64,000 bases of DNA, taken from Thiofilum flexile DSM 14609 (GTDB lineage: Bacteria; Pseudomonadota; Gammaproteobacteria; Thiotrichales; Thiotrichaceae). Below are positions 1 through 64,000 of the stretch, one piece after another. How positions within the stretch are numbered: position 1 is the first letter of the stretch; every line of letters begins with the position of its first letter. Position numbers and translations under genes: made by a program. The DNA is taken from contig NZ_KB904750.1 in the NCBI RefSeq assembly GCF_000380185.1, forward strand, positions 1 to 64,000, in the 5' to 3' direction. The notes under the pieces were generated by a model, which was given only the letters and a program-made list of their open reading frames with translations, was not told the DNA's origin and searched no databases.

Positions 1-141
1 TAATAGGATCTCGGGCAGCGGATAGATCACTTTGGCGAGTTGGCGCGGATCGCGTAGGCTTGCCAGATGTTCCATCAGACGGCTTACGGCATTGGCAGGA
101 GGTGGGCATTGGGTAGGGGGGATAGGAGGAGTGTTTGGCAT
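1..141 (-). mobile_element. 5' end of ISAs1-family transposase (partial, runs off left edge)
   Basis: Reading the minus strand from an ATG at 141 down to base 1 gives 47 codons without a stop. After a proline-rich start come the residues MEHLASLRDPRQLAKVIYPL and then PEILL. This matches the conserved N-terminal segment of ISAs1/H-repeat transposases (DDE_Tnp_1-associated domain), which have a LADPRQ-like motif followed by YPL.EILLL. The catalytic DDE part lies outside the window. Bases 190-211 (CAGGG...CCCTG, imperfect palindrome) may be the terminal inverted repeat. The family call rests on motif recognition by eye; the IS end is an inference. Confidence 0.72.
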
Positions 142-189
142 CTTGACGGCTCTCGGAGTAAAAGCCTTACTTATCCTCTATTTATATAG

Positions 190-211
190 CAGGGTTCAAG
201 CGATTGCCCTG
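190..211. repeat. Putative IS terminal repeat (CAGGG...CCCTG)
   Basis: An imperfect 22-bp palindrome begins CAGGGTTCAAGCG and ends CCCTG. It lies about 50 bp upstream of the transposase start and exactly where the downstream reading frame starts to look like a secreted protein. This is the expected place for the IS end. Only one end is in view, so the target duplication cannot be tested. Confidence 0.4.
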
Positions 212-586
212 CCTGGTAGTGCTTGTTCAGTTACCACAGGTAATGCTAGCACCTATACTAAAGCCTCTACTAGTTTCACAAACTCTGGAGCAACTCAATT
301 GCAGGTTGTATGCCCTCTACCTCATATAAATGCTGAGGGTATTTTAGCATCTTTAGTGAAAGTATATGTATATCAAACTGCTGCTGCTGCTACGACTTGT
401 ACACTCAGTCGAAAAGATATTGCTTTAAATACTGCAGGTAGTAGAAATAATATTGCTGTACCTGCAGCTATTGGAGCTCAAATTGTAACTTTCAACGATT
501 TTACAACTCCACATACACCTCAAGCTAGTTACGCTCTTATCTGTAAAATATCAGCTGGAGATACACTCAGAGGTTATGAGTGGTAA
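212..586 (+). pseudogene. 3' remnant of a secreted hypothetical protein, 5' end cut by the IS
   Basis: The frame is open from base 32 to a stop at 586, but everything before about 212 is antisense to the transposase or IS end, so the native start has been lost. The remaining ~124 residues begin GSACSVTTGNAS. They carry several cysteines (CSV, VVCPL, TTCTL, ALICK) and end in a SYALICK...GDTLRGYEW tail. That pattern resembles small exported beta-rich proteins ending in a Y.LYC.LP...I.GY.W-like motif. The function is unknown. A 16-bp perfect hairpin follows the stop. It is unlikely to be expressed as an intact secreted protein. Confidence 0.55.
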
Positions 587-609
587 TCACTAAGTTATTT
601 TATAATTAA

Positions 610-644
610 AATAGATATATCAGCTAAAAGCTGATATATCTATT
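610..644. terminator. Perfect 16-bp AT-rich hairpin
   Basis: AATAGATATATCAGCT pairs perfectly with AGCTGATATATCTATT across a 3-nt AAA loop, 24 bases after the stop of the secreted-protein remnant. There is no long T tract, so its strength as an intrinsic terminator is doubtful, but position and symmetry suggest that role. Confidence 0.5.
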
Positions 645-670
645 AAGCTTTCATCAAATTAAATTTTAAA

Positions 671-1300
671 ATGAATATTTTTTATCAATTAAAGCTTTTA
701 AATAATATTGGTTTAGTATCTTATATAAAAGGAATCCATGAAACCCTTTATAACAAATACATTCAAAAAAAGTTTAATATTGATGGATGGCATGTTACGG
801 GCTATCATTTGAGGCCTTATAAAAGTCAAGTAGTAGATTTAATAAATAATTTAAAACCAAATTCAATCTTAGAAGTAGGATGCGGTTTAGCAGATATCCT
901 TTCAAAAATCAATTGCCCTAATAAAATTGGCATTGATTCTGATCCAAATGTTATCAAGGCTGCTAACTATATTCACCGTAAGCAAAAAATTAATTTTATT
1001 ACAGCCTCTTTAGAAGAAAGTTTCGAGGGAATTATAAGCAGTAATATAGAAAAAGTTGATATTTTACTATTAGTTAATTGGATACATCAAATTCCTTTCG
1101 ATGTGCTTTACCTACATATTTATAAGTTAATAAGTTATTTTGAAGTAAAATATATCATCCTAGATATAATAGAACCAAATGCTATAGGGTATAGGTATCA
1201 CCATTCTATTAGCCAACTAGAAAAAATGGGATCGATAGTAAATAGAGTTCAAGATATTGATAAAATTAGAATTTTTGTAGTGATCTCCCCTAATAAATGA
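671..1300 (+). CDS. Class I SAM-dependent methyltransferase
   Basis: A 209-residue protein. The motif I region SILEVGCGLADIL (about residues 65-77) is the glycine-rich SAM-binding loop. It is followed by KIGIDSDP, whose acidic residue would bind the ribose, and by DILLLVNWIHQIP in the motif IV region. The substrate cannot be read from the sequence. Next to glycan genes, methylation of a sugar or lipid carrier is plausible but inferred. The gene is strongly AT-rich, like its neighbours to ~7150. No clear Shine-Dalgarno sequence precedes the ATG. A decayed IS3 transposase fragment begins immediately after the stop, so the gene may have lost an original partner. Confidence 0.7.
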   Translation: MNIFYQLKLLNNIGLVSYIKGIHETLYNKYIQKKFNIDGWHVTGYHLRPYKSQVVDLINNLKPNSILEVGCGLADILSKINCPNKIGIDSDPNVIKAANYIHRKQKINFITASLEESFEGIISSNIEKVDILLLVNWIHQIPFDVLYLHIYKLISYFEVKYIILDIIEPNAIGYRYHHSISQLEKMGSIVNRVQDIDKIRIFVVISPNK

Positions 1301-1301
1301 A

Positions 1302-1490
1302 GGTTGGTTCTATCTGGTCATAGTCCTTGACCTGTACTCACATCAAGTGATCAGCTAGCCGCTAGTCTATGTCCGAGCGAATGATGGTAGATACTCGCAA
1401 GCCTATCACAATTGAATCCGTTTACATTCTGCTCGTCAGTATCGCAGTCCGATACAATGTGAAGCAGATTTTTGTCAAACGCTCGCTTCT
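1302..1490 (+). pseudogene. Decayed IS3-family transposase (OrfB) fragment
   Basis: Frame 1302-1355 reads GWFYLVIVLDLYSHQVIS and then hits TAG. After a shift of frame, 1369 onward reads MSERMMVDT. Together these match the IS3-family rve segment GW.YL..V.DL.SR.VVGW-MSERM. Around 1430 a further frame reads LHSARQYRSP, a damaged version of the canonical HSDRGSQY catalytic segment in which the Asp is Ala and two residues are missing. The fragment has a stop, frameshifts and no flanking repeats, so it is a dead remnant. An open frame at 1369-1599 runs through it but is not a credible gene. Confidence 0.6.
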
Positions 1491-1630
1491 TAGGCTATCT
1501 ACTTTTGATGGAATAAATCAGATGCTCCCACATCCATTAATCTCTCTTTTTATTATTCTAAAGTACCCATTGTTTTTTATAAAAATAGCCTTTACTTAAA
1601 ATTTGGCAAGATATTACCACAGCATATACT

Positions 1631-2392
1631 ATGAAAAAATATATTATTAGATTCGATGATATTTGTCCTACTATGAATTGGGATAATTGGGAGGATCTAG
1701 AAAAAGAACTTATTAAGTTAAATATAAAACCAATAATTGGCGTTATTCCAGATAATAAAGATAAAAAACTAATGATAGGTTCAATAGATGAAAAAAAATT
1801 TTGGGAGCGCATACGTCACTTTGACCAACTTGGATGGACCATTGCATTACATGGTCTTCACCATACATATGAAACTCAGGATTCTGGCTTACTAAAGCTA
1901 AATAATCGCAGTGAGTTTGCAGGGTTACCTTATGATATTCAGAGTAATAAAATCAGAAAAGCGTTAGATATTTTCACACGTAATCAGATAAACATTAAGA
2001 TCTGGATGGCACCTGCTCATTCTTTTGACGAAAATACTATCTTAGCTCTTAGAGAAAATAATATTAATATTATTACAGATGGTTTCTATTCAAGACCAGT
2101 GATACATTTAGGTATTACCTGGATTCCACAACAATTATGGAATTTTAAAAGACATTTATTTCCTGGGATTTGGACAATATGTTTTCATCATAATAATCTT
2201 TCTACGAAAGATATATATAAGATCATAGAAAATTTAAATAATTATAAGAAAAGAATTATATCTGTAGATGATCTACTTAAAAACCATACAATACAAAGAA
2301 TTAATTTTTTAGATATATGTTTTAATTTTTTATGGAGAAAAAAAATTCATATTAACTCTAATTTACATAAATATATTGGCTTAAAAAAATGA
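1631..2392 (+). CDS. Polysaccharide deacetylase-like protein (DUF2334 type)
   Basis: A 253-residue protein of the NodB-like/DUF2334 fold. The N-terminal RFDDICPTMNWDNW holds the metal-binding Asp pair. IALHGLHHTYE (about residues 74-84) holds the histidines, and WMAPAHSFD and ICFHHNN supply later motif positions. Such enzymes remove N-acetyl groups from glycans or act on related polysaccharides; the substrate here is unknown. The stop overlaps the next start by 4 bp (2389-2392), so it is probably translationally coupled to the following glycosyltransferase. There is no signal peptide, which suggests a cytoplasmic or membrane-face role. Confidence 0.72.
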   Translation: MKKYIIRFDDICPTMNWDNWEDLEKELIKLNIKPIIGVIPDNKDKKLMIGSIDEKKFWERIRHFDQLGWTIALHGLHHTYETQDSGLLKLNNRSEFAGLPYDIQSNKIRKALDIFTRNQINIKIWMAPAHSFDENTILALRENNINIITDGFYSRPVIHLGITWIPQQLWNFKRHLFPGIWTICFHHNNLSTKDIYKIIENLNNYKKRIISVDDLLKNHTIQRINFLDICFNFLWRKKIHINSNLHKYIGLKK

Positions 2393-3771
2393 AAATAATG
2401 ATAGATCTTGATAGCTTACCTAAGGAAAAATCCATACAAATACTTAATGATTTTCCAAAAAATAGCTATTATATATTAACCCAATACGATACAAATTTAT
2501 ATAGAAATAATATTGGAGATAATGTTAAAATACACAATTACCCTCTATACCATAATAAAATTAAAGAGACTAACTTAAAAAATTCTCCTGATAAAATATG
2601 GAGCAATATAATAAATGACCACCAAACTTTTATGCTTTATGATAGGGAAAAAGTATTCCCTGGTCAGACTAATAATAAGGTTTATGAAATCTCTAAGCTA
2701 TGTTTATCCTTTCAAATATACCTTGAAGATATAGATCCTGATATTATTATATTCATAGCCACACCCCATCACATCCACACATGGATATTTGCCAGAGTAG
2801 CGGAATCAATGGGTATTAGGGTGATTTATTTTAAATCAAGTATTCTTCCATGGCGCTATTATTTATGCCAAGGGCTTCACTCAACACCACTCCTAATTAG
2901 CCATAAAGATATAGACATCACTGAGAAAGAGCACCAATTAATTTCTTTTTTTATAAAAAACAAGAAAGATGGGCATTTAAATGCTATGCCAGCATACGAA
3001 AAAGATCGCCTTAGTAATAATAGAGGTAAATATTTTAATATAAAAAATGAGATCATTAGTTGGTGGCAACGACCTGATTTAATCTTAAATAAAATCTTAT
3101 GCTTTAACTATTATAAAAAACTAACTAAAAATTTTACTATGCCTCATAAGAAGTATGTAGTTTATTTTTTGCATTATCAACCTGAGAGAACCACTCTTCC
3201 TGAAGGATATGGTTTTGCACAACAGTTACTAGCTATCCAATTACTTTCAATAGCGTTACCAAATGATTGTCTTTTAATTGTAAAGGAACATCCAACAACA
3301 TTTACAAAAATGTGTTCATGGAAAGAAAGAAATACAAGTTACTACTCAAAGATTCATAGCCTCCATAATGTAATAATAGCCCCTATTGAGCAAGATGCTT
3401 ATACACTAATCGATAGAAGCATTGCGGTTGCTACTATTACAGGAACAGTCTCAGGCGAAGCTTTAATTAGAGGAAAACCAGCTATTGCTTTTGGCAATGC
3501 TCCCTTAAAAATAAAAAACCATAAGCTATTCCACCAATACATTGATTTATATGAACTTTCTCTATTCATAGCACAAGCTTTTAGCTTGACTAATCCCCAT
3601 AATAATCAAAATGAGGTGAAGGAATTGATCTATCACACATTTTGTAGAATATCAGATGATGAACTAGGTCAGATTGATTTAAAAAAAATTAATTATTTAG
3701 ACTTAAGAAATAATACAATACTTAATGGAATTAATAGTTTTCTATCCTATGAATATAAAAACACCAACTAA
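2389..3771 (+). CDS. Capsule-type polysaccharide biosynthesis protein (KpsS/GT-B-like)
   Basis: A 460-residue protein. Its C-terminal half has the features of capsule polysaccharide or surface carbohydrate transferases: YVVYFLHYQPERTTLP (about residue 258), CLLIVKEHP, and a TITGTVSGEALIRGKPAIAFG segment typical of the nucleotide-binding lobe of KpsS/KpsC-like GT-B folds. The N-terminal ~200 residues are less recognisable but include a DPDIIIFIATPHH segment. It lies in an AT-rich glycan operon and overlaps both neighbours. The donor and acceptor sugars cannot be determined. Confidence 0.62.
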   Translation: MKIMIDLDSLPKEKSIQILNDFPKNSYYILTQYDTNLYRNNIGDNVKIHNYPLYHNKIKETNLKNSPDKIWSNIINDHQTFMLYDREKVFPGQTNNKVYEISKLCLSFQIYLEDIDPDIIIFIATPHHIHTWIFARVAESMGIRVIYFKSSILPWRYYLCQGLHSTPLLISHKDIDITEKEHQLISFFIKNKKDGHLNAMPAYEKDRLSNNRGKYFNIKNEIISWWQRPDLILNKILCFNYYKKLTKNFTMPHKKYVVYFLHYQPERTTLPEGYGFAQQLLAIQLLSIALPNDCLLIVKEHPTTFTKMCSWKERNTSYYSKIHSLHNVIIAPIEQDAYTLIDRSIAVATITGTVSGEALIRGKPAIAFGNAPLKIKNHKLFHQYIDLYELSLFIAQAFSLTNPHNNQNEVKELIYHTFCRISDDELGQIDLKKINYLDLRNNTILNGINSFLSYEYKNTN

Positions 3772-4906
3772 AGAATATAAGGAAGAATTTTTTCTTGGCT
3801 TTTTATTTTCACTACATTTATTACAATTTAATCAACTATCTTTTTGGTTATTCAATATCATTAGTCCACTATTATTATTATTAATTTATAAACATAATAC
3901 TTTAAAAGCAGATCAACTCAAAATTATAGTTATTTTTTTAACATTCCTTTTATGGATTTTACTCACTGGAGTACTCTCTCAAGAACCTTTCAATCCATTA
4001 AGAAAAGCAAGTGAAATATTCCTATGTTTTCTATTTCTTATAGGTATTTTATTAATAATAAGTAATAATAAAAAAACTGTTGTATTTATTAATGGCATTA
4101 TTTATTCTGGGATTCTTATTTCTCTTTATATCATTCTTGTGGGAATTCGAAGCTCTTTTGAGATTGATTTTTCTACGACATTAGTTTCAAAAAATCCCTC
4201 TGGAATGCATCTAGTTATTTCAGGGATGGCAATAATTTTTCTTTCCACAGTTAAAAAAATAAATCTACAATATTATTTTTTCTATTTGATTATAGGATTT
4301 GCGCTAATTTTAACTCTATCATTAAAATCAATAATTATCTATTTTATGATGACTTTTTTTCTATTTATAAGAAGCAATAAAAAAATACACGTACTAATTG
4401 GATCTATGATCCTCTTCATAATTTTTCCTATATTATGGCCCGAATACATTTTTAATTTTGAGGAGTCAAAAAACTATTACTTTGTTTCAAACAAATTCTT
4501 TGCTGCATTAGGGTATGATACAAATACATTTGCGGATAATGCCGTTATTGTACGTCAACGACTGCAGCAGGGTGCTCTAGAGCTTTTTAGAGAAAACCCT
4601 TTTTTCGGTATTGGTTTAGAAAATACTAGGATTTATCTTGGAACTTATTCTCATAACAACTGGATAGAACTACTTGCAGGTGGAGGGGTGTTAGCCTTAG
4701 TTTTATTCATTTTACCTATAGGATATATATTTTTGGCAAAACATGACACTATCCTTGCCAGTAGGAAAAGATTTTTATTATCTATTTTGATAGTAGTTGC
4801 AATTTTAGTTTTCTCACAAGCTCAGAGAATATATGACTCCAAAACTTTCATAATTCTATTCTCTCTCCTTTACCTATCTACTCTCAAAAACCTAGGTAAC
4901 CAATAA
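3749..4906 (+). CDS. O-antigen polymerase/ligase-like membrane protein (Wzy_C type)
   Basis: A very hydrophobic protein of about 385 residues with ten or more predicted membrane segments. The periplasmic-loop signature near the C-terminus, FFGIGLENTRIYLGTYSHNN, is followed by a hydrophobic GGGVLALVLF helix, as in Wzy_C-domain O-antigen ligases/polymerases. An ATG at 3725 is in frame but would overlap the upstream gene by 47 bp; the ATG at 3749 gives a 23-bp overlap and is preferred. It probably polymerises the repeat unit made by this locus. A second member lies at 21409-22770. It ends one base into the next start. Confidence 0.68.
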   Translation: MNIKTPTKEYKEEFFLGFLFSLHLLQFNQLSFWLFNIISPLLLLLIYKHNTLKADQLKIIVIFLTFLLWILLTGVLSQEPFNPLRKASEIFLCFLFLIGILLIISNNKKTVVFINGIIYSGILISLYIILVGIRSSFEIDFSTTLVSKNPSGMHLVISGMAIIFLSTVKKINLQYYFFYLIIGFALILTLSLKSIIIYFMMTFFLFIRSNKKIHVLIGSMILFIIFPILWPEYIFNFEESKNYYFVSNKFFAALGYDTNTFADNAVIVRQRLQQGALELFRENPFFGIGLENTRIYLGTYSHNNWIELLAGGGVLALVLFILPIGYIFLAKHDTILASRKRFLLSILIVVAILVFSQAQRIYDSKTFIILFSLLYLSTLKNLGNQ

Positions 4907-6027
4907 TGCCAAACAGAAATCATATTGCTATATTCCTACCCTCATTAATGGGTGGGGGGGCAGAGCGCATGATGATTAACCTAGCAAATGAATTCGCTCA
5001 TCAAGGATTTCGCATCGATTTAATTGTTGCTCAATTAGAGGGGCCTTATTTGACAGAAATCAGTGATGATATATGCTTAATAAACTTAAAATCCACACGT
5101 GTCATAAAAAGTATAGTACCTTTAATAAGCTATATTAGAAAAGAAAGTCCCGATATCATTCTATCTGCAATGAACTATGCAAATGTAGTGGTTATTATAT
5201 CAAAAATACTATCTTTTTCTAAAACAAAAGTTATTGTAAGTGAAAGAAGTGTTCTATCACAAGTACTTTCTAAATTGCATCCAATAAAATCTATTTTTTT
5301 CAAAATACTAATTAAAACCACTTATCCATTTGCAAAAAAAAACATATGCATCTCAAATACCGTTAGACATGATTTATTAAATACAATTAAAATTAATGAA
5401 AACAAATTAGTCACTATTTACAATCCTGTCATTGATAAAGGTTTTTTCGAAAAAAAGCAAGCATATATTTATCACCCTTGGCTTAGTGATGAAAATATAC
5501 GTGTAATTTTAGGTGTCGGTCGCCTTTTTTCTGTTAAAGGATTTGATACTCTAATAAAAAGCTTTAAAATAACTCATAATACGAATAAAAATACAAGACT
5601 AATAATATTAGGAGAAGGACCATTAAGATCGGATCTAGAAAAACTAATTCAACATCTAGAAATTGAAGACTTTGTTTTCATGCCGGGCTTTGTGCAAAAT
5701 CCATACCCATATATGGATAAAGCAGATATATTTGTTTTATCTTCACATTATGAGGGGTTTGGAAATGTACTTGTTGAGGCCATGGCTTGTGGAACACCTG
5801 TTATATCAACAAATTGCCCAGGGGGTCCCGCTGAAATCTTGGAAAATGGAAAATGGGGGACTCTTGTTCCTGTAGATAATCCACATATTATGGCTAATGC
5901 AATTTTGGAAGTATTATCTAATTATAACTTTTTCTTAAAAAAAAGCTCTCAAGAACGAGCTTTACAGTTTAATACTAAAACAGTTGCTGATCTTTATATG
6001 AAAGAGCTAATGCAAGCAATAAAGTAA
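4906..6027 (+). CDS. Glycosyltransferase family 4
   Basis: A 373-residue GT-B enzyme. The N-terminal glycine-rich acceptor loop is MGGGAERMMINLA (about residues 16-28). The donor-binding half contains ILGVGRLFSVKGFDTLIKSF and LIILGEGPLRSDLE. The EX7E-type motif region is SHYEGFGNVLVEAMACGTPV, followed by STNCPGGPAEIL. All are typical of Glycos_transf_1 (GT4) retaining transferases that add sugars to lipid-linked intermediates at the cytoplasmic membrane. The ATG overlaps the preceding stop (TAATG), indicating coupled translation. Base composition is AT-rich. Confidence 0.8.
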   Translation: MPNRNHIAIFLPSLMGGGAERMMINLANEFAHQGFRIDLIVAQLEGPYLTEISDDICLINLKSTRVIKSIVPLISYIRKESPDIILSAMNYANVVVIISKILSFSKTKVIVSERSVLSQVLSKLHPIKSIFFKILIKTTYPFAKKNICISNTVRHDLLNTIKINENKLVTIYNPVIDKGFFEKKQAYIYHPWLSDENIRVILGVGRLFSVKGFDTLIKSFKITHNTNKNTRLIILGEGPLRSDLEKLIQHLEIEDFVFMPGFVQNPYPYMDKADIFVLSSHYEGFGNVLVEAMACGTPVISTNCPGGPAEILENGKWGTLVPVDNPHIMANAILEVLSNYNFFLKKSSQERALQFNTKTVADLYMKELMQAIK

Positions 6028-6032
6028 AAATT

Positions 6033-7157
6033 ATGAGAATACTTCACATCATTACAGGTTTGAATAATGGTGGCGCAGAAGCTGTGCTATATAGATTAAT
6101 ATCCCGTGACACAAAAAACACTCACACGGTCGTATCACTAACAGGTAATGGTAAATATAGTAGTCTTTTATGTGATTTAAATGTAACAGTCTACACTCTT
6201 AATATGCCTAGAGGGAAAATTACTTATTTAGGGGTAATGAAATTATGGAAAATTATAAAAAATGACAATACCGCTATTATACAAACATGGATGTACCATG
6301 CAGACCTACTTGGTGGCTTGCTAGCCATATTACAAAAGACTCCCTATATTATATGGGGTATAAGAAACAGCGATATTTCTACTCAAACAACAAGCTCAAG
6401 TACTCGTATTGTGGTATACATTTGTGCACTCTTATCTCGAATTATTCCAACCAAGATTATTAGTTGCTCACAGCAGGCAGCAGATGCACATCAAAAAATA
6501 GGATACATAAAGAAAAAATTTATTGTAATTCCAAATGGTTACAATACTAGTTTATTCTCACCTCATCATGATTTTTATTCAGCATTATATAGCGAATTAA
6601 ACTTACCAAGAGATATAACCGTTTTAGGCATGGTAGGGCGATTTAGCCCACACAAAAATCATCAAAACCTGATTGAAGCTCTCAAAATAATAAAGCAAAA
6701 TCAAATTAGCTTTCATTGCTTACTAATAGGCAATGATATGTCTCATACAAATATTGAATTAATTAAATGGATAGAACAAGCAAATTTAACCAATCAAATT
6801 TCATTGTTAGGACAACGAAATGATATTCATAAAATAATGAATATACTTGATATACATATATTATCATCTATTGGGGAAGCTTTTCCGAACGTATTAGCAG
6901 AAGCTATGGCTTGTGGTATCCCTTGCGTTACAACTGATGTGGGTGATGCTGCTATGATAGTCGGTGATACCGGATGGATTGTTCCGGCTTCTGATAGTCA
7001 GGCTTTAGCTGATGCTATAATTCGTGCCATAGTAGAAAAGGAAAGTGAACCAAATATTTGGCTAACCCGCAAACAAGCAGCAAGAAATCGAATAATCGAA
7101 AACTTTGATATTGATCGTATGGTCAGTGCCTACAACAAAGTTTGGCAAGGAATCTAA
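6033..7157 (+). CDS. Glycosyltransferase family 4
   Basis: A 374-residue GT-B enzyme with N-terminal HIITGLNNGGAEAVLYRL, donor-site segments VLGMVGRFSPHKNHQNLIEA and CLLIGNDM, and the C-terminal signature SSIGEAFPNVLAEAMACGIP followed by VTTDVGDAAMIVG. It follows the preceding transferase by 5 bp and precedes the amidotransferase by 4 bp. It is probably another sugar-adding step of the same repeat unit; specificity is not readable. It is the last strongly AT-rich gene before base composition rises. Confidence 0.8.
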   Translation: MRILHIITGLNNGGAEAVLYRLISRDTKNTHTVVSLTGNGKYSSLLCDLNVTVYTLNMPRGKITYLGVMKLWKIIKNDNTAIIQTWMYHADLLGGLLAILQKTPYIIWGIRNSDISTQTTSSSTRIVVYICALLSRIIPTKIISCSQQAADAHQKIGYIKKKFIVIPNGYNTSLFSPHHDFYSALYSELNLPRDITVLGMVGRFSPHKNHQNLIEALKIIKQNQISFHCLLIGNDMSHTNIELIKWIEQANLTNQISLLGQRNDIHKIMNILDIHILSSIGEAFPNVLAEAMACGIPCVTTDVGDAAMIVGDTGWIVPASDSQALADAIIRAIVEKESEPNIWLTRKQAARNRIIENFDIDRMVSAYNKVWQGI

Positions 7158-7161
7158 AATA

Positions 7162-9114
7162 ATGTGCGGTATATGTGGGTTACTAAATTATTATACTCAT
7201 ACTGATCATCATTTGCCGAAAATGATAAATATGTTATCTCATCGTGGCCCTGACGATTCTGGGATATGGTATGATGATGAAAGAGGCATTGGTTTAGCAC
7301 ACCGTCGTCTTGCCATTGTTGATCTATCTCCTGCTGGTCATCAGCCCATGCATTCAAATGATGGTCGTTACATCATTGTCTTTAATGGGGAAATTTACAA
7401 CCATAACAAGCTACGGGCTGAACTCGAAAAGACTAACCCAGCTCCCCATTGGCGCGGACATTCCGATACTGAAACTTTATTGGCTGCTATTGAAATATGG
7501 GGTATTGAGTCCACCCTACAACGCTGCATCGGCATGTTCGCCATCGCTTTATGGGACAAAGAAACCCAAACCCTGACTTTAGCGCGTGATCGCTTGGGTG
7601 AAAAACCGCTGTATTATGGTTGGCAAGGTGATACTTTTCTATTTGGCTCCGAACTTAAAGCACTTAAAGCTCATCCCGCATTTCAAGCAACGATTGATCG
7701 TAATGCTCTATGTCTCTATATGAGGTATAATTATGTACCAGCTCCTCATTCGATCTATCAAGGTATCCACAAGCTTCCTGCTGGCACTTGGCTACAGGTG
7801 TCACGCCAGCAACGAGAGCCACAGATCAAAACATATTGGTCAGGTGTTGAGATTAGCCATAAAGGAAAAATTCACCCCTTTACAGGCACATCTGAAGATG
7901 CAGTAAATACTCTCGAAACTCTACTTAAAGACGCTATTAAGCAACAAATGATGGCAGATGTACCACTAGGAGCATTTCTTTCAGGGGGTATAGATTCATC
8001 GACTGTGGTTGCTTTAATGCAAGTACAATCTAACCAACCGATTAAAACCTTTTCGATTGGCTTTCATGAAGAGCTATATAACGAAGCTGCTCATGCTAAA
8101 GCAGTAGCCCAATACCTAGGCACTGATCATACAGAACTCTATGTCACACCGGATGAATGTATGAGGGTTATCCCTCGCATACCTGTCTTGTATGATGAGC
8201 CCTTTTCTGACTCCTCACAAATACCTACTTTTCTGGTTTCGCAACTAGCACAGCAGCATGTCACTGTATCACTATCTGGGGATGCGGGTGATGAGTTATT
8301 TGCCGGTTACAACCGTTACCAACTCACCGCTAATACATGGGGAAAGCTTTCACAAATACCTCGCCCACTACGTCATGGGGCAGCTAAAGCCATTACACAT
8401 ATTTCGCCAAATAGTTGGAATCGTATTGCCTCTACCCTAAAAACTATTATTCCTGCCTTCAACCAATGGGCCAATATAGGAGAGAAGCTACATAAAGGTG
8501 CGGGTGTTATGACTCACCAATCTGTCGCTGATCTTTACTTAGGCATGGTTTCGAGCTGGCAAAACTCTTCAGATATCGTTATTGAAGGTAAAGAACCACC
8601 TACATTACTTACCAGTCATTTACCCGACCTAAGCCATCTCAATACTATCGAGCGTATGATGCTACTCGATATGCTCACCTACCTTCCTGATGATATTCTT
8701 TGTAAGGTAGACCGAGCAGCAATGGGAGTATCACTAGAGAGTAGAGTTCCTTTCCTAGATCATCGTGTTGTCGAATTTGCATGGCAACTGCCGCTGGAAT
8801 ATAAACTGCGAGAAGGCCAAACCAAATGGGTACTACGTCAAGTTCTCTACCGTCATATACCAAGAGAGTTAATCGAACGCCCTAAAATGGGATTTGGAGT
8901 TCCGATCGATAGTTGGTTACGAGGACCATTACGTGATTGGGCAGAAAATCTACTTAACGAATCACGCCTACATCAAGATAACTATTTTAACCCTATACCC
9001 ATACGCCAGAAATGGAAAGAGCATCTTTCAGGACAACGTAACTGGCAACATCAACTATGGAATGTACTAGTTTTCAATCAATGGCTTGATCATAACCGCC
9101 TATCAAACACATGA
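7162..9114 (+). CDS. asnB: Asparagine synthase-like glutamine amidotransferase (AsnB/WbpS type)
   Basis: A 650-residue class II amidotransferase. The start is ATG 7162 because it puts the catalytic Cys at position 2 (MCGICGLL); an in-frame ATG 57 bases upstream would bury it. The glutaminase domain carries SHRGPDDSGIW, FNGEIYNH and RGHSDTE. The synthetase domain carries the ATP-pyrophosphatase loop FLSGGIDSSTV and SLSGDAGDELFAGYNRY. Free asparagine synthesis is possible. Homologues inside O-antigen clusters (WbpS, WbtH) amidate uronic acids, and the location here favours such sugar amidation by inference. The stop overlaps the next gene by 4 bp. Confidence 0.82.
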   Translation: MCGICGLLNYYTHTDHHLPKMINMLSHRGPDDSGIWYDDERGIGLAHRRLAIVDLSPAGHQPMHSNDGRYIIVFNGEIYNHNKLRAELEKTNPAPHWRGHSDTETLLAAIEIWGIESTLQRCIGMFAIALWDKETQTLTLARDRLGEKPLYYGWQGDTFLFGSELKALKAHPAFQATIDRNALCLYMRYNYVPAPHSIYQGIHKLPAGTWLQVSRQQREPQIKTYWSGVEISHKGKIHPFTGTSEDAVNTLETLLKDAIKQQMMADVPLGAFLSGGIDSSTVVALMQVQSNQPIKTFSIGFHEELYNEAAHAKAVAQYLGTDHTELYVTPDECMRVIPRIPVLYDEPFSDSSQIPTFLVSQLAQQHVTVSLSGDAGDELFAGYNRYQLTANTWGKLSQIPRPLRHGAAKAITHISPNSWNRIASTLKTIIPAFNQWANIGEKLHKGAGVMTHQSVADLYLGMVSSWQNSSDIVIEGKEPPTLLTSHLPDLSHLNTIERMMLLDMLTYLPDDILCKVDRAAMGVSLESRVPFLDHRVVEFAWQLPLEYKLREGQTKWVLRQVLYRHIPRELIERPKMGFGVPIDSWLRGPLRDWAENLLNESRLHQDNYFNPIPIRQKWKEHLSGQRNWQHQLWNVLVFNQWLDHNRLSNT

Positions 9115-10223
9115 AGCGATTTATTCTTATCGGTGCACTACCCGAATCCCTAATCAACTTTCGTGGTTCACTTATTCAGTCGTTACGCAAAACTAATTAT
9201 CAAGTCACTGCAATGGCATCGGAAACAAAAACAATTGTTACCCAACAGCTAGCTGCATGGGGTACAAACTTCTGTACATACCCTGTACAACGTAACAATT
9301 TAAATCCATTGGCCGATCTAAAAACATGGTATGCTTTGCGACAAACCTTTCTTATTCTTCAACCAGATGTCATCCTAGCCTATACAATAAAACCTGCAAT
9401 TTGGGGGGGATTAGCTAGCCGAATTTTACCTAATGCCCGCTTTTACGCACTCATTACTGGTTTAGGCTTCGCCTTTCAAGGTAAAACCATCAAACGCAAG
9501 CTTTTGAGCAAGCTGGTGACATTTCTCTATAGCATTGCTCTAAAAAATGCCAGAAAGGTCATTTTTCAAAACCCAGATAATCTCAATGAATTTGTCCAAC
9601 GGGGTATTGTACCTGCTGATAAATGTGCTTTGGTGAATGGTTCTGGTGTAGATATTAGCAACTACACACATACGCCTTTACCAAGTGGTTCTATAACTTT
9701 CCTTACTATCGGACGTTTATTAGGTGAAAAAGGCTTTCGCGAGTATGCTCAGGCTGCAAAACTTGTCAAAGCTCTTTACCCAGAAGCCATCTTTCAACTA
9801 TTAGGACCAGAAGATCCATCACCTGATGGTATTCCCCTTAGTGAAGTGCAACATTGGCACCAACAAGGTTGGCTCGAATACCTAGGTTCTACCCATGATG
9901 TGCGACCCTATTTGCAAAATTGTCATATCTACGTATTACCTTCCTACCACGAAGGAATGCCACGTACTGTACTAGAAGCAATGGCAACTGGTCGTCCTAT
10001 CCTCACCACCGACGTACCTGGTTGCCGTGAAACGGTAACTAATGGCGACAATGGCTATCTCGTCCCCAAAGCAAATGCCCAAGCGCTCGCCGAACGTATG
10101 ATTTGGTTCATCGAAAACCACGACCGGTGGGAACATATGGGCAAACGCAGCCGTGAACTCGCAGAAGAAAAATATGATGTCCACAAAGTCAACGCGAAAT
10201 TGCTGGAAATAATGGGATTATGA
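9111..10223 (+). CDS. pglA: PglA-like glycosyltransferase family 4
   Basis: A 370-residue GT4 enzyme. The N-terminal segment [20 protein letters not shown] and the [12 protein letters not shown] motif are characteristic of the PglA/CapM-like subgroup, which adds a hexosamine (GalNAc alpha-1,3 in Campylobacter) to undecaprenyl-PP-linked bacillosamine. The donor site shows [19 protein letters not shown], and the signature [20 protein letters not shown] is followed by [11 protein letters not shown]. It overlaps both neighbours by 4 bp. Its position directly before pglC-, pglD- and pglE-like genes supports the assignment; the actual sugar is inferred. Confidence 0.72.
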
Positions 10224-10813
10224 AGCGCTTTTTTGATCTAACCGTATCCCTGCTCGGCTTGCTCCTGCTCAGCCCACTTATTCTGATACTGATACTATTG
10301 ATACGCTGGAAACTCGGTTCTCCTGTATTCTTTACTCAAGCCCGCCCTGGTTTACAGGGCAAGCCGTTCAGAATGGTTAAGTTCCGTACCATGACTGATG
10401 CTCGTGATGATAATGGTAATTTACTGCCTGACAGTATTCGTCTTACCTCATTTGGTCGTTTTCTACGCTCCACTAGCCTCGACGAACTCCCAGAACTCTG
10501 GAATGTGCTTAAGGGTGATATGAGCTTAGTAGGCCCCCGTCCCTTACTAATGGAATATCTTCCCCTCTACACCTACGAACAAGCACGTCGCCATGAAGTG
10601 CGCTCTGGCATTACTGGCTGGGCACAAATCAATGGGCGCAATGCCATTAGCTGGGAAGAAAAATTCAAACTTGATATTTGGTATGTTGACAACCAATCCT
10701 TTTGGTTAGACCTAAAAATCTTAGCTTTAACTGCAAAAAAAGTGTTTGTGCGTGAAGGGATTAGTGCTGAGGGTGAGTCTACCATGCCCAAATTTACTGG
10801 ATCGACATCATGA
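10220..10813 (+). CDS. pglC: PglC-like undecaprenyl-phosphate sugar-1-phosphate transferase
   Basis: A 197-residue monotopic phosphoglycosyl transferase. One N-terminal hydrophobic re-entrant helix (about residues 5-28) precedes the cytosolic domain. That domain has [18 protein letters not shown], the catalytic Asp-Glu pair in [27 protein letters not shown] and [12 protein letters not shown]. It transfers a sugar-1-phosphate, predicted to be di-N-acetylbacillosamine, to undecaprenyl phosphate, the committed step of glycan assembly. The length matches the short PglC/WecP-like type, not the long WbaP/WcaJ form. Overlaps of 4 bp on both sides indicate tight coupling. Confidence 0.82.
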
Positions 10814-11412
10814 TTTATATCTATGGTGCGGGTGGCCATGGCAAAGTTGCTTTTCACACACTAATCCAAAGTGGCAAACAAGTTGGATACTTCATCGATG
10901 ATAAAGCACAGGGAGACTTATGTGGCATCCCTATTCTTGCTCCAACACAAATTATGGAGTCACGCACCTATACTATTCACTTTGCGATTGGAAACAATGC
11001 CATTCGTAGTCGACTACAAAACCAATGGCACAATATCGCTATTATACCCGAAACTGCCATCCATCCCCATGCCACGATTTACCCAGGTGCAAGTATAGGC
11101 TTAGGCAGCCTAATCACTGCTGGCTCTATTATTGGTCCAGATGCCCAACTTGGCACTGGTTGTATCATCAACCATAATGCCGTGATTGATCATGATTGTG
11201 TCATTGGTGATTTTTGTCATATTGCCCCTACAGTTACTCTTGGTGGGGGTGTTACCATCGGTAAGCAGTGTCTTATTGGCGCAGGTGCCACTGTTCTACC
11301 CTACTTAACTATAGGCAACAATGTCACTGTTGGTGCCGGTGCAGTTGTTACACATAACCTACCAGATAACATCATAGTAGTGGGTTGCCCTGCACAACCT
11401 AAAAAATCCTAA
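10810..11412 (+). CDS. pglD: PglD-like UDP-sugar N-acetyltransferase
   Basis: A 200-residue acyltransferase of the NeuD/PglD family. The N-terminal Rossmann-like UDP-sugar domain starts [16 protein letters not shown]. From about residue 90 the chain becomes a left-handed beta-helix of hexapeptide repeats ([42 protein letters not shown]). The [10 protein letters not shown] segment carries the histidine expected to act as base. It is predicted to acetylate the C4 amino group made by the next gene's product, giving UDP-diNAcBac. It overlaps pglC by 4 bp. Confidence 0.8.
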
Positions 11413-11422
11413 AACCAAAATT

Positions 11423-12598
11423 ATGCTAAATACTCAACCGTCTCCATGGCCTGCATTTACCCAAGAAGAAGCCGATGCCATTTCCCATACCCTTCTCTCT
11501 AATAAAGTCAATTATTGGACTGGTATAGAATGTCGTGAGTTTGAAAAAGAGTTCGCCACGTGGTGTGGTACAGAACATGCTATTGCTCTTGCCAATGGCA
11601 CAGTCGCTCTTGATCTTGCCCTCAAAGTATTAGACATTGGACAGGGTGATGAGGTCATTGTTACTTCACGCACTTTTCTTGCTTCTGTCTCCTGCATCAT
11701 TACCGCAAGTGCAACTCCTGTGTTTGCCGATATTGATCGCGATAACCAAAATATTACTGCTGCCACCATCGCCCCTATGATCACTCCGCGCACTCGCGCC
11801 ATTATCTGTGTACATCTCGCAGGTTGGCCGTGTGAGATGGATCCCATCATGCAACTTGCTGCTCAACACAATCTCTATGTCATTGAAGACTGTGCCCAAG
11901 CTCATGGAGCGACCTATAAAGGGCGCATGGTTGGTAGTATTGGGCATATCGGCGCATGGTCATTTTGCCAAGACAAAATTATGACCACAGGCGGTGAAGG
12001 CGGCATGGTCACGACCAATGACCATAAGCTATGGTCAAAAATGTGGAGCTACAAAGACCATGGCAAGAGTTGGGAAGCTGTATATGAACGCCAACACCCC
12101 CCAGGGTTTCGCTGGCTACATGATAGCTTTGGTACTAACTGGCGTATGATTGAAATACAGGCTGTTATTGGTCGTATCCAACTCACTCGTATGAAGAACT
12201 GGACAGCTCAACGCCAAAAAAATGCCTCAGCTATATGGGAAACTGCTCGCCAACTACCTGGGTTACGTGTCCCTATCGTCCCTCCTCATATCGGTCATGC
12301 CGCCTACAAGTGCTATGTTTTTGTAGAGCCACAACAATTGAAAAGTGATTGGAGTCGTGACCGCATCATGGCTGAAATGAATCAACATGGCATCCCCTGT
12401 TTCTCTGGCTCATGTTCGGAGGTCTACCTCGAAAAGGCCTTTGATAATACAGGATGGCGACCTACTCAACGTCTTCCTATTGCTCAGGAATTGGGTGAAA
12501 CCAGTCTAATGTTTCTTGTTCATCCTACTCTTACTGAGCATGAAATAACAAAAACTTGCTCTACTATCACTCAAATCCTCCAAGCAGCAACCTTATAG
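11423..12598 (+). CDS. pglE: PglE-like PLP-dependent sugar aminotransferase (DegT/DnrJ/EryC1)
   Basis: A 391-residue fold-type I aminotransferase. ALANGTVALDLAL (about residues 55-67) binds the PLP phosphate, VIEDCAQAHGA carries the Asp that contacts the pyridine, and the Schiff-base lysine is Lys185 in SFCQDKIMTTGGEGGMV. It is predicted to install the 4-amino group on UDP-4-keto-6-deoxy-GlcNAc in the bacillosamine route, between PglF and PglD. Related enzymes make perosamine or QuiNAc4N, so the final sugar is inferred from the pglD and pglC partners. It starts 10 bp after pglD. Confidence 0.78.
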   Translation: MLNTQPSPWPAFTQEEADAISHTLLSNKVNYWTGIECREFEKEFATWCGTEHAIALANGTVALDLALKVLDIGQGDEVIVTSRTFLASVSCIITASATPVFADIDRDNQNITAATIAPMITPRTRAIICVHLAGWPCEMDPIMQLAAQHNLYVIEDCAQAHGATYKGRMVGSIGHIGAWSFCQDKIMTTGGEGGMVTTNDHKLWSKMWSYKDHGKSWEAVYERQHPPGFRWLHDSFGTNWRMIEIQAVIGRIQLTRMKNWTAQRQKNASAIWETARQLPGLRVPIVPPHIGHAAYKCYVFVEPQQLKSDWSRDRIMAEMNQHGIPCFSGSCSEVYLEKAFDNTGWRPTQRLPIAQELGETSLMFLVHPTLTEHEITKTCSTITQILQAATL

Positions 12599-12662
12599 CA
12601 AATACATAACTGTATTTTACCTGGCTAAACCACAAGCATTATAACTGCCTAAGAGCCTATCC

Positions 12663-14660
12663 ATGTTTAATCCCTCTCAATCCATCTACCATCTGTTTAC
12701 CCTCCCCCGCTGGCAAAAGCGCATTGTCATGGTCACAGCCGATCTCTTGATCCTGCCACTGGCGATCTGGATCAGCTTTGCTCTGCGCCTCAGTACTTGG
12801 ACACCTACCCTCAATGATGGGGTGTGGCTGATGCTCATTGCCCCGTTGGTTGCATTTGTTATCTTTACTCGGTTAGGGCTATATCGTTCTATTATCCGCT
12901 TTATGGGGGTGAAAGCCTTACAGTCAGTCGTGATAGGTGTCACACTCAGTACTATAGTCCTATGGGTGGTTGCAACCTTTGCTCATTGGAAAGGGATTCC
13001 TCAATCGATCTATCCTATCTATTGGGGTACTGCTTTATTAGTGATTGGGGGTAGCCGCTATCTCATGCGACGCTACTATCAACTCCTTAACTCGCGTCAA
13101 CACCAACAGCAACGCGCTGCTGTACTGATTTATGGTGCTGGACAATCCGGTGCACAGCTTGCGGCTGCTTTAGAACACAATGAATATTATCGTGCAGTAG
13201 CCTTTGTAGATGATAACCCTAGCCTGCATAAATCCCTTATTCAGGGCTTATCGATCTATGCACCCGAACAAACCGCACGCCTCATTGAACAATATGCGAT
13301 TAAGCACATCTTTTTGGCGATGCCACTCATAGCCCATACCCGTAAGCGTCAAATTATTCAGTCTTTAGAGTCGCTACCTGTGCATGTGCGCACTATTCCT
13401 AGTATGACTGAATTACTCTCAGGTCAACGTTCCATCGATGAAATTCGCGAAATCGATATCGATGAACTGTTAGGGCGTGAAGCGGTGGCTCCTAATCAAG
13501 CCTTATTGTCAGTTTGCATCCAAAACCATCATGTGATGGTCACCGGAGCGGGGGGTTCAATAGGTTCAGAACTCTGTCGCCAAATTCTCCGCCAACAACC
13601 TAGCTCTTTAGTGCTTTACGAACTCAGCGAATATGCGCTGTATCAAATTGAACAGGAACTACTTGAAATCAATCGTAGCGAAGGTTTGAATATTCCGGTG
13701 ATTCCGGTGCTGGGTTCGGTACAAGACCGCCAACGTCTTGACGAAACTATCAAAAATAATCAGATTCAAACCCTCTATCATGCCGCAGCCTATAAGCATG
13801 TTCCTTTGGTTGAACATAATCCCATTGAAGGTATCCGTAATAATACTCTAGGTACCTATCACACGGCTCAAGCCGCGTTGGCTCATCAAGTGAAACACTT
13901 TGTGCTGATTTCCACCGATAAAGCGGTACGCCCTACCAATGTCATGGGGGCTAGTAAACGCATGGCGGAGTTAGTCTTACAAGGTATCTCCGAACAGACT
14001 CAACATACTTGTTTTAGTATGGTGCGTTTTGGCAATGTCTTAGGCTCCTCTGGCTCAGTCGTGCCACTTTTTCGCAAACAAATTCAACAAGGTGGGCCGA
14101 TTACTGTGACTCACCCCGATATTATCCGCTATTTCATGACGATCCCCGAAGCCGCTCAATTAGTGATTCAAGCCGGTGCACTCGCACAGGGGGGAGAAGT
14201 CTTTTTATTGGATATGGGTGAGCCAGTTAAAATCGTCGATCTAGCTCGCCGCATGATTCATCTCAAAGGCTTATCGGTTAAGAATGAAACCAATCCCTAT
14301 GGTGATATTGCGATTGAATTCAGTGGCTTGCGTCCAGGTGAAAAGCTGTATGAAGAACTACTGATTGATGATCATGCCCAGCCTACTCAACACCCCCGTA
14401 TTCGTCAGGCACATGAAGACTACTTAACTTGGCCTCAGATTCAACAAGTGATTAGCACCCTACAATACGCCTGCTCACAGCGTGATCTGCTCACGATCTA
14501 TCAACTACTGCTACAACACGTCAATGGGTTTAAACCGACCCATCTGCCTGACTACCTAGCGCCGCTTGCGAGTCATACCCTTCCCACTTCTAACTCACAC
14601 ACCAACACATCCCCACCTCGTATTCCATCTCTCTCCTTTACACCTCTCTCCGCGAATTAA
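12663..14660 (+). CDS. pglF: PglF-like membrane UDP-GlcNAc 4,6-dehydratase
   Basis: A 665-residue protein. Four hydrophobic segments lie in the first ~125 residues. Next comes a CoA-binding-like Rossmann domain (VLIYGAGQSGAQLA), then the catalytic SDR domain beginning MVTGAGGSIGSELCRQIL near residue 294. The active-site region is STDKAVRPTNVMGASKRMAE, in which Met replaces the classical SDR tyrosine, as is usual for the long FlaA1/PglF/CapD family. RFGNVLGSSGSVVPLF and FSGLRPGEKLYEELL follow. It makes the 4-keto-6-deoxy sugar that starts diNAcBac synthesis. A Ser/Thr/Pro-rich tail of ~25 residues closes it. Confidence 0.82.
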   Translation: MFNPSQSIYHLFTLPRWQKRIVMVTADLLILPLAIWISFALRLSTWTPTLNDGVWLMLIAPLVAFVIFTRLGLYRSIIRFMGVKALQSVVIGVTLSTIVLWVVATFAHWKGIPQSIYPIYWGTALLVIGGSRYLMRRYYQLLNSRQHQQQRAAVLIYGAGQSGAQLAAALEHNEYYRAVAFVDDNPSLHKSLIQGLSIYAPEQTARLIEQYAIKHIFLAMPLIAHTRKRQIIQSLESLPVHVRTIPSMTELLSGQRSIDEIREIDIDELLGREAVAPNQALLSVCIQNHHVMVTGAGGSIGSELCRQILRQQPSSLVLYELSEYALYQIEQELLEINRSEGLNIPVIPVLGSVQDRQRLDETIKNNQIQTLYHAAAYKHVPLVEHNPIEGIRNNTLGTYHTAQAALAHQVKHFVLISTDKAVRPTNVMGASKRMAELVLQGISEQTQHTCFSMVRFGNVLGSSGSVVPLFRKQIQQGGPITVTHPDIIRYFMTIPEAAQLVIQAGALAQGGEVFLLDMGEPVKIVDLARRMIHLKGLSVKNETNPYGDIAIEFSGLRPGEKLYEELLIDDHAQPTQHPRIRQAHEDYLTWPQIQQVISTLQYACSQRDLLTIYQLLLQHVNGFKPTHLPDYLAPLASHTLPTSNSHTNTSPPRIPSLSFTPLSAN

Positions 14661-14796
14661 CTTGTGACCTTTTATCTTTTTATTCTTTATAGGAGCAATG
14701 ACCGTTAATACGGAAAGATTAGTCCTTTATAACAATAGTTAATATAGTCTAGCCAACCTCCTAGATTATTAAAACAACTTAATAAAGGGTCAATCC

Positions 14797-15297
14797 ATGC
14801 TAAAAAAAATAATTCAAGCCACACTTTTAGTTTTAAGTCTTAGCAGTTCTGCTGCTGTTTTAGCTGAATTAGTCAATATCAATACTGCCGATACCAAAAC
14901 CATTCAAGATAATCTAAAAGGTATCGGTGAGAAAAAGGCTAAAGCCATTATTGATTATCGCACCGAAAAAGGCAGTTTTAAAACTCTAGAAGAAATTCAA
15001 GAAGTTAAAGGTATTGGGCCTAAATTATTTGAAAAAATCAAAGCAGATATTTCCCTTACTGAAGGTTTAGGTACTACTAAACCCACCCCAGCCTCTAGCC
15101 CTGCTCCTATTGCTACTACAACACCCAGCACTACCCCTGTTTCTACCCCTAGTAATACCCCAGCACCTGCTAAGCCGGTAGAAAATACACCTACTCCGAC
15201 TTCAACAGTGGCAAAAAGTGTAACAGCTCCAGTCATCAAAACAGATTCTGGCAAAACTCCCCTTAGCTTAGATCGTCCAGCAACGTCTACTCAGTAA
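14797..15297 (+). CDS. Secreted ComEA-like helix-hairpin-helix protein
   Basis: A 166-residue protein. The N-terminus (KKIIQATLLVLSLSSSAAVLA) is a signal peptide with a probable cut after LA. Residues ~25-85 form tandem helix-hairpin-helix motifs: VNINTADTKTI, LKGIGEKKAKAIIDYR and EVKGIGPKLFEKI. These match the DNA-binding domain of ComEA, which captures incoming DNA during natural transformation. The last ~75 residues are a low-complexity Pro/Thr/Ser-rich tail, unusual for ComEA and perhaps a flexible periplasmic spacer. It is not linked to other competence genes here; it lies between the sugar-synthesis and export genes. Confidence 0.75.
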   Translation: MLKKIIQATLLVLSLSSSAAVLAELVNINTADTKTIQDNLKGIGEKKAKAIIDYRTEKGSFKTLEEIQEVKGIGPKLFEKIKADISLTEGLGTTKPTPASSPAPIATTTPSTTPVSTPSNTPAPAKPVENTPTPTSTVAKSVTAPVIKTDSGKTPLSLDRPATSTQ

Positions 15298-15409
15298 TAG
15301 TAGCTATAAAATAGTGGTATAGGGTAACTTTATAAATGCTACTCTGTACCACTGGCTATTAAGTCACATAAGCGCCTTTTTAACCTTACCTTAAACCAAA
15401 ATAGGATTT

Positions 15410-15439
15410 ATGACGTCTTAGGAGAAATTACGCTATACT
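15410..15439 (+). promoter_or_regulatory. Candidate sigma-70 promoter of the export module
   Basis: A -10-like TATACT at 15434-15439 is preceded, with an 18-base spacer, by ATGACG (TTGACA-like, four of six). It sits ~40 bases upstream of the phosphatase ATG at 15482, in a 160-bp gap after the ComEA-like gene. It would drive the phosphatase, Wza, Wzc, TPR and Wzy genes. The assignment is by eye only. Confidence 0.35.
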
Positions 15440-15481
15440 ATCCCTAGGTTTGCTTTCCCATTGGTGTTACAAAATTTTTCT

Positions 15482-16315
15482 ATGATTGATTTACATAGCC
15501 ACACACTCCCCGCTCTTTGTGATGGATCACAAGATCTTGAAACCTCACTTGCTATGGCACGCATGGCCGTCGCGGATGGTATTACCCATTTAGCTTGTAC
15601 CCCCCACATCTATCCGGGCTTATACGATAATTCAGCCGCTACTATTGCTCCCGCTTTAGAGGCACTACAAGCACAACTGGATTTAGCCCAAATTCCACTG
15701 AAATTGTTGATTGGTGCAGATACCCATATGGTACCAGATGTGATGCGAGGCTTGAAAACGGGGCGCATCCCTACCCTCAACCATTCACGTTACTTTTTAC
15801 TCGAACCCTCGCATCATGTCCCAGTCAATGATTTTATTGGACAGGTTGAAAACTATATCCATGCAGGCTATATCCCCCTCATTACTCATCCCGAACGTCT
15901 TACTTGGATTGGTGAGCATTATGAGGAGTTTTTAACTGTCGCACGTTTGGGGGCTTGGATTCAGATTACGGCAGGTTCTATTACTGGACAGTTTGGGCGC
16001 AGTGCTAAAAAATTTGCCGAGCAATTCTTGCGTGATGGTTATGTACATATTATTGCAACGGATGCCCATGGCATTGATAGACGCCCACCGATTTTATCAG
16101 AAGGGGTTAAAGCAGCAGCATTGATTGTAGGTGAGCAAGAAGCACGATATTGTGTCTGGGAACGCCCTCAGGCTATTCTGGAAAATCTGGCTCCTCATTT
16201 AGTCCCAACTATTCCTGCCTTACAGGCTAATACCTCTAAAACCCCCTTGCGATCTGCGGCTAATGATGCTAATAGGCAAAAGTCGTTCTTACAGCGTCTA
16301 TTTGGGCGCAGCTAA
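15482..16315 (+). CDS. PHP-type phosphotyrosine protein phosphatase (CpsB/YwqE-like)
   Basis: A protein of about 277 residues that begins MIDLHSHTLPALCDG, the first metal-binding motif of the PHP fold. Further ligands appear in LACTPHIYPG, LIGADTHM, LITHPERL and IIATDAHGIDRRPP. CpsB-type enzymes remove phosphate from the tyrosine tail of BY-kinases and so control polymer length and export; the kinase target lies two genes downstream. ATG 15482 is preferred because family members start exactly there; in-frame TTG (15461) and GTG (15464) codons are alternatives. A PHP phosphatase, not a Wzb-type low-molecular-weight one, beside Wza/Wzc is less usual in gammaproteobacteria. Confidence 0.78.
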   Translation: MIDLHSHTLPALCDGSQDLETSLAMARMAVADGITHLACTPHIYPGLYDNSAATIAPALEALQAQLDLAQIPLKLLIGADTHMVPDVMRGLKTGRIPTLNHSRYFLLEPSHHVPVNDFIGQVENYIHAGYIPLITHPERLTWIGEHYEEFLTVARLGAWIQITAGSITGQFGRSAKKFAEQFLRDGYVHIIATDAHGIDRRPPILSEGVKAAALIVGEQEARYCVWERPQAILENLAPHLVPTIPALQANTSKTPLRSAANDANRQKSFLQRLFGRS

Positions 16316-16345
16316 CCATTATTCGATTGACTAGTAAACTGAGAT

Positions 16346-17074
16346 ATGATGAACCAACTAAAACTAAATCTCACTGCCGTTGCCTGCTGTGTTGTTCTGG
16401 CAGGTTGTAGTACAGGCGGAGCGCTCCCCGTTACCTCAGGCCCTGCGGTCAATAATAGCAAGCAAATTTTTTCCAATATTAATGAGTTGGGCTATATACC
16501 CCCACAAAGCGAATACCGTATTGGACCATCAGATCTATTGGCTATTACTATTTTTCCTGCTGAAGGCTTAAATCAGGAAGTCAGAGTCGATTCACGCGGT
16601 TATATCGCTCTGCAAATCATTAAGGAAATTAAGGCTCAGGGCTTAACTCAACAAGAATTAGCTCGTGCTTTAGAACAAGCCTACTCCAGTAATCCCGAAG
16701 GTCTTAATAACCCTAAAATTACCGTCTTAGTGAAAGAAGCGGCTAATCAAAGGGTAACCGTTGAGGGTGAAGTCACTAAACCTAATGTTTATGCGATTGA
16801 GGGGGCTATGACGGTGATGCAAGCCATAGCTCAAGCAGGAGGACCAACTACTCTTGCTTCTAAAGATAAAATTATTCTATTTAGGACACTACCTAATAAA
16901 TCGGTAAAGGCTTATCGCCTTAATCTTACTGCAATCCGTAATGGGCAACTCAAAGATCCTTATCTGCAAAACGATGACCGTATTGTCGTCCATCGCTCTG
17001 ATAGTCGTTATTGGTTGAAGGAAGCCGCTGCATTTATTAGCCCTATCAATACTCTCAACAATTTGGTTAACTAA
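16346..17074 (+). CDS. Wza-like polysaccharide export outer-membrane lipoprotein
   Basis: A 242-residue protein. The lipobox LAGCSTGG follows a short hydrophobic signal sequence and indicates lipidation at the Cys near residue 21. YRIGPSDLLAITIFPAEGLNQ opens the Poly_export domain, and an SLBB domain follows (VTVEGEVTKPNVYAI, GAMTVMQAIAQAGG). Wza-type proteins form the outer-membrane channel for capsule or exopolysaccharide. At 242 residues it is shorter than E. coli Wza (~380), as in many EPS systems with fewer SLBB domains. It ends 22 bp before the kinase gene. Confidence 0.85.
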   Translation: MMNQLKLNLTAVACCVVLAGCSTGGALPVTSGPAVNNSKQIFSNINELGYIPPQSEYRIGPSDLLAITIFPAEGLNQEVRVDSRGYIALQIIKEIKAQGLTQQELARALEQAYSSNPEGLNNPKITVLVKEAANQRVTVEGEVTKPNVYAIEGAMTVMQAIAQAGGPTTLASKDKIILFRTLPNKSVKAYRLNLTAIRNGQLKDPYLQNDDRIVVHRSDSRYWLKEAAAFISPINTLNNLVN

Positions 17075-17096
17075 ACAAACAGGGGTAGTGGATTCA

Positions 17097-20093
17097 ATGA
17101 ACGCGGAATTAAATGCTTCTGAGTATGGGCGGCGTCAAACTTTCCCTACTCAATCTCAACAGGTTATTACAGCATCCTATCAAGAACCAATTAATGATGA
17201 GTCAGATGACAAAATTGATTTACGTGAGTTATGGCAAGTTATCATTAGACGCAGATGGTTAATTCTCTCCATTACAACCTTAGTACTCATGTTAGCACTC
17301 GTAGCAACCCTGATGATGACACCAATCTATCGAGCCAGTGCTACTTTGCAAATCCAGCCTGAGTCCTCTGGTAAAGTTTTAAGCTTTGGTGTTGAGGCTC
17401 AAGATGCTAATGTTACTGACAAGGACTACTATCAAACTCAATATGAGTTATTGAAAAGCCGTAATCTAGCACGGCGTACCATTGATAGCTTAAATCTAGA
17501 TGCCGAGCTAAAAGGAGAACGAGTAGCTAAACCTTTTTTTGCTGAAACGTTAGATGAGATAAAGGCTTTATTTGGTGAGAAACCTACTGATCCGAATACC
17601 TCTAACGATGATCCGCTATTGGAATCTGAAACTACCCCAGCACCAGAAGAGTTGGTCAAAAAACTAGGTGAACGACCATTAGAAGATAAATTTCTTAGTA
17701 ATTTAACTGTTTCACCAGTTAAGAACTCACAAATTGTCACACTTTCATATGATCATATTGATCCAGTAAAAGCATCAACTATTATTAACACTTTGAGTGA
17801 AAACTTTATTAATATGAACCTGGAGAGGCGGCGAGAGTCGGCTCAATATGCGGAGAAGTTTTTAAATGCTGAATTAGCAAAAGCTAAAAGCCAAGTAAAT
17901 GAGTCTGAAAAAGAGTTATTCAACTTTTCTAAAGAAAAAGATATTACTAACATTGACCCTGAAAACAAACAAACCTTAACAGGACAGAAACTGCTAGACC
18001 TTAGTAAATCTTTATCTGAGGCTCAAAGTGAACGTATCAAAGCTGAAAGTCAATATGAAAAAACCCGAGCAAGTAGTGGTGCTAGTAAAACATTGAATAA
18101 CTCCACTATTCAAGAACTCAAAAAGCAATTAGCACAAGCGGAAACCCAATATCAAGCAGAGTTAGCAGCTCCTACTGCTTATGATAATGAAGTGGTGAAA
18201 AATTTACGCAAGGAACTAGCCAAATTAGAAGGTGATTATATAGCAGAAAGAAGTGTTCCCACCGCTCGTGATAATGCGGTAGTACGTAGCTTACGCCAAG
18301 AACTCACTAAACTGCAGGGCGAATATCAGGCACAACTAAAAGCATCTACTGCACGTGATAATCCAGTTGTCTCAAGCCTACGCCAACAACTGACTAAATT
18401 ACAAAGTGACTATCAAGCTGAGGTTAAAGCATCTAAAGTCCAAAGCACAGATCCAACCATTCAGGCTCTAAATCGACAGCTTCAGACCTTGCAAGCAGAA
18501 TATCAAGAAAAACTCCAAGTCTATAAGCCTCTTTACCCGACCATGGTACAATTAAAACAAAAAATTGATACTATCAAGACTCAATTAGTTGAAGAAACAA
18601 GAGCTGTTAAGGGTAACAATATTAATAATCTCAAGCAACTAATTACTGAGATTGAAGCACAAATCCAGCGTGAAACACAAACTGTTAACAATACTACTTT
18701 AAATAATTTAAAGCAGCGAATTAGTGAATTAGAAGCCCAAATGATCATTGAAACTCGCACAGTACAATCAACAACTGTAAATAACTTAACACAACGAATT
18801 GACCAGTTAAGAACACAGATTATTCAGGAATCATCAGCTATTACAAAAACCACACTTAAAAACCTTGAGGAACGCGCCAATCGTTTACGAGCACAAATTC
18901 AGGATGAAACTAACAAAATTACTCAAACAAGTAGCGATGAACTAGAAGCCACATTAAAAGCTGCCCAACAGCGTGAAGCTGTATTAAGGGTTGATGTTGA
19001 GGCACAAAAGGCTGCACTATTCGAATTACAAGAAAAGAGCCTAGGCTTTAATACATTAAAACGTGAAGTAGAAAAAAGTCGTAATTTACATGAGGCTTTG
19101 TTACAGCGTATTAAAGAGGTAGGTGTAGCCAGTGGTATCGGTAATAACAATATATCGATTGTAGATCCAGCTGTGATTCCTTTTGCTAAATATAAGCCTA
19201 ATACTAAACTTAATTTGGCTCTTGGTTTAGTATTGGGTTTACTTTTAGGTACTTTATTAGCTTTTTTACTCGAACTCCTTGATGATCGCATTAAGACCAC
19301 AAGTGATTTAGAGCGCGTAGTAAAATTACCCTTACTAGGAATTACTCCGCTTATGAAAAACACTATTGATAAAGATATAGCATTAATCGCTTCTCAAAAT
19401 CCCACCTCCGCGATGGCAGAGGCATTCCGCTCACTGAGAACGAATTTATTATTCTCTACTAGTGCTGGTGCGCCTTTAACACTATCTATTACAAGCTCTA
19501 TGCCTAGCGAAGCTAAATCGAGTACTTGTACTAATCTAGCTGCTGTTTTTGCTCAGGCAGGTAAACAAATTCTAATTGTAGACTGCGATTTACGTAAGCC
19601 TACCTTGCATAAACGCTTAGAACTAGATAATAGTATAGGGCTTAGTGCCTATTTAACCCATCAAGCAACTATTGAAGAGGTAATTCAACAAACCTCTATG
19701 AAAGGTGTTTTTGCTATTACAGCAGGTCCTCTATCACCCAACCCAGCTGAGCTAATTTCGAGTCCACGCATGGAGGAGTTACTTACTTTAGCCCCAACAC
19801 GTTTCGATATGATTATTATTGACTCCCCTCCAGTTATGGGGTTAGCCGATGCTTTAATTCTTGCCAATCGTGTGAATGCTACTATTCTAGTCGCAGCTCA
19901 TGCACAGAGTAAAAAGCGTCCGCTACATGATGCTTATCAACGTTTACGCCAAGCCAATGCTAACTTAATTGGTGTGATTATGACTAAAATGAAAGCGGGT
20001 TCTAGTTATGGTTATAACTATGATTATTACTACTCTTATGGCTCTGACGCTAGTCGCACACGTAAACGCCTAACATCGGATACTAACTCATGA
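17097..20093 (+). CDS. Wzz/Wzc-type chain-length regulator and BY-kinase with long repeat coiled coil
   Basis: A protein of about 998 residues. Transmembrane helix 1 is near residues 53-75 and helix 2 near 705-728. Between them is a very long periplasmic coiled coil holding four ~29-residue repeats (about 359-475) and five 26-residue repeats (about 505-634). The cytoplasmic kinase domain has a deviant Walker A (SSMPSEAKSST, Lys ~807), Walker A' ILIVDCDLRKP and Walker B MIIIDSPP. It ends in a Tyr cluster (YNYDYYYSYG) for autophosphorylation. ATG 17097 is chosen over GTG 17088 because the AGGGG ribosome site is better spaced. It controls polymerisation and export together with Wza. Confidence 0.82.
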   Translation: MNAELNASEYGRRQTFPTQSQQVITASYQEPINDESDDKIDLRELWQVIIRRRWLILSITTLVLMLALVATLMMTPIYRASATLQIQPESSGKVLSFGVEAQDANVTDKDYYQTQYELLKSRNLARRTIDSLNLDAELKGERVAKPFFAETLDEIKALFGEKPTDPNTSNDDPLLESETTPAPEELVKKLGERPLEDKFLSNLTVSPVKNSQIVTLSYDHIDPVKASTIINTLSENFINMNLERRRESAQYAEKFLNAELAKAKSQVNESEKELFNFSKEKDITNIDPENKQTLTGQKLLDLSKSLSEAQSERIKAESQYEKTRASSGASKTLNNSTIQELKKQLAQAETQYQAELAAPTAYDNEVVKNLRKELAKLEGDYIAERSVPTARDNAVVRSLRQELTKLQGEYQAQLKASTARDNPVVSSLRQQLTKLQSDYQAEVKASKVQSTDPTIQALNRQLQTLQAEYQEKLQVYKPLYPTMVQLKQKIDTIKTQLVEETRAVKGNNINNLKQLITEIEAQIQRETQTVNNTTLNNLKQRISELEAQMIIETRTVQSTTVNNLTQRIDQLRTQIIQESSAITKTTLKNLEERANRLRAQIQDETNKITQTSSDELEATLKAAQQREAVLRVDVEAQKAALFELQEKSLGFNTLKREVEKSRNLHEALLQRIKEVGVASGIGNNNISIVDPAVIPFAKYKPNTKLNLALGLVLGLLLGTLLAFLLELLDDRIKTTSDLERVVKLPLLGITPLMKNTIDKDIALIASQNPTSAMAEAFRSLRTNLLFSTSAGAPLTLSITSSMPSEAKSSTCTNLAAVFAQAGKQILIVDCDLRKPTLHKRLELDNSIGLSAYLTHQATIEEVIQQTSMKGVFAITAGPLSPNPAELISSPRMEELLTLAPTRFDMIIIDSPPVMGLADALILANRVNATILVAAHAQSKKRPLHDAYQRLRQANANLIGVIMTKMKAGSSYGYNYDYYYSYGSDASRTRKRLTSDTNS
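18171..18521 (+). repeat. Four in-frame ~87-bp coding repeats in the kinase gene
   Basis: Four units of 29, 29, 29 and 30 residues follow the pattern TA.DN.VV..LR.EL.KL...Y.AE. The first three are close copies (TAYDNEVV, TARDNAVV, TARDNPVV); the fourth has diverged. They lie in the periplasmic coiled-coil region and suggest expansion by duplication. Confidence 0.8.
18609..18998 (+). repeat. Five in-frame 78-bp coding repeats in the kinase gene
   Basis: Five consecutive 26-residue units follow the pattern NNT(T/L).NNL.QRI.ELEAQI..ET..V. Clear copies start at 18609, 18687, 18765 and 18843, and a weak fifth at 18921. Their period differs from the neighbouring 29-residue block, so two separate expansions built this coiled coil. 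Confidence 0.75.
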
Positions 20094-21409
20094 TCTGGGT
20101 ATGGCGTGGGCTATTAATATTAGGTTTGATAGGTATCAGCTATCTGATAGCGGTCTATCGTGTGGGAGGGGTAGGGCCTAATGATTTTACCTATCCAAAG
20201 TATAGCTCTTCTGATCTCGCAGGGGTAGAAGGCTTATTTCCTCCTCTAGAACCTTGGCAGGTACAGCGTAGCGAAGCCCTGTTAGATCAATCACAAGCTA
20301 TTTATAATCTGGATATTAATCAAGCTTTGAGTTCAGAGTCATTAGCAGAAGCTAAAGCTCTAGCCTTACAGTCCTTGAAACAAGATATTACCTTTGGTTA
20401 TGGGGCAGCACAGCTGTTAAGTATTTATGAAAAGCAGCAAGATCTAGAAAATGCGAATCAACTAGCTACACTTGCTACAGATTTAGCACCTGCCCATATA
20501 GCCACTCATTCTTATGTAGCGAACTATTGGCTTCGACAAGGTAATCTGGAAAAAGTATTATATGAATGGAATATATTGTTAACTCGTGACCCAAACAAAT
20601 ACAAAACATTATTTCCTATTTTATTGCAAGTCATTTCAGAAAATATAAATGACTTCATACCCTTTATAGAAACCCCCCCTACTTGGTGGAATCGTTTTTT
20701 TACTTTTGTTGCTCAATCCTCAGAGCATGGCGAGTTATTAGAAGTAATCTATAATAAACGCATACAGCTATCAAATGGTCCTCTATCATCACAAGAATTA
20801 AATACTTACATCGCACGCTTAATAAAAGATGGCTTTTGGGCTGCGGCTAAACAAGCTTGGATTGAGGGATTACTTAATCATCAGATTAAATTTGGTGGTA
20901 CTATCTATGATGGTGGCTTTGAAGATACTCGCAATATAAATAAAGGAGGATTTTATTGGAGTTTTGGTCGACATAAATTATTTACTATAGAACCGAGCAT
21001 TACCTCCGGCATGAAGGGATCAAGTGCGCTAAAGATCAACCTACGTAATACAGTTGTCCCTATTAACTTTCAGCATGTTAGTCAAAATTTAGCTCTAGAA
21101 TCTAATGCATATATCTTTAATGCTTTATATAAAGTCGACAAACTAACAACCACGGGGGGATTGAGTTGGCGTATTCGCTGTCAAGATACACAAAAAACCT
21201 TACTAGGTGAAAGCACTGCGATAAAGGAACGTACCAGCTGGAGCAGTTTAAGTATCCGATTTACTGTCCCTAGTAATGACACTTGCGAAGGTCAAATGCT
21301 ACGTTTAGAAGCAGCCAGCCCATATGCTCATAATAAAACCTTTAATGGAACAGTATGGTTTGATCAATTAAGCATTGTGCCTATTATAAATGAGGAGCGT
21401 TCTGAATAA
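20090..21409 (+). CDS. Membrane-anchored TPR-like protein of the export module, function unknown
   Basis: A 439-residue protein. One N-terminal membrane helix (about 4-22) is followed by a helical region with TPR-like spacing (ALALQSLKQDITFGYGAAQL, ENANQLATLATDLAPAHI, NYWLRQGNLEKVLYEWN). From about residue 270 a probable beta-sandwich resembles a carbohydrate-binding fold (GGFEDTRNINKGGFYWSFG, GSSALKINLRN, GTVWFDQLSI). It overlaps the kinase gene by 4 bp and the Wzy-like gene by one base, so it is almost certainly part of the secretion machine, perhaps a periplasmic glycan-binding partner of Wzy. I do not recognise a named family. Confidence 0.55.
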   Translation: MIWVWRGLLILGLIGISYLIAVYRVGGVGPNDFTYPKYSSSDLAGVEGLFPPLEPWQVQRSEALLDQSQAIYNLDINQALSSESLAEAKALALQSLKQDITFGYGAAQLLSIYEKQQDLENANQLATLATDLAPAHIATHSYVANYWLRQGNLEKVLYEWNILLTRDPNKYKTLFPILLQVISENINDFIPFIETPPTWWNRFFTFVAQSSEHGELLEVIYNKRIQLSNGPLSSQELNTYIARLIKDGFWAAAKQAWIEGLLNHQIKFGGTIYDGGFEDTRNINKGGFYWSFGRHKLFTIEPSITSGMKGSSALKINLRNTVVPINFQHVSQNLALESNAYIFNALYKVDKLTTTGGLSWRIRCQDTQKTLLGESTAIKERTSWSSLSIRFTVPSNDTCEGQMLRLEAASPYAHNKTFNGTVWFDQLSIVPIINEERSE

Positions 21410-22770
21410 TGCTTGCTAATAAAAGCCAATGGGTAATGACTATTATAATAGGCTTACTATTTATTATTATCCCCATTCTATACAGCGGACGCACTCTTCA
21501 ATCTCTGTTTCTATTGGAAATAGCCGCCCTATTACTCTTACTCATAACCGGGTGGAATTTATCGTGGCGTTCCCATATTAATAAACTTAGTTTAGTTTTA
21601 TTCGGACTAATTTTAATAACTCCACTACTTTACTTAATACCCCTGCCTTATGATACATGGATTCAATTACCTGGTAGAGAGCGCTATCTAGCATCATTAG
21701 AGTGGTTGACACAAAAAGCCCATATTGAACCTTATTTGGCTATTAGTATTATACCTTATAAAGCTGTTCATGCTTTTTTAGCTATGATACCCCTAGTTGC
21801 TATTACCCTAGCGCTAACAACCTTAAACTCTAAACAACGTTATTATTTGGTAGTTTTATTTTTAATAGTCGCCTGCTTTCAAGCTATTTTAGCCTTAATG
21901 CAGTATATGAATCCTAATGCAGAACTCCTTAAATGGGTAGGAGCTGATACCGGGCGTAGTTCACAGGGTACTTACCGAAATCGGGATCATTTAGCCACTT
22001 TTATGGTCATAGCTCTACCTATGGCAATCGGTTTAACCATTTATAGTATTGGTCTTAAAACCTCCACAGATAATGGTAGAAAAACACAAGAATGGCGTAT
22101 CACTACCACTTTAACCTATTTATCTCTACTATTGATTATCTTAATAGGTGCTATTTTCACCCGCTCACGGGCAGGGGTATTGCTTACTATAGTAGCCCTA
22201 ATTGTCACCTTACCCACATTTGCCCCTCATATGGGAGGGCGTAAGGCGGCTGGTATTATCGCTAGTATTTTGGGCTTGGGCTCTGCCCTATTAGCCAGTA
22301 TTGGGTTAATTCCAGTCTTAAATCGCTTTATTGTCGCTAGCCCATCAGAAGATGGACGCTGGGAAATGTTTGCTATGACTATGAAAGCGATTAAGGAGTT
22401 TTTTCCCATTGGATCTGGGCCTAGTACTTTCCAAGAAATCTATCGCGGTTTTCAACCTGTTGAGCAATTAAAATTCATTAATCATGCTCACAATGATTAT
22501 TTAGAATTGATTTTAGAAATTGGTGCTTTAGGTATTGTGCTACTAGCTCTCGCCTTTATTGTTTACATTATGGGTTGGGTGGCTATGTGGGGTACACAGT
22601 GGGATCGTGAGCGTATTATTAAAGTGGCGGCGGGTATTGGAATTTTACTATTCATGCTGCACGCTATTTTAGAATTTACCTCTCATACGCCTGCTAATGC
22701 AATGTTTTTAGCCTTTTTGGCAGGGCTATTCTTAAAGTTGCCTAGTGATTCTCAACTCAGTAAAACCTAA
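21409..22770 (+). CDS. O-antigen ligase/polymerase family membrane protein (Wzy_C)
   Basis: A 453-residue protein with about 11-12 hydrophobic segments. The diagnostic periplasmic loop is GSGPSTFQEIYRGF, followed by FINHAHNDYLELILEIGALG, the Wzy_C signature with the conserved H-N-D/Y-L-E segment. AFTRSRAG-like residues (IFTRSRAGVLLTIV) lie in the middle. It is expected to polymerise or ligate undecaprenyl-linked repeat units at the periplasmic face. With the member at 3749, the locus has two Wzy/WaaL-like proteins: one could be the polymerase and the other a ligase, or they may serve two polymers. Confidence 0.8.
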   Translation: MLANKSQWVMTIIIGLLFIIIPILYSGRTLQSLFLLEIAALLLLLITGWNLSWRSHINKLSLVLFGLILITPLLYLIPLPYDTWIQLPGRERYLASLEWLTQKAHIEPYLAISIIPYKAVHAFLAMIPLVAITLALTTLNSKQRYYLVVLFLIVACFQAILALMQYMNPNAELLKWVGADTGRSSQGTYRNRDHLATFMVIALPMAIGLTIYSIGLKTSTDNGRKTQEWRITTTLTYLSLLLIILIGAIFTRSRAGVLLTIVALIVTLPTFAPHMGGRKAAGIIASILGLGSALLASIGLIPVLNRFIVASPSEDGRWEMFAMTMKAIKEFFPIGSGPSTFQEIYRGFQPVEQLKFINHAHNDYLELILEIGALGIVLLALAFIVYIMGWVAMWGTQWDRERIIKVAAGIGILLFMLHAILEFTSHTPANAMFLAFLAGLFLKLPSDSQLSKT

Positions 22771-22796
22771 TACTTGGCTGATTAAATGTTATAAGC

Positions 22797-22847
22797 TCTC
22801 GTAAAACGGTGGCTAGTACCTGTAGTGCTAACCACTGTTTTACGAGA
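22797..22847 (+). terminator. 20-bp imperfect hairpin after the polysaccharide operon
   Basis: TCTCGTAAAACGGTGGCTAG (22797-22816) pairs with CTAACCACTGTTTTACGAGA (22828-22847). The two non-Watson-Crick positions are both G-U wobbles in plus-strand RNA. It begins 26 bases after the Wzy-like stop. There is no T tract, so factor-independent termination is uncertain. Confidence 0.5.
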
Positions 22848-22858
22848 TATCCATTAGC

Positions 22859-22964
22859 ATTGTCGACAATTTTTATATCTATCGATCATCTAAGTTTATA
22901 ATCGCTACTTCAAAGCGCTTTCATAGGTTTTAATAATCCTAGAATTAATAAAATTGTCGACTAT
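22859..22964. promoter_or_regulatory. Two palindromic operator-like sites (ATTGTCGACAAT)
   Basis: A perfect 12-bp palindrome ATTGTCGACAAT lies at 22859-22870 and a one-mismatch copy ATTGTCGACTAT at 22953-22964, 94 bases centre to centre. They lie upstream of the Cache-domain gene, with an AAAGCGCTTT palindrome between them. TTGTCGACAA-like sites are bound by some FCD-type GntR regulators, but no such regulator is present here. The rest of the 330-bp gap holds the hairpin at 22797 and the ribosome-binding site of the next gene. Confidence 0.4.
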
Positions 22965-23099
22965 TTCAGTTAAACCCTCTTTAAAAAAATCCTAACTTAG
23001 CTACACTCTTCTCACCTTTGAGAGAGGTGGATTTTCGAGCAAGGCACAGTATGCTAAGCCAAAATCGTAGGATTAATTAACCAGAGGAGGAGACTTCAT

Positions 23100-23561
23100 A
23101 TGAAAAAGCTGACTTATATATTAGGAATTACCCTTACTGCCTTGAGTTTAAATGTTTTGGCTGCTGATGAAATTGGTAATGAAGCAGAAGCACAAGCTAT
23201 GAGTGAAAAGGCCGCTACTTTAGTCAATGAAAAAGGCGATGAGGCTTTTACTGTATTTGCGGATAAAGCGGGCGGTTATCAGGAAAAAGACCTGTATGTA
23301 TTTTGCATGGATTTAGAGGGTAAAATGTTATCCCATGCCATAAAGCCTGAGCTAGTTGGTCAAGAAATGAAAGATTTTGATAAATATGGTGATAAACTAT
23401 TTCTCAATATGATTGATACCGCGAAATCTACTGAGGGCAAAGGTTGGGTTGAATATAAATGGCCTTATCCGGGTACTGAAGATTTAAAAGCCAAGAAAAC
23501 CTATGTAATTAAAAATGATAAAGGCTTTTTCTGTGGCGTGGGCGCTTATGTAGCAGAATAA
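23100..23561 (+). CDS. Secreted single Cache-domain protein
   Basis: A 153-residue protein. A signal peptide (MKKLTYILGITLTALSLNVLA) is cut before ADEIG. The body resembles a small-molecule-binding sCache_2 domain: KAATLVNEKGDEAFTVFA, LYVFCMDLEGKMLSHAI, WVEYKWPYPG and the final KNDKGFFCGVGAYV. Stand-alone secreted Cache proteins are common in proteobacteria, often near redox or sensory systems, and their function is mostly unknown. Two cysteines (in VFCMD and FFCGV) could form a disulfide. A strong AGAGGAGGAG ribosome site precedes the ATG. It is not in an operon. Confidence 0.72.
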   Translation: MKKLTYILGITLTALSLNVLAADEIGNEAEAQAMSEKAATLVNEKGDEAFTVFADKAGGYQEKDLYVFCMDLEGKMLSHAIKPELVGQEMKDFDKYGDKLFLNMIDTAKSTEGKGWVEYKWPYPGTEDLKAKKTYVIKNDKGFFCGVGAYVAE

Positions 23562-23579
23562 TACTAGGCTAATCCTGCG

Positions 23580-23618
23580 AAATAGTTCTACTTAGCTTAA
23601 TACTAGGTAGAGCTGTTT
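23580..23618 (+). terminator. 16-bp wobble hairpin between Cache gene and ispF
   Basis: AAATAGTTCTACTTAG pairs with CTAGGTAGAGCTGTTT across a 7-nt loop. The three imperfect positions are G-U pairs in plus-strand RNA, so it fits termination of the Cache-domain gene, 19 bases before it. Only a short T run follows. Confidence 0.5.
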
Positions 23619-23624
23619 AAGCGC

Positions 23625-24094
23625 TCAAATAGTTAATAATAAAACCACGGCATGCGCTGAAATACCTTCTTTTCGTCCCTCAAAGCCTAAACGTTCCGTG
23701 GTGGTAGCCTTAATATTGATTTGTTCTATAGTACATTGCAAATCCGCAGCTAAGTTGTTTCGCATTGCTACAATATGCGGAGCCATTTTTGGGGCTTGAG
23801 CGATAATAGTTCCGTCTAAATTACCAATCTTATACCCACGCTCTTGTACTAACTTAAATACATGACGTAATAAAATACGGCTATCAATATTTTTATACTC
23901 ACTAGCCGTATCGGGAAAATGCTGACCAATATCGCCTAAAGCACAAGCTCCTAATAAGGCATCGCAAATGGCATGAATTAAGACATCACCATCTGAATGA
24001 GCTTTAAAAGCATGAGTATGTGGTATTTTTACCCCACCTAAAACAATATAATTGCCCTCGGTAAAGGCGTGTACATCGTAACCATGCCCTATTC

Positions 24095-24098
<4 letters not shown>
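23625..24098 (-). CDS. ispF: 2-C-methyl-D-erythritol 2,4-cyclodiphosphate synthase
   Basis: A 157-residue enzyme of the MEP isoprenoid pathway that converts CDP-ME-2-phosphate to MEcPP in the cytosol. The N-terminal [12 protein letters not shown] carries the metal-binding Asp and His. [19 protein letters not shown] contains the second conserved His, DIGQHFPDT is the flexible loop, and [17 protein letters not shown] closes the CDP site. Its length is normal for a trimeric IspF. The ATG overlaps the stop of the DUF2069 gene by 4 bp. Here ispF is separated from ispD by wrbA and DUF2069, although the pair is often adjacent or fused in proteobacteria. Confidence 0.95.
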
Positions 24099-25770
<1,672 letters not shown>

Positions 25771-25781
<11 letters not shown>

Positions 25782-26121
25782 GCACTCCTGTAGTACTAGA
25801 ACTAGCAGGCAGCGGGGCTAATAAGGGTGCTTCGGGCTGATTTTTGAGAATCACCTGATAAAATGTTTCACCTGCTTTAATCATCCCTAATTCGCTCCGT
25901 GCATAATCCTCTATAGTATCATTATCCCTAGTGATACTAGTGACATCGGCTTGTAATTTACGATTACGTTCAGCAAGCTGTTGATTTTCATCTTTTTGGG
26001 CTTGGATGCGCTGCTCTAGCTCCCAGATTTCGGGGTAACTTCCTGATCCTACCCAAATCCGAATACTTAAAAAAAACAGCACAAAACCCAGCACCCATAA
26101 CATCATTGGTGTCAGCTTCAT
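25771..26121 (-). CDS. ftsB: Cell division protein FtsB
   Basis: A 116-residue bitopic protein. A short cytoplasmic N-terminus and one membrane helix (about residues 6-24) lead into a periplasmic coiled coil (WELEQRIQAQKDENQQLAER and on to DVTSI), then the conserved DYARSELGMIKAGETFYQV segment of the DivIC/FtsB family. FtsB joins FtsL and FtsQ in the divisome. The last ~20 residues are a Pro/Ala-rich tail. It heads the ispD-wrbA-DUF2069-ispF group on this strand. A 166-bp gap separates it from the Bat operon. Confidence 0.9.
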
Positions 26122-26287
26122 TCTCGATCCTAAAACAAGGGCAATAGCCCAGCAAACTTAAGCATATCAAAGCACACACCGAATTTCAGACAAAGTCACT
26201 ATTGCGGTGTTTTTATCACCACTATAGAGGATATACACGATTACTTTTGTCTAATTATTTACCTGTATGACAGAAAATCTAGCTTCT

Positions 26288-28027
26288 TTATTTGTATACT
26301 GGATATAACGGCATTAAATGTGAGGATGTATTGGTATCCGTTGGCGGATATTTAAACTCTTTCACCGCTTTAGCCAAATTAGCACCCTCCCAATTTTTAT
26401 CGCCCCCTTCTTTGCTATAAAGCGCCTGCTCTAATTCGTTCATAGCGGTTTTGAGGTCTTGGCTTGCAATGGCTCTTAAATTCACCCACTGTGGGCTAGG
26501 TAGTGCTAAGACATCACGCGCCCAAGCGGTTAAGCCTAATTGCGCGGCCTGCTTATCCTGTTGAGCACAGGCTTTCAGTAAATGATTTAAACTCCCCCGC
26601 TGTAAACTGTCTTGTACGGGGTTATGGTTCTGAGACCCTTGTTTTTTACCATGGCGATACGCAATAGCACCCACCACTAATACAATAAATGCTAACAATG
26701 CCGCCCATAGCCATCCTGCCCAGCGCGGATTAACCACAGGCTCTTCTGCCTTAGGTGGAGTCGCTGCTACCGTATTATCATGAGCAGGTTGAGGCGCGGT
26801 ATTAGCCTCTGTCTTTGCCGGTGGATCTGCCACCCAAGGTTCACCCCCGACCTTAAACTGTGTGGCATCTAACTGCGCTAATTCTTGTTGTTGTGTTTCA
26901 GTATTCCACCAATCCAGTGTCATTTCAGGAATATTAAAATCTCCACCGCCTGAAGCAATAAATACCCACTTCTCTTGACGAATACCAATAATACCTTCCT
27001 CTCGCACCTGATCATTTAATAAGGGTTGATCACTATAGGCCTTCATGCCGACTGGAACCGGAATAGTCAGCGCGGGTAATTGTTCTGCCGTCAAACCATC
27101 CGCCATAATAGCAATCGTTAGCGTAACCGGCTCACCCGCTTGCAAAGAATCTAAGGGTTTATCCCATGAAGCATTTAAACTAATATTTTTAGCCGGTAAC
27201 CAATCTTTGCCCGTATAGAGGGGATCCTGTGGGGCAACAGTAATATCAAAGGGTTTGGAAAAACGCCTAACATTTTTCCCGCCTAAACTAAAGGCAAAAT
27301 AACGCCCTAAAGGATCATTATTATTATTAGCATTAGGGTCAGGAATAACACCTTCAAAAATAGTCCGGCCTATAGTCAATGTACCGCTTTGTTGAGCCAT
27401 CAGGGCAAATTTACGTTCAATCACTTCATAACGTTTACTATTACGCACAATAGTATGGGCGGTCGGTGAACCTAGTTGGCGCAATAAACCTTTGCCCTGT
27501 TCAATTTGCGGTAACGTTAAAGAAGCTTGGGTATTATCGAGGCGGGTACTGGCTAATAAGCGTTGAGTTAAAATAACTTGCTGCTGCACTAAAGGAGCCT
27601 TAGGCTCAATATCAAACTCAATTAAAATATCAGCCGGGGCATTTTTATTATTACTTGCGCTAGGGCTTGTACTATCGCTTACGGTTAACCTAATAGGATC
27701 AGTACTTTCATTACCTACCACGATGGCTGGAATAATTAACTGCCCCGCTTTACGTGGATAGAGTGATAGCACCCAACGTGAAGTTTGAGTGACACGACCA
27801 TTAATAGAGCTAGATAACTCTTCTTGACGTTGAGAGCTGATCTCAAAATCTTGATCTAAGACAGATAAATCAGGTGCTACAGTGGTATGATCCGTCGCCG
27901 TAATAGTAAGCTCTATCGCATCACCATAGGCTAACTCCGTTTGGTCGACGCTGCTTTGTACCGCAGCCCAACTATAACCGACAGTACTAAACCAGATTAA
28001 ACCCGCTATCAAAATACGCTTTACCAT
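26288..28027 (-). CDS. batD: BatD-family protein (oxygen tolerance)
   Basis: A 579-residue protein. A signal peptide (ILIAGLIWFSTVGYSWA) is followed by repeated Ig-like beta domains with the BatD N-terminal pattern VDQTELAYGDAIELTI, WVLSLYPRKAGQLIIPAI and the mid-protein DWLPAKNISLNASWDKPLD. A single membrane helix (AGWLWAALLAFIVLVVGAIAY, about residues 440-460) and a cytoplasmic tail close it. BatD works with the von Willebrand-factor proteins BatA and BatB in an envelope complex whose biochemical role is unsettled. It is the last gene of the MoxR/Bat operon and overlaps the BatB/C fusion by 7 bp. Confidence 0.85.
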   Translation of the reverse strand: MVKRILIAGLIWFSTVGYSWAAVQSSVDQTELAYGDAIELTITATDHTTVAPDLSVLDQDFEISSQRQEELSSSINGRVTQTSRWVLSLYPRKAGQLIIPAIVVGNESTDPIRLTVSDSTSPSASNNKNAPADILIEFDIEPKAPLVQQQVILTQRLLASTRLDNTQASLTLPQIEQGKGLLRQLGSPTAHTIVRNSKRYEVIERKFALMAQQSGTLTIGRTIFEGVIPDPNANNNNDPLGRYFAFSLGGKNVRRFSKPFDITVAPQDPLYTGKDWLPAKNISLNASWDKPLDSLQAGEPVTLTIAIMADGLTAEQLPALTIPVPVGMKAYSDQPLLNDQVREEGIIGIRQEKWVFIASGGGDFNIPEMTLDWWNTETQQQELAQLDATQFKVGGEPWVADPPAKTEANTAPQPAHDNTVAATPPKAEEPVVNPRWAGWLWAALLAFIVLVVGAIAYRHGKKQGSQNHNPVQDSLQRGSLNHLLKACAQQDKQAAQLGLTAWARDVLALPSPQWVNLRAIASQDLKTAMNELEQALYSKEGGDKNWEGANLAKAVKEFKYPPTDTNTSSHLMPLYPVYK

Positions 28028-29811
28028 TGTGAACCCTGCTCTTGTGGAGTACGTTGTTGATACTGATATAAAAACTTACGCCGCCATAATTCCGCAGGAT
28101 CATCGGGAATCCGCCGCAACCATTGCTCCGTAGCTTGCTGTTGCTCTCGACTTTGTTCAGACTGCGGCTCACTCTGTTGAGTAGCCTCTTTAGTGGGGGA
28201 CGGCTTTTGTTCTGGTCGCTTAGCTTCTGGCTTTTGTTCAGTAACCTCTGGTTTTTCCTGTTTTGACTCGGCTTGATCTTGAGGCTTAGACCGTTGATCA
28301 TTTTGCTGTTGATCACTTTCTTGCGGTTTGGCGTTTTTATCTTGATCTTTTGAGCCAGATGAAGAACCGGATTGTTGTTGTGAGCTATTGCCCTGCTGCG
28401 GTTGCTGATCTTTTTGTTGATCTTGTTGCTGCTGCTGAGCTTGCTGTTTTTTCAACTCAGCTTCGACCAGTTTACGATTATAAAGGGCGTCTTCATGTTT
28501 AGGATTTTGCGCCAATACTTCATCATAAGCCTTTAATGCTTCAGCGAACTTACCTTGTTTGGCTAAGGTATTAGCATAATTATAGCGTGCCTCTGGTGAA
28601 GTTTGGTTTTTATAATACTGTTCGGCCTTATTCCACTCTTTTCCTTCATAGGCTGCCGCTGCTTTCCAATCAGGTTGCTGAAACTGTTGCTCAGCCTGCT
28701 TAAACTCCTGTTTGTGCATGGCTTGCATAGCCTGCTGATCTGGCGTCTCAAATAAATATTGCAGTTCTAAGGCTAATACTGGCTCAGGATGGGTACTCAT
28801 GACAAATGCAACCGCTAAAACCAACCACCCGCGCCTAAATATGCCCATCATTAAAAAAATAATAGGAATTAATAACCAGTAACCGGCATTCAACCATACG
28901 GTCGCTTGTTGGTTTTGTAATTGTGGGGCTTGATCTTGTACATGTTGCTCCCATAGTGCTTGTAATTGCTTAATCTCGCTATCATTAATAGTCGTTTCTA
29001 AAGCTAAACCACGCCCTGCTTGAGCGACGGCTGTAATGGCTGCTTTATTGACAGGAGCAAGTATGGTCTTACCTTGATCATCTTTGAGAAAGCTCTTATT
29101 AGGAATCGGAATGGGTGCGCCCTTTTCAGTCCCGATAGCCAAAGTAGATACATTAAAACCATCCTGATTGGCTAATTGTGCCGCATAGATAGCATCAGTC
29201 TCATCATCAACTCCATCCGTTATCAGTAAAATATCCCCTTGACGGGCATTGGCTTGCGTCAATAATTGCCGTGCCTCCGTAATCACTGGAGCTAAGCGAC
29301 TGCCCATGGCTGGCATAATATCGGGGGTTAGGTTTTTCACTTGCTCGGCAATAGTTACCGTATCCGTGGTCAGCGGTGTCACTACAAAGGCATCACCCGC
29401 AAATACCACTAAAGCGGTTTGACCGTCTTTACGTTGCGCTAAAATATCTAGTAATTTAAAGCGTGCCTGATTTAGGCGATCAGGTGCCACATCTTTTGCC
29501 CACATGGACATGGATAAATCTAACCCAATCACTAAAGCATGCGGATTATCATATACCGGCACTTCACGCTTTTGCCAACTAGGCCCGGCTAAAGCACACA
29601 CGGTTAACACCCATATTAGCCCTAATATGACTAATTGCCAGCGCTGCGAATCGATCAGTTTACCAGTCAATACAAAGGGAGCGAGTTTGGCATCCACCCA
29701 TTCTTGCCAATGGACTTGTTTAGGGGCATAGAGCAGCCACAATACCAAAGGTAGCGCTAATAAGAGAACTAGCCACCAAGGATACAAAAAATGTAACTGG
29801 GAAAAATCCAC
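28021..29811 (-). CDS. BatB/BatC fusion: membrane VWA domain plus TPR
   Basis: A 596-residue protein. Two N-terminal membrane helices flank a linker. The VWA domain (about 90-280) has an intact metal-ion-dependent adhesion site start, IGLDLSMSMW, and LLITDGVDDETDA. A third helix lies near 315-340. Then come TPR motifs (YNYANTLAKQGKFAEALKAY, LAQNPKHEDALYNRKLVEAE) and a very Gln/Lys/Glu-rich low-complexity tail of ~120 residues. In Bacteroides BatB and BatC are separate; the fused form occurs in many gammaproteobacteria. It lies one base after batA. Confidence 0.85.
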   Translation of the reverse strand: MDFSQLHFLYPWWLVLLLALPLVLWLLYAPKQVHWQEWVDAKLAPFVLTGKLIDSQRWQLVILGLIWVLTVCALAGPSWQKREVPVYDNPHALVIGLDLSMSMWAKDVAPDRLNQARFKLLDILAQRKDGQTALVVFAGDAFVVTPLTTDTVTIAEQVKNLTPDIMPAMGSRLAPVITEARQLLTQANARQGDILLITDGVDDETDAIYAAQLANQDGFNVSTLAIGTEKGAPIPIPNKSFLKDDQGKTILAPVNKAAITAVAQAGRGLALETTINDSEIKQLQALWEQHVQDQAPQLQNQQATVWLNAGYWLLIPIIFLMMGIFRRGWLVLAVAFVMSTHPEPVLALELQYLFETPDQQAMQAMHKQEFKQAEQQFQQPDWKAAAAYEGKEWNKAEQYYKNQTSPEARYNYANTLAKQGKFAEALKAYDEVLAQNPKHEDALYNRKLVEAELKKQQAQQQQQDQQKDQQPQQGNSSQQQSGSSSGSKDQDKNAKPQESDQQQNDQRSKPQDQAESKQEKPEVTEQKPEAKRPEQKPSPTKEATQQSEPQSEQSREQQQATEQWLRRIPDDPAELWRRKFLYQYQQRTPQEQGSQW

Positions 29812-29812
29812 G

Positions 29813-30793
29813 CTATTCCACTCGCCTCCACACTAATAATCCCACCCCTAATACCACTGCCAATGCCAGAGGCCAGGTAAATAACTCGTGTTGCGGACGC
29901 CATTGTTTACCCTCTTGCTCAATCGGCTCTAATCGATCCAGCTCGCTATAAATACGGCTAAACTCGGTTGTATCGCGAGCGCGAAAATATTGCCCACTTG
30001 TTTTACTCGCAATGAGTTTTAATAATCCCTCATCTAAATCAGCAGAAGGATTATTAAAAGAAAATCCAAAGGCACTATTTACCATATTCGCATCGGAGCC
30101 AATCCCAACCGTATAGATTTTTAATCCAGCTTTAGCTGCCATATCGGCGGCCTCTTTCGGATCTACTGAACCAGCGGTATTAGCCCCATCGGTCATTAAA
30201 ATCAAAACCCGATTTTTTTCAGGATTATCCTTAAGGCGTTTGAGTGCTAAACCTATGGCATCACCAATCGCAGTACGTTCACCCGCCAAGCCAATAAAGG
30301 ACTCGCGCATCAGGCGACTCACGGTAGCGGCATCAAAGGTTAAAGGCACTTGCAAATAAGCTTGATCGGCAAACACAATGAGTCCCAAACGATCCCCTTG
30401 GCGTTTGCGAATAAAATCACCGGCAACATATTGTGTCGCGGTCAAACGATCTACCATACGCCCATTTAGCTCAAAATCCGTTTCCCGCATACTGCCAGAT
30501 AGATCAACGGCTAACATTAGGTCACGCCCGCTAAAAGGTAGAGCCACAGGCTCACCAATCCACACCGGACGAGCCACGGCAACCACTAAAGCACCCCAGA
30601 TAATACTGGCTAATAATAATTTTAAGCGGCTCTGCCACGTGCTTTGCTCCACCCATTCGCCTAACTCAAACTCATCCACATTAGGGACTTTTAAGGCTAG
30701 GGTATTATCCGCACTGGCTTTAGGCGAGAGCCAGTACACTAAAATCGGCAGCGGCAATAGAGCAAAAGCCCACCACCATAGAAATTCATACAT
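29813..30793 (-). CDS. batA: BatA: membrane VWA-domain protein
   Basis: A 326-residue protein. It has two N-terminal helices (WWWAFALLPLPILVYWL; LLLASIIWGALVVAVARP), a VWA domain with a full MIDAS (LAVDLSGSMRETDF, later VLILMTDGANTAG) and a C-terminal helix (WPLALAVVLGVGLLVW). BatA and BatB are thought to form a periplasm-facing complex with the MoxR ATPase acting from the cytoplasm. It is one base from each neighbour in the operon, a sign of strict co-translation. Confidence 0.88.
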   Translation of the reverse strand: MYEFLWWWAFALLPLPILVYWLSPKASADNTLALKVPNVDEFELGEWVEQSTWQSRLKLLLASIIWGALVVAVARPVWIGEPVALPFSGRDLMLAVDLSGSMRETDFELNGRMVDRLTATQYVAGDFIRKRQGDRLGLIVFADQAYLQVPLTFDAATVSRLMRESFIGLAGERTAIGDAIGLALKRLKDNPEKNRVLILMTDGANTAGSVDPKEAADMAAKAGLKIYTVGIGSDANMVNSAFGFSFNNPSADLDEGLLKLIASKTSGQYFRARDTTEFSRIYSELDRLEPIEQEGKQWRPQHELFTWPLALAVVLGVGLLVWRRVE

Positions 30794-30794
30794 A

Positions 30795-31286
30795 CTAAGA
30801 ACCTATCAACTGCGGTTTGAGCTGAGCATTAATCCATGTTCGTACTTGTTGTATTAATTGGGTACTATTCACATCCTCAATCGGACGATAAGGCATTTCG
30901 CTTAAAGCATGGGCTAAATCGGCACTCATCACCGGATTGCCGGCCTGTTGTAAAAACTCGGCCCAAGCGGCCCCTGTTAAACCCGCTGTTTGGGAGCGCC
31001 CATATTGTTGCATTGCGACTCGACGTAACAAACTGGAAACCGCTTGTACTAATTGACGCTTATCATTGTGATAATGCTGCTCAATAAGCTTCAATTCTTT
31101 GAGTGCTTGTTGAATAGCCAAACGCCGCCGATTAGTGCGATATTTATGATACTCAACCAGCAGCATACCAAGTGCAATCGCTCCTAAAATCAATAACAGC
31201 CACCAGCCGATGGCAGGAGGCCACCAGCCAATGGGGTCTGGGAAATGAATAGGGCGTAAAGGAAGTTCAGTCGTGCTAGGTGTCAT
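30795..31286 (-). CDS. DUF4381 membrane protein of the Bat operon
   Basis: A 163-residue protein. The N-terminal LPLRPIHFPDPIGWWPPAIG leads into one membrane helix (WWLLLILGAIALGMLLVEYH), then a cytoplasmic helical domain with LVQAVSSLLRRVAMQQYGR, LTGAAWAEFLQQAG and MPYRPIEDVNS. This is the DUF4381 pattern, always found between DUF58 and BatA genes. Its function is unknown. It overlaps the DUF58 gene by 4 bp and precedes batA by one base. Confidence 0.82.
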   Translation of the reverse strand: MTPSTTELPLRPIHFPDPIGWWPPAIGWWLLLILGAIALGMLLVEYHKYRTNRRRLAIQQALKELKLIEQHYHNDKRQLVQAVSSLLRRVAMQQYGRSQTAGLTGAAWAEFLQQAGNPVMSADLAHALSEMPYRPIEDVNSTQLIQQVRTWINAQLKPQLIGS

Positions 31287-32203
31287 GCAATACTCCGCGC
31301 TAATAAACGCAAGCGCTCGGTCGTATTCATATCTGTACTAATAGTCAAAAAGCCCATCCGATAGCGCCTAGCATATTGTTTTAATTGGTTTAGCTGTAAA
31401 CTAGAACGCTCGGCATAACACTCCCGAAAGCGTTGTTGTAACGATATCCATAAACTATACTGCCCATCGGTTAGGCGCAGTTTACCATTCAGATGATCGG
31501 GCATTTTTGCTTCAAAGGGGTCTTGAATATGAATTAAGCTGACCTCGCAGTGCTGCGATATTAAGGCTAATTGGCGCAAAGCAGCCGGGGTGGTTTGTTT
31601 AAAATCACTAATCAATATCACTTGAGCGCCCGCCGTCGCCACCCGCCGCAAGCGCCCCCAGCTTTCATCTAATAATGATAAGGCGGCTTGCGTATTAGGT
31701 TGCTGTAATTGTGTGGTATCTGCAATATGCCGTAATAAATGCAAGGCAGCGCCATAAGCATGGCTGGGTTTGAATTCCGCACAGTGATGTGTTGTTTGAA
31801 TAAAGCCGCCAATCCGATCACCCGCTTCTAAGGTTTTCCACACTAGCAAAGCCGCTACTTCTGAGGCTAAGACACTTTTAAAGCAGTTTCGGGTGGCAAA
31901 ATACATGGCTGGGCGCATATCTAGCCACAGCATCACGGGGCGCTCGCGCTCCTCTTGGAATACTTTGGTGTGTACCTTGCCACTACGCGCCGTCACACGC
32001 CAATCAATCGTCCGAATATCATCACCTGCTTGATAAGGACGGGATTCGGCAAAATCCATGCCCCGCCCTTTAAAAACGGTACGATATCCACCAGACGTGT
32101 TAGCCTCTGCGTGTTTTTTGGCACGCTGCAAGGCTGCAACTTGAGCTTTTAAACGAATTAGGGCGTTTAAAGAGCTATAAACAATACCCTCACCGGCTTG
32201 CAT
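31283..32203 (-). CDS. DUF58 domain protein of the MoxR/Bat operon
   Basis: A 306-residue protein. RGMDFAESRPYQAGDDIRTI followed by DWRVTAR is the DUF58 signature (near residues 46-75). ERPVMLWLDMRPAMYFA and VILISDFKQTTPAALRQLAL show that the domain is a VWA-like fold with a degenerate MIDAS. DUF58 proteins always accompany MoxR ATPases and are proposed to be their partner or scaffold. There is no membrane segment. It lies directly after moxR and overlaps DUF4381. Confidence 0.86.
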   Translation of the reverse strand: MQAGEGIVYSSLNALIRLKAQVAALQRAKKHAEANTSGGYRTVFKGRGMDFAESRPYQAGDDIRTIDWRVTARSGKVHTKVFQEERERPVMLWLDMRPAMYFATRNCFKSVLASEVAALLVWKTLEAGDRIGGFIQTTHHCAEFKPSHAYGAALHLLRHIADTTQLQQPNTQAALSLLDESWGRLRRVATAGAQVILISDFKQTTPAALRQLALISQHCEVSLIHIQDPFEAKMPDHLNGKLRLTDGQYSLWISLQQRFRECYAERSSLQLNQLKQYARRYRMGFLTISTDMNTTERLRLLARSIA

Positions 32204-33175
32204 CTAAGGTACTGCCACCACATTAAGTAATTCGGTGACTAACCCTTGACGCGTCATACCGTCTGCTTCAGCTTCAAAAGTCATAATAATCCGGTGGCGC
32301 AATACATCATGTGCAATCGCCTGCACGTCCTCTGGGCTAACAAAGTCCCGTCCATTAAGCCAGGCATGCGCCCGAGAGCAGCGATCTAAGGCTAAAGTCG
32401 CCCGTGGACTCGCACCAAACGCAATACTTCCCTTTAATAAACCGCCATAAGGGCCGGGCTTACGGGTCGCCATCACCAATTGCACCATATATTGCTCTAC
32501 ATTCTGCGCCATATAGAGGCTTAATATTTGTTGGCGTGCAGCAAAGATATCGTTTTGACTGACCAACACTTGCTTGGTTGTCACATCATGACGCACTTGT
32601 TGTAATGCTTCTTGGCGGGCAAGCTGGAGGATTTTATATTCATCCTCTACATTCGGGTAATCCACCACTACATGCATTAAAAAGCGGTCTAATTGCGCCT
32701 CTGGTAGTTGATACGTCCCTTCTTGCTCAATCGGGTTTTGGGTTGCCATTACTAAAAATGGCTCTGGTAAACGCCAAGTGGTGCCTGCAACAGTAATCTG
32801 GCGCTCAGCCATGGCTTCTAACAGAGCAGATTGCACCTTAGCGGGTGCGCGATTGATTTCATCCGCCAGAATCAGATTATGAAACAAAGGTCCCTTTTGA
32901 AATTTAAAGCTACTATCGCTAGGATAGAACACTTCGGTCCCTGTAATGTCGGCAGGTAGTAAGTCGGGGGTAAATTGTACACGATGAAAGTCGCCCTCAA
33001 TCGCTTGACCGAGCACTTGAATCGCGCGGGTTTTAGCAAGCCCTGGTGCACCCTCTACCAATAAGTGACCATCCGCTAATAACGCAATAAGCAGGCGATT
33101 AATAAGCGTGTGCTGACCGATGATTTTACTGCCAAGGTAATGGGCCAAATTGTCAAAATTTTGTTTTTGATTCAT
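32204..33175 (-). CDS. MoxR-family AAA+ ATPase
   Basis: A 323-residue ATPase. Its Walker A is non-standard but typical for MoxR (LLVEGAPGLAKTRAIQVL). The Walker B is NLILADEINRAPAKVQSALL, followed by EAMAERQITV, sensor 1 VMATQNPIEQEGTYQLPEAQ and the LDRFLM arginine-finger segment. The C-terminal lid includes GASPRATLAL. MoxR ATPases act as chaperones in metal insertion or complex assembly, here with DUF58 and the Bat proteins. It heads the six-gene operon, and the 187-bp gap shared with bolA must hold its promoter. Confidence 0.9.
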   Translation of the reverse strand: MNQKQNFDNLAHYLGSKIIGQHTLINRLLIALLADGHLLVEGAPGLAKTRAIQVLGQAIEGDFHRVQFTPDLLPADITGTEVFYPSDSSFKFQKGPLFHNLILADEINRAPAKVQSALLEAMAERQITVAGTTWRLPEPFLVMATQNPIEQEGTYQLPEAQLDRFLMHVVVDYPNVEDEYKILQLARQEALQQVRHDVTTKQVLVSQNDIFAARQQILSLYMAQNVEQYMVQLVMATRKPGPYGGLLKGSIAFGASPRATLALDRCSRAHAWLNGRDFVSPEDVQAIAHDVLRHRIIMTFEAEADGMTRQGLVTELLNVVAVP

Positions 33176-33362
33176 GCCTAAAAAGCCATTTTAACGTGTA
33201 TGATGGTTTCTATCGCGCCCCTAAGGGCGAATTGGAAAGGAGTTATGCCTCTCCCAACTCAGTATATCTCCCTATCTCCCTGAAGGAAGAGGTTTCAACC
33301 TAAGAGAAATTTGATGAAATATACGCACTATTTGTTGATATGCAAGCTTTCAGAGGTTCATT

Positions 33363-33677
33363 ATGCACATCCAAACTCAGATTGAGGCAACCTTACAAGC
33401 GACTTTCGCCCCCGACTTTTTGCAGGTTGAAAATGAAAGTCACCTGCATAATGTCCCTCAAGGCTCGGAATCACATTTTAAAGTTACCTTAGTCAGTGAG
33501 CGATTTACAGGCAAGACGTTAGTCTCTCGACACCGACTTGTCAATCAAGCCTTAAGTATAGAGCTTTCACAAATTCATGCCTTAGCGCTGCATACCCTGA
33601 CACCAGAGGAGTATTTTGCCCGCGCGGGCAAGGTGGCGGATTCGCCATTATGTATGGGAGGTGCTAAACATGGGTGA
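33363..33677 (+). CDS. bolA: BolA-family protein
   Basis: A 104-residue protein. The BolA pattern is clear: LQVENESHLHNVPQGSESHF (the conserved His and HN.P.GSE.HF motif), then KVTLVSERFTGKTLVSRHRL with the RHR motif, and IHALALHTLTPEEY at the C-terminal strand and helix. BolA proteins bind monothiol glutaredoxins and iron-sulfur clusters and in E. coli influence morphology. The longer form and HALALHT ending match BolA rather than IbaG. The next small gene overlaps it by 8 bp. Confidence 0.88.
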   Translation: MHIQTQIEATLQATFAPDFLQVENESHLHNVPQGSESHFKVTLVSERFTGKTLVSRHRLVNQALSIELSQIHALALHTLTPEEYFARAGKVADSPLCMGGAKHG

Positions 33678-33858
33678 AGTACTGCCTTTTCGCCGCAAAG
33701 GCATTGATGCCGCTCAAGGTGAGGGGCTAATGCTCTGCCAAAGTAAATTCCATAAATGGGAAATTGTGCAAGAAAAACAATTTGATGTACGCTTGGGCAA
33801 ATTAATTACTTTATACAAATGTAAACGTTGCGGCGTCACGAAAACTGAGGCTCGTTAA
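33670..33858 (+). CDS. Small zinc-ribbon-like protein, function unknown
   Basis: A 62-residue protein beginning MGEVLPFRRKG. It has a cysteine in LMLCQSKFHKWEI and a C-terminal CKRCG pair (YKCKRCGVTKTEAR), so a small metal site is plausible. The ATG at 33670 overlaps the bolA stop by 8 bp; an in-frame start 54 bases upstream would lie inside bolA and is less likely. Similar HKWE...Y.C.RCG.T proteins exist in other proteobacteria as unnamed genes. A strong terminator follows at once, so bolA and this gene form a two-gene unit. Confidence 0.65.
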   Translation: MGEVLPFRRKGIDAAQGEGLMLCQSKFHKWEIVQEKQFDVRLGKLITLYKCKRCGVTKTEAR

Positions 33859-33862
33859 AATA

Positions 33863-33897
33863 AAAGCCCCAAAGTTTGATACTTTGGGGCTTTTATT
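33863..33897 (+). terminator. Intrinsic terminator of the bolA unit
   Basis: AAAAGCCCCAAAGT and ACTTTGGGGCTTTT form a 14-bp perfect stem around a 5-base TTGAT loop, flanked by A and T runs on both sides. It can act in both directions: it ends the bolA unit and also the minus-strand LGFP gene, whose stop is at 33915. Confidence 0.9.
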
Positions 33898-33914
33898 TTA
33901 GCTAAGATTTGCTT

Positions 33915-34406
33915 TTAGTGGGCTAATAAAATATTAGAATTATGTGAATAAGAACAATGACACCATCTTTTAGTATCCGCACAATATGAGATGCGACCGC
34001 ATTGAAAATCCATCATATAGGTTTTGCCATCTGGGGCTTCATACTCATCCGATATTGGATAACCTAATAGACTCTTTTCTCCGCCTAAAGAAAGCCATTT
34101 TTCCAAAATAACCCCATGTACCCCATGAGCACCGGTATATCTAGTCCAATAGATACGCCCGCCCTGAAACTGCACAAAGGCTCCCTCGCCATCCGAGCAT
34201 TGGATAGTGGTTTCTATCGTTTCTATGGGTTCTCCTAATAAGCCTGCCTCACCATCTAGGCCACACCATTTGGTATATACTTCTTGGTGAATTATTGAGA
34301 AATCCACCGTCGTTTTCTCATTTGCAGAGAAAATGGTGTTGATCTCATCACTAAAACCTTTAAAAAACTCTAGCTTTGAATTATTAAAAACTTGATCGTA
34401 AAACAT
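33915..34406 (-). CDS. LGFP-repeat protein
   Basis: A 163-residue protein with two LGFP-type repeats: KWCGLDGEAGLLGEPIE with GAFVQFQGGRIYW (about residues 48-88) and KWLSLGGEKSLLGYPIS with YMMDFQCGRISYC. LGFP repeats occur in secreted wall- or glycan-associated proteins, mostly of actinobacteria. Here there is no visible signal peptide, and the N-terminal ~40 residues are not recognised. The C-terminus is rich in Cys and His (CHCSYSHNSN). It is isolated, faces a 490-bp AT-rich upstream gap, and could be recently acquired. A good ribosome site (GGGGGGAGGAG-like) precedes the ATG. Confidence 0.6.
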   Translation of the reverse strand: MFYDQVFNNSKLEFFKGFSDEINTIFSANEKTTVDFSIIHQEVYTKWCGLDGEAGLLGEPIETIETTIQCSDGEGAFVQFQGGRIYWTRYTGAHGVHGVILEKWLSLGGEKSLLGYPISDEYEAPDGKTYMMDFQCGRISYCADTKRWCHCSYSHNSNILLAH

Positions 34407-34898
34407 AATATCTCCTCCCCCCTATTGAAAAATAACAACAAGACCTTATTATTATAGAAATAAATAATAGCTATCTAGAGTTTAAAAATATATTTAACAC
34501 AAGCATCAAAGGGTCTACAGTATCTCAGGATTTATCTTATTATTGAGTGTAACTGTATGACTATGTATGTAAAAAATTAGAAGCTAAAACCGTAATACTT
34601 AAAGCGAATATTCATGCACCATTCAGTTAATATTACGTTCATGATTATAATAGCTATATTTTTAGTAATTTTCAATGATTTTTAATTAATCCCCATCACG
34701 CAATTAAAATTATCTTTATTAATAGCTAAAAATTAATCACTTTTTGTTTCCATCGTTAATTAAATTTCATTATTAATATAAATAGTTAACTTGTTGATTT
34801 TGCTATATTACAATAAGAAATTAGGCTTATATGCTACAAAGCGGCATTTCTGCCGCTAAACTGTCTCCAGAAACATGAAATTACTGTCTGTCAGATAT
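34407..34898. other. AT-rich intergenic region (492 bp)
   Basis: No open frame or RNA gene is recognisable. The left end holds the ribosome site and presumably the promoter of the LGFP gene (minus strand). The right end holds a GCGGCA-TTTC-TGCCGC hairpin near the 3' end of the deacetylase gene. The rest is low-complexity A/T-rich sequence that could be promoter DNA or a protein-binding AT tract. Confidence 0.5.
34841..34856 (-). terminator. Short GC-rich hairpin after the deacetylase gene
   Basis: A GCGGCA stem pairs with TGCCGC across a 4-base loop, followed in the minus direction by CTTTG. It lies 43 bases beyond the stop of the minus-strand deacetylase gene. The weak T tract makes terminator function plausible, not certain. 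Confidence 0.5.
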
Positions 34899-35837
34899 TT
34901 AATAGCCTGTATATTCTGCCATACAGCGCACATGTTCAGTCACACTACGCCCTAGCGAGGAAAGCTCATAGCCCCCCTCTAAACAAGAAACCACTCGCCC
35001 CTCGGCATAGCGTTGAGCAATATTACATAGGGATTTAGTGATCCATACATAATCAGCCTCTACTAAATTAAAGTCCCCCATATCATCTTCCATATGGGAG
35101 TCAAATCCGGCTGAAATTAATATTAATTGCGGTTTAAATTCCTCTAAAGCCGGTAGCCAACGCTCATACACTGCCGAACGCCATTGGGGGGATTTCGTAC
35201 CTTTAGGTAGAGGTAAATTAATCACATGCGCCACATCGGTATCGGCACCTTTATAGGGGTAATAAGGGTGTTGGAACGAGGAGCAGAATAAAATACGCGG
35301 ATCATCTTTTGCCACGGCCTCCGTACCATCCCCATGATGGACGTCAAAATCAATAATCGCGACCCGCTCTAGCCCATAGTGATCTAAGGCATGTTTAGCC
35401 GCTACGGCGATATTATTAAAGATGCAAAAGCCTGAGGAGTGATCGGGATAGGCATGGTGTCCAGGGGGACGAATCGCACAAAAGGTATGCCGATGCTTAC
35501 CTGCCATGACTAAGTCCACCGCTTGAATAGCCGCACCGGCGGCATGACGCGCCGCACTTAAGGTATGTTTATTCATGGCAGTATCGCCGTCTAAATTAAT
35601 CAACTCGTCATTTTGTGGTGCTATACTACGCACCTTAGCTAAATATTCTGCTGTATGAACCCGCTCTAATTGTGACCAGTCGGCTTCTGGCGCATCATAA
35701 TGATGACAAACCCAGTCCACACCGGAGGCAATAAGGCGATTATTAATAGCACCCAAACGCTCTGCACATTCGGGATGGAGGCTGTTTCCATTATCGTGTA
35801 ACTCACAGCTAGGATGGGTAATCAACGCGATCGTCAT
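34899..35837 (-). CDS. Histone deacetylase-family (AcuC/HDAC-like) deacetylase
   Basis: A 312-residue zinc-dependent deacetylase fold. RPPGHHAYPDHSSGFCIFNN carries the tandem histidines. VAIIDFDVHHGDGTEAV carries the zinc Asp and His, and SAGFDSHMEDDMG carries the second zinc Asp. The last conserved segment is CLEGGYELSSLGRSV, where YELSSL supplies the catalytic Tyr region. Such enzymes act on acetyl-lysine or acetylpolyamines. It is divergent from a Pat-type lysine acetyltransferase, so the pair may write and erase the same acetylation; that pairing is inference. Confidence 0.85.
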   Translation of the reverse strand: MTIALITHPSCELHDNGNSLHPECAERLGAINNRLIASGVDWVCHHYDAPEADWSQLERVHTAEYLAKVRSIAPQNDELINLDGDTAMNKHTLSAARHAAGAAIQAVDLVMAGKHRHTFCAIRPPGHHAYPDHSSGFCIFNNIAVAAKHALDHYGLERVAIIDFDVHHGDGTEAVAKDDPRILFCSSFQHPYYPYKGADTDVAHVINLPLPKGTKSPQWRSAVYERWLPALEEFKPQLILISAGFDSHMEDDMGDFNLVEADYVWITKSLCNIAQRYAEGRVVSCLEGGYELSSLGRSVTEHVRCMAEYTGY

Positions 35838-35887
35838 AGTCCTTTACACTCCTACTAGAAAAACATGTTGCAACGCACAAAATAAGG

Positions 35888-35893
35888 TATAAT
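35888..35893 (+). promoter_or_regulatory. -10 element TATAAT upstream of the acetyltransferase gene
   Basis: A consensus TATAAT lies 44 bases before the start of the Pat-like gene in a 99-bp divergent gap. No good -35 is seen at 16-18 bases (a TTGCAA lies at a short 14-base spacing), so the promoter may need an activator. Confidence 0.45.
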
Positions 35894-35936
35894 AAACCCT
35901 CTTTCGGTACTAAAAAATAACACAGAGGTCTCCATC

Positions 35937-38639
35937 ATGGGACACCATTATCTCCACCAGCTTTTAGCCTCTCATACCGTAGCGGTATTCGGCGCTAGCG
36001 AGGAACCCCTTGCCATCGGCTCGATGGTGTTAACTAATCTTATTCAAGCACCTTTTAAAGGTAAGATTCTACCTATTAATCCTAACTGTGAAAAAGTACA
36101 GGAGCTAACCTGTTATCCAACACTTGATGCTGCCCTACAACAAAGTGGGCTGCATGTTGATTTAGCTGTTATAGCAACGCCTGCTGATACCGTGCCTAGC
36201 ATTGTGGAACAATGCGGGGCGCATGGTGTTAAAGGCGCACTTATTTTATCGGGAGGTTTTAGCGAAACTACTCAAGGTAGACGCCTAGAGCAAAACTTTA
36301 TGGAAGCCGCCCATCACTACAATATGCACATTATTGGCCCTAATTGTCTAGGGGTAATACGCCCTAGTCGTGGCTTAAATGTCACCTATAGTCGGAATCA
36401 GGCACGAGCGGGCAATTTAGCCCTCGTTTCTCAATCAAGTGCTATGTGTACTGCCATTTTGGATTGGGCTGAGCCACGTAAAATTGGCTTTTCCAATGTC
36501 ATTACGCTCGGCGATGCAGCGGATGTCGATTTTGGGGATGCACTCGATTACCTAGCACTAGATCCTTTAACCGATAGCATTTTGCTCTATGTGGAAGGTA
36601 TCCATCATGTGCGTAGCTTTATGAGTGGCTTACGGGCTGCCTCGCGCATGAAACCGGTGGTGGTGCTTAAAGCCGGACGTTATGAAGATGGTGCGCGGGC
36701 AGCGACTTCCCATACCGGAGCTTTAGTCGGACGGGATGATGCGTTTGATGCAGCATTAGATCGTGCAGGGGTGGTGCGAGTGAATACCATCACGCAATTA
36801 TTTGCGGCGGCTGAAATTCTCGCCTCTGGCATGCGTGTACAGCAAAACCGTCTCGCTATTGTTTCCAATGGCGGAGGGCCTGGTGTCATGGCAACGGATC
36901 GCGCTGTAGAATTAGGCATTCGTCTCGCCCCCCTAGAGCCAAGCCTAATCACTGCCCTCAATAAAGTACTACCTAAACAATGGCCTCATAATAACCCCAT
37001 TGATATATTAAGTGATGCCACACCAGAACGTTATGAAGCGGTATTAAAGCTCTGTCTGGCTAATGACTCTATTGATGGGGTGTTGGCGATGCTGACCCCT
37101 CAAGCGCTTACTGATCCGCGTGGTATTGCTGAAGTACTCGCACGTTTAAAAACAACCACCAAAAAACCTATTCTAGCCTGCTGGATGGGCGATGCTTTAG
37201 TCGCAGCCGGGCGTGAAGTATTATTCAATGCGGGTATTCCCCATTTTCAGGCACCTGAATCTGCTATTGAAGCCTTTTCCTACCTCACAACCTATCGTGA
37301 AAACCAGAAAATGCTCCTGCAAATGCCCCCGTCCGTTGACACCACACAACACGGTGACCCAGATATTATCGGTGCGCGACTCATTATTGAAAGCGTATTA
37401 TCCGAAGGACGCAAAGTACTCTCCACCACCGAATCTCGCGCTATTTTAGCGGCCTTTCATATCCCCTGTTTGCCTACTATTCTAGCTCGTAGTGCAACCG
37501 AGGCCTTAGTGGTGGCAGAGTCAATCGGTTTTCCGGTGGCGATGAAAATCAGCTCCCCCGATATTATCCATAAATCGGATGTACACGGGGTACGCCTCAA
37601 TATTTCTAGTGCTCAAGCAGTGCGTAGTGTCTATCAAGACTTAATCGATAGCGCCAAAAAACAACGCCCCGAAGCGCGTCTAGAGGGTGTCACTATTGAA
37701 AAAATGCACTCTAGTAAAACAGCGCGTGAATTAATGGTCGGGGTGGCACGTGATCCGGTGTTTGGGCCGGTGATTAGCTTTGGTACGGGCGGTACAACGG
37801 TTGAAATTCACCGCGATCATGCCGTCGCACTCCCACCACTGAATGAATACATTATTCGTAAAACCATCGGGCGTACTCGTATTGCGCGTCTATTGGGTGA
37901 ATTCCGCCATATGCCAGCGATTAAATGCGAGGCATTAATTACCGTATTGCTGCGTGTTTCGGAAATGGTGAGTGAATTACCTGAAATTATGGAAATGGAC
38001 ATTAACCCCCTACTCGCGGATGAGCATGGTGTAATGGCGGTGGATGCGCGTTTTGTAGTAGGCTATCCCTCTGGTGCAGGACGGAAATATAGTCATATGG
38101 CAATACATCCCTATCCTATTGATCTGGTGCGTAAACTACAATTAGCCGATGGCACCGATGTGGTGATTCGCCCGATTCGCCCTGAAGATGCGGAAATGGA
38201 ACAGGAATTCGTCCGTAATCTATCGATGGAGTCGCGCTATATGCGCTTTATGCAGGCTTTACGCGAACTCACTCCCGAAATGCTCGTGCGTTTTACCCAA
38301 ATTGACTATGACCGCGAGATGGCCTTTATCGCTCTCGCTCGGCAAAACGGTAAAGATGCTGAAGCGGGTGTGGCACGTTATGCGATTAATCCTGACAAAG
38401 TGAGCTGCGAGTTTGCGCTGGTGATTGCAGATGATTGGCAAGGGCGCGGCCTAGGCGGTCTATTAATGCGCTCTTTAATGGAATCGGCGCGGAGTAAGGG
38501 TTGTACGCTCATTATTGGCGAGGTGCTCGCTGATAATGGTAATATGATCCGTCTCATGACCCGTTTGGGCTTTGAAAAGTCACGCGTTGAAGAAGGTGTC
38601 GTCACTGTCACCAAACGTATTACGGATGATGCATTCTAA
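35937..38639 (+). CDS. Pat-type protein lysine acetyltransferase (NDP-forming acyl-CoA synthetase-like plus GNAT)
   Basis: A 900-residue protein. Residues ~5-130 are a CoA-binding domain (AVFGASEEPLAIGSMVLTNL). Flavodoxin-like succinyl-CoA-ligase domains follow (LVSQSSAMCTAILDWA; ATSHTGALVGRDDAFDAALD, which retains the His of the active ligases). An ATP-grasp domain spans ~480-700 (PVAMKISSPDIIHKSDVHGV, GTGGTTVEI, MEMDINPLL). The C-terminal GNAT domain (~715-890) has VVIRPIRPEDAEMEQEFVRN and the acetyl-CoA loop DDWQGRGLGGLLMRSLME. Homologues (Pat/YfiQ) acetylate acetyl-CoA synthetase and other metabolic enzymes. The neighbouring deacetylase supports that role. Confidence 0.88.
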   Translation: MGHHYLHQLLASHTVAVFGASEEPLAIGSMVLTNLIQAPFKGKILPINPNCEKVQELTCYPTLDAALQQSGLHVDLAVIATPADTVPSIVEQCGAHGVKGALILSGGFSETTQGRRLEQNFMEAAHHYNMHIIGPNCLGVIRPSRGLNVTYSRNQARAGNLALVSQSSAMCTAILDWAEPRKIGFSNVITLGDAADVDFGDALDYLALDPLTDSILLYVEGIHHVRSFMSGLRAASRMKPVVVLKAGRYEDGARAATSHTGALVGRDDAFDAALDRAGVVRVNTITQLFAAAEILASGMRVQQNRLAIVSNGGGPGVMATDRAVELGIRLAPLEPSLITALNKVLPKQWPHNNPIDILSDATPERYEAVLKLCLANDSIDGVLAMLTPQALTDPRGIAEVLARLKTTTKKPILACWMGDALVAAGREVLFNAGIPHFQAPESAIEAFSYLTTYRENQKMLLQMPPSVDTTQHGDPDIIGARLIIESVLSEGRKVLSTTESRAILAAFHIPCLPTILARSATEALVVAESIGFPVAMKISSPDIIHKSDVHGVRLNISSAQAVRSVYQDLIDSAKKQRPEARLEGVTIEKMHSSKTARELMVGVARDPVFGPVISFGTGGTTVEIHRDHAVALPPLNEYIIRKTIGRTRIARLLGEFRHMPAIKCEALITVLLRVSEMVSELPEIMEMDINPLLADEHGVMAVDARFVVGYPSGAGRKYSHMAIHPYPIDLVRKLQLADGTDVVIRPIRPEDAEMEQEFVRNLSMESRYMRFMQALRELTPEMLVRFTQIDYDREMAFIALARQNGKDAEAGVARYAINPDKVSCEFALVIADDWQGRGLGGLLMRSLMESARSKGCTLIIGEVLADNGNMIRLMTRLGFEKSRVEEGVVTVTKRITDDAF

Positions 38640-38650
38640 AGGAACTCGTT

Positions 38651-39259
38651 TTGCCTGATTACTCCACAACAATTGAAACGGTTGCGGATGCATTAGCCAC
38701 ACAAGGCTATTGCATCCTAGATCACGTTTTAGCTAACACGGTAAATGAGGCACTCTTAGGGCATTGCAAAAGTCTCGACCAAGCTCAGTTTAAACCAGCG
38801 GGCATTGGTCGAGCCACTCACCATCAGCATAATCAGCAAATCCGTACCGATCAGATTGTGTGGCAGGACTCTGATAATCCGCTACTTGCCGCCTATTTTG
38901 ACTGGATTGAACAATTACGCTTAGGCTTAAATCGCGTCCTGTATTTAGGTTTATTTGATTATGAATGTCATTATGCCTATTACCCTGCGGGGGCTTTTTA
39001 TCGCAAGCATATTGATGCCTTTAAAGCCCAACGTAATCGCATGGTCAGTACTATTTTATATTTAAATCCCGCTTGGTCAGCCGAAGCAGGTGGGAAACTC
39101 ATTTTATATCATCCCGATGATAGCGGAGTATTAACCCGTATTGAGCCACTGTTTGGGCGCATGGTCATTTTTTTGAGCGAACAGTTTCCCCATGAAGTCG
39201 CTACCACAAGGCAAGAACGCTATAGTTTAACGGGTTGGTATCGGGTTAATAGAGGGTGA
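38651..39259 (+). CDS. 2-oxoglutarate/Fe(II)-dependent oxygenase (prolyl hydroxylase-like)
   Basis: A 202-residue protein with a double-stranded beta-helix: YAYYPAGAFYRKHIDAF gives the HxD iron ligands, FPHEVATT the distal His, and RYSLTGWYR the 2-oxoglutarate Arg. STILYLNPAW is the usual strand between them. It resembles the SM-20/P4H-like bacterial group that hydroxylates a protein residue; the substrate is unknown. The start is TTG at 38651, preceded by AAAGGAAC; no in-frame ATG fits better. It follows the acetyltransferase gene by 11 bp and is probably co-transcribed. Confidence 0.82.
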   Translation: MPDYSTTIETVADALATQGYCILDHVLANTVNEALLGHCKSLDQAQFKPAGIGRATHHQHNQQIRTDQIVWQDSDNPLLAAYFDWIEQLRLGLNRVLYLGLFDYECHYAYYPAGAFYRKHIDAFKAQRNRMVSTILYLNPAWSAEAGGKLILYHPDDSGVLTRIEPLFGRMVIFLSEQFPHEVATTRQERYSLTGWYRVNRG

Positions 39260-39273
39260 ATGATCTTTATGCT

Positions 39274-39299
39274 AGTATCTAAATGATACTTTTATTTTC
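39274..39299 (+). terminator. AT-rich intrinsic terminator
   Basis: AGTATC pairs with GATACT across TAAAT and is followed by TTTTATTTT. It lies 15 bases after the oxygenase stop. The stem is short but its position and T tract fit a terminator ending the acetyltransferase-oxygenase unit. Confidence 0.5.
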
Positions 39300-39343
39300 C
39301 TAGTATAAACATAATCCAGAACGATTATACTGAGATACCATAA

Positions 39344-40888
39344 ATGACCCGAAAAAAGCTCCCCATTGGTATTCAAACCTTTAGCGTGATTCGTCAAGAA
39401 GGGTATTATTATGTTGATAAGACAGCACTAGCCTATCAACTTATTAATGAAGGTCGTTATTACTTTCTTTCTCGTCCGCGTCGATTTGGTAAAAGCCTAT
39501 TTCTAGACACTCTCAAAGAGCTATTTGAAGGCAACGAACCCCTATTTCAAGGGCTAGCCGTACATGATAAATGGGACTGGTCAATTCAATATCCTGTATT
39601 ACGCTTTAGTTTCGGCTTAGGTAATTTTTCAAACCCCGACTATTTATTTCAAAATCTCAGTGCCCAACTCGATCAACTAGAAACCCAATTTCACTTTCAG
39701 TCAGGCTACACTACCTGCCCCGAACGCTTACAAGCACTGATTCGTCATGTTCACCAGCAAGCAGGGCAATCCGTTATTATTCTGATTGATGAATATGACA
39801 AACCGATTTTAGATGCGCTAGATTACCCTGATATTGCCAAACAAAATCGTGATTTTTTACGTGGCTTTTATAGCACCCTTAAAGACTATGGTGCTTATAT
39901 CCGATTCAGTTTTTTAACGGGGGTTAGTAAATTCTCTAAGGTCAGTTTATTTTCAGGGTTGAACAATCTCTACGATATTACCCTAGATAAAGAGTACTCT
40001 ACGCTATGCGGCTACACGGATCACGATATTGACACGGTTTTTGCCGAAGAACTAGAAGGGCTAGATCGAGAGCAAATTCGCGATTGGTATAATGGTTACA
40101 ATTGGCTAGGAGGTGGCGTTTATAATCCGTTTGATATTTTGCAGCTATTTAGACTGCGTGAATTTAGAAACTATTGGTTTGAAACAGGCACTCCCACCTT
40201 TTTAGTTAACCTACTCCTCAAGCGTAAAGTCACCTCAGTTCTATTAGATAACAGCATTAGCAGTGCTACCGTATTATCTAAGTTTGATGTAGATGATATA
40301 GAAACGGATGCACTATTATTTCAAGCAGGCTATTTAACCATTAAAAACACCCGTTGGGCCGGTGATAAGGAATTTTATACCTTAGGCTACCCTAATCAAG
40401 AAGTCTATCAGAGCCTTAATGAGATTTTACTATCAGCATGGGTGAAAAATCAAAAAGCGCAAGGGATTCAAACGCTACACTTATATGATTTATTAAAGGC
40501 AAATGATTTATTAGGCTTAAAGGCATTATTTCATAGTTTCTTTGCCAGTATCCCCTATCATTGGTATAGCAATAATGATATTCAAAACTATGAGGGCTAT
40601 TATGCTAGTGTCTTTTACTCCTATTTTGCTTCGCTTGGTCTAAAAATCACCGTAGAGGATGCCACTAATCTAGGCCGTATTGATATGACGGTACAGTTTA
40701 ATGAGAATATTTATTTATTTGAATTTAAAGTATTGGAAAATAGTAGCCCTGAAGCCGCTATGGAGCAGCTAAAAGCCAAACGTTATGCCGATAAATACCG
40801 CGCCCTGCAACAACCCATCTACTTGATCGCGGTGGAATTTAGTAAACTTTCACGCAATATTGAAGGTTTTGCCGTCGAGCAGGTATAG
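39344..40888 (+). CDS. AAA-ATPase-like/PD-(D/E)XK nuclease-fold protein
   Basis: A 514-residue protein. The N-terminal half is an AAA-ATPase_like domain: LPIGIQTFSVIRQEGYYYVD, the P-loop SRPRRFGKSLFLDTL (residues ~44-58) and Walker B VIILIDEYDKPILDAL. The C-terminal ~90 residues hold a PD-(D/E)XK fold: GRIDMTVQFNENIYLFEFKV with Asp, Glu and Lys in the correct spacing, followed by a KRYADKYR helix. These proteins are common, often multi-copy and of unknown function; nuclease or mobile-element-linked roles have been proposed. It is a single gene here, separated by a terminator from upstream genes. Confidence 0.75.
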   Translation: MTRKKLPIGIQTFSVIRQEGYYYVDKTALAYQLINEGRYYFLSRPRRFGKSLFLDTLKELFEGNEPLFQGLAVHDKWDWSIQYPVLRFSFGLGNFSNPDYLFQNLSAQLDQLETQFHFQSGYTTCPERLQALIRHVHQQAGQSVIILIDEYDKPILDALDYPDIAKQNRDFLRGFYSTLKDYGAYIRFSFLTGVSKFSKVSLFSGLNNLYDITLDKEYSTLCGYTDHDIDTVFAEELEGLDREQIRDWYNGYNWLGGGVYNPFDILQLFRLREFRNYWFETGTPTFLVNLLLKRKVTSVLLDNSISSATVLSKFDVDDIETDALLFQAGYLTIKNTRWAGDKEFYTLGYPNQEVYQSLNEILLSAWVKNQKAQGIQTLHLYDLLKANDLLGLKALFHSFFASIPYHWYSNNDIQNYEGYYASVFYSYFASLGLKITVEDATNLGRIDMTVQFNENIYLFEFKVLENSSPEAAMEQLKAKRYADKYRALQQPIYLIAVEFSKLSRNIEGFAVEQV

Positions 40889-40921
40889 TAGCCCCCTTTT
40901 AAGAATGGGTGTTATATCACT

Positions 40922-41125
40922 ATGGAACAACGCTTAGAGCGCTTAGAAATGCTCTTTATGGAGCAAGAGCAAACCTTAGATAGCTTAAGCGAGCAGGTCT
41001 ATTTGCAACAAAAAGAAATCACTCAATTGCGCCTAGAGATTCATCAGCTCAAAGAACGTCTCAAGGGTTTCACTCCCTCTATTATCGCGAGTCCCGCTGA
41101 AGAAACACCGCCCCCGCATTATTAA
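40922..41125 (+). CDS. slyX: SlyX-family protein
   Basis: A 67-residue protein. It is almost all one coiled coil (QRLERLEMLFMEQEQTLDSL, then QVYLQQKEITQLRLEIHQLK) with a Pro-rich C-terminus ending PPPHY, the SlyX hallmark. Its function is unknown. It starts 33 bases after the AAA protein and ends 12 bases before rsmJ. Confidence 0.85.
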   Translation: MEQRLERLEMLFMEQEQTLDSLSEQVYLQQKEITQLRLEIHQLKERLKGFTPSIIASPAEETPPPHY

Positions 41126-41137
41126 GCTCCAGATGTT

Positions 41138-41824
41138 ATGCGTTATCAATTAGTTCAAACGCCTGAGCGTCTAGAATTACACGACTTAGCAGACCCTCAT
41201 ATGGGAGCGGTCTATGTCGATTTTATTGGGGGTAAGGCGCAACATCGGCGGCAATTTGGCGGTGGCAAAGGGCAAGATATAGCCAAAGCGATAGGGCTTA
41301 ATAAATATGCGCATCCTTATGTAGTAGATGCGACCGCAGGCCTTGGACGTGAAGCATTTGTGTTGGCGAGTTTAGGCTGTCAGCTTTTAATGCTAGAGCG
41401 TAATCCTATGGTATTTGCATTGCTAGCAGATGGTTTAAAACGCGCCCAAGCCTGTGAGGATGCCGATTTACTAGCCATTATACAGCGCATGACCTTAGCG
41501 CCTATTGCTGCACAAGACTGGTTACAGACGCTCACACCTGATGCCTATCCTGATGTGATTTATCTTGACCCTATGTTCCCTGAGCGACAAAAATCGGCCT
41601 TGGTACAAAAAGAAATGCGCTTTTTTCATAGCATTGTCGGCAATGATGACGATGATGCGGGCTTAGTGGAACTAGCGCGGCATAAGGCATTAAAGCGCGT
41701 GGTGGTTAAACGCCCCCAAAAAGCACCGTTATTGGGTAATAGCAAACCGGCTTTTGTGATTGGCGAAAAGGCAGCGATTCGTTTTGATGTGTATTTGCCC
41801 TTTATTTCCACGCCCCTAGGGTAA
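41138..41824 (+). CDS. rsmJ: 16S rRNA (guanine-1516-N2)-methyltransferase
   Basis: A 228-residue class I methyltransferase. Residues around 65-85 show DATAGLGREAFVLASLG, the SAM-binding loop, and LMLERNPMVFALLADGL follows. DVIYLDPMFPERQKSALVQK contains the DPMFP catalytic motif specific to RsmJ. The KRPQKAPLLGNSKPAFVI ending is also typical. It methylates G1516 in the small ribosomal subunit. Its last 23 bases overlap the convergent minus-strand gene. Confidence 0.92.
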   Translation: MRYQLVQTPERLELHDLADPHMGAVYVDFIGGKAQHRRQFGGGKGQDIAKAIGLNKYAHPYVVDATAGLGREAFVLASLGCQLLMLERNPMVFALLADGLKRAQACEDADLLAIIQRMTLAPIAAQDWLQTLTPDAYPDVIYLDPMFPERQKSALVQKEMRFFHSIVGNDDDDAGLVELARHKALKRVVVKRPQKAPLLGNSKPAFVIGEKAAIRFDVYLPFISTPLG

Positions 41825-42314
41825 TCTTGCCTTGGCTCACATAATGCGGCGGCACGGTTAAGGCAGGAATATTTAATGCGCTATTCAAAGGGCGTCCTGT
41901 GAGGTCATAGCTGGCTTGCGTACACGTATCGCGCAAGAATGACTGCCTGACCTCGGTAATTAAGGTTATTGGGCAACCGATCCCCGCACCTTTATTGAGA
42001 TAGACAAAGTAAGCGGGATTATGCATTTGAGTGTCAGGCGCACGCGTATTAGCCTGATTTAAACTAGCTTGCATGGCCTCACTAAGGCGCAACACCCCTA
42101 CTTCTTGTTGTCCCCAGCGGATGAGTTGTACTTTGCCCACCGGAGCGGTTAGCGGCACAGTGAGCTGTGAACTCGTCTCAAGCTCTGCAGTAGATTTGAC
42201 CTCTGACGTGCTGATAAAACTGCGTAGCAATACACCGAGCAGCACTATTAGGCCAAATAACACCATGCCTTTCATCAGAACTCGATATAATTGACGCTTA
42301 TCGATTGAACTCAT
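41802..42314 (-). CDS. Membrane-anchored Rieske-like protein lacking cluster ligands
   Basis: About 170 residues. An N-terminal membrane helix (GMVLFGLIVLLGVLLRSFI) is followed by a periplasmic domain that follows the Rieske layout: VGKVQLIRWGQQEVGVLRLS, YFVYLNKGAGIGCPITLI, then SYDLTGRPLNSALNIPALTV and PPHYV. The usual C.H...C..H cluster ligands are absent: only single Cys residues remain, in GCPITL and RDTCTQ. It may be a structural relative of cytochrome bc1/b6f Rieske proteins with a new role. ATG 42314 is preferred over a TTG at 42341 that abuts the divergent gene. Confidence 0.5.
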   Translation of the reverse strand: MSSIDKRQLYRVLMKGMVLFGLIVLLGVLLRSFISTSEVKSTAELETSSQLTVPLTAPVGKVQLIRWGQQEVGVLRLSEAMQASLNQANTRAPDTQMHNPAYFVYLNKGAGIGCPITLITEVRQSFLRDTCTQASYDLTGRPLNSALNIPALTVPPHYVSQGKITLGAWK

Positions 42315-42341
42315 GTTCACTATTACCTTGGAAAATGACAA

Positions 42342-42725
42342 ATGCTCTCACAACATAAACCATCATTATGGTTATTCCTAGCGAGTTTATTGGGCTTATT
42401 AGCGGTGGTACTCGGTGCCTTTGGTGCTCATGGTTTAGAGAAGATCCTTGATCCTCAACTATTACAGCGTTATCACACCGGCGTAGAATATCAATTTTAT
42501 CATAGCTTTGCTTTATTAGCGGTAGGGCTTTGGTTTAAGATTCAACCGACTAAGTTACTAGGTTATGCGGGTTTATTGTTTACTATAGGAATTATTTTAT
42601 TTTCGGGTAGTCTATACCTATATGCTCTTAGTGGTGTTAAAGCCCTTGGCATGATCACCCCCATCGGTGGGATTGCTTTCATCGCTGGCTGGGCTGTGAT
42701 GCTATATACGGCTTGGACCACTTAA
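42342..42725 (+). CDS. DUF423 membrane protein (YgdD-like)
   Basis: A 127-residue protein with four membrane helices. LWLFLASLLGLLAVVLGAFG, then AHGLEKILDP and the YHTGVEYQFYHSFALLAVGL segment, are the DUF423 signature, and FSGSLYLYALSG closes the third helix. Its function is unknown. It is divergent from the Rieske-like gene, with almost no spacer if the longer start of that gene is used. Confidence 0.85.
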   Translation: MLSQHKPSLWLFLASLLGLLAVVLGAFGAHGLEKILDPQLLQRYHTGVEYQFYHSFALLAVGLWFKIQPTKLLGYAGLLFTIGIILFSGSLYLYALSGVKALGMITPIGGIAFIAGWAVMLYTAWTT

Positions 42726-42875
42726 GCTGGCTAGGCTGAGTTCAGATAAACGTTAAAACCCCCGCTTTTATCTGAGCCAACTCGCACTGAAGTACAGAGT
42801 TGCGATTAAATACCCTGATTCTAGAGACAGTTTTACTAATCTCTATTTTCTTTTAACCACTGGCGTTGCTGTTAT

Positions 42876-43646
42876 ATGCCCTATCAAGCCTTTAAATTTT
42901 TTAGTCGGAATAGTCGCGGACGCGATTTTGTCGTGGGTGATATTCACGGACATTTCGCGGCGTTAGAAAATTTATTACAACGGGTACAGTTTAATCCGTC
43001 AGTAGATCGGGTTTTTTCCGTTGGTGATATGATTGATCGCGGCCCTGAATCCCATCGTGTGATGGAGTTTCTCAACTACCCTTGGTTTCATGCCGTTATG
43101 GGCAACCATGAGCGTATGTTACTCGACTCTGCCCATGATATGACCGTCAAACAAAACTGGATTGAATATAATGGTGGCGCGTGGTGGCATAATATTCCTT
43201 CGCTCATAAAACCGCGTTTTCGCCGCACAATTGGCAATTTACCGATTGCTTTTGAAATTGATACCGAACTCGGACGCGTGGGGATAGTGCATGCGGATAT
43301 TCCCCAAAGCTTTAATTGGCGGCAGTTTATTAATAATCTCAGTCTAGATGAGGCGGTGGTTGAATATGCCTTGTGGTCAAGACAACGCTTTAAGCAATTA
43401 CAACTAATGGGGCGTACCTTGCCTATTAGTCAGATTGATTTAGTGATTTTTGGACATACTCCCGTTTCACGCGTCGTGCAACAGGCCAATGTCTATTACA
43501 TTGATACGGGTGCTTGTTATCCACAAGATCCTGATTTAGGGCACCTAACCTTATTAGAGTTAGGGCGTGGCATTAAAGCGTATAGTATTGGTATTAAAGT
43601 ACAGGATAGAACGGCTCCCTCAAGACAAATGGCATTAAGCCATTAG
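42876..43646 (+). CDS. Calcineurin-like metallophosphoesterase (PrpA/PrpB-like)
   Basis: A 256-residue phosphatase fold. FVVGDIHGHF, VFSVGDMIDRGPESH, MGNHERML and the later GRVGIVHADIP and LVIFGHTPVS give all five metallophosphoesterase motifs in order. It resembles the serine/threonine protein phosphatases of the PrpA/lambda type or ApaH-like enzymes; the substrate is not certain. It stands alone, with 150 bases upstream and a 25-base gap to convergent iscR. Confidence 0.82.
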   Translation: MPYQAFKFFSRNSRGRDFVVGDIHGHFAALENLLQRVQFNPSVDRVFSVGDMIDRGPESHRVMEFLNYPWFHAVMGNHERMLLDSAHDMTVKQNWIEYNGGAWWHNIPSLIKPRFRRTIGNLPIAFEIDTELGRVGIVHADIPQSFNWRQFINNLSLDEAVVEYALWSRQRFKQLQLMGRTLPISQIDLVIFGHTPVSRVVQQANVYYIDTGACYPQDPDLGHLTLLELGRGIKAYSIGIKVQDRTAPSRQMALSH

Positions 43647-43671
43647 CACAGATCCTATCCTATACCTAAGC

Positions 43672-44178
43672 TCAATGCGCTGTGCTAGCGCGAGTAGTGG
43701 TACTGGTTGTGCGAGGCGGGAACATGGTTGCAATACGATTGGCAATCGTATCTTGACGTTGTGACACTTGGCGCACTTCGGGGCGACTCACAAAATTAGC
43801 CAGAGTTAACTCATCTAAGAATTTATATAACTGATCGCTTAAATCGGCCCATAACTGATGGGTTAAGCACTTTTCACCACCGTGGCAACCAGGGCCACCT
43901 TGACAACGAGTGGCATCAATTTTTTCATCCACCGCGTCAATAATTTGAGCAATCGTAATCTGATTCGCAGGACGTCCTAAACGGTATCCTCCTCCCGGAC
44001 CACGAACACCCTCGACTAAACCTTCTTTACGTAATCTAGCAAACAATTGCTCTAAGTACGATAAAGAAATCCCTTGGCAATTAGAAATATCTGCTAGTGT
44101 CACGGGGCCTTTATGATCATGTAATGCCAAGTCAAGCATGGCAGTAACCGCGTATCGTCCTTTGGTGGAAAGTTTCAT
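43672..44178 (-). CDS. iscR: Iron-sulfur cluster regulator IscR
   Basis: A 168-residue Rrf2-family regulator. [20 protein letters not shown] opens the winged helix, and [20 protein letters not shown] with [12 protein letters not shown] is the recognition helix and wing. The cluster cysteines are in [13 protein letters not shown] (three Cys, C-x5-C-x5-C). IscR senses Fe-S status and represses its own operon. Here no iscS, iscU or hsc gene follows: the next gene downstream is convergent. A promoter with an IscR-like operator lies upstream. Confidence 0.92.
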
Positions 44179-44243
44179 AACGCATTCCTAAAGTTAATCC
44201 TTACTATCATTAGAAAGGATTTGTGGGTTTTTATCCGAAAATC

Positions 44244-44277
44244 ATTGTAATATTAACCTAGTATTTTAATCAACAAT
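44244..44277 (-). promoter_or_regulatory. iscR promoter with IscR type-1-like operator
   Basis: On the minus strand TTGATT (44273-44268) and TACAAT (44249-44244) are separated by 18 bases, a good sigma-70 promoter 66 bases before iscR. The -35 lies inside TTGATTAAAATACTAGGTTA, which matches much of the type-1 IscR consensus (GACTR-WWW-YAGTCRR). This arrangement suggests autorepression by [2Fe-2S]-IscR. Read by eye. Confidence 0.6.
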
Positions 44278-44567
44278 AATACTACATGCAGATGGTTAAA
44301 ACTACATTAAATTCCACTGACTATTGACCATACCCATGGTGATGGTCACCAACTAATAACTAACCTACATACACTAGGGATCACCTTTGCTCATCCATAA
44401 GCTCATTACTCTATCCTTACTTATCTATACTGGGTGCTTTAAAAAAAACTAACTTTCTCGCTAATACTTATCTTACCTCTAGCGACACTACCGTAGAGGT
44501 TATACTGAAATCTCATAATTATATTATGATTTAATTATATATAAACTATATATCAATACCAAGAGGC
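44278..44567. other. Intergenic region between iscR promoter and DUF1249 gene
   Basis: No gene is visible. Two short inverted repeats are present: TGACCAT/ATGGTCA (44325-44331 and 44342-44348) and ACCTCTA/TAGAGGT (44475-44481 and 44494-44500). The second could end transcription from the minus-strand DUF1249 gene. The stretch just before that gene's stop is AT-rich. Confidence 0.4.
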
Positions 44568-45023
44568 TTACTTAGAGGTTAGCGCAAATTGATACTGATG
44601 GCGACGTAAATGTCGTATCCATTTGTATAAAAATCGATTCGTACGCCAACGGTATGCCAACATACTATCTGCCGTACCTCGTAAAAAAGACTGGGCTTTT
44701 AAACCATGGGTTTGCCCTACTACCTCCACTTGACGCGCATCATGATAGACCCTGAGATCTAAATCATAGGAGCGCCCCCCCTCATGATCCGAGCTAAAGC
44801 AATAGGTTAGGGTTAGGTTAGTGGTGTGTTTTGCACGGTCGGTAATGGTTAAAGCAACCGGGACATGCCCCACCACTTTAGCCAGTGCATATTCTGGCAA
44901 AGCCTCAAACTCCCCCAAGAGCAAACGTAGCTGAATATAGTTCAACTCATACATTTCCATTAATGCACCAAATGATTGCGGCACGGGCGGAAAAAGGGAT
45001 TTACTTTGTTCTTTAAGTAGCAT
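44568..45023 (-). CDS. DUF1249 family protein (YqiB-like)
   Basis: About 151 residues. The segment YELNYIQLRLLLGEFEALPE, the HTTNLTLTYCFSSDHEGGRS middle and the RTNRFLYKWIRHLRRHQYQF ending match DUF1249 of gammaproteobacteria, whose function is unknown. An ATG at 45077 would extend it by 18 residues but would overlap the divergent pgm start; ATG 45023, preceded by GAAGAAATT, is preferred. It is soluble with no membrane segments. Confidence 0.72.
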   Translation of the reverse strand: MLLKEQSKSLFPPVPQSFGALMEMYELNYIQLRLLLGEFEALPEYALAKVVGHVPVALTITDRAKHTTNLTLTYCFSSDHEGGRSYDLDLRVYHDARQVEVVGQTHGLKAQSFLRGTADSMLAYRWRTNRFLYKWIRHLRRHQYQFALTSK

Positions 45024-45042
45024 AATTTCTTCATCTACGTGA

Positions 45043-46707
<1,665 letters not shown>

Positions 46708-46725
46708 TACAATAAGGAAAATCGA

Positions 46726-47418
46726 TTGAAGAAAGCGGTTGTACTGTTCAGTGGTGGGTTGGACTCCACCACTGTTTTGGCTCTGGTCAAAGCACGCGGG
46801 TATGAGGTTCATGCCCTATCGTTTAGTTATGGTCAACGTCACAGTGTTGAGTTAGAGATGGCACGGCGGGTTGCTGCTCATATGTCCGTCAGTAACCATA
46901 GCATTATTAATATCGACCCACAGGTATTTCAAGGCTCCGCCCTGACTTCTGCGCTTGAGGTTCCCAAAAATGCTCCGAATGAACCCATTGGGCAGGATAT
47001 ACCCATCACTTATGTACCCGCACGGAATACCATTTTTCTATCCTTTGCGTTGGGGCTAGCAGAAGTTATAGGAGCGGATGATATTTTTCTAGGGGTGAAT
47101 GCGGTGGACTATTCAGGCTACCCTGATTGCCGCCCCGAATTCATTGCCGCTTATGAGCAAATGGCTAATCTAGCAACCAAAGCTGCCGTGCAAGGCCGAC
47201 ACATGACCATACACACGCCACTAGCGGGCATGAATAAGGCGATGATTGTGCAAGAGGGTATGGCACTACAGGTCGATTATTCACTCACCAGTAGCTGTTA
47301 TGACCCCGCGCCAGATGGTCGCCCCTGTACGCGTTGTGATTCCTGTGTATTACGGGCAAAAGGTTTTGCGGAGGCGGGTTTGAAAGATCCGTTGTGGGTT
47401 AAATTTGGGCTAATTTAA
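46726..47418 (+). CDS. queC: 7-cyano-7-deazaguanine synthase QueC
   Basis: A 230-residue ATP-pyrophosphatase that makes preQ0 for queuosine. The PP-loop is [20 protein letters not shown], and [10 protein letters not shown] and [16 protein letters not shown] follow. The zinc site is [20 protein letters not shown] with four Cys. The start is TTG at 46726, preceded by AATAAGGAAA; family alignments begin at this [10 protein letters not shown] point. It is 18 bases after pgm and may share its transcript. The structured repeat copy 1 lies after the stop. Confidence 0.93.
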
Positions 47419-47441
47419 GCATTACATCACATCGGTTAGGT

Positions 47442-47549
47442 AAAAAGCCCACCAGTATTTCTGGAGCAGTCTTGGCGGCATCAATGCCGCCTTGTAGCGT
47501 ACAAGGACGTATTCACAGCGACTGCGGAAGACATACTGGTGGGCTCTTT
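47442..47549 (+). repeat. Structured intergenic repeat, copy 1 (short form, plus)
   Basis: Arms AGCCCACCAGTAT (47446-47458) and ATACTGGTGGGCT (47533-47545) enclose a 74-base core. The core carries GGAGCAGTC, a GGCGGCAT/ATGCCGCC hairpin, a CTTGTA-GCG-TACAAG hairpin and GACTGCGGAAG. CAGTC pairs with GACTG, leaving a GGA/GGA internal loop. It sits between convergent queC and the UspA gene, where it may also work as a terminator. Confidence 0.85.
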
Positions 47550-47571
47550 GCTCACAGACTACTAAACTAAA

Positions 47572-47599
47572 GAGCGTAACAAGTCACACTTGTTACGCT
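47572..47599 (-). terminator. Hairpin terminator of the TRAP/UspA operon
   Basis: AGCGTAACAAG and CTTGTTACGCT form an 11-bp perfect stem around a 6-base loop, followed in the minus direction by CTTTAGTTT. It lies 22 bases after the UspA stop. Confidence 0.7.
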
Positions 47600-47620
47600 T
47601 CATCTAGCAGAATACTTTTA

Positions 47621-48118
47621 TTAACTATTACTATTCGGTACTAAGAGCACCGGAATTTTACTGTGCTGGGTTAAAGTACGCGCGGTAGAACCTAATAAAG
47701 AATGCTTAGGTTTACCATTTGCATGCGTGCCCATCACAATTAAGTCCACATTATGCGTTTCGGCATAATGCTTAATGACCTCGGCGGGGTCACCCGCACT
47801 CACCGCAATTTTGTCAATAATTTCGTCTCTATCATGTAAAATATCATCCTCTTCCTCGCAATACTTATCTAAGCGCTGGCGCATGGTATCGGCGACTTGG
47901 CTGAGGCTTTCCTGCTCGACATTGGAGATATTTTTCTCTGGCAAATACATCGATAAAATCGCGCGTCCGGTAGAACCTAAAGGCGCTATGACATGCAGCA
48001 TAATAATTTTAGCTTTATGTATACGCGCCAAATTAATCGCTTGGCGAAATACCGGGCGTGTGTTAACGCCTAAATTCGTGGCATATAAAATCGTTTTAAA
48101 TGGCCTTACTTCAGGCAT
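47621..48118 (-). CDS. UspA-family universal stress protein, TeaD-like
   Basis: A 165-residue Usp domain. FKTILYATNLGVNTRPVFRQ opens the fold, KIIMLHVIAPLG follows, and the C-terminal DLIVMGTHANGKPKHSLLGS then T is the ATP-binding loop (G...GS spacing as in ATP-binding Usps, with Ala at one Gly position). It starts 12 bases after the dctM-like stop, so it is the last gene of the TRAP operon. In the Halomonas TeaABC ectoine transporter the same position holds TeaD, an ATP-binding Usp that modulates uptake; a similar role here is inferred. Confidence 0.82.
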   Translation of the reverse strand: MPEVRPFKTILYATNLGVNTRPVFRQAINLARIHKAKIIMLHVIAPLGSTGRAILSMYLPEKNISNVEQESLSQVADTMRQRLDKYCEEEDDILHDRDEIIDKIAVSAGDPAEVIKHYAETHNVDLIVMGTHANGKPKHSLLGSTARTLTQHSKIPVLLVPNSNS

Positions 48119-48130
48119 GGTAAGTGACTC

Positions 48131-49414
48131 CTATATCAAACCCATTAACTGTGGTAACCATAGACTAATAGCGGGTATATAGGTTATTAACATTAAAAAC
48201 GCTAACATGGTTAATAACCAAGGCCATACCGCTATTGTTAGTTCGGTAATACCCATTTTCGCAATCCCTGAAGCGACATATAAGTTCAAGCCTACAGGGG
48301 GGGTACACAAACCGATCTCCATATTGACCACCATAATAATCCCAAAGTGAATAGGGTCAATGCCTAATTTCATTGCCATAGGAAATAGAATCGGCGCAAA
48401 AATTAAGACGATACTCGAAGGCTCCATAAAGTTGCCTGCCATGAGTAATAAGATATTGACAATCAAGAGGAAAACAATAACGCCCATGCCTTGTGCTAAC
48501 ATCCAGTCTGCTAAGGATTGAGGAATATTTTCATTAGTCAAAATAAAGGAGAACATCACCGCATTGGTAATAATATAAAGCAGCATAGCCGACATGCTAG
48601 CGGAGTTTAACAGGACTTTAGGGACGTCTCTCAAACCCATATCTTTATACACAAATACCGCTATTACAAACGCATAGACCGCACTCATTGCTGCCGCTTC
48701 AGTCGGTGTAAAGAGGCCGGTATAAATCCCTCCCATCACGACTACAATCAAGAGTAAACCCCAAATGGAGTCCAAGAACGAGGTAAGACGCTGTTGAGTG
48801 CTCGCTTTAGGCTGACGGGGATAGTTAAACTTTTTCGCACGCCGCCAAGTGGTAAAACCTAAGAAACCCGCCAACATCGCGCCCGGAATCACGCCCGCCA
48901 TAAACAAAGCTCCTACTGAGCTATTGGTGGCGACCGCGTACATGACCATGACAATAGAGGGCGGAATCAAAATCCCTAAACCACCTGAGGTGGTAATAAC
49001 ACCGGCACCGAAATCTTTAGGGAAGCCCGCTTTTAGCATCGCGGGTAATAAAATTGCACCAATAGCCACAACGGTAGCAGGACTAGAACCAGAGACAGCG
49101 GCAAAAAGCGCACACGCCACCACGCCCGCTAAGCCTAAGCCACCATACCAATGCCCTACCATAGAGGAGGCAAAATTGATCATGCGTTTAGCGACCCCGC
49201 CGTGGGTCAAGAAATTACCCGCCAAGATAAAGAAGGGAATCGCCATAATTTCAAATTTTTCAATCCCCGTGAATAGCTTTAACGCTACCGCCTCAACGGG
49301 CACCGAACTCATGGTGAATAAAAAGGTTAATACGGTAAGCCCCAATGCAATCGAAATGGGCATGCCCGTCAGCATAAGAACCGTCAATAAACCAAAAATG
49401 ACTAATGCACTCAT
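48131..49414 (-). CDS. dctM: TRAP transporter large permease (DctM-like)
   Basis: A 427-residue protein with 11-12 hydrophobic helices. MPISIALGLTVLTFLF, IPFFILAGNFLTHGGVAKRM, VSGSSPATVVAIGAILLPAM and GLGILIPPSIVMVMYAVAT are characteristic DctM segments, and MEIGLCTPPVGLNLYVASGI closes the C-terminus. It carries the solute across the inner membrane with the Q subunit and the binding protein, driven by ion gradients. Its first base overlaps the dctQ stop. Confidence 0.92.
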   Translation of the reverse strand: MSALVIFGLLTVLMLTGMPISIALGLTVLTFLFTMSSVPVEAVALKLFTGIEKFEIMAIPFFILAGNFLTHGGVAKRMINFASSMVGHWYGGLGLAGVVACALFAAVSGSSPATVVAIGAILLPAMLKAGFPKDFGAGVITTSGGLGILIPPSIVMVMYAVATNSSVGALFMAGVIPGAMLAGFLGFTTWRRAKKFNYPRQPKASTQQRLTSFLDSIWGLLLIVVVMGGIYTGLFTPTEAAAMSAVYAFVIAVFVYKDMGLRDVPKVLLNSASMSAMLLYIITNAVMFSFILTNENIPQSLADWMLAQGMGVIVFLLIVNILLLMAGNFMEPSSIVLIFAPILFPMAMKLGIDPIHFGIIMVVNMEIGLCTPPVGLNLYVASGIAKMGITELTIAVWPWLLTMLAFLMLITYIPAISLWLPQLMGLI

Positions 49415-50037
49415 TATTTACGCCCCACTTTAATTTCTAAGGGTTCCGTTTCCTCTAAACCGTCGACATGACCGTGATCATGATGCGGTAAATCGCCCGT
49501 TTTTAAGAAAGTGATAAACACCTGTATAAAGCGAAAACACATGAGCGTAGACCCCAAAGGCACGGCTAAATACACCGCCCAAGTAGGCCATTCCAGATCG
49601 GGTGTAGTAGGCCCCTCGTAATACTCCCCAGTTTCTAAGCCAAAGGTCGTGAGTGTGGTATACGCCAGACCATTTTCCCATACCAAACGTCCGCCTAAGA
49701 TCGCTACTGTTGCGGTAAACAAAATACAAGCGCCCAAGGCAAAAAAAGTTGTAAGACGACGTTTATCAGCCGATAAACGATTGACTAAGACATCAACGCC
49801 CACATGAATACCTTGGCGTACCCCATAGGCTGCACCAAATTTAGCCATCCAGACGAATAAAATAATGCACAGCTCTTGTGCCCAGCTCAGATTGATCTTT
49901 AGCAATCCATCTTGCAGCGCACCTAGAGACGACATACCAGAGGTGTAACGATGCACAACGGCAACAAAAATAACTAACGTAGCCGCTGCAATCAAAAAGG
50001 TAATAAAGATTTCTTCCAGACGATCAAGCCATTTCAT
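49414..50037 (-). CDS. dctQ: TRAP transporter small permease (DctQ-like)
   Basis: A 207-residue protein with four membrane helices. MKWLDRLEEIFITFLIAAAT opens the first, LSWAQELCIILFVWMAKFGA is the DctQ motif, and WPTWAVYLAVPLGSTLMCFR is near the end. The start is ATG 50037 because the GGAGGAGG immediately before it makes a well-spaced ribosome site; an ATG 15 bases upstream overlaps that site. The C-terminal tail is His/Glu-rich (HHDHGHVDGLEETEP). It pairs with the large permease. Confidence 0.88.
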   Translation of the reverse strand: MKWLDRLEEIFITFLIAAATLVIFVAVVHRYTSGMSSLGALQDGLLKINLSWAQELCIILFVWMAKFGAAYGVRQGIHVGVDVLVNRLSADKRRLTTFFALGACILFTATVAILGGRLVWENGLAYTTLTTFGLETGEYYEGPTTPDLEWPTWAVYLAVPLGSTLMCFRFIQVFITFLKTGDLPHHDHGHVDGLEETEPLEIKVGRK

Positions 50038-50166
50038 AGTGGCCTCCTCCATAGCAAGCTTTAATAATCACACTCCAACTAATTAGCGGATAATTAGCTG
50101 GAGTGGAGAAACTTGAAGCGATTATGAGCTACCTGCAACAGGGACACAGGTAGCAAAGAACATTAA

Positions 50167-51171
50167 CTATTTAGCGGGATCAAAACCAGTCGTAGTATAA
50201 ATAGAGTCAATTAACTCTTTGCCAATACGATCAGACATTTCAGCATGCACAGGCGCTAGGGCTTTTTGCATGGCCTTAACTTCATCTTCAGTTGGGGTAT
50301 AAATTTCTGTTTTACCTGACGCTTTAACCGCTTCTAGTGATTTGTCATTTTCCTCTTTAGCGATTTGGTTGGCATAGTCAGTCGCCTCTTTTAAAGCTTC
50401 TTCTAAACCTGTACGTACGGCAGGATCTAACTTTTCCCAAAAACCTCTATTAGCAATCACGGCATAACCTAAATAACCATGATTCGTTAAACTGACATGC
50501 TTTTGCACTTCATGCATTTTTTGGGTGTAGAGATTAGACGGTGGGTTTTCAGTCCCATCCACAACGCCGGTTTGTAGGGCTTGATAGGTTTCAGAGAATG
50601 GCATGACTTGAGGATTAGAGCCCAATGCACGCATTTGCGCCTCTAATACTTTAGAGGACTGAATACGCATTTTTAAGCCTTTGTAATCATCTGGCATTTT
50701 TAAAGGCTTATTAGCACTCATTACTTTAAAGCCATTATCCCAGTAAGCCAGACCTTTCACGCCTTTTTTCTCAAGCTTGTCTAATAAACTCTTACCCACC
50801 TCACCTTCAGTAACTTTGTGTAGGTCTTCATAGTTACGGAAAATATACGGGAGATCAAAGACTTCAAACTCTTTTACCCCTAATGGGCCAAATTTAGCTA
50901 AGGAGGGGGCTAACATTTGTACAGCACCCATTTGCAGCGCTTCCATTTCCTCTTTATCTTTATACAGTGTGCTATTAGGGTAAACCTCGATTTTTACCGC
51001 ACCATTGGTTTTGGCTTCGGCTAATTCTTTAAACTTTTCAGCCGCTTTACCTTTTGGAGTATCGGGTGCAACCACATGGCTAAACTTAATCATGATAGGA
51101 TCAGCCGCTTGAGCTGATAAAGCAGCCACGCCAAACACTACAGCTACTGCCAAACTTACTAAAGGTTTCAT
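50167..51171 (-). CDS. dctP: TRAP transporter periplasmic solute-binding protein (DctP-like)
   Basis: About 334 residues. A signal peptide (MKPLVSLAVAVVFGVAALSA) is cut after QAA. IKFSHVVAPDTPKGKAAEKF is the DctP N-terminus, MRIQSSKVLEAQMRALGSNP contains the conserved Arg that clamps the carboxylate, and MPFSETYQALQTGVVDGTEN is the second signature. The substrate is a C4-dicarboxylate or similar organic acid. ATG 51171 is preferred, with GGAGAG six bases before it, over ATG 51183. It leads the dctPQM-usp operon. Confidence 0.9.
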   Translation of the reverse strand: MKPLVSLAVAVVFGVAALSAQAADPIMIKFSHVVAPDTPKGKAAEKFKELAEAKTNGAVKIEVYPNSTLYKDKEEMEALQMGAVQMLAPSLAKFGPLGVKEFEVFDLPYIFRNYEDLHKVTEGEVGKSLLDKLEKKGVKGLAYWDNGFKVMSANKPLKMPDDYKGLKMRIQSSKVLEAQMRALGSNPQVMPFSETYQALQTGVVDGTENPPSNLYTQKMHEVQKHVSLTNHGYLGYAVIANRGFWEKLDPAVRTGLEEALKEATDYANQIAKEENDKSLEAVKASGKTEIYTPTEDEVKAMQKALAPVHAEMSDRIGKELIDSIYTTTGFDPAK

Positions 51172-51357
51172 CACTCTCTCCATTTTAAACGGTTTGTGTC
51201 ACTTACTTAACCGGACTATTATTAAAGGAAAGGTAGGCGTTTGACTAGCCTTACCGCTAAATTTATTTAATCCGTCAATACTAATCAATGACTTATATAG
51301 CAACCTGACGATAGAATGCTAAATACTCGCGCAAAATGGTGAAAATAAATGCCTGCC

Positions 51358-51399
51358 ACCGCCTTGTTCACCTAGATTACCGCCTTGTTCACCTAGATT
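51358..51399. repeat. 21-bp perfect tandem duplication
   Basis: Two adjacent copies of a 21-base unit starting ACCGCCTTGTTCACC and ending TAGATT lie at 51358-51378 and 51379-51399. They are identical, so the duplication is recent or maintained. They lie ~190 bases upstream of the dctP start and could double a regulator site. Confidence 0.75.
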
Positions 51400-51539
51400 C
51401 TTGTCTATTACATTGAATGCGAATATTAACTACTTAATACTCATCCCATAAAAATTTAAGACACTAACCCTCTTTTTAAATTTTAAGCACTATAATCTAG
51501 ATTCAAATCCAACGAACCCTTTACTGTTAAGTAGGTATA

Positions 51540-51703
51540 CCAAAGTAATTGAGTATTTCTGGAGCAGTCTTGGCGGCAGGGATGCCACCTTGTAGCGTAC
51601 AGGGAGGTATTATTCGGCGCGTCCTTGCGCCTCTCAAGCTGGCGTGAAAAATCGTTCCTGACGATTTTTTCACAGCGGCGGAAGAAATATTCGATTACTT
51701 TGG
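51540..51703 (+). repeat. Structured intergenic repeat, copy 2 (long form, plus)
   Basis: The 20-base arms CCAAAGTAATTGAGTATTTC (51540-51559) and GAAATATTCGATTACTTTGG (51684-51703) pair fully, counting two G-U wobbles in plus-strand RNA. The core matches copies 1 and 4 (GGAGCAGTCTTGGCGGCAGG, ...CTTGTAGCGTACAGG). Before CACAGCG it has an extra ~60-base module with GGCGC/GCGCC and GTGAAAAATCG/CGATTTTTTCAC hairpins, shared with copy 3. It is in a divergent gap, so it is not simply a terminator. Confidence 0.85.
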
Positions 51704-51764
51704 CTCAAGTACTGACTCAGTATTCATTACAGATCACAACATATAGCAATTAATAGGAACGATT

Positions 51765-52127
51765 ATGCGTATACTATGGGGCGGACTTTTATGGTTAACA
51801 TTAAGCAGCTACGCAGGAGCCGCCAACCTCAATTGTACCGAGATTGAAAAATTCTCTGATGATGACTCCGCCATCGACCTGTGTCTAAAACAAGCGAATG
51901 ACACTCTCAATAGAAATTATGAGCAATTACAAAAGCGCTATAAAACGAGTCGGGAAAAATCAACCGCTCTACTCAATATGCAAATTGCGTGGTTAGCCTT
52001 ACGTGAAGCCCAATGCGATCTCGCCGGCTATAATGCTCAAACCAAGAATAGTTTAATGCGCACCGCACAACGTTGTGTCGTTAAGATGACGCTAAAACGT
52101 GCCCATGAATTAAGGGAAATGCCATAA
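51765..52127 (+). CDS. LprI-like (DUF1311) secreted protein
   Basis: A 120-residue protein. A signal peptide (MRILWGGLLWLTLSSYAGA) is followed by the LprI/DUF1311 pattern: ALNxTEI-type start LNCTEIEKFSDDDSAIDLCL, NDTLNRNYEQLQKRYK, MQIAWLALREAQCDLAGYN and a final RCVVKMTLKRAHEL. Four Cys are spaced as in lysozyme-inhibitor-like LprI proteins. Family members are periplasmic; lysozyme inhibition is shown only for some. It lies 41 bases before the thioredoxin-like gene. Confidence 0.75.
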   Translation: MRILWGGLLWLTLSSYAGAANLNCTEIEKFSDDDSAIDLCLKQANDTLNRNYEQLQKRYKTSREKSTALLNMQIAWLALREAQCDLAGYNAQTKNSLMRTAQRCVVKMTLKRAHELREMP

Positions 52128-52174
52128 AACTTATTTTATACTGTGCTGCTTAATACAACTCTTGTACCTTGACG

Positions 52175-52510
52175 ATGCTGCCAACTATCACGGATTTAAA
52201 CTTTTACGCTGTACTCGCCGAGCATCCTGATCCCACCTTAATACTCGTGACAGCACCCCACTGTGGCGCTTGTCAGGTATTAAGACAGGCGCTATCACAC
52301 TCAACTCTCGCAAATGCTATGCCGATTTTTGAGCTAGACGCCGTGCATAATTCTAGCATTGTACAAGAGTTGGAAATTTTCCATTTGCCCGCCCTGTTTT
52401 TGTATGTCAATGGTGAGTTTCACGCCGAGCTACGCACTGAACCTAAACCACGGGCGATTCAACAGGCGTTAGAACATGCCCTCACCCAACCGGCAGAGGA
52501 AGCACCTTAA
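52175..52510 (+). CDS. Thioredoxin-like protein
   Basis: About 111 residues with a thioredoxin fold: LILVTAPHCGACQVLRQAL carries the CxxC active site (CGAC, about residues 30-33), IFELDAVHNSSIVQELEIFH carries the central strand, and LPALFLYVNGEF has the cis-Pro. It has no signal peptide, so it is cytoplasmic. ATG 52175 is chosen; a TTG at 52169 would add two residues. The stop overlaps the ampD start by one base, so they are coupled. Confidence 0.75.
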   Translation: MLPTITDLNFYAVLAEHPDPTLILVTAPHCGACQVLRQALSHSTLANAMPIFELDAVHNSSIVQELEIFHLPALFLYVNGEFHAELRTEPKPRAIQQALEHALTQPAEEAP

Positions 52511-53100
52511 TGATTGATACCCAAACGGGCTTATATAGCTTAGCCCGTCAATGTCCTTCACCCAATCACGATGAACGTCCTGCAGGGTGTGTGCCTGATT
52601 TAATCGTGCTGCACAATATTAGCCTACCGCCTTATGAGTTTGGTGGGAATTGGATTGATCAACTCTTTACCAATCAGCTTGATCCTAATGCTCACCCTTT
52701 CTTTGCCACTATTACCCATTTACGGGTGGCGAGTCATCTCTTGATTCGTCGTCAAGGCGAAGTCGTGCAATATGTCCCCTTTCATCAAAGAGCTTTTCAT
52801 GCGGGGGTATCCCGTTATCAAGGGCGTGAGCGTTGTAATGATTTTTCTATTGGGATTGAAATCGAGGGGACAGATTTTGAGCCTTTTACAGAAGCACAGT
52901 ATTTAGCACTAGAGGCTTTATTACCCGAATTAGTCGAGGCTTATCCCACCTTAAGCCTTAAGCATATTACCGGGCATGAGCATATCGCCCCCGGACGTAA
53001 AACCGATCCAGGGCCTTATTTTGATTGGGCACGCTTATCTAAACGCTTAGGTGTCACATTACCCGCTGATGCAGGCAATGTATTGGGACATTTTGCCTAA
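52510..53100 (+). CDS. ampD: 1,6-anhydro-N-acetylmuramyl-L-alanine amidase AmpD
   Basis: A 196-residue zinc amidase that cleaves anhydro-muropeptides during peptidoglycan recycling in the cytosol. LIVLHNISLPPYEFGG, VASHLLIRRQGEVVQYVPF and the CNDFSIGIEIEGTDFEPFTE segment are AmpD motifs. The zinc ligands are His in LHNIS, His in ITGHEHIAPGRKTDPGPYFD and Asp in that same segment. No signal peptide is present, which fits AmpD rather than AmiD. It is coupled to the thioredoxin-like gene. Confidence 0.93.
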   Translation: MIDTQTGLYSLARQCPSPNHDERPAGCVPDLIVLHNISLPPYEFGGNWIDQLFTNQLDPNAHPFFATITHLRVASHLLIRRQGEVVQYVPFHQRAFHAGVSRYQGRERCNDFSIGIEIEGTDFEPFTEAQYLALEALLPELVEAYPTLSLKHITGHEHIAPGRKTDPGPYFDWARLSKRLGVTLPADAGNVLGHFA

Positions 53101-53110
53101 GTAGCCCCTA

Positions 53111-53252
53111 AAAAGTAGTCGAGTATTACCGCCACAGTCGCTGTGAAAAAATCGTCAGGAGCGATTTTTCACGCCAGCTTGAGAGGCGCAAGGACGCGCC
53201 GAATAATAAATCCCTGCCGCCAAGACTGCTCCGGTAATACCCGACTACTTTT
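53111..53252 (-). repeat. Structured intergenic repeat, copy 3 (long form, minus)
   Basis: Arms at 53111-53131 and 53232-53252 pair over 21 bases. Read on the minus strand the one imperfect pair is G-U; on the plus strand it would be A-C. The core on the minus strand reads GGAGCAGTCTTGGCGGCAGG and shares the extra hairpin module of copy 2, but lacks ~26 bases holding the CTTGTAGCG hairpin. It lies between convergent ampD and der. Confidence 0.85.
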
Positions 53253-53268
53253 AGTCGTTAACAGATAC

Positions 53269-54699
53269 TTATTTTGAATTCTTTTTAATAAATTTCATCA
53301 GGCGCTTTTTCTTATGAATCTGACGTGGCGTTAGAGTATTACGCTTGCCTTCATAAGGATTTTCGCCGGTTTTAAACTCTAGTTTAACCTGAGTTCCTTT
53401 GAGTTTTAGCGTTTTGCGGAAATAGTTAATCAGATAGGTCTCATAGCTAGGCGGTATTTTCTCGGTCTGATTACCGTGAATAATAATTAAAAACGGGTTG
53501 CTGCCCCCCTGATGCGCATAGCGCAATTTAATTCGGCGTCCATTGATAATAGGCGGCTGATGCATACGTAAAGCGGTTTCTAAAATACGGGTTAAACGTG
53601 AGGTAGGCACTTTGAGCATGGCAGAATCATAGGCTTCTAATACCGACTTAAAGAGCAACCCTACTCCAGTACCATGCTTAGCGGAAATAAAATGCTTATC
53701 TGCAAAGTCTAAAAAGGGTAGTTTTAGTTCTAATTGATGCTTAATCAAATCACGCTGTTCGGTATCAATACCATCCCATTTATTAATGGCTAAGACTAAG
53801 GCTCGCCCCGCATCAATGATCATCCCTAATAATGTAGCATCCTGATCGGTAATCGCATCATGCGCATCCACTAGCATAATCACCACGTGGGCCGCTTGAA
53901 TAGCTTCCATCGTTTTGATAATACTAAACTTTTCTACCGTTTCACTTACCCGACTGCGGCGACGCATCCCGGCGGTATCAATGAGTGTATAAGCTTGCTC
54001 ATCACGCTCAAAGGGGATAAAAATACTGTCTCGTGTCGTACCGGGCTGATCAAAGGCAATAACGCGCTCTTCACCTAAAATACGATTGACTAAGGTTGAT
54101 TTACCTACATTAGGTCGTCCAACAAAGGCAATTCTAATCCGCCCCTCGGTATCGACTTCATTACCCTCCTCATCCAATAAGGGTGGTAATTCCTCTGCCA
54201 CTTCAGGCTCAGGAAACGCCTCTAAAATCTCCTCAATCATCGAGGTCACACCACGATTATGGGCTGCTGCAATGGTAAATACATTAGTAAAACCAAAGCC
54301 ATAAAACTCAGAAGCAGCTTGATCTGCATCAATACGGTCGATTTTATTGATAACTAGGAACACAGGCTTATTGCTGACACGCAATAAATCCGCAATCATT
54401 TCATCCGCCCCGGTGCGCCCGTGTTTACCATCCACGATAAACAGTACGGCATCGGCTTCAGCAATCGCTGCTTTACTTTGCTTCGCCATGTGTTCATCAA
54501 TGCCGACTTCTTCGCCACTTAAGCCGCCAGTGTCAATGACATGATATTCTCGCTCATCCAACTCGCCCAAACCATATTTACGGTCACGAGTTAAACCCGG
54601 GAAATCCGCTACTAGCGCATCACGCGAGCGAGTCAGGCGATTAAATAAAGTAGATTTACCCACATTTGGGCGACCGATGAGAGCAAGAACTGGTTTCAT
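53269..54699 (-). CDS. der: GTPase Der (EngA), ribosome assembly
   Basis: A 476-residue protein with two tandem GTPase domains. The first has ALIGRPNVGKSTLFNRLTRS, DFPGLTRDRKYG and VINKIDRID; the second has AFVGRPNVGKSTLVNRILGE, DQPGTTRDSIFIPF and AINKWDGID. The C-terminal KH-like domain (RILETALRMHQPP..., YINYFRKTLKLKGT) is complete, and the basic tail ends KKKRLMKFIKKNSK. Der is an essential 50S assembly factor. Its stop is 16 bases from repeat copy 3. Confidence 0.96.
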   Translation of the reverse strand: MKPVLALIGRPNVGKSTLFNRLTRSRDALVADFPGLTRDRKYGLGELDEREYHVIDTGGLSGEEVGIDEHMAKQSKAAIAEADAVLFIVDGKHGRTGADEMIADLLRVSNKPVFLVINKIDRIDADQAASEFYGFGFTNVFTIAAAHNRGVTSMIEEILEAFPEPEVAEELPPLLDEEGNEVDTEGRIRIAFVGRPNVGKSTLVNRILGEERVIAFDQPGTTRDSIFIPFERDEQAYTLIDTAGMRRRSRVSETVEKFSIIKTMEAIQAAHVVIMLVDAHDAITDQDATLLGMIIDAGRALVLAINKWDGIDTEQRDLIKHQLELKLPFLDFADKHFISAKHGTGVGLLFKSVLEAYDSAMLKVPTSRLTRILETALRMHQPPIINGRRIKLRYAHQGGSNPFLIIIHGNQTEKIPPSYETYLINYFRKTLKLKGTQVKLEFKTGENPYEGKRNTLTPRQIHKKKRLMKFIKKNSK

Positions 54700-54756
54700 G
54701 ACAGAGGTTTATTCAAATAAGTAACATCAAGCGCGAGAGGATACCACAAAGTGGAA

Positions 54757-55377
54757 CTAAAGCGCTGTGCTATCTGAGTTTGGTTCTAGTGGTTCATCAA
54801 ACTCCGCTAAAAACGCCCAGTCTATCGTTAAGTCATTGAAGGTGATCACCCTACTCACCTCATCCATCCCTAACATCAAAGGCTTACCATATTTTCCCTG
54901 TGCATCCAGCACATAAATCATCACCCAACGCTCCTCAGGATGGACAATCCAATATTCTTTAACACCATGTTTTTCGTATAACTCGCGCTTGAGATTCATA
55001 TCTTTAAGCGCTGTTGAGGTCGATAGCACCTCAATAATCCAATCGGGAGCACCACGACAACCACGCCGATCTAGTTTAGTTTTATCACAAACCACCACTA
55101 TATCAGGCTCTACAACCGTATCGGTTTTGTCATCGGATTGATTAGGTTTAGGTAAACGCACGGCAAAGGGCGCAACATAAGCTCTGCAATTTGCATTTTG
55201 CGCTTTGAGATAGTCACGGATTTGTCCACCCACCTCAAAAACCACTGCTTGATGAATACGCAAAGGAGCCGTCATAGCATAGGCAGTACCCTCTATTAAC
55301 TCCCAACGCTCCTCTTCAGGCCAACATTGGTAATCAGCATAGGTGTAAGTTCGTGCTAATTTCTCAGCGGTTGCCAT
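54757..55377 (-). CDS. Uma2-family (DUF820) PD-(D/E)XK nuclease-fold protein
   Basis: About 206 residues. TYADYQCWPEEERWELIEGT is the Uma2 N-terminus. VVEPDIVVVCDKTKLDRRGC and APDWIIEVLSTSTALKDMNL carry the conserved Asp and Glu of the PD-(D/E)XK-like core, and KRELYEKHGVKEYWIVHPEE follows. The function is unknown; the families are abundant in cyanobacteria and mobile in others. ATG 55377 has a GGAGG site seven bases before it and is preferred over one 45 bases upstream. Confidence 0.8.
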   Translation of the reverse strand: MATAEKLARTYTYADYQCWPEEERWELIEGTAYAMTAPLRIHQAVVFEVGGQIRDYLKAQNANCRAYVAPFAVRLPKPNQSDDKTDTVVEPDIVVVCDKTKLDRRGCRGAPDWIIEVLSTSTALKDMNLKRELYEKHGVKEYWIVHPEERWVMIYVLDAQGKYGKPLMLGMDEVSRVITFNDLTIDWAFLAEFDEPLEPNSDSTAL

Positions 55378-55434
55378 AGCTAAACCTCCGTGATTGAGTA
55401 CTTTGACTATAGCATAGGGCAAATAGTAAAAAAC

Positions 55435-55851
55435 TTAGGCCTTTTTCAACCACGGCACATACATCACGGCCTCACCTTGTATCAATACTTTGCCATCCTT
55501 ATCGGTACAGGTGGTTTTTAAGGTTACAATCGGCTTACCTTCACGAATACTGGTAATTTCCACCGTTGCGGTGACATCCGTATTCAAATAGACAGGGGCT
55601 TTAAAGTTCAGATTTTGGGTCATGTAAATGGAACCATGGCCGGGTAGTTCTTCACCTATTAAGCCTGAAAACATACTCCCCACCAACATACCATGCACAA
55701 TACGCTGCTTAAATTGGGTCGTTGCAGCAAATGCCTCATCGAGATGTACCGGATTATGGTCTGTAGATAAATCGGCAAAGATACGAACATCTTGATCGGT
55801 AAACTGACGTGTCACCGATACCTTATCACCTACTTTTAACTCTCTTGGCAT
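55435..55851 (-). CDS. MaoC-family (R)-specific enoyl-CoA hydratase (PhaJ-like)
   Basis: A 138-residue hot-dog-fold enzyme. RIFADLSTDHNPVHLDEAFA contains the catalytic Asp and His (D..HNP.H), and IVHGMLVGSMFSGLIGEELP contains the overhanging segment that fits CoA. It hydrates trans-2-enoyl-CoA to (R)-3-hydroxyacyl-CoA, linking beta-oxidation to polyhydroxyalkanoate synthesis or an alternative route. Its location beside beta-oxidation genes supports this. The repeat copy 4 lies between its start and the ETF-QO gene. Confidence 0.85.
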   Translation of the reverse strand: MPRELKVGDKVSVTRQFTDQDVRIFADLSTDHNPVHLDEAFAATTQFKQRIVHGMLVGSMFSGLIGEELPGHGSIYMTQNLNFKAPVYLNTDVTATVEITSIREGKPIVTLKTTCTDKDGKVLIQGEAVMYVPWLKKA

Positions 55852-55885
55852 AAATTATTCCTTAAGTTTTCTAGGCCGAATAGTT

Positions 55886-55995
55886 GAAAAGCAAAGGGAT
55901 GTTTCTGGAGCAGTCTTGGCGGCAGGGATGCCGCCTTGTAGCGTACATGGATGTATTTACAGCGACTGTGGAAGAAATGTCCCTTTGCTTTTTGC
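55886..55995 (+). repeat. Structured intergenic repeat, copy 4 (short form, plus)
   Basis: Arms AAAAGCAAAGGGATGTTTC (55887-55905) and GAAATGTCCCTTTGCTTTT (55974-55992) pair over 19 bases with two G-U wobbles in plus-strand RNA. The core is nearly that of copy 1, with GGCGGCAGGGATGCCGCC and CTTGTAGCGTACATGG hairpins and GACTGTGGAAG. Both flanking genes are on the minus strand, so the core is opposite to their direction. Confidence 0.85.
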
Positions 55996-56003
55996 CCAGC
56001 GAC

Positions 56004-57677
56004 TTACATATTCGGGTAGTTCGGCCCACCACCGCCCTCTGGTGTGACCCATGTAATATTCTGCGCGGGATCTTTAATATCACAGGTTTTGCAATGTACG
56101 CAATTCTGAGCATTAATTTGTAAACGTACCCCGCTCGCATCCTCTACTACTTCATAAACCCCTGCCGGACAATAACGCTGGGCAGGTTCGGCATATTTAG
56201 GCAAATTCGACTGAATAGGAATAGTTGGATCTTTTAAACGCAGATGACAAGGTTGGTCTTCTTCGTGATTGGTATTCGACAAAAATACTGAAGTCAGCTT
56301 ATCAAAACTCAATTTACCATCCGGTTTAGGGTACGCAATGGGCTTACACTCGCTCGCAGGCTTTAAACGGGTATGATCGGGATGATTATCTCGTAAGGTA
56401 ATAGGTAACTTACCTTTAAACCAATTTTGATCTAGGTAATTAAAAGCGCCACCCAATAAAGCGCCGTATTTATGTAAAGCAGGGCCAAAATTACGCGAAG
56501 ACTCTAATTCATCATACGCCCACGAATGTTTAAAGCGCTCGGCATAGCCAGTTAAATCTTTACCACCCTCATCACCACTTTGTAGGGCAGCAAAAACCTC
56601 TTCAGCCGCTAACATGCCGGTTTTCATAGCGGTGTGAGTGCCTTTGATTTTGGAGAAATTCAAAGTACCCGCCTCACAACCGATTAATAAGCCTCCCGGA
56701 AAAGTCATTTTAGGCAGAGCATTAAAGCCGCCCTTGGTAATCGCACGCGCCCCATAAGCCACCCGCTTACCACCTGTTAGCGTGTCTGCTATGACAGGGT
56801 GGTGCTTAATACGCTGAAACTCATCATAAGGGCTTAAGTAAGGATTAGAATAATTAAGATCCACAATCAAGCCGACTACGACCTGATTATTCTCAGTGTG
56901 ATAGAGGAAAAAGCCGCCCCCTGTGCCACCGGGCAATGCCCAATTTTCTAAAGGCCAACCGGAGCCATGCACCACTTTGCCCGCCTGATGCTTAGCAGGG
57001 TCAACATCCCATAACTCTTTAATACCTAAGCCATAGTGCTGAGCATCGGCGTTTTCATCGAGCTTAAATTGTTGATATAGACGCTTACCTAAATGGCCAC
57101 GACTCCCCTCGGCAAAGAGGGTATATTTAGCCACCAGCTCCATACCCGGTGTGAAGCTATCTTTAGGCTCACCATCCGCCCCTATGCCCATATCGCCGGT
57201 TTGAATACCCCGTACACTACCATCCTCATGATACAAAATTTCACTCGCGGCAAAGCCGGGGAACACATCCACGCCTAAACTTTCAGCCTGTTCGGCTAAC
57301 CAGCGACATACATTCGCAAGGCTAACAATATAGTTACCCTGATTGTGCATAGTAGCTGGAATAAACGCATGCGGTAATTTAGTAGCGGCGGTTTCATTAC
57401 GCAGTAGATAAAGCTCATCCTCGGTCACAGGGACATTGAGTGGCGCACCCATTGCTTTCCAATCAGGGAATAGCTCATCCAGGGCGCGACTTTCAATCAC
57501 TGCACCCGACAAAATATGAGCACCTACCTCCGAACCCTTCTCGACTAAGCACACACTTAGTTCTTGATTCGCTTCATTGGCTAATTGTTTCAGGCGGCAA
57601 GCAGCGGCAAGTCCCGCAGGCCCTCCTCCAACAATCACCACATCAAACTCCATTGTGTCGCGTTCAATTATGCTCAT
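56004..57677 (-). CDS. Electron-transfer flavoprotein:ubiquinone oxidoreductase
   Basis: About 557 residues. FDVVIVGGGPAGLAAACRLK binds FAD, and VCLVEKGSEVGAHILSGAVI, IGCEAGTLNFSKIKGTHTAM and the GKLPITLRDNHPDH segment are ETF-QO motifs. The C-terminal iron-sulfur domain has CPAGVYEVVEDAS and NAQNCVHCKTCDIKDP, giving the four cluster Cys. It passes electrons from acyl-CoA dehydrogenases via ETF to ubiquinone at the membrane. ATG 57677 with AGAGAG before it is preferred over ATG 57707. Confidence 0.93.
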   Translation of the reverse strand: MSIIERDTMEFDVVIVGGGPAGLAAACRLKQLANEANQELSVCLVEKGSEVGAHILSGAVIESRALDELFPDWKAMGAPLNVPVTEDELYLLRNETAATKLPHAFIPATMHNQGNYIVSLANVCRWLAEQAESLGVDVFPGFAASEILYHEDGSVRGIQTGDMGIGADGEPKDSFTPGMELVAKYTLFAEGSRGHLGKRLYQQFKLDENADAQHYGLGIKELWDVDPAKHQAGKVVHGSGWPLENWALPGGTGGGFFLYHTENNQVVVGLIVDLNYSNPYLSPYDEFQRIKHHPVIADTLTGGKRVAYGARAITKGGFNALPKMTFPGGLLIGCEAGTLNFSKIKGTHTAMKTGMLAAEEVFAALQSGDEGGKDLTGYAERFKHSWAYDELESSRNFGPALHKYGALLGGAFNYLDQNWFKGKLPITLRDNHPDHTRLKPASECKPIAYPKPDGKLSFDKLTSVFLSNTNHEEDQPCHLRLKDPTIPIQSNLPKYAEPAQRYCPAGVYEVVEDASGVRLQINAQNCVHCKTCDIKDPAQNITWVTPEGGGGPNYPNM

Positions 57678-57775
57678 ACTGACTCTCTCTGGGTTCTGGC
57701 TCAGCATTTATGCTTAAGTAGATAACAAGCGGCAAGCACTTATTGGTAAAAATAAATACTTGCCTTTTGCCTAGT

Positions 57776-59446
57776 TCATGATAAATGACGCAGCTCTTTG
57801 CGTAAGATCTTACCTACATTGCTTTTTGGTAAACTATCGACAAACACGATTTGTTTCGGGCGTTTATAACTGGTCAATAATTCACGGCAGTGCTGCTGCA
57901 CTTCCTCTACCGTGAGGCTAGGGTCTTTTTTGACAATAAAGGCTTTGACTATTTCACCGGAATGCTCATCCTTCACCCCAATCACACCCGATTCTAAAAT
58001 CTTGGGATGCGCAGCCAATACATCCTCGATCTCATTGGGATAGACATTAAAGCCCGATACCAGCACCATATCTTTGAGGCGGTCGACTAATTTCACAAAG
58101 CCATCCTCATTAATAATCGCCACATCGCCCGTCTTAAGCCAGCCGTCGGCGGTTAATACCTTAGCGGTTTCGGTTGGGCGCTGCCAATACTCACGCATGA
58201 CTTGCGGACCCCGTATCCATAACTCACCCGCTTCACCGATGTCTAGCTCCTTGCCCTCTAAATCACGCACGGAAATGTCGGTCGAGGATAAAGGCAAGCC
58301 AATCATGCCATTATACTCGGTCAACGTGACTGGATTAATACACACTGCGGGCGAGGTTTCAGTTAAGCCATAGGCCTCTAATAACACCACCCCGGTTAAT
58401 GCCTTCCAACGTTTAGCTACCGCTTCTTGTACCGCCATTCCCCCGCCTAACGCTATTTTAAGCTTAGAGAAATCTACCTGCTCAATCCCTTTGGAGTTAA
58501 GCAATAGATTAAATAAGGTGTTTACTCCGGTAATAAACGTAAAGGGCTGACGTTTTAAATCTTTGAGAAAAGTAGGCACATCACGCGGATTCGTGACTAA
58601 AATATTATGCGCCCCCAGTTCTACGGCAAATAAAGCATTAGCGGTTAAGGCAAACACATGATACAGCGGTAGGGCGGTAATGAAAGTTTCTTTGCCCTCT
58701 TCCAGATAATGCCCCACCCAGCTTGAGGCCTGTAGTAAATTGGCAATCATATTACGATGGGTTAATACCGCTCCCTTAGCTACCCCAGTCGTTCCCCCCG
58801 TATATTGCAAAAAGGCAATATCCTCTTGTGTCACTGGTGGATCTTGATAAGTCGCTAACTGCTGCTTACCTAGCTTTAATGCCTGCTTTAGCTTGATGGC
58901 CTGTGGTAAAGAAAACGGTGGAACCATTTTCTTAATATAACGCACCACAAAATTAACGAGTAAGGATTTAAAGCCCCCCATTAAATCACCGACCTCAGTC
59001 GTGATAATGGTTTTCACCTCGGTACGTGCGACTACTTTTTCTAGTACATGGGCAAAGTTCGCTATAATAATGATGGCTTTAGCGCCCGAATCTTTAAGCT
59101 GATGCTCTAACTCATTAGCGGTATAAAGAGGATTAGTATTCACCACCACTAAGCCTGCGCGTAGTGCACCAAATAAAGCAATCGGGTATTGCAATAAATT
59201 CGGCATCATAATCGCAATACGATCACCCGGCTTTAACTGCACCTCATGCGTTAAATAAGCCGCAAATTGACGGGTGAGCTCATCCGCCTGAGCATAGGTT
59301 AAAGTACTCCCCATATTGCTAAAAGCGGGTAAGGTACTAAATTGTTGCACACTGCGCTGAAACAGATCGACAATAGAACGATACTGATTCGGGTCAATGT
59401 CGGTGGGTACACCTTCTGGATAATGTTTAAGCCACACTTTTTCCAT
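57776..59446 (-). CDS. fadD: Long-chain acyl-CoA synthetase (FadD-like)
   Basis: A 556-residue adenylate-forming enzyme. The P-loop-like motif FLQYTGGTTGVAKGAVLTHR is at ~210-230, EAYGLTETSPAVCINPV is A4/A5, and GWLKTGDVAIINEDGFVKLV and DRLKDMVLVSGFNVYPNEIE are A7/A8. SLPKSNVGKILRKELR contains the C-terminal Lys. It activates fatty acids with CoA at the membrane. It has a strong AGGAGG site 13 bases before the ATG. The tnpB element has inserted just upstream, between it and the rest of the beta-oxidation cluster. Confidence 0.9.
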   Translation of the reverse strand: MEKVWLKHYPEGVPTDIDPNQYRSIVDLFQRSVQQFSTLPAFSNMGSTLTYAQADELTRQFAAYLTHEVQLKPGDRIAIMMPNLLQYPIALFGALRAGLVVVNTNPLYTANELEHQLKDSGAKAIIIIANFAHVLEKVVARTEVKTIITTEVGDLMGGFKSLLVNFVVRYIKKMVPPFSLPQAIKLKQALKLGKQQLATYQDPPVTQEDIAFLQYTGGTTGVAKGAVLTHRNMIANLLQASSWVGHYLEEGKETFITALPLYHVFALTANALFAVELGAHNILVTNPRDVPTFLKDLKRQPFTFITGVNTLFNLLLNSKGIEQVDFSKLKIALGGGMAVQEAVAKRWKALTGVVLLEAYGLTETSPAVCINPVTLTEYNGMIGLPLSSTDISVRDLEGKELDIGEAGELWIRGPQVMREYWQRPTETAKVLTADGWLKTGDVAIINEDGFVKLVDRLKDMVLVSGFNVYPNEIEDVLAAHPKILESGVIGVKDEHSGEIVKAFIVKKDPSLTVEEVQQHCRELLTSYKRPKQIVFVDSLPKSNVGKILRKELRHLS

Positions 59447-59494
59447 GATACGTCCTCCTCTTAGCGTTGTAATAATTAGTTATATTGACATCCT

Positions 59495-59514
59495 CCCCGA
59501 CCTAAAGGACGGGG
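59495..59514 (-). ncRNA. Right-end hairpin and probable omega-RNA 3' region
   Basis: CCCCG and CGGGG pair around a 10-base loop that includes the tnpB stop codon. In TnpB elements the guide (omega/reRNA) scaffold is formed from the 3' end of tnpB and the right end, with the guide just outside the border. The adjoining flank 59465-59485 would then be the guide. This follows family knowledge; the transcript is not visible. Confidence 0.45.
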
Positions 59515-60599
59515 ACTCCTACAGCTAGACGCTCATGTCCGAGCGCGAGAATGTTCTTAGCCGCATTGACATCTCTATCATGCACAGCTCCACACTCGGA
59601 GCAAGACCATTCTCTTATTCCAAGACCTACTCTACCTTTCGGACTATTAGGGCTTATACAGCCGCAACACGAGCAGGTTTGGGTGGTGTACGATTCATTG
59701 ACTTCTAGAAACACCCCTGACCGCGCACTCGCTTTGTATTTCAGTTGTGTCTTGAGCATAAACCAGCCCGCATCTAAAACGCTCTTTGCCATTTTCGTTT
59801 TAGTTAGACCGGAACTGCTCACATTGCCAATGATGATTAAGCCGTTTGCTTTCACGACTTTATTGGAAAATTGATGGATAGCCTCTAAGCGCCTATTTTT
59901 GATCTGAGCGTGAAGCGCTTTTACCCGTTTCTTTTGCTTAGCTCTCTGAGCTTTACCTAGTGTTGGTTCTAGTTCACGATAGAAATCACCACTCTCTAAT
60001 TTATCCCCATTGCTACAGGTCGCAGTGTCTTTCAATCCTAGGTCAATACCTACTTCACCCGTAGCAGTCGATTCAATGTTGGGTACTTCCACGACAATAT
60101 TGAAGTACCAACGGCCTCGTGCCTCTTGGGAAAAGCTACCTGAGCGAAACTCGTATTGCGCGAGGTTGTAGCTATCCCAAACACCAAAGAAATGCCCAGC
60201 ATATCTGACTTGTCCATTCTTCCAAACCACAGCACCTTTTTTAAACGGTACCCAGCCTAAGGAACGTTTAGAACCACTGGATACCCGCCAACGCAGTTTG
60301 CTTTTCTTGAATTGCTTACGGGCTTTTTCATGAACGGCTATCGTTTCTTGAACCGTGCTAGAGTGAATCATAAAGCCTCGTTCGGCTTTCATACCTTTGA
60401 GGTCTTTTTGTAGATCGTAGGCGCTGAGATAGAGTGAGTGAAAACCAAACTCCGGAATGAAAAAATGTGAATAATAGGCGGTTTCTTCATTCGCTACATT
60501 CCAGACCTGATTCACCTCATAGGCCATACGCTCAAGAATAGCTTTATGTTTATCCTTGATGCGAACTTTGAGAGTTTTGAGGTGAGTGGATGATTTCAT
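59502..60599 (-). CDS. tnpB: TnpB RNA-guided nuclease (IS605 OrfB) with altered RuvC-II
   Basis: A 365-residue protein. The N-terminal wedge/REC-like region (KTLKVRIKDKHKAILERMAY) precedes a RuvC domain with GIDLGLKDTA (Asp186), IIIGNVSSSGL where canonical TnpB has IVIEDL (so Gly258 replaces the Glu), and HDRDVNAAKNIL (Asp343). The zinc ribbon is C309-x2-C312 and C333-x2-C336. The IGNVSSS form is a recognised subgroup, and a nearby Glu (Glu299 or Glu302 in FLEVNESYTTQTC) may supply the missing acidic residue. It could be an active nuclease by an alternative site or a nuclease-weak DNA binder. Confidence 0.85.
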   Translation of the reverse strand: MKSSTHLKTLKVRIKDKHKAILERMAYEVNQVWNVANEETAYYSHFFIPEFGFHSLYLSAYDLQKDLKGMKAERGFMIHSSTVQETIAVHEKARKQFKKSKLRWRVSSGSKRSLGWVPFKKGAVVWKNGQVRYAGHFFGVWDSYNLAQYEFRSGSFSQEARGRWYFNIVVEVPNIESTATGEVGIDLGLKDTATCSNGDKLESGDFYRELEPTLGKAQRAKQKKRVKALHAQIKNRRLEAIHQFSNKVVKANGLIIIGNVSSSGLTKTKMAKSVLDAGWFMLKTQLKYKASARSGVFLEVNESYTTQTCSCCGCISPNSPKGRVGLGIREWSCSECGAVHDRDVNAAKNILALGHERLAVGVPVL

Positions 60600-60739
60600 G
60601 ATGTTGATTATACTACAAAAGGTGCTAACTGCTATTACTGGTAGTACTACCTTTCATCGGCTGTCGCCGATCGCCTTATATCCCCTAGCTGAAGCAAGAG
60701 GCTTTACGGCTGGTTCGGTAATTATCAGTATACGGGTTA

Positions 60740-61561
60740 TCAGGAATTAAGGAATAAATCCCCCAACAACCGATGTCCGGGTGCTACCGCATAGTGATCT
60801 AGATTGGTAATCCCTTCCGCAGAGAGGACTTCGTCATCGATATAAAAATGTCCGGTTGTGGTTTTAGCATCACGTTTGAAAATAGCACAGGCGGCATCAG
60901 CTAAAATCTCCGGCTTGCGACAGCCTTCTGGTTTAACCATACCACCTAACATCTGAATCGCAGCGGTATAAATCACGGTACGCGGCCATAAAGCATTTAC
61001 CGCCACCCTACCCCTAAACTCCTCAGAGAAACCCAACACACACATACTCATACCATATTTAGCCATAGTATAAGCCGTATGGTTTTTAAACCATTTAGGA
61101 TCCATATCTAGCGGGGGAGATAGCATTAAAATATGCGGATTTTCGGCTTTGAGTAGCTCTGGCAAACACGCTTGAGAGGTCGCAAACGTACCGCGTGCAT
61201 TGACTTGATTCATTAAGTCATAACGCTTCATGGGCGTTTCAAGCGTGCCGGTTAGATTAATCGCACTGGCATTATTCACCAGAATATCTAAGCCACCAAA
61301 AGTCGCCACGGTTTGGGCAACAGCGGCGGCGATTTCATCTTCATTGCGAATATCAACCTTCAGGGGTAGCGCTTTACCCCCTGCTTTTTCAATCGCCTCG
61401 GCTGCGCTATAAATCGTGCCGGGGAGCTTAGGATGTTCTTCGGTCGTTTTAGCCGCAATCGCTATATTCGCCCCTTCTGAAGCGGCTTTAAGTGCAATCG
61501 CTAAGCCAATGCCACGACTGCCGCCGGTAATGAATAGGGTTTTTCCTTGTAAGGTACTCAT
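60740..61561 (-). CDS. Short-chain dehydrogenase/reductase (HSDL2-like)
   Basis: A 273-residue SDR. LFITGGSRGIGLAIALKAAS is the cofactor loop, IAIAAKTTEEHPKLPGTIYS is the HSDL2-type segment, ILVNNASAINL is the NNA motif and TAYTMAKYGMSMCVLGFSEE holds the YxxxK pair. It is likely to be an acyl-CoA or hydroxyacyl substrate enzyme given its neighbours. It overlaps the enoyl-CoA hydratase gene by 4 bp. The exact substrate is unknown. Confidence 0.82.
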   Translation of the reverse strand: MSTLQGKTLFITGGSRGIGLAIALKAASEGANIAIAAKTTEEHPKLPGTIYSAAEAIEKAGGKALPLKVDIRNEDEIAAAVAQTVATFGGLDILVNNASAINLTGTLETPMKRYDLMNQVNARGTFATSQACLPELLKAENPHILMLSPPLDMDPKWFKNHTAYTMAKYGMSMCVLGFSEEFRGRVAVNALWPRTVIYTAAIQMLGGMVKPEGCRKPEILADAACAIFKRDAKTTTGHFYIDDEVLSAEGITNLDHYAVAPGHRLLGDLFLNS

Positions 61562-62349
61562 GATGATTTCCTTTTATTCACAAAAGCCGTGACACGTTGG
61601 GCAAAATCAGGCGTTAACATACAACCGGCAAAGCTTTCTTGCTCGGCTTGTAATTGCTGCTCTAATGAATGACCACTTGACTGATTGATCAAACCCTTAG
61701 CTTGTGCGAGGGCATGTTGCGGCACTTGTGCTAAGCGTTGAGCGAGTAACAAGGTGTTTTCTGGTAACTGCTCGACGGGTACGACCTGATTCACCAAACC
61801 CATTTGCAATACTTGCTCTGCGTTATACACATCATTTAACAGTGTGACGGCTTTGGCTCGCTTTTCGCCAATCATACGTGGCAAAAAGTAAGTAAATCCG
61901 CCATCGGGTGATAATCCCACTTGGCAATACGCCGAGGTTAGCTTTAAATCCGCCCCCGCAATAGCCAGATCACAAGCGGCTAATATACTCACGCCGAATC
62001 CCGCCACAGCCCCTTGTACTGAAGCAAGTACAGGTTTACGAATGGAGCGAATCAGACTAATGGTTTCATGTACTAAGGCAATCGCTTCTAAGCCAGCTTG
62101 ATGCCGCTCCTGCTCGGACATAGACAGAGTACCCGCGAAATAGACTAAATCCCCTCCCGCCATGAAATGCCCTGCATCCCCTTTGATAATGATACAACGC
62201 ACTTGATCATTGTCTTGGGCTTGTAATAGCTCAGCTTTTAATTGACTTGCCATATCTAGAGTCAGAGCATTTAAAAAAGCCGGTCGACTGAGCGTTAAGG
62301 TCAAGAGAGATTCATGTAAATGCGATTTAACAACGGTTTCCATGTCCAT
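61558..62349 (-). CDS. Enoyl-CoA hydratase/isomerase family protein
   Basis: A 263-residue crotonase-fold protein. LTLSRPAFLNALTLDMASQL is the N-terminal motif, IIKGDAGHFMAGGDLVYFAG contains the oxyanion-hole segment, and VQGAVAGFGVSILAACDLAI and LTSAYCQVGLSPDGGFTYFL give the active-site loops. The Glu usual for hydration in the PDGG region is replaced by Asp, so it may be an isomerase or hydrolase variant. It is 5 bases from the acyl-CoA dehydrogenase gene and overlaps the SDR gene. Confidence 0.86.
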   Translation of the reverse strand: MDMETVVKSHLHESLLTLTLSRPAFLNALTLDMASQLKAELLQAQDNDQVRCIIIKGDAGHFMAGGDLVYFAGTLSMSEQERHQAGLEAIALVHETISLIRSIRKPVLASVQGAVAGFGVSILAACDLAIAGADLKLTSAYCQVGLSPDGGFTYFLPRMIGEKRAKAVTLLNDVYNAEQVLQMGLVNQVVPVEQLPENTLLLAQRLAQVPQHALAQAKGLINQSSGHSLEQQLQAEQESFAGCMLTPDFAQRVTAFVNKRKSS

Positions 62350-62354
62350 ACTCC

Positions 62355-64000
62355 CTAAAACGCTTCGTGATTAAATTGCATTAAAGTCTGGCTACCGGAC
62401 AGAATCGCCGACAATAGCGCTCCGGTTTGTGGTAAGAGACGTGCAAAGTAAAACTGTGCGGTATCGAGTTTCGCCTGATAAAACTCTGCCTCACCCTCGC
62501 CCTGTTTTGCCAATGCAATTTCCGCCATGCGAAGCCATAAATAGCCCAAGGCCACTAAGGCAAATAAGCGTAAGTAATCGGTGGCGGCAGCGGCCGCTTC
62601 ATCAGGATCTTTTAGACCTTGTTGCGCAATGAATCCGGTGGCTTGTTGCAAACGTCCAAACGCTTTCATCAGGCCACCGATCATAACTTGTAGCTCATCG
62701 CTGCTATCGGCTGATTTTTGCTCTAGATACTCACTCACTTCATGGAAGAAAGGCCGTAAGAGACGTCCGGTATTTTGTGCCATTTTGCGCCCAACTAAAT
62801 CCAGCGCTTGAATACCATTAGTGCCTTCGTAAATCTGCGTAATACGTGCATCACGGACAAATTGCTCCATACCCCATTCACGAATAAAACCGTGTCCGCC
62901 ATAGATTTGCACCCCTAAATTGGTCACATCGGTGGCACAATCCGTCATAAAGGCTTTTACAATGGGGGTCATGAGCGCGACAAAATCATCGGCACTTTGC
63001 TTTTGCTTAGGATCGGTCGCACGATTGGATTCATCTAGCTTACGCGCGACCCAAATGGCTAAGGCTCGATTGCCCTCGGTATAGGCTCGCATAGTCAATA
63101 ACATACGGCGCACATCGGGATGCACAAACAAGGGATCCGCTGGTTTATCCGGTTGGAAGGGTGCTTTTAATGCACGACCTTGTAGGCGATCACGCGCATA
63201 GGCGACAGCATTTTGATAGGACACTTCACTTAAGCCCAAACCTTGAATACCCACGCCTAAACGGGCGGTATTCATCATTTGGAACATGGCCTGCATACCC
63301 TTATTCAAAGTACCGACTAGATAACCCTCTGCCGCATCAAAGTTAATTACACAAGTCGCCGAGGCTTTAATCCCCATCTTGTGCTCAATCGAACCACAAC
63401 TCACCCCATTAGCCGCGCCCACTGAACCATCCGCATTGACTAAATACTTAGGCACAATAAAGAGACTAATCCCTTTAATACCAGCTGGTGCATCGGGAGT
63501 ACGAGCCAGCACTAAGTGAATAATATTATCGGTGAGGTCCTGCTCACCGGCAGAGATGAAGATTTTAGTACCCGTGACTTTATAAGCGCCATTGCTCTGT
63601 GGCTCGGCTTTGGTACGTACTAGACCTAAATCGGTGCCACAGTGTGGCTCGGTCAAGCACATCGTGCCACTCCACTCACCTGTTACCATTTTAGGTAAAT
63701 AGGTCGTTTTTAATTCATCCGTACCGAATTTAGCCAAGGCGTTATACGCCCCCTCAGTCAAGCCCGGATACATACCAAACGACATATTGGCGCTACAAAT
63801 CATTTCCTCAACCATCATACCGATGGTTTTAGGCAAACCTTGTCCGCCATAGGTGGGGTCTGCAGTGACAGCTCCCCAACCATTCTCACAAAACGCTTGA
63901 TAGGCGGCTTTAAACCCTTTAGGGGTAGTCACTGCACCATTATTAAAATGGCAACCTTCTTCATCACCGGATTGATTTAAGGGTTGCAGTACGGTTTCAC
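62355..64000 (-). CDS. Acyl-CoA dehydrogenase (5' end beyond window)
   Basis: At least 548 residues. The frame is open to the right edge; the segment before GTG 63932 reads ETVLQPLNQSGDEEGCHFNN, the usual upstream part of long (~590-residue) acyl-CoA dehydrogenases, so that GTG is not the true start. MCLTEPHCGTDLGLVRTKAE binds flavin, IQIYGGHGFIREWGMEQFVR is the C-terminal motif, and QIYEGTNGIQALDLVGRKMA contains the catalytic Glu. It performs the first beta-oxidation step. It heads the visible operon with the hydratase and SDR. Confidence 0.92.
   Translation of the reverse strand, partial: ETVLQPLNQSGDEEGCHFNNGAVTTPKGFKAAYQAFCENGWGAVTADPTYGGQGLPKTIGMMVEEMICSANMSFGMYPGLTEGAYNALAKFGTDELKTTYLPKMVTGEWSGTMCLTEPHCGTDLGLVRTKAEPQSNGAYKVTGTKIFISAGEQDLTDNIIHLVLARTPDAPAGIKGISLFIVPKYLVNADGSVGAANGVSCGSIEHKMGIKASATCVINFDAAEGYLVGTLNKGMQAMFQMMNTARLGVGIQGLGLSEVSYQNAVAYARDRLQGRALKAPFQPDKPADPLFVHPDVRRMLLTMRAYTEGNRALAIWVARKLDESNRATDPKQKQSADDFVALMTPIVKAFMTDCATDVTNLGVQIYGGHGFIREWGMEQFVRDARITQIYEGTNGIQALDLVGRKMAQNTGRLLRPFFHEVSEYLEQKSADSSDELQVMIGGLMKAFGRLQQATGFIAQQGLKDPDEAAAAATDYLRLFALVALGYLWLRMAEIALAKQGEGEAEFYQAKLDTAQFYFARLLPQTGALLSAILSGSQTLMQFNHEAF

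What the first reader, a model, noticed from the sequence alone, without database searches (positions are those of the whole stretch)
47442..55995. Family of structured intergenic repeats with copy-specific complementary arms
Four copies (47442, 51540, 53111, 55886) share a core (GGAGCAGTCTTGGCGGC...) but have different outer arms, each complementary to its own partner. The variable middles of the arms are CCCACC, TAATTG, TAGTCG and CAAAGG. Every non-Watson-Crick position noted in the arms of copies 2, 3 and 4 (five in total) is a G-U pair only on the strand where the core reads forward. That suggests selection for an RNA structure, or a mechanism that copies one arm from the other. The predicted fold is a long stem with a GGA/GGA internal loop, topped by two hairpins. 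Copies differ in orientation and gene context, including a divergent gap, so they are not simply terminators.
Basis: partly seen in the sequence, partly recalled or inferred. Interest (0 to 1): 0.75.

Follow-up and report, generated by a model that had tools for sequence, protein, structure and literature searches.

The report
Dispersed double-hairpin palindromic RNA repeats
The four repeats belong to a family of about 100 dispersed folded elements in this genome, and to a group spread across Gammaproteobacteria that includes a known Yersinia repeat (YPAL); all carry the same double-hairpin tip that looks built to bind the global regulator CsrA, on stems whose sequence differs from copy to copy but always pairs.

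Summary
The core occurs about 110 times in this 3.8 Mb genome (none for the reversed control), and a decayed fifth copy lies in the window. In 66 aligned copies, 20 of 22 arm pairs show changes on both sides that keep pairing. Across 90 copies from many gammaproteobacterial genera, arms (median 30 bp) differ per copy yet pair, and wobbles favour the core strand (G-U 185, A-C 103).

What it is: a long copy-specific stem capped by two hairpins with ANGGA loops. The same cap is in the published Yersinia repeat YPAL/RU-2 and, below threshold, in Rfam TwoAYGGAY, whose CsrA binding others predicted. Copies sit mostly just after stop codons, enriched between convergent genes. Some subfamilies behave like MITEs.

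Most likely: a mobile, dispersed RNA element that folds on one fixed strand and binds CsrA/RsmA dimers. Fold and strand bias are shown; CsrA binding is inferred. Against simple 3'-UTR function: the wobble bias does not depend on the direction of neighbouring genes, so selection on a single-stranded DNA transposition intermediate remains possible. New variant of a known kind.

The parts
47441..47550 (+). Copy 1, whole element (unique arms GCCCACCAGTAT), between convergent genes queC-like (ends 47418) and an UspA-like gene (47621-48118, minus)
   Evidence: model R1 110.9 bits, copy in training set; model R2 63.5 bits, copy in training set
47441..47462 (+). Copy 1 left arm
47474..47491 (+). Copy 1 hairpin 1 (GGCGGC-ATCAAT-GCCGCC); loop GGA lost in this copy
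47493..47517 (+). Copy 1 hairpin 2; GUACAAGGACGU resembles the CsrA SELEX consensus RUACARGGAUGU (consensus recalled from memory)
47529..47550 (+). Copy 1 right arm
51539..51704 (+). Copy 2, whole element with 58-nt insert, in a divergent gap; flanks TAAGTAGGTATACC / GGCTCAAGTACT are the MITE-like ends of the consensus subfamily
51612..51669 (+). Insert in hairpin 2 of copy 2 (shared by copy 3 and other copies); on the reverse strand it reads as GGA-loop hairpins
53109..53254 (-). Copy 3, whole element, with the same insert and with part of both hairpins lost, between convergent genes
55885..55994 (+). Copy 4, whole element (unique arms GCAAAGGGATG), between tandem minus-strand genes, core antisense to them
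   Evidence: model R1 117.2 bits, copy in training set
55918..55935 (+). Copy 4 hairpin 1, loop AGGGAT
55937..55961 (+). Copy 4 hairpin 2, GUACAUGGAUGU
34779..34890 (-). Fifth, decayed copy: hairpin 1 stem kept, loop AGAAAT, hairpin 2 gone
   Evidence: (pair I2)

Best explanation
These are dispersed copies of a mobile structured element of the YPAL type. One fixed strand folds into a long copy-specific stem (about 22 bp here, 25-40 bp elsewhere) capped by two hairpins with ANGGA loops, in this genome with a GGA/GGA tandem-GA loop in the stem. Shown: the fold, the paired divergence of the arms, the strand bias of wobble pairs, class-wide distribution, dispersal, and placement just beyond gene ends. 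Inferred: as RNA the cap is a two-site binding platform for one CsrA/RsmA dimer, each hairpin loop filling one site, so that transcripts carrying it titrate CsrA or are regulated by it. Inferred: the arms serve only to hold the cap, so they drift freely as long as they pair, helped by occasional hairpin-templated copying of one arm onto the other.
For: Loop pattern: in 66 own copies that were not selected on loops, hairpin 2 reads ACA-N-GGA in 66/66 and hairpin 1 has GGA in 63/66; the N between A and GGA varies (A 32, G 30, T 3, C 1 in hairpin 2) while its neighbours do not, which is the ANGGA signature. Mean minor-allele fraction is 0.010 in the GGAs, 0.048 in the rest of the cap and 0.147 in the arms. 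Covariation: 20 of 22 arm pairs have both-side changes, 187 such cells, exceeding all shuffles; in family relatives 36 of 42 pairs and 296 cells. Strand bias. Rfam TwoAYGGAY is the best full-length sub-threshold family on the core strand in several copies (E 0.0074, 0.09, 0.21); the RMfam paper predicted that TwoAYGGAY binds CsrA and noted its tandem GAs and unconserved outer stem (PMC4333381). The printed YPAL/RU-2 repeat holds the same cap (PMC2759123), and a 98%-identical copy in L169, not used for training, scores 63.8 bits with model R2. csrA is present in this genome and in 34 of 36 carrier genomes.
Against: No binding or expression data. In tandem gene contexts the core is sense or antisense equally often (16:16 in this genome, 19:21 class-wide), and the wobble bias is as strong where neighbours would transcribe the opposite strand (33:10) as where they transcribe the core strand (35:14). 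No promoter excess lies upstream of the core strand. Conservation of the UUYAC bulge goes beyond what CsrA needs. csrA enrichment among carriers is not significant (p 0.14). TwoAYGGAY's gathering score is not reached anywhere tested.
Confidence: 0.55

Rival explanations
1. The fold is a mobility signal: a transposase or similar enzyme acts on the folded single strand (DNA or RNA) of the element, and the copies have no cellular function after insertion.
For: Wobble bias independent of the direction of neighbouring transcription; equal sense and antisense orientation; patchy distribution with up to 345 copies in one genome; a TA target-site duplication at an empty site in Methylotuvimicrobium; MITE-like ends in 40 own copies; published mobility of YPAL (PMC2229807); a decayed copy in the window.
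Against: Unique-arm copies show no common ends, yet keep pairing and a modest G-U excess (18:6). ANGGA loops with a free N suit CsrA better than a generic transposase site. No transposase that recognises the cap was identified (none was searched for systematically).
Confidence: 0.35
2. The elements are bidirectional transcription terminators or 3'-end stabilisers that work as long hairpins on either strand.
For: They lie just after stop codons (median about 17 nt) and are enriched between convergent genes, 31 of 72 against 64 of 388 background spaces (p 2e-6). In this genome many stem feet are A-tracts and T-tracts. Orientation is irrelevant, as searches show.
Against: Class-wide copies have no U-tract after the stem (mean 1.6 T in 8). 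Copy 1 has a separate terminator-like hairpin beside it, and copy 2 sits in a divergent gap. Terminator function does not explain conserved ANGGA loops, the UUYAC bulge or a one-strand wobble bias.
Confidence: 0.2
3. The copy-specific arms are pre-existing palindromes (terminators) into whose loop the cap inserted.
For: YPAL target sites are reported to span or adjoin dyad symmetry (PMC2229807). At one unique-arm locus (L133) two genus mates have an ordinary terminator about 30 nt after the same stop codon.
Against: Arms of copies within a genome keep a positional consensus (AAAGTAAT..GGGTATTTCT here; related arms in three copies of L212), so they descend from one ancestor and then diverged. 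The L133 comparison is at 70% identity with a different downstream gene, so it is inconclusive.
Confidence: 0.15

Closest known systems
YPAL / RU-2 (Yersinia palindromic sequence, 167-168 bp)
   Same: Same two-hairpin cap (CAAGGATG...GAGCCTACATGGATGTATTTACGGCG) on a long stem; dispersed between genes; tens to more than 100 copies per genome; mobile.
   Different: Described in Yersinia and Erwinia; one 168-bp sequence is highly conserved across copies, and its arms are unlike those here; no CsrA link made in the papers read.
TwoAYGGAY RNA (Rfam RF01731)
   Same: Two hairpins with A-N-GGA-Y loops at the tip of one stem, tandem-GA loop in the stem, poorly conserved outer stem; full-length alignments on the core strand.
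   Different: Gathering score never reached (best 35.6 against 43 bits); loops here are ANGGAY rather than strictly AYGGAY; junction sequence differs; not described as a dispersed repeat in what was read.
Ysr224 (Rfam RF02770, Yersinia sRNA 224)
   Same: Its model covers the same cap, read on the opposite strand (up to 51 bits).
   Different: Annotated as an sRNA on the antisense strand; below the gathering score of 70; one-genus family.
CsrB/CsrC/RsmX/Y/Z sponge RNAs
   Same: GGA motifs in hairpin loops, in pairs suited to a CsrA dimer.
   Different: Those are single-locus sRNA genes with promoters and many sites; these are about 100 dispersed two-site elements with no promoter signal.
ERIC, REP/BIME and other MITE-like repeats
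   Same: Dispersed intergenic palindromes, close to gene ends, some with MITE-like ends.
   Different: Those have fixed stems (from general knowledge); here the stem varies by copy and the cap is the conserved part.

Membership tests
YPAL-type repeats | Two-hairpin cap CA.GGAYG...TACA.GGAYGTATTYAC.GC on a long stem | tested here: met
   Pattern matches the printed YPAL; a 98%-identical copy in L169 scores 63.8 bits with R2, E 6e-16; no hit in 40 Mb of random sequence
YPAL-type repeats | Similarity over the whole 168 bp, arms included | tested here: not met
   Only the cap is shared; arms look unrelated, so kinship is at superfamily level
YPAL-type repeats | Mobility with target-site duplication | tested here: inconclusive
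   TA duplication at one MITE-type site in Methylotuvimicrobium; no close relative of this genome held
TwoAYGGAY RF01731 | Score above 43 bits | tested here: not met
   Best 35.6 bits; 0 of 11 genomes over cut-off
TwoAYGGAY RF01731 | Two loops AYGGAY | tested here: inconclusive
   Loops are ANGGAY, N being G or A more often than Y
TwoAYGGAY RF01731 | Tandem GA in the stem | tested here: met
   GGA/GGA loop in this genome's copies; present in only some other lineages (e.g. L185, L194, L219)
CsrA-binding sponge RNA | Paired ANGGA hairpin loops | tested here: met
   63/66 own copies have GGA in both loops
CsrA-binding sponge RNA | Binds CsrA/RsmA in cells or in vitro | not testable with these tools
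   no binding data
CsrA-binding sponge RNA | csrA in the same genome | tested here: met
   C24:74601-74756, 90.6 bits
Intrinsic terminator | Stem followed by a U-tract | tested here: not met
   No T excess after the stem class-wide, although A/T-rich feet are common in this genome
MITE | Terminal inverted repeats with target duplication | tested here: inconclusive
   40 of 85 own copies have both TAAGTA-type ends, 28 have neither

The most novel reading that the evidence does not exclude
Hundreds of dispersed copies form a genome-wide CsrA sponge carried by a mobile element: the element's spread sets the cell's free CsrA level. Its arms are renewed by hairpin-templated copying, so each copy acquires its own stem, and it is transcribed from the core strand independently of the neighbouring genes.
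Probability: 0.2. Interest if true: 0.85.

Novelty: new variant of a known kind. Interest (0 to 1): 0.62.

Why it matters
It joins separately named things (YPAL/RU-2, Ysr224 and, more loosely, TwoAYGGAY) into one superfamily found in 36 of 369 sampled Gammaproteobacteria by a strict pattern, reaching 345 copies in Methylotuvimicrobium buryatense. If the cap binds CsrA, a mobile repeat would be a major and overlooked input to a global regulator. The copy-specific paired arms offer a natural record of compensatory evolution and of hairpin-templated mutation.

Tried and rejected
Rfam at gathering threshold: no hit. Plain intrinsic terminators: no U-tract class-wide. Standalone sRNA with its own promoter: no promoter excess on the core side. 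Function as a sense 3'-UTR element: orientation is random and the wobble bias does not follow neighbouring transcription. Common terminal motif beyond the arms: none. Empty-site test for unique-arm copies: attempted in the genus of G033, inconclusive at 70% identity; the Methylotuvimicrobium comparison gave one clear empty site, for a MITE-type copy only, and showed nested inserts inside the hairpins. csrA co-occurrence: in the expected direction, not significant. De Gregorio 2006, the original YPAL paper, was not held, so its claims are taken from PMC2229807. Canonical CsrB/Rsm sRNAs were not searched for in this genome.
Full report
CHECK. All five wobble positions in the arms of copies 2-4 are G-U on the core strand. 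Copy 1 has a T-C and an A-C mismatch instead. A fifth, decayed copy lies at 34779-34890 on the minus strand.

COPY NUMBER. The core occurs 110 times within three mismatches in the genome (3.79 Mb, 71 contigs), against zero for the reversed pattern. A covariance model of 66 copies finds 134 places, of which about a quarter to a third are antisense self-hits at the same coordinates, so roughly 100 copies. No element lay inside a gene among 32 checked.

STRUCTURE. The consensus is a stem of about 22 bp, a GGA/GGA internal loop, a 6-bp helix, hairpin 1 (GGCGGC-ANGGAY-GCCGCC) and hairpin 2 (UGUAGCGUAC-ANGGAN-GUAUUYACA). In 66 copies 94.4% of cells pair; 20 of 22 arm pairs have changes on both sides; all five measures exceed every shuffle and every slid version. 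The controls do not remove relatedness of copies. However, family relatives with unrelated arms give 36 of 42 pairs with both-side changes and 296 such cells (that alignment was fitted to the model, so it leans towards the structure), and 90 class-wide copies with different arms were paired without any model.

STRAND. Wobbles favour the core strand: G-U 91 to A-C 11 in the arms and 122 to 9 in the core of own copies. Counted as distinct position-and-state events the arm excess shrinks to 15 to 8, not significant. Unique-arm copies give 18 to 6 (p 0.02). Class-wide, with G-U and A-C scored alike, it is 185 to 103 (p 1.6e-6), and 53 copies favour G-U against 16.

CONTEXT. In this genome 31 of 72 copies with both neighbours called lie between convergent genes, 32 between tandem genes and 9 between divergent genes, against 64 convergent of 388 spaces without an element (p 2e-6). 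Genes were called by simple scripts, not a trained gene finder, and the two calls used different scripts; within one script alone the contrast is 11 of 30 against 64 of 388 (p 0.011). Copies begin a median of about 17 nt beyond stop codons. In tandem settings the core is sense or antisense equally often. The class-wide G-U excess is the same when the neighbours would transcribe the opposite strand (33:10) as when they transcribe the core strand (35:14), and weaker in divergent gaps (16:13). So the strand under selection is not simply that of the neighbouring mRNA. Either the element is transcribed on its own (no promoter excess found), or the strand matters during mobility, as single-stranded DNA or RNA.

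RELATIVES. A motif of the second hairpin, GCNTACANGGAYGTATTYACNGC, occurs in 36 of 369 sampled genomes of the class, the reversed control in none. A model of the cap finds 28 of 398 genomes sampled from the phylum, all in this class. Named carriers include Marinobacter, Halomonas, Halopseudomonas, Rheinheimera, Zobellella, Microbulbifer, Ectothiorhodospira, Thioalkalivibrio, Sedimenticola, Thermomonas, Methylocucumis and Methylotuvimicrobium.

KNOWN KIN. The printed YPAL/RU-2 sequence of Yersinia holds the same cap and folds alike (PMC2759123). A 98%-identical copy in viral contig L169 scores 63.8 bits with a model not trained on it. Rfam Ysr224 is the same cap on the other strand. TwoAYGGAY aligns full length on the core strand but below threshold, and no genome tested passed its cut-off. 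Others had predicted that TwoAYGGAY binds CsrA and noted its tandem GA loop and unconserved outer stem (PMC4333381).

MOBILITY. Forty of 85 own copies end in TAAGTAGGTATACC / TAAGTACTTGAGCC, with the core in either orientation relative to those ends (30 and 10); 28 copies have neither end. In M. buryatense one MITE-type copy has an empty site in a sister species with a TA duplication. YPAL is reported to be mobile, with target sites at or next to dyad symmetry (PMC2229807). Arm copying is suggested by L048, L057 and L089, where one GGA became TCC.

MECHANISM. The invariant A, free N and invariant GGA in both loops, the two GGAs 23 nt apart, fit a CsrA/RsmA dimer (from general knowledge of CsrA, not tested here). 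I rate CsrA binding as slightly more likely than not, a purely mobile reading as the main rival, and terminator function as a local by-product.

Noticed in passing
window 51612-51669 and 53109-53254: A 58-nt insert sits in hairpin 2 of copies 2 and 3 and of several other copies; on the reverse strand it folds into hairpins with GGA loops, as if an element of similar design had inserted antisense.
   Followed up: partly
window 34779-34890 (minus): Decayed fifth copy: hairpin 1 stem intact but loop AGAAAT and hairpin 2 gone, so not all copies are maintained.
   Followed up: partly
G033, 11 model hits (L124, L133, L138, L142, L146 among them): Ten of eleven copies in this complete genome lie on the same strand of the sequence record (two-sided p 0.012), with unique arms; unexplained.
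   Followed up: no
Methylotuvimicrobium genomes, L299-L358: Other small hairpin repeats (ATGGATGGCATGAATGCAGATTTTGCAGGAG; CCCAGCACCTAAATT) have inserted into the hairpins of these elements between sister species, i.e. nested hairpin repeats.
   Followed up: partly
Rfam RF02770 (Ysr224), seen at L149, L188, L201: The Rfam family appears to model the YPAL-type cap on the strand opposite to the one with conserved wobble pairing; its strand may be wrong or the RNA antisense.
   Followed up: partly
own genome, outer ends of 40 copies: The core stands in either orientation (30:10) relative to the MITE-like outer ends, suggesting inversion between the paired arms.
   Followed up: partly
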